Below are positions 1-40,258 of a stretch of DNA of 40,258 bases, in pieces (within the stretch, counting starts at the first letter, position 1; every line of letters starts with the position of its first letter). The stretch is from Opitutia bacterium (lineage in GTDB: Bacteria > Verrucomicrobiota > Verrucomicrobiia > Opitutales > Seribacteraceae), in the NCBI GenBank assembly GCA_002686835.1, contig NYYP01000027.1, forward strand, positions 1 through 40,258. Reading direction: 5' to 3'. Both the position numbers and the translations under genes were made by a program. The notes beneath the pieces were generated by a model. The model searched no databases and was not told the origin of the DNA. It saw only the letters and a program-made list of their open reading frames with translations.

Positions 1-2
1 AG

Positions 3-545
3 TACCGTGACCAATGGAATCAAGTGGCGCCTCATGAAATATTGGAAATCGATCTGGCAACTGGAGAGTATGAGGTTTTAACAGCTGGCAAATTAGAGTG
101 GGATTGGTCTTTATATTCGCTTTCCGCGTATGATGACTTTTCCACGGTCTCTGTCTTTTATCCGGACGGGACGGAGCAACCCCCTCAAGCGATTACCGAT
201 TCCGATGGGGATGGGCTTCCTGATGATGTAGAAATTGCCGCGGGAATGGATCCCAATTCCAGTGACAAGGCGGTCGTCGATGCAGTCTACGATTATTTTT
301 TCAGTTCGGGCAGCGGGCCGGTCAAATCCCTGCAAAAGTCCAATCCTTATACCCATAGTTGGTACTATCAGCCGGGAATGGGTTGGATGTGGACAAGCGG
401 CAATGCCTTTCCCTACATTTTCAAATCTGGATCGGGCGATCAGACTGGGAGCTGGATGTTTTACAGCGAGGAATCATCCGATCCCATCCGGATGTACGAC
501 TTCGAACGAACTCAGTGGATTAGTCTGGGGGAGGTAAGAGATTGA
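3..545 (+). CDS. Partial secreted/surface protein (C-terminal part): Asp-rich thrombospondin-3-like segment (SDGDGLPDD) plus aromatic C-terminal domain; 5' end outside window
   Basis: The frame is open upstream of the listed GTG at 24 (YRDQWNQVAPHEILEIDL...). Contains DSDGDGLPDDVEIAAGMDPNSSD and a Trp/Tyr-rich C-terminus ending ...RMYDFERTQWISLGEVRD. Confidence 0.75.
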   Translation, partial: YRDQWNQVAPHEILEIDLATGEYEVLTAGKLEWDWSLYSLSAYDDFSTVSVFYPDGTEQPPQAITDSDGDGLPDDVEIAAGMDPNSSDKAVVDAVYDYFFSSGSGPVKSLQKSNPYTHSWYYQPGMGWMWTSGNAFPYIFKSGSGDQTGSWMFYSEESSDPIRMYDFERTQWISLGEVRD

Positions 546-552
546 ATTAATT

Positions 553-987
553 CTAACTTGCTTCAGCCAAATGCCTCAGGGCAAATTCATATCCCCTTGT
601 TCCCATACCTGCGATCACTCCCTGAACGATTCCAGAGATGAGAGACTTGTGCCTGAAGTCCTCACGGGCATGAATGTTGGACAGGTGTACCTCAATCGTG
701 GTTAATCCGGAGGCAATGACTGCATCTCGCAGGGCCACACTGGTATGAGTGAACCCTCCCGGATTGATAATCAGTCCGGAAAATCCGGCATCCGACCACT
801 CGTGAATTTTATCAATCAATGCACCTTCATGGTTGGATTGATACGCCAGTATTTCACATGCAAGCTGTTTGCCTAGAGTTCCTGTTTCCTCAACGATTTG
901 CTCGAGTGTTTTAGAACCGTAAATCTCTGGTTCTCTTTTGCCTAATCGGTCAAGGTTGGGTCCATTAAGTAGGCCTATTTTTTTCAT
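553..987 (-). CDS. aroQ: 3-dehydroquinate dehydratase, type II
   Basis: [24 protein letters not shown]... with [15 protein letters not shown] and [17 protein letters not shown] motifs of type II DHQase. Confidence 0.95.
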
Positions 988-1038
988 AGTGTCTCAGTAA
1001 AATTGAAAAGCATAGAATGAGCAACGGTGGATGTTGGA

Positions 1039-1794
1039 TCACAAAGGACAGTTAGTCTCTATAAATTCATAGGGCAGATCGAATTGCCCGGAAACTTCTT
1101 TGGCCAAGGCATCCACCCCGAATCGTTCAGTTGCGTAATGACCACATGTATACAGATTAAGCTCTAATTCCTGGGCGAGATTGAAGTGGTGTTGCTTGAG
1201 TTCACCCGTAATCAAGGTATCAGCCCCTGATTGAAGGATCTTATCCACCGCACTCTGCCCGGAACCCGTAAGAATGGCAATTTTCTCGGGCTTCCCCATA
1301 CCGTATTCCATCGCCCGAAATCCATCTGGAAATAAATCATTCAATCGCTCTCTCAATTCCTGGCGGTCATAAGAACTGGTGGTCAGTAAACCAATATCAA
1401 CTCCTTGGAAGGGGAGGAAAGTCCCGCATTGTTCAAGACCAAGTTTGTTTGCAAGAATAGAATTATTCCCAATTTCAGGATGACAATCCAGGGGCAGGTG
1501 TGATCCATAAACAGCTAAGTTTCCATCGATACATAGCTTAATCTTTTCATAATTTGATCCGGTAATTGGTATGGGAGGAGTCCAATACAATCCATGATGG
1601 CAAATCAACAGGTCGATCTTTTTTTCCTTGGCAATACGAAAGGGCACGAGACCGGCATCTACACTGGCACCGATTTTGGAAACTTCTCCGTTGTTGTCAA
1701 TTTGCAGACCATTATGAGCTCCATCAAAGTCGGTAATTTCGTCGAGACATAGTCGATGGTCGCAAAAGTTAATTACATCATTTAGGTCGACCAT
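1039..1794 (-). CDS. Nif3-like dinuclear metal center protein (YbgI/NIF3 family)
   Basis: FDGAHNGLQIDN...LLICHHGLYW...YGSHLPLDCHPEIGNN...GADTLITGELKQHHFNLAQELELNLYTCGHYATERFG. Start moved to ATG at 1794 because the longer ORF overlaps the tRNA. Confidence 0.9.
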   Translation of the reverse strand: MVDLNDVINFCDHRLCLDEITDFDGAHNGLQIDNNGEVSKIGASVDAGLVPFRIAKEKKIDLLICHHGLYWTPPIPITGSNYEKIKLCIDGNLAVYGSHLPLDCHPEIGNNSILANKLGLEQCGTFLPFQGVDIGLLTTSSYDRQELRERLNDLFPDGFRAMEYGMGKPEKIAILTGSGQSAVDKILQSGADTLITGELKQHHFNLAQELELNLYTCGHYATERFGVDALAKEVSGQFDLPYEFIETNCPL

Positions 1795-1883
1795 GAAAAT
1801 CAGATTAAAGGGGGAATTAGACCGAGCGAGAAAAAAGTTTTTCGTTGCACTTATTATTAGAATATATACTTTGGTCCTTTTGC

Positions 1884-1960
<77 letters not shown>

Positions 1961-2045
1961 AAATCTAACCATCAACCCAAACCCAAAAAAGAAAACTATT
2001 TCTCCCGTCCATACGTTCTCGGGCGGGCTTTGAACCCACAGTATT

Positions 2046-3008
2046 ATGAACGTTTCTGTAAAAGATCTTCTGGACGCTGGCGTCCATTTTGGCCACCAAG
2101 TACGTCGCTGGAATCCCAAGTCCAAACCATTTGTTTATGACAATCGTCATGGTATTTCCATTATCAATTTGGAAAAAACCTATGACTTATTGGAAAAAGC
2201 GGCCCAAGCAATTGAGGAAATTGTCGCATCCGGCAAACAGGTATTGCTTGTCGGCACTAAAAGGCAGGCAATTGAACCAATTCGGGAACTCGCAGCTGCC
2301 ACGAATATGCCATTCTGTGTGAATCGCTGGATGGGCGGCACACTGACCAATTACGCAACGGTTTCAAATAGCATTGCTAAGTACAAGAAGTACTTACGGA
2401 TGGAAGAGGATGGAAGTCTAGATAAAATGCACGGCAAAGAAAGTGCAGCGATCAAGCGACAAATGACTCGTATGAACCGTGATTTTGAAGGGCTCTTAAA
2501 CCTACAGGGTCTTCCAGGTGCTTTGTTTGTTGTGGATTCTTTCAATGAGGAGATTGCTGTAGCGGAGGCAAATCGTCTCAAAATTCCTGTCATTGCTCTG
2601 GTTGACAGTAATTCTGATCCATCTGTGCTTTCCCATCCCATTCCCGGAAATGATGACTCAACCAAATCTATTCGTATTATTGTGGATGTAGTTTTGGATG
2701 CTATCCAAGCGGGGGCATCCAAAAGAGTGCAGGCACCAACAAAGCGAAAAGACATAACCCCTGTAGCTCAGGAACCAGACTTTCTCGCAAATGAGGATGA
2801 GCCAGAAGTCACACTTCCTGAAGGGTATGATGAAATGGATTTTGATGATCGCAAAAAATCCGAAAATGCAACGGAAAGTAAAAGCCCTGAACCTGTTGCC
2901 GATGCTACTTCTGCTCAGGAGGAATCTGGCAAAGAAGATGCCGGTCAGAGTAAAGATACCCCGGATTCTTCCGAAGATGAACCTGTCGCTGAGGAAGCGA
3001 AGAGTTAA
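2046..3008 (+). CDS. rpsB: 30S ribosomal protein S2 with long acidic C-terminal extension
   Basis: MNVSVKDLLDAGVHFGHQVRRWNPKSKPFVYDNRHGISIINLEKT... canonical S2; about 90 aa acidic tail. Confidence 0.97.
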   Translation: MNVSVKDLLDAGVHFGHQVRRWNPKSKPFVYDNRHGISIINLEKTYDLLEKAAQAIEEIVASGKQVLLVGTKRQAIEPIRELAAATNMPFCVNRWMGGTLTNYATVSNSIAKYKKYLRMEEDGSLDKMHGKESAAIKRQMTRMNRDFEGLLNLQGLPGALFVVDSFNEEIAVAEANRLKIPVIALVDSNSDPSVLSHPIPGNDDSTKSIRIIVDVVLDAIQAGASKRVQAPTKRKDITPVAQEPDFLANEDEPEVTLPEGYDEMDFDDRKKSENATESKSPEPVADATSAQEESGKEDAGQSKDTPDSSEDEPVAEEAKS

Positions 3009-3059
3009 AAATTTAAATTCCTTACCGAAAACAGTTAAACCCACTTCAGATTATACAAA

Positions 3060-3887
3060 ATGTCTATTACCAAAGATAGTGTTATGGCCTTGCGCGAGAA
3101 AACCGGTGCAGGTCTGATTGATTGCAAGCGTGCCCTTGGCGAAAGCAACGGAGATATGGATGAGGCAATTTCCATCCTTCGCAAAAAGGGGGTGGCTACG
3201 GCTGCAAAAAAATCTGGTCGTAGTGCTAGTGAGGGAATTATTGCACAAGCCATAGCAACCGATCGTTCGAAGGGGATTTTAGTTGAAGTAAATTGTGAGA
3301 CTGATTTCGTTGCAAAAAACGAAGATTTTGTGGCTTTTTCTTCCGAAATTGCTGGTGAGTTGCTCGGAAATCCCGAATCTGACCTAGAGGAAAAAAGAAC
3401 CGAACAGGTGGCGAAAATTGGGGAAAATATTCAAATTTCACGCTCCGAAATCTTAACCCCTGGGTCTTCCGGTCTGGTTGAATCTTATGTGCACACCGGT
3501 GCTAAAGTTGCGGTTTTACTATCGGTTGGTTCCGATTCCGATATCTCTTCCAACGACCAGGTGGTTACAATGGCTAAGGATATATGCATGCATATTGCTG
3601 CTGCATCTCCCGTGTGTGTTAACAGGAATGAGGTGCCTGCAGAATTGGTTGAAAAGGAGAAAGAAATTGCCTTGGCTCAGGCAGAAGGGAAACCACCCCA
3701 GGCAATCGAAAAAATTGTCACTGGGAAATTAGAAAAATACTATGCCGGGGTCTGTTTGCTTGAACAACCTTTCGTTAAAAACCCAGATCAATCAATTCAA
3801 CAGTATGTTGATCAGGTGGGTAACGAGGTTGGTTCCTCTCTGCAGGTAGAAAAATTTCTCCGCTTTCAGGTGGGAGAAAAAGCTTAG
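3060..3887 (+). CDS. tsf: Translation elongation factor Ts
   Basis: VMALREKTGAGLIDCKRALGESNGDMDEAISILRKKG...VEVNCETDFVAKNEDF; follows rpsB. Confidence 0.97.
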   Translation: MSITKDSVMALREKTGAGLIDCKRALGESNGDMDEAISILRKKGVATAAKKSGRSASEGIIAQAIATDRSKGILVEVNCETDFVAKNEDFVAFSSEIAGELLGNPESDLEEKRTEQVAKIGENIQISRSEILTPGSSGLVESYVHTGAKVAVLLSVGSDSDISSNDQVVTMAKDICMHIAAASPVCVNRNEVPAELVEKEKEIALAQAEGKPPQAIEKIVTGKLEKYYAGVCLLEQPFVKNPDQSIQQYVDQVGNEVGSSLQVEKFLRFQVGEKA

Positions 3888-3899
3888 TTCAGACTGACT

Positions 3900-3937
3900 C
3901 TATTTGCTCATCCAGATTTTGATGGTTGAGCAAATAG
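3900..3937. terminator. Hairpin in the tsf / exchanger convergent intergenic gap (possible bidirectional terminator)
   Basis: Perfect 11-bp inverted repeat CTATTTGCTCA (3900-3910) / TGAGCAAATAG (3927-3937) with CCA/TGG inner pairing in the loop; no clear U-tract. Confidence 0.6.
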
Positions 3938-3939
3938 AA

Positions 3940-4962
3940 TTACGAGTTAAGCACCCATGTGCAAACACTTGCAGTTAGATAAATTAAAAGTAATATCAAG
4001 CCCTCGATTTTTGTTAAGGTTTTCCCTTTCAGCCAATTAAATAGCATCAGGGTGGTAAGGAGCAGAAAAAGATAGTCTATCCACGGATAGGGAGATCCAC
4101 TACGAACGGGGCCCAATATCCCAGCTAAACCACCAATAAGGGCAATATTGAAGAGGTTGGACCCAACAATATTCCCTAACAGCATAGAAGTTTGCTTTTT
4201 CCGAACCAAGCTTATCGATGCGGCTAGTTCTGGCAGACTAGTCCCGATTGCCAATAAGGTAAAACCGATTAACTCTTCGGGCACCCCTGCGAGTTGGGCT
4301 AAGTTTTTCGACCCATAGACGAGGGTATCTGCTCCTATCCACAATGCAACTGTGGAGACCACAAGCATGAAAGCAGAAAAGTAGATATTGGCGGATAAAG
4401 AACCGGGCACTTCACAAATTGCTTGGTCGGAAGAGGATTTTTTTTTGCGAATAGCATGAAGGGGAATGATGATGAGATAAAGGGCAATGAAACTGAGAAA
4501 AAGCATGCCTGCAGAAATTCCGATTTCCTGCATAGGGGATAAAAATAAAAACATGCAAAATCCCAAAGTTATAACTAGTAGACAAATTCGTTGAGTAAAA
4601 GATACCGCATCTTTGGTCGGCACATTGCCAACTAACAGGGCAATCCCAAGAATTAATGCAATGTTAGCGATATTTGATCCAATAATATTTCCATGTATTA
4701 AACCGGGAGAATCACTTCTTATTGCGGAAAGAGAGGTAAAAAGTTCAGGAGTGGAAGTAGCTATGGATACAATGGTTAATCCTACAACCACAGGGGGTAC
4801 ACCAAGCTTAGAGGCCACATTGGTACTGTGGTCACTCAACCAGTCCCCACCTTTGATGAGTAAATAAAACCCAGCTAGGATACTTAAAAATAAACTGAGC
4901 AGATAAAGTCCGAAGGACTGTTCGAACCATGGAGTAATATAACTGTCCAATAAAGCGTACAT
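3940..4962 (-). CDS. Na+/Ca2+ exchanger family (CaCA) membrane protein
   Basis: Two homologous halves: GDWLSDHSTNVASKLGVPPVVVGLTIVSIATSTPELFTS...GNIIGSNIANIALILGIA and GAD TLVYGSKNLAQLAGVPEELIGFTLLAIGTSLPELAAS...GNIVGSNLFNIALIGG. Confidence 0.93.
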   Translation of the reverse strand: MYALLDSYITPWFEQSFGLYLLSLFLSILAGFYLLIKGGDWLSDHSTNVASKLGVPPVVVGLTIVSIATSTPELFTSLSAIRSDSPGLIHGNIIGSNIANIALILGIALLVGNVPTKDAVSFTQRICLLVITLGFCMFLFLSPMQEIGISAGMLFLSFIALYLIIIPLHAIRKKKSSSDQAICEVPGSLSANIYFSAFMLVVSTVALWIGADTLVYGSKNLAQLAGVPEELIGFTLLAIGTSLPELAASISLVRKKQTSMLLGNIVGSNLFNIALIGGLAGILGPVRSGSPYPWIDYLFLLLTTLMLFNWLKGKTLTKIEGLILLLIYLTASVCTWVLNS

Positions 4963-5095
4963 CTATAGAAAATTTGGCTAAGGGTGGATGTTGGCTTCTG
5001 AAAGGCAAGTAGAATCGGGAGGGGTAGGGGTATCCACCCTTGACTTGACGGCTTATTCCTACATCTTTTTTCCCCTTGCGCGCGACAATGTTAAA

Positions 5096-7885
5096 ATGAA
5101 ATCACCTGAAAACCTAAAGGATACCTTAAACCTTCCCAAAACAGACTTTCCTATGCGGGCAAACGCAGTGGAGAGGGAACCTGCTCGTATGAAGCATTGG
5201 GAAGAAAAGGAGGTGTATTCTAGAATGCAGCAAAAGAATTCACAAGGTGAACCATTTGTTCTGCACGATGGCCCGCCTTTTACAAATGGTGATGTTCATG
5301 TGGGTACTGCCTTGAACAAAGTGCTGAAGGATTCGATTTTACGTTTCAAAAATGCCCGAGGATACCGGACCCCCTACATTCCTGGATGGGACTGTCATGG
5401 ACTTCCTATTGAGCACAAAGTGACAAAAAAATTACGGGCGTCCAAGATTGATTTTGATTCCGTTAAGCTTCGAAAAGAATGTGAAGAATTTTCGCAATCC
5501 TACATCGAGACTCAACGGGCACAGTTTAAAAGGTTGGGGGTTGTTGCAGATTGGAATCAAGAATACCGAACCATGAACCCAACCTATGAGGCAGAAATCC
5601 TGCGAACATTTGCCGACTTTGTTGATCAGGGTTTAGTCTACAGGAGTAAAAAACCTGTTTATTGGTCAATCCCATGCCAAACTGCACTGGCAGAGGCAGA
5701 GATTGAATATCAGGATCATACCAGTCCCTCCATTTTTGTGCGTTTTCGAATAAAGGGGGAGCAAAATACCTTCCTGGTCATATGGACAACCACACCCTGG
5801 ACCTTGCCGGCTAATCTCGCCGTTGCGGTGCATCCCCGTGAGAAATATTGCAAGGTACATTCTGGTGACAGCATTTACTGGGTGGCAGAACAGCGGATTG
5901 AAGAATTTGTAAAGGAGTGTGAACTCGAAGATGTTTCCAAAAGCGATACCTGCCTGGGTTCAGACCTTGTTGGTCTATTAACTCATCATCCCTTTATCGA
6001 TAGAGACAGTCCCGTGGTTGCTGCGGAATATGTAACAATGGATACGGGAACCGGTTGTGTGCACATTGCACCGGGGCATGGGCTTGACGACTATCTTACT
6101 GGATTGGAGCATAATTTGGAAATCTATTGCCCCCTAGACGATGGAGGGAAATACATTGATGACGGGCAAATTCCGAATGAGTTGGTGGGGATTTCAGTCC
6201 TGACAAAAACAGATGGTTCCAAGGCAAATCGTGCAGTTATGGAAATTCTTTCCCGCAAAGGAGCCTTATTGAAGCAAAAAAAGGTTCATCATCAATATCC
6301 CCACTGTTGGCGTAGTAAATCACCCGTAATTTTCCGTGCGATGGATCAATGGTTTGTATCTTTGGACAAAGATGATTTAAGGAACCGTTGCCTGGATAGC
6401 TTATCCAATGTATCCTTCACTCCTGAATGGGGAAGAAATCGAATTCATGGATTTCTTGAAGCCCGTCCGGATTGGTGTATTTCCAGACAACGTGCTTGGG
6501 GAGTTCCCATTCCGGTATTTTTCGACGAGGAAGGAAATGCATTGTTGGACTCGAAACTTATCCAATTTTTGGCAGACAAAATTTCTCGGGATGGGTGCAA
6601 TCTGTGGTTTTCGAAATCTGCCGAAGAATTGCTCGATGGCTTTGACCTGCCTGATCCATGGAAGTCCCGCAAACTATCAAAGGGCCAAGATACTTTGGAT
6701 GTATGGATAGATTCTGGTTGCAGTCATCGTGCTGTGCTTAAGGACAATGATGAGGCATCATGGCCGGCAGATTTATATCTGGAAGGAAGTGATCAACACC
6801 GTGGATGGTTTCAAAGTTCTTTATGGACAAGCATGGTCTCTGCGAAAGCACCTCCTTACCGCCGAATTTTGACCCATGGGTTTGTGGTAAATGGGGAGGG
6901 TAAGAAAATTTCCAAAAGTGATGGTAAGCCCCAGACTGCAGATTCTTATGTCACCAAATATGGTGCGGATGTTTTGCGCCTTTGGGTATGTTCGGAAGAT
7001 TTTCGCCGAGATATTCCTTTATCAGATGAAATTTTGGATCAGGCGGTACGTGCTTATCGCACATTACGCAATACGATCCGGTTTCAACTCGGTGCATTGC
7101 ACGATTTTTCAGACGATGAAAATGCAGTCCCTATAGATAATATGTCACCAGTTGATCTTTGGGCACTATCCATGACCAACGACTTGATTAATGAAGTCAC
7201 AAGTTTTTGTGACAAATACGAATTTCATCGTGCTATTCAGTCAATAAACCGTTTTTGCTCTGGTGTACTTTCCTCAACATACCACGATATTATCAAGGAC
7301 CGTTTGTACACCCTTGGTATCAATGATCCCTTGAGAAGATCCACTCAATCCGCCCTCTATGTAATTGTTCAGTCATTAATCAAGTTGGTTGGTCCTTTTA
7401 CCCCATATATTTCAGATGAAGCCTGGTCCTTTTTGGTCAGCGGGGAGGAATTGGGCGAAAACTTTCTTTGTCTGCAAGATTGGCCCGTTGTTCGAGAACT
7501 TGCAGAAAAAAGCCAGACAGTCGAAGATATTCAAACCCTGCTTCATTTGAAAGAGTCGAAAGTGAACGAAGCCTTGGAAAGCCTAAGGGTCAAAAAAGAA
7601 ATTGGGCAGTCTTTGGATGCTGAAGTGGAAATACAAATTTGTGAGAACAGCCCAATACGGGCAATTCTTGACCGTTATAACCAAGATGAATTGTCTGAGC
7701 TTTTCATTGTATCTTCTGTAAGCGTTAGTATTCTCTCTACGAGCAAAGAAGATCAAGTCCTTGCCCGTCATGCTTCTGGGGTCCGGTGTCCCCGTAGTTG
7801 GCGTTGGGTACCTGAACTTGTCAATGTAGAACCATGGGGAGAAGTATCTCCCCGATGTGCTGAAGTGCTTGCCAACCTTCGTTGA
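5096..7885 (+). CDS. ileS: Isoleucyl-tRNA synthetase
   Basis: DGPPFTNGDVHVGTALNKVLKDSI (HIGH-type), GWDCHGLPIEHKV, GKKISKSDGK (KMSKS-type), DVWIDSGCSH. Start at ATG 5096 preferred over ATG 4988. Confidence 0.96.
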   Translation: MKSPENLKDTLNLPKTDFPMRANAVEREPARMKHWEEKEVYSRMQQKNSQGEPFVLHDGPPFTNGDVHVGTALNKVLKDSILRFKNARGYRTPYIPGWDCHGLPIEHKVTKKLRASKIDFDSVKLRKECEEFSQSYIETQRAQFKRLGVVADWNQEYRTMNPTYEAEILRTFADFVDQGLVYRSKKPVYWSIPCQTALAEAEIEYQDHTSPSIFVRFRIKGEQNTFLVIWTTTPWTLPANLAVAVHPREKYCKVHSGDSIYWVAEQRIEEFVKECELEDVSKSDTCLGSDLVGLLTHHPFIDRDSPVVAAEYVTMDTGTGCVHIAPGHGLDDYLTGLEHNLEIYCPLDDGGKYIDDGQIPNELVGISVLTKTDGSKANRAVMEILSRKGALLKQKKVHHQYPHCWRSKSPVIFRAMDQWFVSLDKDDLRNRCLDSLSNVSFTPEWGRNRIHGFLEARPDWCISRQRAWGVPIPVFFDEEGNALLDSKLIQFLADKISRDGCNLWFSKSAEELLDGFDLPDPWKSRKLSKGQDTLDVWIDSGCSHRAVLKDNDEASWPADLYLEGSDQHRGWFQSSLWTSMVSAKAPPYRRILTHGFVVNGEGKKISKSDGKPQTADSYVTKYGADVLRLWVCSEDFRRDIPLSDEILDQAVRAYRTLRNTIRFQLGALHDFSDDENAVPIDNMSPVDLWALSMTNDLINEVTSFCDKYEFHRAIQSINRFCSGVLSSTYHDIIKDRLYTLGINDPLRRSTQSALYVIVQSLIKLVGPFTPYISDEAWSFLVSGEELGENFLCLQDWPVVRELAEKSQTVEDIQTLLHLKESKVNEALESLRVKKEIGQSLDAEVEIQICENSPIRAILDRYNQDELSELFIVSSVSVSILSTSKEDQVLARHASGVRCPRSWRWVPELVNVEPWGEVSPRCAEVLANLR

Positions 7886-7914
7886 AGCCATATCCTGCCG
7901 AAAATTCCTTCCTT

Positions 7915-8997
7915 ATGACCGCAAAAAAGAAAGTATCTTCCACAAACAAAAGCAAAACAACTAAGGCCAAGGCTGCTCCTGCCAAAGCGGTTGCCAAGAA
8001 AGCAGTTAAAAAAGCAACACCTGCCCAAAAGAAGACCGTCAATTCACCGGTTAAAAAAACTGCTGTAGCCAAAAAAGTTGCGGTTTCTAAAGCGAGAAAA
8101 CCCGCAAAAGCAAAAAAGCCTTCTTCCTCTAAAGCGGTTGCCAAGTCCCCGGTAAAGAAAACAACCAAAACTGCATCCACTAATCCAGCTAAAGTGAAGG
8201 GCAAAGCGACCCCCAAAAAAGGCTCAGTTAAAAAGGCTCCTGTTCAGAAGGAGGAGTCCAACACTATCAGTAAGGTTAAGGAAATTGTCAGTAAATCGAT
8301 AAAGAAGACCCTTAAAGAAGACAGCAAGGCAGAGAGTCATTCTTTCTCCTTTGATGATGTTATTGGATTTTTAAAATCGAAAAAGAAAGAGAAGCCCAAA
8401 AAGCAAGCTAAGCAAAAACCTGATAGTACCAAGGTTACTAAAGTTCAAAAGACAAAGGAGGCAAAGACAGCTAAGTTAAAGAAACTTACCACCGCTTCGA
8501 TTGATGATATTCTAGGTTTTGGAGCTCCAGTCGTTGGGGTTAGCCGACCAGTGCGGGATGAATCAAAAGTGCCCAAGCAATGGCTTCCCTATTACAATGC
8601 TTTGATGTCTTTGAGAACCGCACTCAAAGGTTCTTTGGGCGAAAGGTCGAGTGAAACAATCGGTGCTTCCGCTCGTGAGTCCGGAGAGTTATCGATTAAT
8701 TCAAGCGATGCTGGTACCGAAACCTTTGACCGTGACCTTGCTCTTTCGATGGTTGCCAATGATCAGGAAGCCTTGGAGGAAATTGAGGATGCCATTGACC
8801 GGATATTTGCAGGCACCTATGGTGTATGTTTAGAGACTAAAAAACCCATCAATAAAAACCGGCTCAAGGCAGTTCCCTTTACCCGTTTTTCGGTGGAGGG
8901 ACAAAATCAGTTTGAGCGTGGGAAAATTAAGGAAAGGGACTTAGGTGCCGGTTCTTTTGCCACCTTGGCAGATTCGACCATGGGTGAAGAGGACTGA
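7915..8997 (+). CDS. Lys/Ala-rich histone H1-like N-terminal region fused to a DksA/TraR-like C-terminal domain
   Basis: MTAKKKVSSTNKSKTTKAKAAPAKAVAKKAVKK... low-complexity basic region; C-term ALEEIEDAIDRIFAGTYGVCLETKKPINKNRLKAVPFTRFSVEGQ resembles DksA/TraR. ATG 7915 preferred over TTG 7882. Confidence 0.85.
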   Translation: MTAKKKVSSTNKSKTTKAKAAPAKAVAKKAVKKATPAQKKTVNSPVKKTAVAKKVAVSKARKPAKAKKPSSSKAVAKSPVKKTTKTASTNPAKVKGKATPKKGSVKKAPVQKEESNTISKVKEIVSKSIKKTLKEDSKAESHSFSFDDVIGFLKSKKKEKPKKQAKQKPDSTKVTKVQKTKEAKTAKLKKLTTASIDDILGFGAPVVGVSRPVRDESKVPKQWLPYYNALMSLRTALKGSLGERSSETIGASARESGELSINSSDAGTETFDRDLALSMVANDQEALEEIEDAIDRIFAGTYGVCLETKKPINKNRLKAVPFTRFSVEGQNQFERGKIKERDLGAGSFATLADSTMGEED

Positions 8998-9033
8998 GCC
9001 TCTCTCCTTTTTTTAGCTTACTCTTTTTCTGTT

Positions 9034-9573
9034 TTGGCCAGATATTTTAGGTTGTGGATTGTATTGGTTGGGGTATTGGCCCTCGATCAGTGGACCAAGA
9101 CATGGGTGGTAAATCATGCGGTTGAATTACGAAGAAATCCAATAGTTGTGGTTGATGGATTGGACGGTCCACAAGCCTTGCTTGAATTTACCTATGTTAC
9201 CAATCCCGGTGCAGCATGGAGTCTATTCTCCGACTATCCTGGAGCTCTCACTCTGTTAGCTATTCTTGCCCTTGTTTGTATTTTCTTTTTTCGTAAACAT
9301 CTGGAGCTTTTCCGACACTCGCTACAGTTTGTATTTGGTTCAATTTGTGGAGGGATTCTTGGTAACCTGGGTGATCGATTATTTCGCCAACCAGCAGAAG
9401 TTGTGGACTTTATCGATGTATTTCTGCCTTTGATAGAATATGACTACCCAATTTTTAACATCGCAGACTCGGCGATTTTTATTGGGGCTATTTTCTATTT
9501 GTTTATCGGGCTGAAGGATTCGAAAAGTAAAGGTAGTTCTCAGAATATTGCTGAGCAGAAAATATCCTCTTAA
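9034..9573 (+). CDS. lspA: Lipoprotein signal peptidase (signal peptidase II), TTG start
   Basis: VLALDQWTKTWVVN...VTNPGAAWSLFSDYPG...GGILGNLGDRLFRQPAEVVDFIDVF...YPIFNIADSAIFIGAIF: catalytic Asp motifs. Confidence 0.95.
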   Translation: MARYFRLWIVLVGVLALDQWTKTWVVNHAVELRRNPIVVVDGLDGPQALLEFTYVTNPGAAWSLFSDYPGALTLLAILALVCIFFFRKHLELFRHSLQFVFGSICGGILGNLGDRLFRQPAEVVDFIDVFLPLIEYDYPIFNIADSAIFIGAIFYLFIGLKDSKSKGSSQNIAEQKISS

Positions 9574-9608
9574 TGATAAAAGAGGGGAATGAGTCTACCT
9601 CAATCCAT

Positions 9609-10487
9609 TCATTCAATATTCATTACTTGTTCACGAATCTTTTCAATTTCCACTTTAGCATCAATCACAAGGCTGGAAACATTGGACTGCACAGACTTTG
9701 AACCAAGGGTATTAAATTCCCGTCCCATTTCCTGCACAATAAATTCCAACTTTCGCCCGATTGGCTTGGTATGGTTTAACCCAGATTCAAATTGTTCAAG
9801 GTGACTGTGGATTCGAGTGATTTCCTCGGAAATATCTGACTTTTCTGAAAATACAGCAAACTCCCGACGGACCGCCTCATTTTCACAATCAATTTCCAGA
9901 CCACTTTCCGATAATCTCTGAAGTAATTTATCTCTCCATGCACTTGCGATTCCCTTGGATTGCTGCTCGATTTGATAAACGAAATCCCGTAGGGTTTTGC
10001 ACCGAATAACCAAGTCTTTTGATAGCGAGAGACCTTCCTTTTTTCTCATGGTAATCATCTCACTAAGGGCAAGTTCTGTCGAATGAACCAAAATTTCTTC
10101 GATATTCTCCAAAGGGGGCAATATTACTTCGCGAGGGGAGGATGAGACAATCCTTTGAATAAGATCAATTGTAGGAGCGTAGGGCACCTCGCCGAGTTCG
10201 CACAGTTTTTTTAAAACTTCCAAATGATCGTTTACCTTATGGAACTGATCGCCAGAAGATTCCAAGGTGAGAGCACTTGGTGGATGGATAAGAATCGACA
10301 GTCTAATCCTGCCTCTATCCGCACGGGTTCGTATGATTTCTTGCCCCTTTTTTTCAAAGAATTGCCATTCTTTGGGGCCGTGAAGTAAGAACTCAAATCC
10401 TTTCTTGTTGACGGATGAAATCTCGATGACCCCTGTATGATTGGGCAGTCGAATTTCTGCCCGCCCATATCCTGTCATACTTTTCAT
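9609..10487 (-). CDS. YicC family protein (YicC/YloC endoribonuclease family)
   Basis: [12 protein letters not shown]...[12 protein letters not shown]...C-term [49 protein letters not shown]. Confidence 0.94.
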
Positions 10488-11746
10488 ATTTGGGGTGTCT
10501 GAGGCAAACCACTAACCCCCATGAGTCGTGCTGCTTCCATGGCATCTTTGTCTCCTCTCCCGCTAAGGTTTACGCAAAGCAATTGGTCCTTATTCATTTC
10601 TTTTGCCCGTTTAAATGCATGAGCAAGACCGTGGGAAGTTTCCAGTGCGGGAAGAATACCTTCGGTTGAGGATAATCTTTGGAAAGCTTCGAGGGCAGCC
10701 CCGTCACCAGCATGAGCAAATTCGATTCTGTCAAGGTCCCGGTAATACGCATGCTCCGGTCCAATCGCAGCATAGTCCAGACCGGCAGAAACTGAGTGGG
10801 TCGGATTGATTTGCCCTTCTGAATTTTGCAGGATCCAGGTTTTACAACCCTGTAAAACGCCTAGTTTTCCACCTTCAAAACGGGCCGCATGATCACCCTC
10901 GTTGAGTGATTTCCCTCCTGCTTCAACTCCGGTCAGCCGAACACTGGGTTCCTCAAGAAAATCAAAAAAGAAACCAATTGCATTACTACCTCCACCCACA
11001 CAGGCAATCATTTCATCGGGCAACCGACCCTCTAATTCAAGGAACTGTCTTTTAGTTTCTTCACTGATTACCCGGTGGAAATCACGCACCATCCCTGGGT
11101 AAGGGTGTGCTCCGAGGGCGGATCCAAGGATGTAGTGGGTGGACCGTACATTGGTAACCCAATCTCTCATGGCTTCATTAATGGCCTCTTTAAGGGTTTT
11201 GCTGCCTGCTTCCACACCATGTACTTCAGCTCCACTGAGACGCATCCGAAAAACATTAAGTGCTTGTCTGCGCATATCCTCGGCACCCATGTAGATTTTG
11301 CACTCCAAACCAAATTTTGCACAAACTGACGCCGTGGCAATACCGTGTTGGCCTGCGCCAGTCTCTGCAATAATACGCTTTTTTCCCATTCTTTTCGCAA
11401 GAAGAGCCTGTCCGAGTGCGTTATTGATTTTATGAGCACCCGTATGCAGGAGGTCCTCCCGTTTTAAGTAGATTTTTGCACCACCGATTTCTTTGGTCAG
11501 GCGTTCTGCGAAGTACAATTCGGTAGGTCGACCGGCAAATTCTTTAAGCAATCGGTTTAATTCTTCTTGAAAAGACGGGTCTGATTTGGCTTCGAGATAA
11601 GAATCATTTAATTCCTTAAGCGGATGGTAGAGGGTTTCAGGTACATAGCTTCCCCCGTATGGACCAAATCGCCCCTTTTCATCGGGCAAAGAAAAACGGT
11701 CAGGCATGGACTTAGGCAGGGGGAGGTCTGGAGATTCAACTGACAT
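10484..11746 (-). CDS. trpB: Tryptophan synthase beta chain
   Basis: [13 protein letters not shown]...[43 protein letters not shown]...[10 protein letters not shown]; overlaps yicC start by 4 nt. Confidence 0.97.
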
Positions 11747-11822
11747 AATATAGTAATCAGTTTAGTCAGCTATTTGCTTGCGACAACCCAAGAAGTTACC
11801 CAAAACAAGGCAATCGATCTTT

Positions 11823-12557
11823 ATGGCTGATTCTTCCTCATTACCAACCATTATTGTACCTGCCAGATTGGCATCCTCACGTTTTCCCCGGAAATTACTG
11901 GCTGATGCAGGCGGGGTACCTTTAATCCTAAGAACGGCAATGCGCTTGGCCGAACAGGTGCCGGAGTATGAATTAATCTTTGCTGTTGATGGGAAGGAAT
12001 TAGCCAAGCCATTGCAGCAAAATGGATTTTACTGTATTTTTTCTGACCCTGAGTTGCCCTCAGGTACTGATCGTATTGCATTTGCTAACCAGACTTTGCA
12101 ACGGGAGGAGGTTTTAAATGTGCAAGCTGATGAACCCATGGTCACAAGAGACCACATAACAGCTTTGACTAGAGGATTAAGAAAAAAAGGGGCTGATCTG
12201 GCCACCTTAGCTACCCCCTTTTACAAATCCAAAGACTTTAAAGACCCCAATCAGGTAAAGGTGGTGATTGACCGCGATGGATTTGCCCTGTTTTTTTCAC
12301 GCAGCCCCGTGCCCTATGATCGTGACAGCCAAAGAGATATACCGCAAGCTGCTTTCAAGCATCTTGGGTTATATGGGTATCGCCGAACATTTTTGAATGA
12401 ATTTATCAAATTACCCCATGGGGTCTTGGAAAATCTGGAAAAACTTGAGCAGTTACGTGCTTTAGAAAATGGAAAGCGAATTTCTGTAGAGGTTGTCGAT
12501 CAAGGAACAATTGGGGTGGATACGGAAGAGGATCTTGCTTTGTTATCATTCCAATAA
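11823..12557 (+). CDS. kdsB: 3-deoxy-manno-octulosonate cytidylyltransferase (CMP-KDO synthetase)
   Basis: IIVPARLASSRFPRKLLADAGGVPLI...ELPSGTDRIAFA...VNVQADEPMV-type motif (NVQADEPMV)...HLGLYGYRRTFL. Confidence 0.95.
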   Translation: MADSSSLPTIIVPARLASSRFPRKLLADAGGVPLILRTAMRLAEQVPEYELIFAVDGKELAKPLQQNGFYCIFSDPELPSGTDRIAFANQTLQREEVLNVQADEPMVTRDHITALTRGLRKKGADLATLATPFYKSKDFKDPNQVKVVIDRDGFALFFSRSPVPYDRDSQRDIPQAAFKHLGLYGYRRTFLNEFIKLPHGVLENLEKLEQLRALENGKRISVEVVDQGTIGVDTEEDLALLSFQ

Positions 12558-12571
12558 GGGCCTGAAAGGTT

Positions 12572-13720
12572 ATGGTCTCATCCAAGATAATTCACCGCTA
12601 TGTCCTTCGGGAAATTTTGGCTTCCACCATTTTATGCACATTTATCCTTACCATCATTCTTTTGTATGGAAACCTATCCAAGCATGATGAGGATTTGTTC
12701 CGTGCACTTTCCGTTTCCCCGTTGATTTTTCTTGAACTCATATCCCTGATGTTGCCCTTTGCTCTATCCCTTGGGTTGCCTTTTGGTTTTTCTTTGGGTG
12801 TGATATTTTGTGTGGGTAGGTGGTCAGCAGACCGTGAGGTTCTGGCCATGCAATCGCTGGGTATGAGACGGGCTTCCTGGACAAATCCTATTTTAATATC
12901 TTCCTTGGTCGTTTCTTTAATAGGAATTTTTGCTTCTTTGCATTGGTCTCCCATTGCCCGTGGTGCCTTTGAGCACAGGATCAGGGAGATTGCATGGCAT
13001 GACTTTCAAAACTGGATTGATAGCGGTCGGGAAATTGGGTTTAAGATTGACCAGAAAGAAGGAAAAAATCTCATCGGAGGTCTCGACACCGGATTGCATG
13101 AAAAATTAGAAAAAGCTTCTCTCTTAATTGGCCATGGCGACACAAATGAGTGGAGGAATGTTCGAATTTTGTTGTGGGGGAAGGATCGCGATTTGCTCGC
13201 AATTATGCATGCAAAAAGATCAACTGTGGTGAAAGACCGAGAAGCTGGGGCAATTGAACTTTTTCTTTACGATGTGGATTATGAATCTTTTGAGAAAAGG
13301 AATGAAAAAGGTAGTCAAAAGTCCAACTTTGTGTCTTTTCAAAAATGGAAAAAACCGATGAAGTTTATTATTGATTCACCAAGTATTGAGAAAGATATCA
13401 AGAGGTTGCCCCTGCTGGCATTCCTAAAAAAGATAAACGATAGTAGTTTAGATGAAAAAAGCTACATTCGTGGGCTTAATCATTTTAATAAATACGCATC
13501 GATCGGATGTTCACCTATTTCACTTTGTCCCTTGCTTATATTTGTAGCAATTCGAAGAGGACGGAGGGAAACCTATGCCAATCTATTTATTGGAGTTTTG
13601 ATATGTCTTCTTTATTTCACTTTGGGCACAGGTCTGGGCGAAGTGATCGGAGCCCATGGTTATGGTTGGTGGTTGAGCAATCTTTTTGCAATTTTTACAG
13701 GATTTTTTGTATTAAAATGA
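12572..13720 (+). CDS. LptF/LptG-type lipopolysaccharide export permease (YjgP/YjgQ family)
   Basis: IIHRYVLREILASTILCTFILTIILLYGNL..., multiple hydrophobic segments at both ends; next to kdsB. Confidence 0.88.
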   Translation: MVSSKIIHRYVLREILASTILCTFILTIILLYGNLSKHDEDLFRALSVSPLIFLELISLMLPFALSLGLPFGFSLGVIFCVGRWSADREVLAMQSLGMRRASWTNPILISSLVVSLIGIFASLHWSPIARGAFEHRIREIAWHDFQNWIDSGREIGFKIDQKEGKNLIGGLDTGLHEKLEKASLLIGHGDTNEWRNVRILLWGKDRDLLAIMHAKRSTVVKDREAGAIELFLYDVDYESFEKRNEKGSQKSNFVSFQKWKKPMKFIIDSPSIEKDIKRLPLLAFLKKINDSSLDEKSYIRGLNHFNKYASIGCSPISLCPLLIFVAIRRGRRETYANLFIGVLICLLYFTLGTGLGEVIGAHGYGWWLSNLFAIFTGFFVLK

Positions 13721-13843
13721 TAAGGGGCAATGATTTTGACGATTTATCCCTTTACTTCCTCAAAAAATATGAAGATTGTTGTATCATAAAGAGTAGTTTT
13801 GTTAATATTATCTAAGATAGTTAACACAATCCAGTCCCTGTTT

Positions 13844-15844
13844 ATGAAAATCATTAAATTAAGCCCGTTATTCTACCCGATCTTTTTTCTCATCCCTGCT
13901 TTTCTTTATGCAAATGTAGGTGGTGCATCAGGGTCTAATATTTTCACCATTGCTGAAGGCAACTACTCTGATCCCACTTACAAGATCGTGAGTGCTGCTT
14001 CCCTTGGTGACCCTGTTTTTTCTGGCTCAGTATCTTCTTCTTCCAACTCGGATAAAAATATTACTTTCGCGACCGGCACCGACGAAAATAACAATACCAC
14101 TTATCCCTTCTTTGCGGCTGGTTCTTTTAAGCCAGATGTTCAACTTCCAGAAGTAAATCTTTCAGTAACGGTGGGCTCGGGGGCTGTGTCTTCGATTACA
14201 GCACCCACTTATCGAAATATGTTTCAAGCCTCTGGAGTCGGGTTCACCAATGCTCCTGAAGTCATTATCTCGCCATCGGATGGTGGTGGCGACACGGCAA
14301 CTGCGACTGCGAGCATTAATGCAGATGGTAAGGTAACAGGTTTTACCATCACAGCTGGAGGTACCGCCTATACAACAGCTCCTGATGTCACCATCGTGGG
14401 TGGTCCCCATTTTGCCCGTGTCGCGGATGAAACAAGTCAGTATTACGGAAGATGTTTTTTAATCACCAACAATAGCCGAACAAACCTGACTTTAGATATG
14501 TCCAACCTTGCTGACGGAGAAAGTACAAATGTTTCTACCTATTTCCCCGATGGAACATCTGTTGAGGTGATCCCTGCAGCTACACTTGGTACGATATTTG
14601 GAGCTTACTATGCACCCACAAATTGGGGGTCAGCAACGAGTTGGCGTGGAACTACCGGAAATACTGTGGACTGGGTGTATGTTTATGATCCTTCACTTGG
14701 TGGTTACACGAAGTATGTCCACATTGCAGGGAGCAACTTATACGGGTGGTATTCTCGAGACAAAAGATATGGTGTTAAATGTAATAATACCGTGGTTTAT
14801 CCAGATGAAGCGTTTATTATTGCCCGCAGAAGCTCGAACACAGTTACCTTAGAATCAGCAATTAATTTCGACGATACCCCTACGCAAATTTATCTACCCG
14901 CTGAAAATAATTCATTTATTGCGAACAATCCATTTGGTATGGATCTACTTTTAACTGAGATTATACCTTCAACGGAGATTGCAGACAGTGGAAATGCAAA
15001 ATTTCGTGCTGGAGATTCTTCTGATGATACAGATATGGATTCCATCACAGTTTTAGCGGGATCTACCTGGAAAAAGTATTGGTATAAATCCGGGGTCAAT
15101 TCTGGGATTACTACCCTAATGAAGGCGGGGGCAAAAAACCCTGGCGGTGCTATTGCCGCGAGTGACTTGTTCATCGGTTCGGGTTCAGTCACTGCTTTAG
15201 CAAGCTGTACAAATGCAGCTGGCACATCACTAGTTACCAATTATAATGATGGAAATTATACTAAGATTTCCATTTCAGGGACGACTGCTAATCTTACTGG
15301 TTTCACTGTTACTTTATCTAACATTCAGGGCTACATGCTCAGTGATGATGGAGCAAATGAGTTAAATGCGACCACACTCCAGACTGTCGATACCAATGGA
15401 ACTGGTTCTGTTGTTTACTCCAATATTTCTGGCAACTTTGAAGTTGTTGGAGGAGGTTCTGGTTACATTGTTGTAGAAAAGCAGCGTGATGTTAATTTCA
15501 AGAATGAAGGATCACCTGCTTGGAGTATCGGAAATGTAGGTGCAGGTTATGATACCTCCAGTTCCACAGCAACCTGGTATGCAATAGGAGGTGGAGGATC
15601 TGGAGGAAAGGGCACAGTTACTACCAATGGTTCGGGGCAGTATTCGAGCTTTGGTCTTACTGCGGGAGGATCTGGCTACACCTCAGCTCCGCAAATCATC
15701 ATTTCCGGAGGTGGTTGGCGATATACTGATAGTTCCTCACAAGATGATGTTGTTGTTGGTTCGTCTGACGGTCTTATAATTTACCGGGATGCCAATAGCG
15801 GAGTTAAGACTTTTATTGAGGCAAATAATCCAACTGCCGAGTAA
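13844..15844 (+). CDS. Secreted protein, TIGR02597-like, with GSGYTSAP-type repeats
   Basis: Signal peptide MKIIKLSPLFYPIFFLIPAFLYA; ...YGRCFLITNNSRTNLTLDMSNL...VEVIPAATLGTIFG...; GVGFTNAPEVIISPSDGGG and GGSGYTSAPQIIISGGG repeat segments. ATG 13844 preferred over 13799. Confidence 0.7.
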   Translation: MKIIKLSPLFYPIFFLIPAFLYANVGGASGSNIFTIAEGNYSDPTYKIVSAASLGDPVFSGSVSSSSNSDKNITFATGTDENNNTTYPFFAAGSFKPDVQLPEVNLSVTVGSGAVSSITAPTYRNMFQASGVGFTNAPEVIISPSDGGGDTATATASINADGKVTGFTITAGGTAYTTAPDVTIVGGPHFARVADETSQYYGRCFLITNNSRTNLTLDMSNLADGESTNVSTYFPDGTSVEVIPAATLGTIFGAYYAPTNWGSATSWRGTTGNTVDWVYVYDPSLGGYTKYVHIAGSNLYGWYSRDKRYGVKCNNTVVYPDEAFIIARRSSNTVTLESAINFDDTPTQIYLPAENNSFIANNPFGMDLLLTEIIPSTEIADSGNAKFRAGDSSDDTDMDSITVLAGSTWKKYWYKSGVNSGITTLMKAGAKNPGGAIAASDLFIGSGSVTALASCTNAAGTSLVTNYNDGNYTKISISGTTANLTGFTVTLSNIQGYMLSDDGANELNATTLQTVDTNGTGSVVYSNISGNFEVVGGGSGYIVVEKQRDVNFKNEGSPAWSIGNVGAGYDTSSSTATWYAIGGGGSGGKGTVTTNGSGQYSSFGLTAGGSGYTSAPQIIISGGGWRYTDSSSQDDVVVGSSDGLIIYRDANSGVKTFIEANNPTAE

Positions 15845-15868
15845 TATAAGGGGTTGCGAATTAACATT

Positions 15869-15895
15869 ATTACTCATTTTAGAGTAATTCTTTTA
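15869..15895 (+). terminator. Candidate intrinsic terminator after the TIGR02597-like gene
   Basis: ATTACTC (15869-15875) / GAGTAAT (15882-15888) stem followed by TCTTTT. Confidence 0.55.
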
Positions 15896-16146
15896 TCCTT
15901 TTAAGAGTATTGTAAATCAAGGTCTGTTGACTACTTAGAATTAATTTCCACCCCTATATTTTGGTGAGATAGCTTACATTGGTGCGAGATAAATTAGAAT
16001 AATTTCTGCAAAATTAGAGATTTTAATTCTCAGAAAGCCTGTGTTCAACCATCTCCTTAATACATACTTTTGGGATGAAGCAGTTTTTGCTTTATTCCAA
16101 ACCAATGCTCAGGCAATGAGCTAAAGGTTTTACAAGTTGATGCTTA

Positions 16147-19100
16147 TTATTTGCTCAGCCATTCTGAGTTGGCATAATCATAAATCACTAGGCGGGTAAA
16201 GTCTGAGCTTTCTAAATTAACGAAGTACCAACTACCAACAGATGAGGAATGCAGGTAGGGGTAGTGCTCTTTGGCTGTCCAAAACCAATCTTCCATCTTT
16301 TGTATCCATACCCAGATTGATTGGTCCCCTTTTTTCTTCATGTATATCCACCCCAATTTTTCGTGAAATAACCAGTCCTCATCTCCAACTTTCCAGAAAT
16401 ACCCAAACCATGGATTTCCCCACCAACCGTTATCCAGGGATGAAGAATCATCAAAAACGCCTACGCTTTGAAAATGTGCAACCACGCTGGTGTTTTCAAA
16501 GACACTGATTTGAGTGGTGGCATCATATGCGTTTGAGAATGTGGCCCCTTCCCAGTGCGAAAATTCAAATCCCTCCTTTGCATATGCCTGGATTGTTCGA
16601 ACACCTCTAAAAAAACCAGATCCACTAGTTGTTCCTTGGCTGGTGTTATCCGAATAAACGCTAAGTAAATATAATTTATTTGAGTCTTCATTAGACGGAG
16701 GATTATCAGCATCCACCACAAAAACCGCAGTTAATTCTTTGTTGCCATCCAAAGCCAGTGATGTGGTGCTGGAATAGGCATCTTTGACTATTCCTACAGC
16801 ATCCGAGCCATTAAAGTCCCAATGCGAAAATAAATACCCTTGTTTAGGCATGGCTAAAATAGCATGGTCGGGATTGTACTCAAATGAACCTCCTCCAAAA
16901 AGATAGGAAGCTGCTCCATCAGGTTCCGAAACCAAGCTTAAATTAACCAATCCTTCGGGAGCAAAATAAGCGGTCAGTTTGATATCATTGCCAAGAGAAA
17001 AAGACTGGCTTGCCCGATTGGGAGATCCTAGGCTTACGCCTGTAGCATCCCATTTGACAAAACGATACCCTTCCTCCGCGTAAGCAGAGACATTGATATC
17101 ATCTCCATATGAAAAGTCATCCCGCAATAAAGATTCGGACACAGGGAAATCATTGAGTTGTGCATTGCCTCCCACGCTTGGACTAATTTTAAGATCAACT
17201 TCGTATTTTCTTTCAGTTACCACTGCAGTTAGGTTTAAATCGGCGAGCATTTCATGGGTGTAAATTGTCTCAGTTGATAGGACTATATCTTGGTTTGCTT
17301 CGTTCCGCCAATGGTCCAGTTTGTACCCGTTCGCCAATGAAATGTGAAATTCAACGACTTCTTCATCTTCGGCAGTTTCTCTACCCAGTATTCTACCACC
17401 AAAAATTCCATCTTGAGGTAAGCCAAATTCATCTTCCACAACAACTTGGTAGGAAATATTATATTCTTTCGATTTAAATAGCGCAGTTAGTTTAGCGTTT
17501 CCAAGGATCGTAAACTGAGCTGGGTTACTTGTATTTAAATAATTACTTGCCAGTGTGGCATTGGCATCAATTTTCCAGCCATGAAAAAGTTTTCCCGCAC
17601 GAGGAATTGCTTCTATCTCAGCAATATTTCCATAATTATATGTGTTTTCAATCGAACTATATCCACCATAACCATCGGGTTCAAAAGATACAGTCAGGGT
17701 GTAATCCTTTGGTCTAAACTCTGCGTTGATAGCCGAATCTTTTTGGATGGTGAGTGATGTGCTTGGGGAAAATTCATTTTCTAAATGTTCACTGCCCACC
17801 CCAGTCCATTTATAAAATTCCCAGTGTTCATCTGGAGTAGCAAGTAGGCTAATTGTGTCTCCCCAGTAATAGGGGTATGTTGCATTCATTTCTGAGGAAC
17901 CGCCTTCGTTTGCAGATAAATCGATTTGGTAATGATTCTTGCGTAATACGGCCTGAAAATTCCGGGAATATGTTATGACTGTGCTAAAGGCTTTCTGGGT
18001 GGTCACGATCTCTCCGCTATCGAGATCGACCCAGTATAGAAAAGTATAACCTGTAAAGGGGTTCAGTTCCAGAGCGACTGAGTCCCCATGGTAGATTACA
18101 TCTGGTCTTGATACAGATGCTCCAATATCTCCCAAAATGGCTTGGTTGTTTTGGTCTAATGAAAGCAGTTGTATGTTTAGGTCTAGAACTATTTTGGAAA
18201 AGTTTGCCTGAGCTTTTGCATCGCCAAGGACTTTGAAATCCGCAGTTTGATTAAATCGGTCCTCGGGATTATCCAATGAAAGGTTTTCCAATAAACTCCA
18301 TTCGTCAAATTGTTTGCCAATCAGGGGGGAAGCCGAAAGGGTGACATATTCTCCGTAAGTGGAAGTTTCAGTTGGTGCATTAAGGAGTCCGTAATCAGCA
18401 GGAGTTGCATTTACATCTATCCGGTACTCAACTTGTTTGAAAATAGCACGGACTTCAGTATTTTCCACGACGCTTAGGATTGTCTGCATAGCATCTGGGT
18501 TTTGAATATGGGAACTTCCTTCCCAATGTGAAAAATACCAGTGGTCGGATGGCGTTGCAGTTATGGAGATTTCGTCTCCCCAGAAATAAATATCCTGCTC
18601 CGTGTAATCCGTTGTCCCTTGGCCGCTTGAACTAACGGAAATTGTGTGTCTGGTGCGCTCAAAATTTGCTCGCAGTCCAAAGTGTTGTGTCACCCTATTT
18701 GAAAAGACAGGGTTGTTGGGATTGGGGAGTATGAAAGAATCTTCGACCGTTGAAATTTTAATGCGGTTTCCTGAATAATTACTTCCCGTGCCATGATAGT
18801 AGAGCATGCTTGGTGCATCCATAGGTACTTCAAAAGTTAGCACTCCCTCAGATGTTAAGTGTCCAGTAATTCCTGATAGATAGTAAGCATCCTGGTCGCT
18901 AGAATCAGCAGAAGTGGATATAAAGAATTCATCTGACGAACTCAAATTACAATCAAAGTGGTAGGTAAACCCTCTGGACAGGGAAAGTTCCGGGCTTTCA
19001 TGATTATTTATAAACAGCCTTGTTTCAGATGAATGGATCGATGAATTATTTCTACTGATCTGAAAGGTGGTTTCTTTAATTAATTCCCAATTAACAAAGG

Positions 19101-22100
19101 TGAAGTTTTCATCAGCAGAAGCAGTGAGAATAAGGTTGGTTCCGTAGTTAATTTCATCGGTAAATCCAGAAATTGCTCCCTGACTTTGATTGTATTCAAG
19201 GGTTAAGTAATTGATTTTTGGCTGAAAGTGAGCCCAGATTTCGGAAGTCTCTACTAGTTCAGTATCAACAGAATACAAACTCCAATGTTGGGAAAATGCT
19301 TCACCTGTTTTGCTTTCCCAACCAATGAAGCTGTAACCGGTATTTGGTTGAGCCACTAATCTTTGAAACTGGGCTGAACTGAAGGAACTATTTTCGCCCG
19401 CAGAACCAGCATAGGGCGGGGTAGCGATTAATGAATACCCTATTTCGTTGCGCTCGGTAAAGTAAGCCCAAAATGAGTAATTTGCATCAAGAAAGGGAAT
19501 GTTAAATGTGGAAGAATAAGAAAATCCTGTCTCTCCTAAAGTGTTTTCCCAATACATGTAGTTTAACATGTGGCTTTCCGCATCGAGAGGAACTGCACTT
19601 ATAGTGACACTTGAGGTTGCATTATATTCGGTTTGGTTAAGTTGAGTAATTTCATTGTGTGTTCCACTAATCTGAAAACTTCCGTTTTCATCGGATAGGG
19701 CATTGATGGAGTAAACCTTGGGCACAAAGGAAGGTTGAATTTGAACATTAAATGATGGGATTCTCAGCTTGTTATTTGCTTCACCTGGGTCATGTACCAA
19801 GTGAGTATCTCCTCCGTTCCAACGATCAAAGAGATAGTGTTCCTGAGGCGTTGCATTGATATCCACAACAGTTTCAAATAGATACACCCCACCACCGCTC
19901 GCACTGCCTCCAATTTCAGTCTGATCGATGTTCAGTGAGTAGCTGTCCCTTTCAAATTTTGCACTTATATTTATGTCTTCCACTGGAATAAAGTCGATTT
20001 GGTCATCGAGTGGATTGAGATTCGGTTCTGAGTCCCGTAAACTGTCGGATTCCGGAAGACCAAACCATTGGGAGAATTTCCAGCCATTGATGGGAAGGGC
20101 ATTGGCTCCAAATCTGGTGGCTGAGTCGATACCAATAATTTCTTGCGTTGCATCAGCTATGAAAAGAATTTCATTTTTGCTCAAATCAACCGTCCCCGAG
20201 CCTTCCGTGCTCGTGCCAATCAAATAGGACTCCAATACAAAATTCGGGGTAAAACTAAGATTTCGCAGTGGAAGAGATGTATGATCAATAGTTGTCTGGG
20301 ATGCATTTGGGTCTAACAAATATTGAGTATCTCCAGACCAATGAGAAAAATCCCACCCCGGGTCTTCCATGGCAATTAATAAAGGACTGTCATAAACATT
20401 AAAGGAGGCAGGGGCAGTGGTTTCTCCTCCTTCTTGGGCCAATATTTCGATGTCATAATCAACAATAGAAAAGGAAGCATTGATTTCCATGCCACCTTCA
20501 ATTCGTAAGCGGTTGTTAGGACTGGATGTATTATAGAGCAGTAAGGACTCTTGTGATGTATCTAGTAACCATCCATTAAATTCATATCCTTTTACCGGAG
20601 TGGCATTTAAATCATAGGAAGAAAAATGAAGAAAGTTGCCGGATTCCTCAGATTCTAGCAACACTTCGCCACCATTTCCAGAATTTACCACAATTTGGGT
20701 ATCATCATATTCGGTAATTTTGAATTCTGCGGTGATATTTAAATCGCTGGACGGATAGAAATAAATAACAGAGGAGTACTGATCTACATGGGCAAGCGGA
20801 TTGTATAGCTCAGAAATGCCAGGTAGTCCCCTCCAGTTTGAAAAACTCCAGCCGTCTTGGGCAATTGTCTCAAATACAATTTGGGTTTCGGAATCCACAG
20901 TGACCGACTGGAATGCAACCCCGTTGAATGATTCTCCACTCGATAAAATTATATCTACACTGCCATTACCCTCAGTATTCAGAGAAATTTGATAATTTTC
21001 AGGCACAAAATTGGCAATCAGGCTTAAATCCTCAGGAACTGAGTTATCTTCTAATACAATAAATGTTTCGGAAGCTAAATGATCTAATAAATATTCCGTA
21101 TCTCCTGACCAATGCGTGAAGCGGTTTCCCTGAAAAGGGATAGCTTTAATCGATGGAGTATCTTGCATGGTGAAGTTTTCCGGTCCCAAAGTAGTTCCTT
21201 CACCAGAAGATGATAGATTTAGCTCATACTCGCTTAGGGTAAATGATGCGCGAAGAGAGAGTGGGCCTTCGATTAAGAATTTATTGTTTTTCTCCTGGGA
21301 ACCGAATTCGAGTTGCTCAGTATCGCCCACCCATTGATCAAATTGATAACCTAAGCTAGCCGTGGCATTAAGCTCATAAGATGTAAAATGGGTAAAGCCT
21401 CCAGAGTCATCAGTTTGAAAAAGGATGTTTCCTCCCGCATCTGCAGTAATATTTATATCCGATTCATCATAATCATCTAATCGCAGGATTGCAGATACCG
21501 AAGCACTATCATGGGGATAAATTTTGCTAATATTTGCTTCAGTTTGTGCAAGATTTGGATTGGCTAGAATTCCAAGGGGGTCTTGCCAATAATCAAACAC
21601 AAAGCCTTCTTGCACCTCGACCTCCACAGGAACTATGCTCAGAGCAGGGAATTGCCCAGAAGAAGAAAGGGAGCTGTACCCCTGGGTCGATTCGATATTC
21701 AACTGGTAGCTAATTTCAAAGAAACTGGCTGTTATGTTAACATCTGCAGTTGGGATAAAGCTCGTGTGGGCAAAATTTTGGTTTCCCAGCATTGATATGC
21801 CATCACTTGTAGTTATCCAACTGTTAAAACCAAAGTGTTTCTCAGGGATCGATCGCAAGAAATATTCGACCCCATGCTCGATGACTTGTGGTGTCGATCC
21901 ATTGGTGTCTAGGAGTTCGTAAGATCCCCCTAACTCAGCCCCAATTAAAACATCGTATGTGTTGCGGGTGAAAACAGCGACCAAATCCAGATTTCCAGGA
22001 ATGGAAATGGTCTCGATAGCATTCGAACTGAAATGTGTGCCATTATTTTCCCAGTGGCTGAAAGAATGACCGTAATCTGGAGAAGCAAAAATATCGACTG

Positions 22101-23265
22101 AGTCTCCAAAACTAAATGAACCCCCACCAGTAACTGAACCATTTCCATTAACTTCCAAATTTAAAAAATAAGGAACCAGGGCAAATTCTGCATAAATAGT
22201 TTGTGCACCGTCAACTGTCAGGGTGGTATTTTCAGTCCATGGGTCGGATAAACCACTGCCAATCCAGCCATTAAAATAAGAATGAGGACCAGGGGTTGCA
22301 GTTATGTTGATCTCTTGACCCCATGTATAGGATCCGTTGATATCGGAAATTGTACCGGAACCAGTTGAGTTTGCATAATTTGAAACCCCAATCGTGTAGG
22401 TTGGTGACAGGGATGTTTTAAAGGGATTGGCGGGGTCTTCAAAAATAGCCCCAGTTTTCCATGAAGAAGCAATATTTGATATTTTGAAATAATGATTAGA
22501 TGGGATGCTCGACCCATTGGGGAAAGAGGGCCAGAGCCATTCCGCTCCGGTGACGGTGTTGTAGTTGGCACCACCTAATGTTGGCTTATCATAAAAGCGA
22601 ATACAAACAGGAGTACCAGGGGGCGGAGTCGTGGCTGTTATTGTAAAACCTGGACTATCTTCGAACTCTTTGGGTTCTGTGGGGAAAACCACAATATAAT
22701 CACGATTTTTGAGAAAATTAGTGGTGAAGATGAACATACCATCATTAAATCCATATCCAGAACTGGAATCACCAACATGAGTTTGGCGAGTGAGTGCAAT
22801 CCATTGACCAGAAAATGGATCGCTGGTTGTTGCGCTGGTAAAATAACCAAGTTCCACTAAGTCTCCATCCCCATTCCCTTGCACTCCAGCACTTAGTGGG
22901 TTTCCGTTTGCATCTTTTAAAACCTCTGCAGAGCCGTCAATTGTTGTTGTGCCCCAAACAATGGTAATTTGCGGAGTGGCTGAAAGTGCGGATACCAGGG
23001 ATAGTCCTGTGATGAAAAATAATAACTTAGGCCAAAGTGTTACCCCAAAAACAAAATTCAGGCACTGTTTAATTCGAAATAATGACTTGTTTTTCTTGTA
23101 TATTTTTGTGTGGCATCGACCGCGACGGGTAGGCTGCGAAATTGAAGTGAAAAGGGGAGTTGCTTTGGTGGGTGGCCAGGTGGGTTTGTAACTAATTGAT
23201 GCAAAGAGACTTAGTGCAAATCTTTTCAAAGAGCACAAATAGGTAATATAATGCATTAAAACCAA
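16147..23265 (-). CDS. Giant secreted protein (up to 2372 aa): shared N-terminal domain, about 20 divergent InlB-B-like (Flg_new-type) repeats, aromatic C-terminal domain
   Basis: Recurrent unit [YW]GD.I.I.A.P...Y.F..W.......(N)....I.......I.A.F...Y.L; hydrophobic segment WPKLLFFITGLSLVSALSA near the N-terminus; true start uncertain. Confidence 0.85.
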   Translation of the reverse strand: MVLMHYITYLCSLKRFALSLFASISYKPTWPPTKATPLFTSISQPTRRGRCHTKIYKKNKSLFRIKQCLNFVFGVTLWPKLLFFITGLSLVSALSATPQITIVWGTTTIDGSAEVLKDANGNPLSAGVQGNGDGDLVELGYFTSATTSDPFSGQWIALTRQTHVGDSSSGYGFNDGMFIFTTNFLKNRDYIVVFPTEPKEFEDSPGFTITATTPPPGTPVCIRFYDKPTLGGANYNTVTGAEWLWPSFPNGSSIPSNHYFKISNIASSWKTGAIFEDPANPFKTSLSPTYTIGVSNYANSTGSGTISDINGSYTWGQEINITATPGPHSYFNGWIGSGLSDPWTENTTLTVDGAQTIYAEFALVPYFLNLEVNGNGSVTGGGSFSFGDSVDIFASPDYGHSFSHWENNGTHFSSNAIETISIPGNLDLVAVFTRNTYDVLIGAELGGSYELLDTNGSTPQVIEHGVEYFLRSIPEKHFGFNSWITTSDGISMLGNQNFAHTSFIPTADVNITASFFEISYQLNIESTQGYSSLSSSGQFPALSIVPVEVEVQEGFVFDYWQDPLGILANPNLAQTEANISKIYPHDSASVSAILRLDDYDESDINITADAGGNILFQTDDSGGFTHFTSYELNATASLGYQFDQWVGDTEQLEFGSQEKNNKFLIEGPLSLRASFTLSEYELNLSSSGEGTTLGPENFTMQDTPSIKAIPFQGNRFTHWSGDTEYLLDHLASETFIVLEDNSVPEDLSLIANFVPENYQISLNTEGNGSVDIILSSGESFNGVAFQSVTVDSETQIVFETIAQDGWSFSNWRGLPGISELYNPLAHVDQYSSVIYFYPSSDLNITAEFKITEYDDTQIVVNSGNGGEVLLESEESGNFLHFSSYDLNATPVKGYEFNGWLLDTSQESLLLYNTSSPNNRLRIEGGMEINASFSIVDYDIEILAQEGGETTAPASFNVYDSPLLIAMEDPGWDFSHWSGDTQYLLDPNASQTTIDHTSLPLRNLSFTPNFVLESYLIGTSTEGSGTVDLSKNEILFIADATQEIIGIDSATRFGANALPINGWKFSQWFGLPESDSLRDSEPNLNPLDDQIDFIPVEDINISAKFERDSYSLNIDQTEIGGSASGGGVYLFETVVDINATPQEHYLFDRWNGGDTHLVHDPGEANNKLRIPSFNVQIQPSFVPKVYSINALSDENGSFQISGTHNEITQLNQTEYNATSSVTISAVPLDAESHMLNYMYWENTLGETGFSYSSTFNIPFLDANYSFWAYFTERNEIGYSLIATPPYAGSAGENSSFSSAQFQRLVAQPNTGYSFIGWESKTGEAFSQHWSLYSVDTELVETSEIWAHFQPKINYLTLEYNQSQGAISGFTDEINYGTNLILTASADENFTFVNWELIKETTFQISRNNSSIHSSETRLFINNHESPELSLSRGFTYHFDCNLSSSDEFFISTSADSSDQDAYYLSGITGHLTSEGVLTFEVPMDAPSMLYYHGTGSNYSGNRIKISTVEDSFILPNPNNPVFSNRVTQHFGLRANFERTRHTISVSSSGQGTTDYTEQDIYFWGDEISITATPSDHWYFSHWEGSSHIQNPDAMQTILSVVENTEVRAIFKQVEYRIDVNATPADYGLLNAPTETSTYGEYVTLSASPLIGKQFDEWSLLENLSLDNPEDRFNQTADFKVLGDAKAQANFSKIVLDLNIQLLSLDQNNQAILGDIGASVSRPDVIYHGDSVALELNPFTGYTFLYWVDLDSGEIVTTQKAFSTVITYSRNFQAVLRKNHYQIDLSANEGGSSEMNATYPYYWGDTISLLATPDEHWEFYKWTGVGSEHLENEFSPSTSLTIQKDSAINAEFRPKDYTLTVSFEPDGYGGYSSIENTYNYGNIAEIEAIPRAGKLFHGWKIDANATLASNYLNTSNPAQFTILGNAKLTALFKSKEYNISYQVVVEDEFGLPQDGIFGGRILGRETAEDEEVVEFHISLANGYKLDHWRNEANQDIVLSTETIYTHEMLADLNLTAVVTERKYEVDLKISPSVGGNAQLNDFPVSESLLRDDFSYGDDINVSAYAEEGYRFVKWDATGVSLGSPNRASQSFSLGNDIKLTAYFAPEGLVNLSLVSEPDGAASYLFGGGSFEYNPDHAILAMPKQGYLFSHWDFNGSDAVGIVKDAYSSTTSLALDGNKELTAVFVVDADNPPSNEDSNKLYLLSVYSDNTSQGTTSGSGFFRGVRTIQAYAKEGFEFSHWEGATFSNAYDATTQISVFENTSVVAHFQSVGVFDDSSSLDNGWWGNPWFGYFWKVGDEDWLFHEKLGWIYMKKKGDQSIWVWIQKMEDWFWTAKEHYPYLHSSSVGSWYFVNLESSDFTRLVIYDYANSEWLSK
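17110..18582 (-). repeat. Super-repeat pair 2 inside the giant gene (two tandem three-unit copies)
   Basis: Copies 17866-18582 (DIYFWGDEISITATPSDHWYFSHWEG...) and 17110-17865 (YPYYWGDTISLLATPDEHWEFYKWTG...); period about 717-756 nt by aligned aromatic residues. Confidence 0.7.
18751..18999 (-). other. Cupredoxin-like domain inserted within an InlB-B-like repeat
   Basis: ESPELSLSRGFTYHFDCNLSSSDEFFISTSADSSDQDAYYLSGITGHLTSEGVLTFEVPMDAPSMLYYHGTGSNYSGNRIKIS matches the P.L.L.RG.TY.F ... G.LTF.VP.DAP..LYY ... I.I pattern. Confidence 0.6.
19942..21471 (-). repeat. Super-repeat pair 1 inside the giant gene (two tandem three-unit copies)
   Basis: Copies 20710-21471 (YDESDINITADAGGNILFQTDDSGGFTHFTSYELNATASLGYQFDQW...) and 19942-20709 (YDDTQIVVNSGNGGEVLLESEESGNFLHFSSYDLNATPVKGYEFNGW...); period 762-768 nt. 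Confidence 0.8.
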
Positions 23266-23440
23266 GCTACAATTCGATAGGGCCTTTATGTAATAATCTA
23301 AATCTTATGGCCATTGAATTGCAAGAAAATGTCTCCTAAATTTGAGTGTTAAAAATGTGATAATTTCAAAATCATTTCGTTATTCAAAAATAATTTGACT
23401 TTGAATGAACTATAAGTTCAGATTAAATGACCCTATAATT

Positions 23441-25756
23441 ATGTTACGTAAAGTAAGATTAGCAAGTTTGCCCGTTTGCCTGATGTTGGTTGCCAGTGCA
23501 CTTTCCGGTGTCAATACTTGGGAGTTCGATTGGAGTACTCACTTAGGTTTAAGTGCACCAAACACAGTTGGTGATACTGATCCTTCTAGTATCCAGCATT
23601 TGTACGAGTTGAATGCTGCTGGTTCAACCGAATCACTACTTACCACATCAAGTGCAGGGAATTCCTATGATGGTGATTTGATCGAGCTTGGCTTTTTTGA
23701 CACGGATGGAACCATTGATGGTGGAAGCTACACTCCAAATGAGGATCATACTGATTTGTTCAAGGGGATTTGGACACCATTAACCTCCAAGACAAAAATC
23801 GGGAGAGACTGGAGTGGGACTACTGTTGATGCTGGTGAATTTTATTTTTACACAAAATTCCAGCTGGATGCAGGCAACGCTGGTAATGCCGTCAACAATT
23901 ACTCGATTTCCAATCTAAGTAGCAATCAACTTGATAACGATAATTTAGGAGATTCGAGTAATCCCAACACACTGGAATACCGCTTAAATGGATTAACCGA
24001 TGATACTTTGATCGGTATAAGATTTTACGATGCGACCTCTGCGACCAGTGGAAGCACACGATACAACACCATCATGAACCCAAACTGGGATTGGGTTGGC
24101 GGAGAAATGATGACACTTCACAAAACAGATGGAACAGGGCTGAATACTGACCTAGTCTTTGAATTTGATAATACCAGTGCAGATTCCGGTTCCAAAATTG
24201 GGACATCTGATGCTTCCATTAGTGGGCTGACCAACGGAGATTTTGTGGCTACCGTAACTTATTTCGATGGAAGTGAAACGATCAATGTGGGGGATAGCGG
24301 TGGTGGTATTGGTTCCTCGGTATTCAGCGGATTAAATGGCTCTGGGAAATTGTATGGTGGGCAGGATGGAAATGTTGTGACTATCCATTCCCAGTCAGGT
24401 AACACAGGTGCCAGTGCCTATGAATTTGACGGGGATTTTTACCGTGCGGCAACTGGTACTGATTCAACCGACCTTACCATTGTAAAATCCGGGACGGGAG
24501 ATCAAATCCTCAGCGGTAACTTGAATCTTGCCGATTCTACTGATAATGGCTCTGCGAGCGGCGGACTTAAGATTGCTGCAGGTAAGTTAACACTAAAGCC
24601 CGGTAGTAATTCTCAGACTGTGGAATACTTAGAAGGTTCCGGGACTCTTGTGCTAGACAATACTGGTGCTTCGAACAATATTGTAACCCTTGGGTTTGCC
24701 AATAATACTGCATCTTCATTTTCAGGAAATGTCGAACTTGCTGGATCTGGTAGCGAGGCTAAAATTGGAGTTTCTTCGGGTAGTACTGACGCTGATTATA
24801 ACAATGTTCAAACAATATCCGGAGTTGTTTCTGGCTCAGAAAAATTAGTTAAAGAAGGTGTTGGAGCTTTAAAATTGAGTGGTACCAATACTTTCGATAG
24901 TGATGTCGAAATAAATGGCGGTCGCATAATTGCTGCTAGTGCTCAGGCACTGGGTGATACTGGAAACACTATCGTCATCAACACTGGCAAACTTGAAGTT
25001 GCAAGTGGCACAACCCTTAACTCTGGTTATACTATTCAGGGAGACTCAGATGGAAGTGGTAGAAGTTTTGTTGGAGGTGATGGTACAATTGGAGGAAGTG
25101 TTACCATTGGTTCGGCCAACAACGAAATTGATGTTGTAGCACCTGGTGAGGGATTAAGCACATCCATAAATCACGACAAAAAACAAGCACCAAGAGGTCA
25201 TGGAGGCGATTCTACCCTTGCCGTTGGTAATTTTACTGTGGGGACCTTGACATTTAATGATGGTGGTGTTTACGATTGGGAGATTGATAATTTCGGTGGA
25301 AGTGAAGGAACCAATTGGGACCTTTTGAATTTTACTACTCTTAACCTTACCGACAAGACCGACACCTTTACCATCAATGTATTGGGTCTGGACCCAACCA
25401 CCGATCTTTCTGGTTCTCCTACTGGAGATAATCTTTGGACTCAAGGTGGTACTCAGTGGAAGTTTTTACAAGGTAGCACCATTAACTGGGGTGGTGGTTC
25501 GCAATGGAGTGATGCTGAAATTAAGTCCTATTTTGATGTTCGCTACGATGACATTGCATACCAGGAAAATATGTGGGGTGCGGATTGGTATGTATCTTAC
25601 AACAGTGGTGCATTTTACCTTCAATTCTCTGCTGTTCCTGAACCCTCTACATACATGATGGTTACTGGATTATTGATGGTCCCTGGAATATCCTATGTCC
25701 GTAGATTGAGGAATAAAAAAGCAGAAGCCAATGTGGATGAAAGTCCACTTCCTTGA
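23441..25756 (+). CDS. PEP-CTERM sorting-domain protein with autotransporter-associated beta-strand-type repeats
   Basis: Signal peptide MLRKVRLASLPVCLMLVASALS; LVKEGVGALKLSGTNTFDSDVEINGGRIIAASAQALG; C-term AVPEPSTYMMVTGLLMVPGISYVRRLRNKK (PEP motif, TM, basic tail). ORF can start at 23405. Confidence 0.92.
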   Translation: MLRKVRLASLPVCLMLVASALSGVNTWEFDWSTHLGLSAPNTVGDTDPSSIQHLYELNAAGSTESLLTTSSAGNSYDGDLIELGFFDTDGTIDGGSYTPNEDHTDLFKGIWTPLTSKTKIGRDWSGTTVDAGEFYFYTKFQLDAGNAGNAVNNYSISNLSSNQLDNDNLGDSSNPNTLEYRLNGLTDDTLIGIRFYDATSATSGSTRYNTIMNPNWDWVGGEMMTLHKTDGTGLNTDLVFEFDNTSADSGSKIGTSDASISGLTNGDFVATVTYFDGSETINVGDSGGGIGSSVFSGLNGSGKLYGGQDGNVVTIHSQSGNTGASAYEFDGDFYRAATGTDSTDLTIVKSGTGDQILSGNLNLADSTDNGSASGGLKIAAGKLTLKPGSNSQTVEYLEGSGTLVLDNTGASNNIVTLGFANNTASSFSGNVELAGSGSEAKIGVSSGSTDADYNNVQTISGVVSGSEKLVKEGVGALKLSGTNTFDSDVEINGGRIIAASAQALGDTGNTIVINTGKLEVASGTTLNSGYTIQGDSDGSGRSFVGGDGTIGGSVTIGSANNEIDVVAPGEGLSTSINHDKKQAPRGHGGDSTLAVGNFTVGTLTFNDGGVYDWEIDNFGGSEGTNWDLLNFTTLNLTDKTDTFTINVLGLDPTTDLSGSPTGDNLWTQGGTQWKFLQGSTINWGGGSQWSDAEIKSYFDVRYDDIAYQENMWGADWYVSYNSGAFYLQFSAVPEPSTYMMVTGLLMVPGISYVRRLRNKKAEANVDESPLP

Positions 25757-25808
25757 TCAATTTGAATAGTCTTTCAGTCTTTTCCCAAAGAATAAAAGAT
25801 TGGATAAA

Positions 25809-28310
25809 TTAATCGTTCAGCTGGATCAATTCTTTTAGGGAAGAGAAGTGGTCAGCCAATCCACTGGGCTTTTCCAATTCTCCAATTACTTGGCGGAACG
25901 TTTCTTTCTTTTGTAATTGGAGTTGTCGTACGCGTTCTTCGATAGTTCCTTGTGCAACCATCCGGTAAATAAAGGTGGGCTTTTCTCTGCCCAATCGGTG
26001 GGCTCTGTCAATGGCCTGCTCTTCCACAGCCGGGTTCCACCATGGATCCATCAGAAAAACATAATCTGCCGATTTTAAAGTCACTCCAAGACCGGCTGCT
26101 TTTAAGGATGCAAGCATAACAACTGGGTCTTTTGAGGATTCAAACCGGTCAACCGGTTTGGCACGATCGCGGGTGGAACCAGTAAGCTCGAGCACTTCTA
26201 AGGCAGGGATTTCTATTTTGATTCTCTTTTTTAGGAGTGCAAGAAAAGTGGTAAATTGGCTAAATACCAACACCTTTGCTCCCGAACTTGATAGATCGTG
26301 TAATTTTTCGATCAATAAATCGCTTTTTGCTCCGCTTGCGGGTAAATGCTCCCTGCCGGGAAGAAGACCGAGGTCACAGCACGCTTGACGCAACCTTGTA
26401 AGCAGGGAAAAAACATGCATGGAAGACTGTCGGATGGCTTCATGCAAATCGTTGCCATGTTCTTGCAATCCTCCATCGGCAAGTGCTCGGTATGCTTTTC
26501 TTTGCTCATCATTGAGCGGGCATGGCAATTCAGTTTCGAGCTTCGGGGGTAATTCAGCGGCCACATCATTTTTCATTCTGCGCAAAACAAAGGGAGTGAC
26601 CTGTCGGCGCAGGAGTTGCAATGTCTTGGATGAATCCTCAGTTAGGCATTTTTCTAATTCCTTCCGAGCACCAAGTAATCCGGGCATTAGAAACCTAAAA
26701 ATTGTCCACAAATCGAGGGCTGAATTTTCAATCGGAGTTCCAGAAAGGGCAAGTCGGTGGTGGGCATCGATCGATAGACAGGCCTGGGTTACTTTGGCTT
26801 TTGGATTTTTAATCAACTGTGCCTCGTCAAGTACTGCATAGCGAAATTCTATCTGATCTAAGAGATGGCGATGGCGCCGCAACTGAGTGTAGCTAGCGAT
26901 CCATAAACAGGGCTCATCAGTCTGTTCAAAAGTTTCCTCCTTACAGAGCACTCGAACCTTTAGCTTTGGAAAATGCTTGGTGGCCTCTTTCTGCCAAACC
27001 GGCACAACTGAGGCCGGGCAGGTAACGAGATCTGGTAATTCCAGAGAGTCTTTTGCATGAAGCAGCGCCAGGGTTTGTACCGTTTTGCCCAAGCCCATCT
27101 CATCAGCAAGTAAGGGATGACAGCCTAGCTGATGCAAAGCATACAGATGTGCCACACCTTCTATCTGATAGGGTCGAAGAAAGGCAAATTTTTTGCCCAC
27201 TCCATTGGAACTTAGTTTTTTGATTGAGTCCCGCCAATGCTCAAGCTGTCCATCTGCACGGGTCTTGAGATATTTTCGGGCAAACAAGGAAAAAAGCATA
27301 TACCTTGGCCAGTGTGCACGCTTTGCGTCTCCCCGGTTTCGCTGCCACCATTCGAAATCTTCTACTTGGTCTTGATCGAGCTTAACCAAGCCGTATCCCT
27401 GAATGAATGTGGCTCCTTGCCTAGCCCGGGTTACTCTTCTGATTTGATGGGTGCCGAGCCTTCGGTTTCCAATATGAAAATTTTCCCGCAGGGTCATACT
27501 TTCATCATCCCTGCTTCTTGCTTCAATTTCCCAGCTTAAGGTACGCTGGCCCTGCTTGAGCAGGTGGGCATCACCTCCATATTCTATGCCAAAAGAATTT
27601 TCCCAGTTCGAGAGCGATTCCTCGGCTAATTTTGCCACTTTTTTCCAGTCATTGAGCAGGAACTCTCCCGACCCTTTTTGAAATTGAAATCCGAATTTTC
27701 CCGCTTCTGCCACGAAACGCATGAGGGCAGGGCGGTCGCAATCCTTAACCTTGGAGGCCTCGCTGGAATAAACTGGGATGCGGTTTGAATGGGTGCTTTG
27801 CCATTGAGGAATAGCACGCAATCCCTTTTGGGCAGATATTTCCATGCGTATCTGAAGTTTTACTTTCTTGGGTTTTTCCTCTGAGCTATCGGGGGAGGCG
27901 ACCGTCTCTTCTTTATCGGGAAAGTCTTCGTTTTTTTCCTCATCTATTAATCCCTCACCCAATAAAGGATCATCTTCTTGCAATTCTGCGATCAGTTCCT
28001 CAATTTCATAAAGTCCAGCTGTAGCAAGTGCGATTCCGATCTCTTCTTCGTCAAGAGATGTACGAATTTCTGGACCTTTCCCATTCCATTCAACTACCGA
28101 ATATGTTTCCTCACGGTTTATCTTCTTGGTAATCACCGCTTGGTTTTCCTGAATATCAATCGTACTGAGGTAGCCTGCCCGGTAATATTCCTGAGCTTTT
28201 TTCAACTGCTCATCAGAAAAGAATGTTTCCCAATCTGATGCGCAGAGTCGTCTGAACCAAGCCTCCACGGCTTCTTGGGTAAAGGTTCTGGACGGTCCGT
28301 TTGAGATCAT
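25809..28310 (-). CDS. SNF2-family DEAD/DEAH-box helicase
   Basis: LLADEMGLGKTVQTLALLHA, VLDEAQLIKNPKAKVTQA, RLALSGTPIENSALDLWTIF, KVLVFSQFTTFL, DPWWNPAVEEQAIDRAHRLGREKPTFIYRMVAQGTIEERV. Confidence 0.95.
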   Translation of the reverse strand: MISNGPSRTFTQEAVEAWFRRLCASDWETFFSDEQLKKAQEYYRAGYLSTIDIQENQAVITKKINREETYSVVEWNGKGPEIRTSLDEEEIGIALATAGLYEIEELIAELQEDDPLLGEGLIDEEKNEDFPDKEETVASPDSSEEKPKKVKLQIRMEISAQKGLRAIPQWQSTHSNRIPVYSSEASKVKDCDRPALMRFVAEAGKFGFQFQKGSGEFLLNDWKKVAKLAEESLSNWENSFGIEYGGDAHLLKQGQRTLSWEIEARSRDDESMTLRENFHIGNRRLGTHQIRRVTRARQGATFIQGYGLVKLDQDQVEDFEWWQRNRGDAKRAHWPRYMLFSLFARKYLKTRADGQLEHWRDSIKKLSSNGVGKKFAFLRPYQIEGVAHLYALHQLGCHPLLADEMGLGKTVQTLALLHAKDSLELPDLVTCPASVVPVWQKEATKHFPKLKVRVLCKEETFEQTDEPCLWIASYTQLRRHRHLLDQIEFRYAVLDEAQLIKNPKAKVTQACLSIDAHHRLALSGTPIENSALDLWTIFRFLMPGLLGARKELEKCLTEDSSKTLQLLRRQVTPFVLRRMKNDVAAELPPKLETELPCPLNDEQRKAYRALADGGLQEHGNDLHEAIRQSSMHVFSLLTRLRQACCDLGLLPGREHLPASGAKSDLLIEKLHDLSSSGAKVLVFSQFTTFLALLKKRIKIEIPALEVLELTGSTRDRAKPVDRFESSKDPVVMLASLKAAGLGVTLKSADYVFLMDPWWNPAVEEQAIDRAHRLGREKPTFIYRMVAQGTIEERVRQLQLQKKETFRQVIGELEKPSGLADHFSSLKELIQLND

Positions 28311-28461
28311 TAATTAACAAATCAAAATTTCTTTTGAAATAGGTTAGCGACTCAAAAATATCCAGGGCAAGTGGAAAGCTAACAAAAGGGAAGAAAGTTA
28401 TACACACCTGTTCCACAAATGTGGATTATTTTAACCAACTGGATCAAGGATATGACCTGGT

Positions 28462-29916
28462 TTAGTCCAAGTCCAAGGCCCAGTGATAAGTTTGTAAATA
28501 GTATTCAGCAGCTTGTTCCCAATCGCATTTTTTGGAAAGTGCATTTTTTCGCATACCGGTAAATTTTCTTTTATTTGCAAAGACTTCCAAGGCCTCCTTA
28601 GTCGCGGTCCAAAGAGACTTGGCCGAGGGGTCGTTGAAAAGAAAACCGTTGGAATTTTTTTCTCCTCTTGCAAAGGGTTTTATGGTGTCGGCTAGCCCTC
28701 CTGTTCTTCTGCAAATGGGTAAAGAACCGTATCGCATGGCGTATTGTTGAGCCAGTCCACAGGGTTCGAACCTGCTGGGCATGATGAAAAAATCAGACCC
28801 GGCAAAAATTCTTCGTGCCAATCCGTCATCAAAGCCTATGAACGAGCCTATGCGTTGAGGAAAGGATTTAGATAATTCGCGAATAGCAAGCTCCTCATTA
28901 GGGGCACCGCTTCCTAGAAGAACAAAAGATGCATGCGTCTCAGCCATTAGTTGCGGCAAAATATCGATGAGTAAGTCCAGGCCTTTTTGCTCATAAAGGC
29001 GAGAAACCACACCGAATAGCGGAGTCTCAATGTTTGGTTGCAGGTTAAATTCGTTCAATAATGCAAGTTTACAAGCTTGTTTTCCCGCTTTGGGTCGACT
29101 CGGACTAATAGGGTGGGGTAATGCTTTGTCTTTTTGCGGGTTCCATTCGTTCTGGTCGATGCCATTTAAAATGCCTATCAGGTCGGCTCCCCGATATTGG
29201 AGGCTTGCTTCTAACCCACATCCGTATTCTGGTGTTCGAATCTCAGCAGCATAAGTTGGACTGACGGTTGTAATCTTATCAGCATTCTGGATACCTCCTT
29301 TTAGCAAATTCGTTAAACCATCTTTTTCAAAGCCATCCATTGACCAATTCGCAGGGAGTAGATTGGAGCTTAGGAAGTCATCGTATGAAAAAACTCCCTG
29401 GTGTTGTAAATTATGGATCGTTAGAATCGATCGAACCTTTGTTTTCTGACCAAGCTTTAGTTTTTTATCATTAGTGTAAGCGCATACAGGAGCAGCCATC
29501 CAGTCATGTGCATGAATGATCTCAGGGTGCCAGTCGGTGATATTCTCAAGCTGCAACGCGGCTTGGCAAAGGGCGAAAGCCCGCTGTGGATTATCTTTGA
29601 AATCTCCATTCTCGTCGGAATATATTCCATCCCGGTCAAATAGTTCAGGCAGATCAATTAAATAAGCAGGCACATCACTTTGGCCCAGTCTTGTTTCACG
29701 GATGGAAGCGGTGATTGAGCGTTCTCCTATCTTGACTTTAATTTTTTTCTTAAGTGCCTGGGATTGAATTACTTTGCATGCCCTATGCAGGGGACAAATG
29801 ACCCGCACATCCACTCCCAGCTTTTTTAATGCAAGTGGCAAACTGCCGACAACATCTCCCAAACCACCCGTTCGTACTAGCGGATTTACTTCCGGACTGA
29901 CAAAAAGTACATTCAT
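28462..29916 (-). CDS. glgA: Glycogen synthase (ADP-glucose)
   Basis: MNVLFVSPEVNPLVRTGGLGDVVGSLPLALKKLG...HAHDWMAAPVCAY...ILTIHNLQHQGVF...PSRFEPCGLAQQYAMRYGSLPICRRTGGLADTI. Confidence 0.95.
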   Translation of the reverse strand: MNVLFVSPEVNPLVRTGGLGDVVGSLPLALKKLGVDVRVICPLHRACKVIQSQALKKKIKVKIGERSITASIRETRLGQSDVPAYLIDLPELFDRDGIYSDENGDFKDNPQRAFALCQAALQLENITDWHPEIIHAHDWMAAPVCAYTNDKKLKLGQKTKVRSILTIHNLQHQGVFSYDDFLSSNLLPANWSMDGFEKDGLTNLLKGGIQNADKITTVSPTYAAEIRTPEYGCGLEASLQYRGADLIGILNGIDQNEWNPQKDKALPHPISPSRPKAGKQACKLALLNEFNLQPNIETPLFGVVSRLYEQKGLDLLIDILPQLMAETHASFVLLGSGAPNEELAIRELSKSFPQRIGSFIGFDDGLARRIFAGSDFFIMPSRFEPCGLAQQYAMRYGSLPICRRTGGLADTIKPFARGEKNSNGFLFNDPSAKSLWTATKEALEVFANKRKFTGMRKNALSKKCDWEQAAEYYLQTYHWALDLD

Positions 29917-30144
29917 AAATATGAAGAAAAAGGAAGATAGTTGATGTACAATTGAGTAAATTTGGCAATGGGAAAGAACAGACCTTGTATATATTCGATG
30001 CTTGCGAACCTGGGGGCTTAGGAGATATTTTATAGCTTTGTGATTTTTTCAGCTGACCTTTAAGAACCTATGATCGTGTTCGTAAACTCTTTCCTGTTCG
30101 ATTGATCTACTGTCACATTTTCAAATTTATCAACTGGTGTAACA

Positions 30145-31110
30145 ATGCCTGAGCGGTCAATTGAATTCGAATCTGAGCGACAGTTTCATAAGCTCTACGG
30201 CGAGGATCCGGCTAACTTGTTGTATGTAGAAAAGTTTCTTGGAGTTAAAATAGTCGCCCGTGGCAACCTTCTGCACATGGATGGCGATTCAGCAAAACTC
30301 GATCTTTGCGAAGAATTCTTCTGCCTGTTACAATCTGCGAAGGAGCAGGGCTTTGTTCATGGGAAATTTGATTTTCTACGATTTTTAGAAAAAGTAAAAA
30401 TGGGAAAGAGCCAGGAGCTCAGAGACTTACTAAAATATCCGCTGCGTCTACAAATTCGTAAAAAATCTGTGGTTCCTAGAAATCTTGGTCAACGACGGTT
30501 TTTGGATCTCATTTTAAAAAATGATCTTGTTTTCGGAATTGGTCCAGCAGGTACCGGAAAAACATTCTTGGCCATGATTGCGGCACTGCATGCCTTACTC
30601 GAAGGTGAAGTTGAAAGGATTGTGCTTGCCCGGCCCGCAGTGGAAGCAGGTGAGGCATTGGGCTTTTTGCCGGGAGATTTGGAGGAAAAACTACTTCCTT
30701 ATTTGCGCCCGCTCTACGATGCTATGGATGAGGTGCTTGGTCCAATTGAAGCAAGAAAACTTGTTGAAACTGGAGTGGTAGAAATTGCCCCACTTGCTTA
30801 CATGCGGGGGCGCACTTTGAGCAAATGCTTTGCCCTGCTAGATGAAGCACAAAACACCACCCGCTCGCAAATGATGATGTTTCTGACAAGATTGGGAGAA
30901 GGTAGTAAAATGGTAGTGACTGGCGACCTTACCCAAGTAGATCTTCCTCTAAAACAGGAATCGGGCTTGGCGGAAGCTAAGAAAATCCTTGGGGCAGTAA
31001 AGGGTTTGTACTTTCATGAATTTGATCATGGTGATGTGGTCCGGCATCCTTTGGTCAGTCGCATTATCTCTGCTTACCAAGGAGAATTGCCTTCCAGTAG
31101 AAAGGTCTGA
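30145..31110 (+). CDS. PhoH-like ATPase
   Basis: FGIGPAGTGKTFLAMIAALHAL...ARPAVEAGEALGFLPGDLEEKLLPYLRPLYDA...AYMRGRTLSKCFALLDEAQNTTRSQMMMFLTRLGEGSKMVVTGDLTQVDLP. Confidence 0.95.
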   Translation: MPERSIEFESERQFHKLYGEDPANLLYVEKFLGVKIVARGNLLHMDGDSAKLDLCEEFFCLLQSAKEQGFVHGKFDFLRFLEKVKMGKSQELRDLLKYPLRLQIRKKSVVPRNLGQRRFLDLILKNDLVFGIGPAGTGKTFLAMIAALHALLEGEVERIVLARPAVEAGEALGFLPGDLEEKLLPYLRPLYDAMDEVLGPIEARKLVETGVVEIAPLAYMRGRTLSKCFALLDEAQNTTRSQMMMFLTRLGEGSKMVVTGDLTQVDLPLKQESGLAEAKKILGAVKGLYFHEFDHGDVVRHPLVSRIISAYQGELPSSRKV

Positions 31111-31128
31111 TTTGCAGAAATTTTACTT

Positions 31129-33603
31129 GTGAAAGAAGAAAAAAAAGAAGCAATTCGTAAAAATATTCGGGGTGGTCGGCGTCGTCGCGTTTCTCTGGAC
31201 GATGAGGTAAGAGCACAACAAATGGATGGTTTCTCAGGATTCTGGACAAGATGGGGTAAGCATTTGCTGCAGACCATTTTTTTTGGGGTTACCATCATTT
31301 TGATCTGCTTTGTGGGTCAGGAGCCACCTGGGTTAAGGACCCTTGGCGAAGTAGCACCAGAAAATGTCTACAGTGACCGGTCATTTAGTTATTTAAGCGA
31401 GGTAAGAAAAAGGGATGCCGAGGAGTGGATTCGAAGCAGTACTCCCAGGGAATTTACCCGGGATTTTGTGGGCGAGGAGAATTTTGCCAAAGCAATGGTT
31501 CGATTGCGTGAAGGATTGCTGGCGATTGCGGAAATAACTGACGATTCAAAAGAATTAGCTCTTGAATCTCTGGTGGAAGAATTAAAAATAAAGTTCCAAG
31601 TCGTTTTGTCAGAAGATGAAGCCCGTGCTCTTTTAAGTACTTCGATAATGCGTGGAGAAGCTTTTTTTAATTTGGGAAACAAGTTGCTTTCGCAATTGCA
31701 TTTAACGGGGGTAGTGAAATTTCCATCGGTCGACCAGAAATTCCTTTCCGAATCCAATGCCAGTGCACGGATCAATTCTCAGATGATCGAGTTTGCTAAT
31801 AGCTTGGTGGTTTATGACCATGAAAATAACACGAGGCTTTCAAATAGCTTAATTGATGAGTACCATTTCCTTTCAAGTTATCTGAAAGGTTTTGATACTA
31901 ATAGTACCTCCGACTTCACAGAGGTTTTGTCAGGCAAAGCTTCTGTACAGCTACGCGAAATAATTGAATTTGGGGATGAGAATGCATCTTTTGCAGCACA
32001 GGAATTCCGTAATGATATTGCGGGAGAACTTGGAGCATTTTTAGCAAAGGGATTACGGCTTCGTTCGATTGACCGCAAGGCAACTACTGCCGCTCAGGAG
32101 CGTGCCATTGCCGATATGGAACCAACGGTGATTTCGGTCCAGGAAGGGGAAATTATTCTTCGTCGTGGGGATAGGGTAACTGCAGCTGACTTGGAAAAAT
32201 ATCAGGAATATTTGGACCTCGCGTTGGAAGACAGTGTGTTGTTACCCAAGCGTATATTTGTCACCATTGTCACCCTCCTTTTTGGGGTGGTTTACATAAG
32301 TCTGGTCTTGCCCAAGTTTTGGTCAGATGGACCACGTTCGAACATTGTGGCACTCAGCATTGTTTCAAATCTTGGGATTTCCCGTTTCATTATGGAATTG
32401 GGCGAGACCGAATTATTTGGGGAAAGTCCAATACTGATTGGTTTGCTCCCTTATCTTCTGCCCATCGCTTTTGCTCCTATGATTGTTATGATTACAGTAG
32501 GACCGCGCATGGCCACTTTAACCGCTATAATGACCTGTGTCTTTCATGCAGCGATGCAGGAGATTGGTATTGAGATGCTGGTGGGTTCATTATGTACCGC
32601 ATTGGTCGGAGTTTATTTCTGCCGAGAAGTCAGACTACGAGGCAGTGTGCTCAAGGCAGGGACTATGGCAGGAATAACTGGGGGAGTAGTTGCGTTAGGA
32701 ATTGGATTTGCCTCAGGTACTGGATGGATGGTTCCTTTTAATCATGCCCTTGCGTCCTTCGTGGTTGCGGTCTTCACCGGAGCACTCGTTTTGGGTGCCA
32801 TGCCATTGATTGAAAAAGTTTTCAATGTTGCCACGGATGCCACCCTCTTTGAGTTGACCGATTATAACCATCCGCTTTTGCGGAAAATGCAAGTCGAGGC
32901 ACCCGGCACTTATCATCACAGTTTGATGGTGGCGAACTTGGCCGAAGATGCAGCTCTTGTGGTCAAAGCAAACCCCACTCTTTGTCGAGCATGTGCCCTT
33001 TTTCATGACATCGGTAAAATGGTTCAGCCAAATTACTTTACCGAAAATCAGGGCGATTTTGGCAATCCTCACAATCGGCAAAACCCTGCTATGAGTGCAC
33101 TTATTATTAAGAGTCATGTAAAAGAAGGGCTTGAGATCGCCCGAGAAAACCGCCTTCCCAAAGTGATTCGGGATGTAATTAGGCAGCACCATGGAACTAC
33201 CTTGGTTAAATACTTCTACTTCCAAGCAAAACAAAAATCGAAACAGGCGAGTTTGCCTTACGGAGACTCTGAGATGCAAGAACCTGATGAATCGACTTAT
33301 CGTTATGATGGTCCCCGTCCTCGTTTCAAGGAGAGTGCTATTATCTTTTTTGCCGATTCTGTTGAAGCGGCTGCACGCTCTCTGCCAAAGGTTACCCATC
33401 ATAGTGTCGAAGAATTGCTTGATTCCATTTTTCAGGATCGTTTAGAGGACGGACAGCTCGATGAGTGTCCGCTCACTTTGGAAGAAGTTGCCACGATCAA
33501 GAAGAGCTTCCTTAAGACCACATTGAATATGTTACATTCCAGGATTGAGTATCCTGATGAAGAAAAAGACTCGCGTCATCCATTTCCCAAAAATGCCGGC
33601 TAA
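31129..33603 (+). CDS. 7TM-HD family membrane HD phosphohydrolase (PgpH/YqfF-like), GTG start
   Basis: N-term TM, large extracytoplasmic region, multiple TMs, then APGTYHHSLMVANLAEDAA...CRACALFHDIGKMVQPNYFTENQ HD motif; phoH-pgpH-ybeY order. Confidence 0.92.
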   Translation: MKEEKKEAIRKNIRGGRRRRVSLDDEVRAQQMDGFSGFWTRWGKHLLQTIFFGVTIILICFVGQEPPGLRTLGEVAPENVYSDRSFSYLSEVRKRDAEEWIRSSTPREFTRDFVGEENFAKAMVRLREGLLAIAEITDDSKELALESLVEELKIKFQVVLSEDEARALLSTSIMRGEAFFNLGNKLLSQLHLTGVVKFPSVDQKFLSESNASARINSQMIEFANSLVVYDHENNTRLSNSLIDEYHFLSSYLKGFDTNSTSDFTEVLSGKASVQLREIIEFGDENASFAAQEFRNDIAGELGAFLAKGLRLRSIDRKATTAAQERAIADMEPTVISVQEGEIILRRGDRVTAADLEKYQEYLDLALEDSVLLPKRIFVTIVTLLFGVVYISLVLPKFWSDGPRSNIVALSIVSNLGISRFIMELGETELFGESPILIGLLPYLLPIAFAPMIVMITVGPRMATLTAIMTCVFHAAMQEIGIEMLVGSLCTALVGVYFCREVRLRGSVLKAGTMAGITGGVVALGIGFASGTGWMVPFNHALASFVVAVFTGALVLGAMPLIEKVFNVATDATLFELTDYNHPLLRKMQVEAPGTYHHSLMVANLAEDAALVVKANPTLCRACALFHDIGKMVQPNYFTENQGDFGNPHNRQNPAMSALIIKSHVKEGLEIARENRLPKVIRDVIRQHHGTTLVKYFYFQAKQKSKQASLPYGDSEMQEPDESTYRYDGPRPRFKESAIIFFADSVEAAARSLPKVTHHSVEELLDSIFQDRLEDGQLDECPLTLEEVATIKKSFLKTTLNMLHSRIEYPDEEKDSRHPFPKNAG

Positions 33604-34087
33604 TACTTCATCGTTTTTACATCCCCATGTTGAGGTGGCCAACCAGTATGCCTCTTTGCATTTTGATCCTTGTAAGATAAACAACTTTTTTGAAGTTATT
33701 TTTTCGGTTCATCGACACAGTATCACCGGTGAGTTATCAATTGTATTCATGGACCGTATATCCCATTCCAAACTGCACGGTAAGTATTTGCAGGACTATC
33801 GACCCACAGATGTCATTACATTTCCTGCGGACCAAGAAAATGGATTAGCGGGTGAGATTTGCGTATCTGTGGATCAAGCTATTGAGGAATCTGACCGAAG
33901 AAGTCTATCTTTTGAGCATGAACTTAGCTTATATTTGATTCATGGCTGGTTACACCTTGTCGGGTTTGATGATTTGGAGAAAGTGGATCGTGAAATCATG
34001 CGCTTGGAAGAGCAACGCGTGATTGACCGTGTAAAAAAACTTTCCGCTTGGCCTGATTTTCGACTCGCTCAACAGCAGTGCGACTAG
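33593..34087 (+). CDS. ybeY: Endoribonuclease YbeY (16S rRNA maturation)
   Basis: RPTDVITFPAD...GEICVSVDQA...HELSLYLIHGWLHLVGFDDLEKVDREIMRLEEQRV; follows pgpH; start could be further upstream (33545/33557). Confidence 0.9.
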   Translation: MPANTSSFLHPHVEVANQYASLHFDPCKINNFFEVIFSVHRHSITGELSIVFMDRISHSKLHGKYLQDYRPTDVITFPADQENGLAGEICVSVDQAIEESDRRSLSFEHELSLYLIHGWLHLVGFDDLEKVDREIMRLEEQRVIDRVKKLSAWPDFRLAQQQCD

Positions 34088-34102
34088 TAACTAAAATACT
34101 CT

Positions 34103-34744
34103 GTGTCTTTACCACCTGTCAGTCTTTCTAGGCGATTCCGCAATGCCTTTCTAACTGGATTATTGGTTTTTCTTCCATTGGGGACGACCATATTTGTAAT
34201 TGATTTTCTGCTGGATTTATTCAAGGCACCCGCCCTTCGTCTCGCATATGAGCTTGGCCTGAGCGAGGAAAACTCTTTTTTTGGGTTGGAAACTCTCCTC
34301 GCCGTTGCGGGTTTAATAATAGGGATAATTTTACTCACTGCACTGGGATATTTTTCCAAGTACTTACTTGGGCGCTTCTTCATTAATTTGACCGAGCGGG
34401 TCCTGGACAAAGTACCTTTTATCAATACGGTTTACCGATCGGTCAAACAGATCGTGGAAACCTTTGGGAAAGAAAATCGTGCAGTCTTTAAGGAGGTTTG
34501 CCTGGTTGAATACCCACGTAAGGAATGTTATGTTCTGGGTTTTATCACGGCAAATGCTTCCAAGCATGTAACCGATAAGATTGCGGGGAAGTTTACCTAT
34601 GTTTTTGTCCCAACCACTCCCAATCCAACCAGCGGATTTTTGCTTTTGGTGCAGGATGAAGAAATTCACAGGATTGATGTTTCCGTTGGAGATGGCATGA
34701 AAATGTTGATCTCAGGCGGTGCGGTGGTTCCCCCAGTTTCTTAA
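34103..34744 (+). CDS. DUF502 family membrane protein, GTG start
   Basis: FRNAFLTGLLVFLPLGTTIFVIDFLLDLF...DKVPFINTVYRSVKQIVETFG...VFVPTTPNPTSGFLLLVQDEEI. Confidence 0.92.
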   Translation: MSLPPVSLSRRFRNAFLTGLLVFLPLGTTIFVIDFLLDLFKAPALRLAYELGLSEENSFFGLETLLAVAGLIIGIILLTALGYFSKYLLGRFFINLTERVLDKVPFINTVYRSVKQIVETFGKENRAVFKEVCLVEYPRKECYVLGFITANASKHVTDKIAGKFTYVFVPTTPNPTSGFLLLVQDEEIHRIDVSVGDGMKMLISGGAVVPPVS

Positions 34745-35375
34745 AACCTTTGCAGTTTTGGCGGACACAAACGAATTGTCAGGTATTGTTCTGTCTAGAG
34801 ACCCGGCCGGGGAACGTTTTTTAAGAATACGAATATTTGACCAGGTTCTTGGACTGAAGGCTGCACTTTTTTCTCTACCTGGTAAAAGCACTCAAAAATC
34901 AATTCCCCCTGATCTTTTTGACGATGTCAACTGCCTGCTAAACCCAAATCATACCCAATTATCCATTCCATTTGTGACAGATTTTCAAAGGGTGTTTTCC
35001 TACAGAGCATTAGCCATTGACCCCTTAATCTTCCTTACAGCCTCGCAGATTGCCAGGTTTTATCTTATCAATGGAGACCACCTTCTTGAACCAGCCCCGC
35101 GTTTAAAATTGCTTCGTTCATCGCTTGATTCATTTCAGCGGGCACAGGTTCCCCAAGTTGTTCTGCTGAAGCTGTTGTATTGTTTTGCGAGAGACGAAGG
35201 TTTGCCCGTGCGGGAATCGTGGTTGGCAGGATTACCACGAAGGTTGTCTCTTCATGCTCAGGAGGTTTTGGGTCTACCGGTGGATCGGGCAATGATTGAA
35301 TTGAGTGTGATCAATGAGATTCTGGAAAGTTTGCGCAATTGGATGAACTCAGAAACGGAACTACGCGTGGAATGA
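34719..35375 (+). CDS. RecO-like DNA repair protein (tentative)
   Basis: GIVLSRDPAGERFLRIRIFDQVLGLKAALFSLPG resembles the RecO N-terminal OB fold; helical C-term; divergent, no clear Zn motif; start uncertain. Confidence 0.5.
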   Translation: MRWFPQFLKTFAVLADTNELSGIVLSRDPAGERFLRIRIFDQVLGLKAALFSLPGKSTQKSIPPDLFDDVNCLLNPNHTQLSIPFVTDFQRVFSYRALAIDPLIFLTASQIARFYLINGDHLLEPAPRLKLLRSSLDSFQRAQVPQVVLLKLLYCFARDEGLPVRESWLAGLPRRLSLHAQEVLGLPVDRAMIELSVINEILESLRNWMNSETELRVE

Positions 35376-35445
35376 GTGTGTGTTGCTAAGATGCTCAACC
35401 CTTGCCATCCTTGATCTCTTTATTTTTAATATTTCTTACTTAATT

Positions 35446-35865
35446 ATGGGAGTGTGCAAAAAGAATTCCGAAGTCCGAACAGCAGGAAAAGGTACTTACG
35501 AGATTACGGAATTGGCCAAGGAGGGGTTAAAGGAGTCTGGACTCGCTGACGGATTGGTTAGTATCTTTGTTCAGCATACCAGTTGTAGCTTGGTCATCAT
35601 GGAAAATGCAGATCCTTCGGCCCGTGTAGACTTGGAAAGATTTATGGAGGAACTGGTCCCCGAGGATTATCCATATTTTGTTCATACCCATGAAGGACCT
35701 GATGATATGCCATCCCATGTAAAGATGGCACTTACGCGTACCAGTGAGCAAATTCCTTTTGCTAATGGATCCCTGCAACTTGGAACCTGGCAGGGAGTTT
35801 TTTTATGGGAGCACCGCACAACTCCTCACCACAGACGGATCACTTTCACATATATTGGCGAATGA
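35446..35865 (+). CDS. YjbQ family protein (UPF0047)
   Basis: FVQHTSCSLVIMENADPSARVDLERFMEELVPED...HTHEGPDDMPSHVKMALTRTSEQIPFANGSLQLGTWQGVFLWEHRT. Confidence 0.93.
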   Translation: MGVCKKNSEVRTAGKGTYEITELAKEGLKESGLADGLVSIFVQHTSCSLVIMENADPSARVDLERFMEELVPEDYPYFVHTHEGPDDMPSHVKMALTRTSEQIPFANGSLQLGTWQGVFLWEHRTTPHHRRITFTYIGE

Positions 35866-36593
35866 AGACCTTACTGTTTTGGCTACCCGTTTTGAATCTG
35901 CTTGTTTTTTTGCTGTGCGGCTGCGGGCCAAAGGGAAGTATTATTGAGGAAGGGGATGATCCAGCCTTTGAGCGTGGGAGGTCCTACCTTAAGGTGGGAA
36001 GGGATACGGAAGCCCTCGATGAGTTTCTTTCTGTGACTAGACGGGTGACTCAGTCTCCAAAATCACACTTGGAGGCGGGGCGTTTGCTTCTTGCTTTATC
36101 CGATCGAAAAGACCCGGTTGCGGCCATTTATCACTTTAGAAGATTTTTGCTCCTGCAACCAAATGCTCGTGAAGCTAAAATGGTTGAACAACTGATTGTT
36201 ACTGCAGAGCGTGAAATTATTCGAAAATTACCAGGTGAACCCTACGGGAATTATTTGGAAAGTATAGACCTAAAAGATGAAAATGATCGTCTGCGCACAG
36301 AGATTGCTGATTTACAGGCTCGGTTAGGATCGCCTCTTGGCCCTGCAGTTCCTCTCCCAAATGCAATCAGTCAAGCAAACGCACCGCTTCCCGAATCCGC
36401 TAAACCAGCTCAGAAATCTCCAGTGCCTTCTTCCTACATAGTCCAACCAGGAGACAGCCTCTATGGTATCAGTAAGAAAATTTACGGAGATGCATCTCAT
36501 ATCGATTCAATCTATGCGGCCAATCGGGACACCCTGAAAAGCAAAAACAATTTAAAAGTCGGTCAAACTCTTCGCTTGCCCCCAGTTCGTTAA
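35862..36593 (+). CDS. LysM-domain lipoprotein with TPR-like region
   Basis: Lipobox LLVFLLCGCG; C-term YIVQPGDSLYGISKKIYGDASHIDSIYAANRDTLKSKNNLKVGQTLRLP (LysM); ATGA overlap with upstream CDS. Confidence 0.9.
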   Translation: MKTLLFWLPVLNLLVFLLCGCGPKGSIIEEGDDPAFERGRSYLKVGRDTEALDEFLSVTRRVTQSPKSHLEAGRLLLALSDRKDPVAAIYHFRRFLLLQPNAREAKMVEQLIVTAEREIIRKLPGEPYGNYLESIDLKDENDRLRTEIADLQARLGSPLGPAVPLPNAISQANAPLPESAKPAQKSPVPSSYIVQPGDSLYGISKKIYGDASHIDSIYAANRDTLKSKNNLKVGQTLRLPPVR

Positions 36594-36620
36594 GTTTTCC
36601 TGTGCTCCTACAGGTACATT

Positions 36621-37766
36621 ATGGCCTATTTTGACAACAATTCCACCACCCGCCCACTTCCCGAAGTTCTGGAATCATTTCTTGGTGCATCAAGGAAGAG
36701 TTGGGGAAATCCTTCTTCTCCCCATCGTTTGGGTAGTCGTGTTCGTGCACTTATCAATAGGGCAAGGGAAGAAATCGGTCAATCCTTGGAGGTGGAGCCC
36801 CATCAAGTTACCTTCACCTCTGGATCGACTGAATCAAATAATGCTATATTGTCATGGATCGCGAATAATCAGAGTAGACGTACCACCAATGTGTTAATCT
36901 CAACCATCGAGCATCCCAGCATCCTAGAAACTGCCCAATTTTATTTTTCTGATAGTATCCGCTATATACCAGTCGACTCAGATGGACTTTTGGATATCCA
37001 TGCATTTCAAAAGTTACTGGATCAAAAATTGCCCAGTCTGGTTTCTTTGATTGCTGTTCATAATGAGACTGGAGTGATGCAACCTTGGCACCAAGTGGCG
37101 CAGATCTGTCGAGACCGAGGAGTTTGGTTTCATTGTGATGCTACCCAATGGGTCGGGAAATTAGACACGGATGGATTAAATGCCTGTTCGAGCTTTTCAT
37201 TTTCAGCTCATAAGTTTGGAGGAACTAAAGGGGTGGGTGCGTTTGTCTCTAACCAACCAGTAAGTTTAATAAAAGGGGGTGGGCAGGAAGGGGAAACTCG
37301 AGGTGGAACCGAAAATTTTCCTGGTATTGAGGCAATGCGGATTGCTCTCAAGTATAGTTGCAATGCTGCAAGTGCCCAGGTTGAACAAGAAACATGGAAG
37401 AAAAGTTTTGAAGATTCTTTATTAAAGGAATTTAACAGCCTTAAAGTGATTGGGCATCCAGTCCCTCGGATGTGGAATACTTCCCTGCTGTGTCTGCCGG
37501 AATTTGATAATTTAAGTTGGGTGAGTAAGCTCGATAAATTAGGTTACACAGTCTCAACAGGATCTGCTTGCTCTACTGCCCGGGAAAAGCCGTCCGGCTT
37601 GTCCGCAGCCATAGGCCTGAGTAAATCAGAAAGTAGGCGACTGGTCAGGGTTAGTTCATTTACTGAAACAACCGAGGAAGATTGGCTGGGCTTAGCCAAT
37701 GCTTTTAAGGATGCCTTTCATGAATTGAAATTGGAGCAGGAAAATTCCGGGGTGGTTGTGCTCTAG
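36621..37766 (+). CDS. Cysteine desulfurase (NifS/IscS-like, class V aminotransferase)
   Basis: YFDNNSTTRPLPEV...VTFTSGSTESNN...SFSAHKFGGTKGVGAFV (PLP Lys)...STGSACST (catalytic Cys loop). Confidence 0.93.
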   Translation: MAYFDNNSTTRPLPEVLESFLGASRKSWGNPSSPHRLGSRVRALINRAREEIGQSLEVEPHQVTFTSGSTESNNAILSWIANNQSRRTTNVLISTIEHPSILETAQFYFSDSIRYIPVDSDGLLDIHAFQKLLDQKLPSLVSLIAVHNETGVMQPWHQVAQICRDRGVWFHCDATQWVGKLDTDGLNACSSFSFSAHKFGGTKGVGAFVSNQPVSLIKGGGQEGETRGGTENFPGIEAMRIALKYSCNAASAQVEQETWKKSFEDSLLKEFNSLKVIGHPVPRMWNTSLLCLPEFDNLSWVSKLDKLGYTVSTGSACSTAREKPSGLSAAIGLSKSESRRLVRVSSFTETTEEDWLGLANAFKDAFHELKLEQENSGVVVL

Positions 37767-37784
37767 CAAAAATGATCCATTTTA

Positions 37785-38885
37785 GTGCGCTTAATAGGAA
37801 TCAATCTTCAAAACTTTCGTAACCTCAATGCTCTGAGTCTGGAATTTACGACTGATCGAGTTTTTTTTCTGGGTTCGAATGGTCAAGGAAAGTCAAATTT
37901 ACTCGAGGCAATCGGTATATGTTCCAGTTTACGTTCATTTCGTGGGGCATCCACCCAGTCAATGGTGAGGGAGGGGGATTTAGAGTCCAGTCTTTTTGCT
38001 CGTTACTTGGATGATAATGGGACCGAGCGTGAGGTGATGATAAGTTTTGCCCCAAAAGGATCCAAGGTGGTTCATGTAGATGGAGAACCAGTTAAACGCT
38101 TGGGGGATCTGTTGGGGCAGTTTCCCTCGGTTTGTCTGTCTTCCCGGGATTTTCGTTTAGTACGAGAAAGTCCTTCTGATCGGAGAAAATGGATGGATTT
38201 AGTTCTCTCTTCCACTTCGAACGAATATTTCCGTGCCTTGCAGGACTATTATAGATCGATGAAGGAAAGAAATGTATTGCTAAAAAAGCAGGGGAGCGAT
38301 TCCGAGTTGCTCGCTTTTGAGCATACACTTGCATCTTCAGCACATCTTATTCAGCAAGTTCGTTCGTCTTTCTTTCCTTCTCTTAGTCATACATTTGAAC
38401 TTTCATATGGTCGACTTAGCAGTGATATGGAAAGGGCTTCCATGGCTTATTTGCCTGATTGTCAGGCAACCAGTATCGATCAATGGACGGAGCTGTTTGC
38501 CCGGGAGCGAGGAAGAGACCGGCAAATTGGATCGACCCGAAAGGGACCGCACCGCGATGATTTCTCCCTTCTTTTAAACGGTCATGATGCCCGTCACTAT
38601 GCGTCTGAAGGCCAGCAAAAAGGAGTAGTTTTGGCCCTGCGGCTGGCAGAATTTTCTTATCTGCAAAAGAAGTTGGGCATGGTGCCTATACTTCTTGCAG
38701 ACGATGTTCTTGGAGAGTTGGATTCCGATCGACGATCAAACTTTCGTAAACTTCTACCGCCCACCGCCCAGACTTTTGCCACTGGTACCGCATTTCCTTC
38801 ACGGGAAGAAGAGGAGATATGGGAAGCCTTTCAGGTGAGTTCGGGTAATTTTACTATCTTAATTCCTTCAGCAAAAGATGAGTGA
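37785..38885 (+). CDS. recF: DNA replication and repair protein RecF, GTG start
   Basis: INLQNFRNLNALSLEF...FLGSNGQGKSNLLEAIGICSSLRSFRG...GPHRDDFSLLLNGHDARHYASEGQQKGVVLALRLAEF...ILLADDVLGELDSDRR. Confidence 0.95.
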   Translation: MRLIGINLQNFRNLNALSLEFTTDRVFFLGSNGQGKSNLLEAIGICSSLRSFRGASTQSMVREGDLESSLFARYLDDNGTEREVMISFAPKGSKVVHVDGEPVKRLGDLLGQFPSVCLSSRDFRLVRESPSDRRKWMDLVLSSTSNEYFRALQDYYRSMKERNVLLKKQGSDSELLAFEHTLASSAHLIQQVRSSFFPSLSHTFELSYGRLSSDMERASMAYLPDCQATSIDQWTELFARERGRDRQIGSTRKGPHRDDFSLLLNGHDARHYASEGQQKGVVLALRLAEFSYLQKKLGMVPILLADDVLGELDSDRRSNFRKLLPPTAQTFATGTAFPSREEEEIWEAFQVSSGNFTILIPSAKDE

Positions 38886-39657
38886 ACTGACCACTGTCCA
38901 CTGGGGTTTCCTCGTATTGGGAGCCATAATTATGGGATTGAGCAAGGGCGGGATTCCGGGTGCTGGCAACCTGACCGTCGCTCTATTTGTCTTGGTACTG
39001 GAAGATGCATTGGGTCCTGTGGGAGTGGGCTTATCGGTGGGATTACTTTTGCCGGTTCTCATTTCTGCGGATCTTGTTTCCACAATGGTTTATCGAAAAT
39101 ATGTCGAGTGGTCACATGTCAGGCGGTTATTGCCTTATTTTCTATTCGGGGTCCTTTTGGGTTGGTGGGCATTTGACTTTTTTCAGTCAGCAGAAAGAGC
39201 CCGTTCGCTCAAGGTGCTCATCGGTGGGATTCTTTTGGGCATAACTGCACTACGATTTTTGACACATTCGAGCTTCCAAATTAAAAAGAAAGAGCCATCG
39301 AATTCGCCTTTTTTTCTAGGGCCATTCCTTGGTATTTTAGGAGGTATGGCGACTATGCTGGCAAATGCAGCCGGTCCAATTGCCCAGTTTTATTTACTAG
39401 TAATGAAACTACCCAAATATGCATTTATTGGTACATCTGCTTGGTTGTTTTTAATTATTAATCTATCCAAGGTTCCCCTGATGTGTGAGCTTGGGATTTT
39501 AAACCGGGAAATTTTCGATGTCAGTATCTGGCTATTTTTCCCTGCTGTGGCTGGGGCACTGATCGCACCCAAGATTGTTCAATACATTCGACAGGATTGG
39601 TTCGAACGCTTGATTTGGTTCTTTATCGTGATCGCCGGGTTGCGCATGATTATCTGA
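38878..39657 (+). CDS. TauE/SafE family sulfite exporter-like membrane protein
   Basis: GLSKGGIPGAGNLTVALFVLVL...GILGGMATMLANAAGPIAQFYLL; multiple TM segments. Confidence 0.9.
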   Translation: MSELTTVHWGFLVLGAIIMGLSKGGIPGAGNLTVALFVLVLEDALGPVGVGLSVGLLLPVLISADLVSTMVYRKYVEWSHVRRLLPYFLFGVLLGWWAFDFFQSAERARSLKVLIGGILLGITALRFLTHSSFQIKKKEPSNSPFFLGPFLGILGGMATMLANAAGPIAQFYLLVMKLPKYAFIGTSAWLFLIINLSKVPLMCELGILNREIFDVSIWLFFPAVAGALIAPKIVQYIRQDWFERLIWFFIVIAGLRMII

Positions 39658-39660
39658 GAA

Positions 39661-40242
39661 ATGAACCAATCTTCCCGCAAGTTATGGGCTAAACATTTGG
39701 CTGGTCAATCGACCAAATCAAAAAAAGGATTTGATCCCAAATTATTGCTTAAAAAAGAGCCGTTCAATGGCAGGATCCTTGGAGTGGATCCCAGTTTAAG
39801 AGGGACCGGACTGGCTATCCTTGAATGCCAGGGAAGTTCTTACCGATTGCTTCATTCGGAGACACTCAAGTTGGGAAGCAAGATCTCATCAATATCCTGC
39901 CTCGGGAAAATTCATGAATTGGTAGCTCATTTAACCGACCTCTGGCAACCGCGTCATATTTCATGTGAAGAGACAATTTACGTGCAAAATTTTAAGACTG
40001 CGCAAATCATGGGTTCTGCCCGAGGAGCTGCACTCTCAGCAGCAGCAATCCGTAATATTCCAGTATTCGAGTATGCACCTCTTAGGGTTAAGCAAGCGGT
40101 GGTAGGGTTTGGTCGTGCAAGCAAGGAACAGATGTCGAGTACTCTTGCTCAAATGCTTGGGCTGCCCCAGGCATTACCTTTTGATCAGGCAGATGCATTG
40201 GGTCTTGCTCTTTGTCATGCACTTACTTGGGTTCCCGAATAG
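39661..40242 (+). CDS. ruvC: Crossover junction endodeoxyribonuclease RuvC
   Basis: ILGVDPSLRGTGLAILE...ISCEETIYVQNFKTAQIMGSARGAALSAA...FGRASKEQMSSTLAQMLGL...DQADALGLALCHA. Confidence 0.94.
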   Translation: MNQSSRKLWAKHLAGQSTKSKKGFDPKLLLKKEPFNGRILGVDPSLRGTGLAILECQGSSYRLLHSETLKLGSKISSISCLGKIHELVAHLTDLWQPRHISCEETIYVQNFKTAQIMGSARGAALSAAAIRNIPVFEYAPLRVKQAVVGFGRASKEQMSSTLAQMLGLPQALPFDQADALGLALCHALTWVPE

Positions 40243-40258
40243 TGAAGACTGCTCTTGT

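Follow-up and report, generated by a model that had tools for sequence, protein, structure and literature searches.

A tryptophan-rich module on exported proteins of marine Opitutales that appears to take the place of PEP-CTERM in some paralogues

The C-terminal domain of type IX secretion (TIGR04183) is a folded beta domain found on diverse exported proteins, and the choline/cell-wall-binding repeats (PF01473) consist of aromatic beta-hairpins, each roughly 20 aa long, that follow one another. The PEP-CTERM/exosortase system (TIGR02595, PF07589, PF09721) marks the C-termini of many otherwise unrelated exported proteins with about 25 aa of motif, helix and basic tail. GlyGly-CTERM and MYXO-CTERM, which are served by rhombosortase and myxosortase, respectively, are likewise tripartite, with a helix, a basic cluster and a known protease (PMC3237569, PMC11980579), and sorting tags such as GlyGly-CTERM have been recognised by homology restricted to the C-terminus and by protein families that alternate between tags (PMC3237569). 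The module described here, a tryptophan-rich domain of about 100 aa (W-module), resembles PEP-CTERM in its C-terminal position on many otherwise unrelated exported proteins, in occupying the same slot in one passenger family and in occurring in the same genomes, but is predicted to be a folded beta domain. It also displays the genomic pattern of GlyGly-CTERM, as its carriers are homologous mainly at the C-terminus and one family bears alternative tags; however, it has neither the helix nor the basic cluster of GlyGly-CTERM and MYXO-CTERM. Like the type IX domain it is predicted to be a folded beta domain and mostly lies at the C-terminus of diverse exported proteins, but some copies are N-terminal. 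The succession of aromatic hairpins is reminiscent of the PF01473 repeats, although no Pfam, PDB-sequence or fold match accompanies this likeness.

The window, i.e., the whole stretch of DNA analysed, is 40,258 bases long and forms the start of a contig of 73,913 bases. Two of its open reading frames (ORFs), a giant one (16147-23265, minus strand) and one truncated at the left edge (3-545, plus strand), end in related tryptophan-rich tails. The relevant features are:

16147..23265, minus strand: giant carrier ORF, 2372 aa, with a long leader holding a signal-peptide-like stretch, an N-terminal domain, about 19 InlB B-repeats (PF18998) and the W-module
16150..16446, minus strand: full W-module, 99 aa at the C-terminus of the giant protein (own-genome-free profile, E 2.6e-21; AlphaFold pLDDT 94.0, pTM 0.83)
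22531..22869, minus strand: N-terminal domain of the giant protein, aa 133-245, common to the adjoining PEP-CTERM protein (BLASTP E 9e-7)
23669..24094, plus strand: counterpart of this N-terminal domain in the PEP-CTERM neighbour 23405-25756, aa 89-230 (BLASTP)
25634..25711, plus strand: PEP-CTERM tag of this neighbour (TIGR02595, 18.8 bits, cut-off 16)
198..260, plus strand: TSP3_bac repeat of the calcium type that precedes the half-module of the left-edge protein (PF18884, E 1.5e-5)
348..524, plus strand: half W-module at the end of the left-edge protein, comprising hairpins 3-5 (own-genome-free profile positions 46-100, E 4.2e-11)

A sequence-only reading of this DNA had proposed that one aromatic C-terminal domain is common to the giant and the left-edge protein. 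The sequences it quoted are present as written, and the searches agree with it: BLASTP of the two sequences gave an E value of 2e-8, the pair scored 43.5 bits with composition adjustment off as compared with at most 26.9 bits in 1969 shuffles of the left C-terminus, and a six-frame search of the window with a profile devoid of rows from its own genome returned only these two ORFs, the best of 4000 shuffled tails reaching an E value of 0.14 with the same profile. Aromatic-rich low-complexity stretches may resemble one another, but a chance likeness of two proteins is refuted by a real score far above the shuffles, by W, G, P, H and T columns that are fixed across about 144 distinct homologues and by a shared fold that is predicted with confidence. 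The tryptophan-rich tail is a real protein domain without an existing name. The two tails are homologous; however, the left-edge copy is a half-module only. The aromatic units in the earlier part of both tails, which had also been aligned, are similar but were paired out of register: WLFHEKLGWIY is hairpin 2 in the giant protein, whereas WYYQPGMGWMW is hairpin 3 in the left copy, and their match reflects the resemblance of the module's hairpins to one another.

The consensus of 59 copies reads GW..S.WFG.F.....GW.YH..LGWLY.........WLW....GWLWT....YP.LY......WLY......G...FYDY, and tryptophan makes up 10% and aromatic residues 23% of the module. In the numbering of the window copy, W73 is invariant, W13, G15, W25, W33, W45, W54 and P63 are conserved to about 90% or more, and conservation of H28 and T57 is high. 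AlphaFold2, run on the window copy with the 59 sequences, predicted ten strands arranged as five beta-hairpins (mean pLDDT 94.0, pTM 0.83). The model of the left-edge half-copy was confident at about aa 41-90 of the 100 modelled, corresponding to the last three hairpins, and of low confidence over the first 40 residues or so. A Foldseek search with the module model gave a best E value of 0.66 against the PDB and no match at 0.001 in the PDB or a viral fold library. Searches of Pfam and NCBIfam with the 59 members returned no family match, in line with the supposition that the domain lacked an annotation, and PDB sequences and the open-licence literature likewise yielded no match to and no description of the module, respectively. 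A PDB profile match to XepA (E 0.032) and hits of single members to Pfam WW, DUF6600 and others were taken as chance. The suggested likeness to cell-wall-binding repeats found no backing in either the sequence or the fold searches. Among viral contigs, one relative was found.

Hydrophobic segments were not found in the 59 modules, the best mean hydropathy over 19 residues being 0.9, and only one of the 59 has at least three basic residues among its last eight. Since it has neither a hydrophobic helix nor a basic tail, the module is, judged by its sequence, not a sortase-type tag.

The placement of the module was determined for 144 distinct copies, and for 142 of them the stop of the ORF is visible; two further ORFs leave the contig stretch. 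Among these 142, taken from loci that represent the best-scoring matches and not a random sample but were chosen by sequence and not by position, the module ends within 5 aa of the stop in 110 and within 15 aa in 129, and more than 40 aa away in only 7. Three copies (L024, L026 and L032, all in genome G132) directly follow the signal peptide instead, with fasciclin, pullulanase-associated or unassigned regions downstream, and two ORFs contain two copies each. The expectation that the module would always be C-terminal therefore describes the large majority, but because of the three N-terminal copies the module is not purely a C-terminal signal. In a few carriers (L198:1726-10818, L126 and L130), an extra tail of 55-64 aa, charged and probably helical (e.g. 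NPRDLKRDAIQIISSANIPEEEANKRISKIILYGL), follows the module.

The passengers are mutually unrelated, and the carriers have little in common beyond the module. They include repeat proteins (InlB, cadherin, TSP3, Ig-like, LTD), proteases of the trypsin, kumamolisin and matrixin types, and GH16, endonuclease I, purple acid phosphatase, nucleoside phosphorylase, fasciclin and DUF285 domains. The giant protein itself matches PF18998 with an E value of 6e-129 and has a full-length homologue of 2383 aa and 67% identity in genome G286. By a loose heuristic, the protein begins in a signal-peptide-like manner in 42 of the 54 carriers whose N-terminus is visible, as compared with 107 of 237 other ORFs. One carrier (L034) with an N-terminus that by eye is sulfotransferase-like has no signal peptide by this heuristic and is a possible exception to the export rule. 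Another (L135:5056-6315) is an enzyme of the nucleoside phosphorylase family that has a signal-peptide-like N-terminus and ends in a W-module. Clustering of neighbouring genes at 78 loci did not identify a recurrent machinery gene; the neighbours were only other surface proteins, sulfatases and housekeeping genes of syntenic loci. Near the giant ORF, 13799-15844 (plus strand) encodes an exported-looking protein of 681 aa without a Pfam or NCBIfam match.

The relation to PEP-CTERM was visible within the window. The giant protein and its divergent neighbour, which as proposed bears a PEP-CTERM tag scoring above the cut-off, have a common N-terminal domain but different ends, and G286 has the same divergent pair (N-terminal domain E 4.6e-7). 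Conservation of the pair 16147-23265/23405-25756 is seen in a congeneric genome (L193). In G132, three tandem paralogues, whose passengers share 63-72% identity as far as the tag, differ in their ends, one terminating in VAVPEPSTYAALGGLFAGALVFWRRRRQA (PEP-CTERM) and two in the W-module. A search of the order with the G132 passenger matched six genomes: in G197, a single paralogue with PEP-CTERM adjoins two that bear the W-module, G309 has one PEP-CTERM protein and one with a divergent W-like tail below the profile threshold, and G281, G305 and G228 have the passenger family with PEP-CTERM. By sequence comparison, the module thus replaces PEP-CTERM in the same slot of one passenger family in G132 and G197, and G309 is probably a third genome with both tags in this family. 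An endonuclease I homologue (L223) has neither tag and adds no further exchange case. None of 164 module carriers has a PEP-CTERM tag; the sole regular-expression match (L021) lies inside the module and is not a tag. The proposed mutual exclusion accordingly applies per protein but not per genome, as 29 of 42 genomes of the window's GTDB family also have an exosortase and both systems therefore coexist. Six family genomes with 8 to 37 W-modules have 0 to 2 tags of the TIGR02595 type, a count for which the model may be less sensitive in this family, and three genomes of two other families have 45 to 99 PEP-CTERM tags each.

The module was found in all 42 genomes of the window's family, with 3-37 copies each, in 77 of 273 genomes of the order and in 9 of 388 genomes of a phylum sample, 7 of the 9 coming from the order; as most genomes are incomplete assemblies, the copy counts are lower bounds. 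The genome of the window has 8 copies and 2 half-copies; an ORF on its contig 23 ends in a half-module (profile E 3e-5). On its contig 16, an exported leucine-rich-repeat protein (L196:14080-15405, minus strand) has a weak half-module-like W-rich stretch at the N-terminus, directly behind the signal peptide (E 0.16). Nearly all relatives that bear a name come from marine Opitutales/Opitutia assemblies and a few from bins with the label Deltaproteobacteria or Syntrophobacteraceae; among the named relatives, the isolate AH-709-B10 has a copy identical to one from a genome of the window's genus.

The suggestion that the domain is an alternative anchor or sorting module is well motivated because of its C-terminal bias, the lack of PEP-CTERM on its carriers, the lack of a Pfam or NCBIfam name and the replacement of PEP-CTERM. 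Our preferred reading, to which we assign about an even chance, is that the module serves surface retention as a folded domain rich in aromatic residues, binding an envelope component non-covalently, most likely a surface polysaccharide. An N-terminal signal peptide would take the carriers out of the cytoplasm, and the module, usually the last domain, would then keep the passenger at the outer surface through this non-covalent binding, possibly to the polysaccharide; it would thereby occupy the slot held by the PEP-CTERM/exosortase tag in other proteins of the same bacteria. Retention of the carrier, glycan binding and the route over the outer membrane are what we infer here. Several points speak against retention: the conserved aromatics may be mere core residues, searches by sequence and by fold did not link the module to any known glycan- or wall-binding family, a few passengers are enzymes and could be targeted to their substrates instead, and the near-fixed placement at the C-terminus in the window's family would be equally compatible with an export signal.

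Such an export signal would be read by a dedicated outer-membrane machine, analogous but not homologous to type IX secretion, and possibly cleaved during export. The strong C-terminal bias, the many unrelated passengers, the exchange with PEP-CTERM and the patchy occurrence among related genomes (77 of 273 in the order) are all consistent with it. However, three copies are N-terminal and two ORFs have two copies, the 59 members had no match in NCBIfam including its type IX models, SprA was found in none of 9 genomes, though control genomes were equally silent, and no machinery neighbour recurs in the 78 loci, so that we consider this explanation unlikely. As the module has neither helix nor basic tail and three copies are N-terminal, a binding module is favoured over a strict export signal. 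Binding might also be directed away from the cell, the module acting as a carbohydrate-binding module that aims enzymes or adhesins at external polysaccharides such as algal glycans; the aromatic richness, some glycan-active carriers (GH16, pullulanase-associated domains) and the occurrence at either protein end, as in such modules, fit this, but most carriers are not enzymes acting on glycans and the slot is exchanged with a cell-surface tag, which renders it quite improbable. Still less credible is a structural cap with no retention role, by which long exported repeat proteins would have their C-terminus stabilised or protected: the module is frequent on long repeat proteins of the InlB, cadherin and Ig-like kinds, but it is also present on compact single-domain enzymes (trypsin, nuclease, phosphorylase) and is exchanged with a sorting tag.

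Opitutales might possess a second, exosortase-independent system of surface display. Its tag would be a five-hairpin, Trp-rich fold not described before, recognised by a receptor or secretion partner of its own, and in one marine family PEP-CTERM would largely have given way to it; we put this forward as a speculative, rather doubtful extension. One module marks tens of large exported proteins in these bacteria, and its substitution for a known surface tag in paralogues renders display in this group directly testable with a single domain. It also offers annotators a family to name that is not in the Pfam and NCBIfam releases searched, and a compact predicted beta fold without a PDB match.

A further observation concerns the start of the giant ORF (22978-23265, minus strand), in which ATG, GTG and TTG codons are absent from residue 41 to the signal-like stretch at aa 77-96, therefore indicating a long leader or a non-standard start. 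This upstream part is partially conserved in G286.
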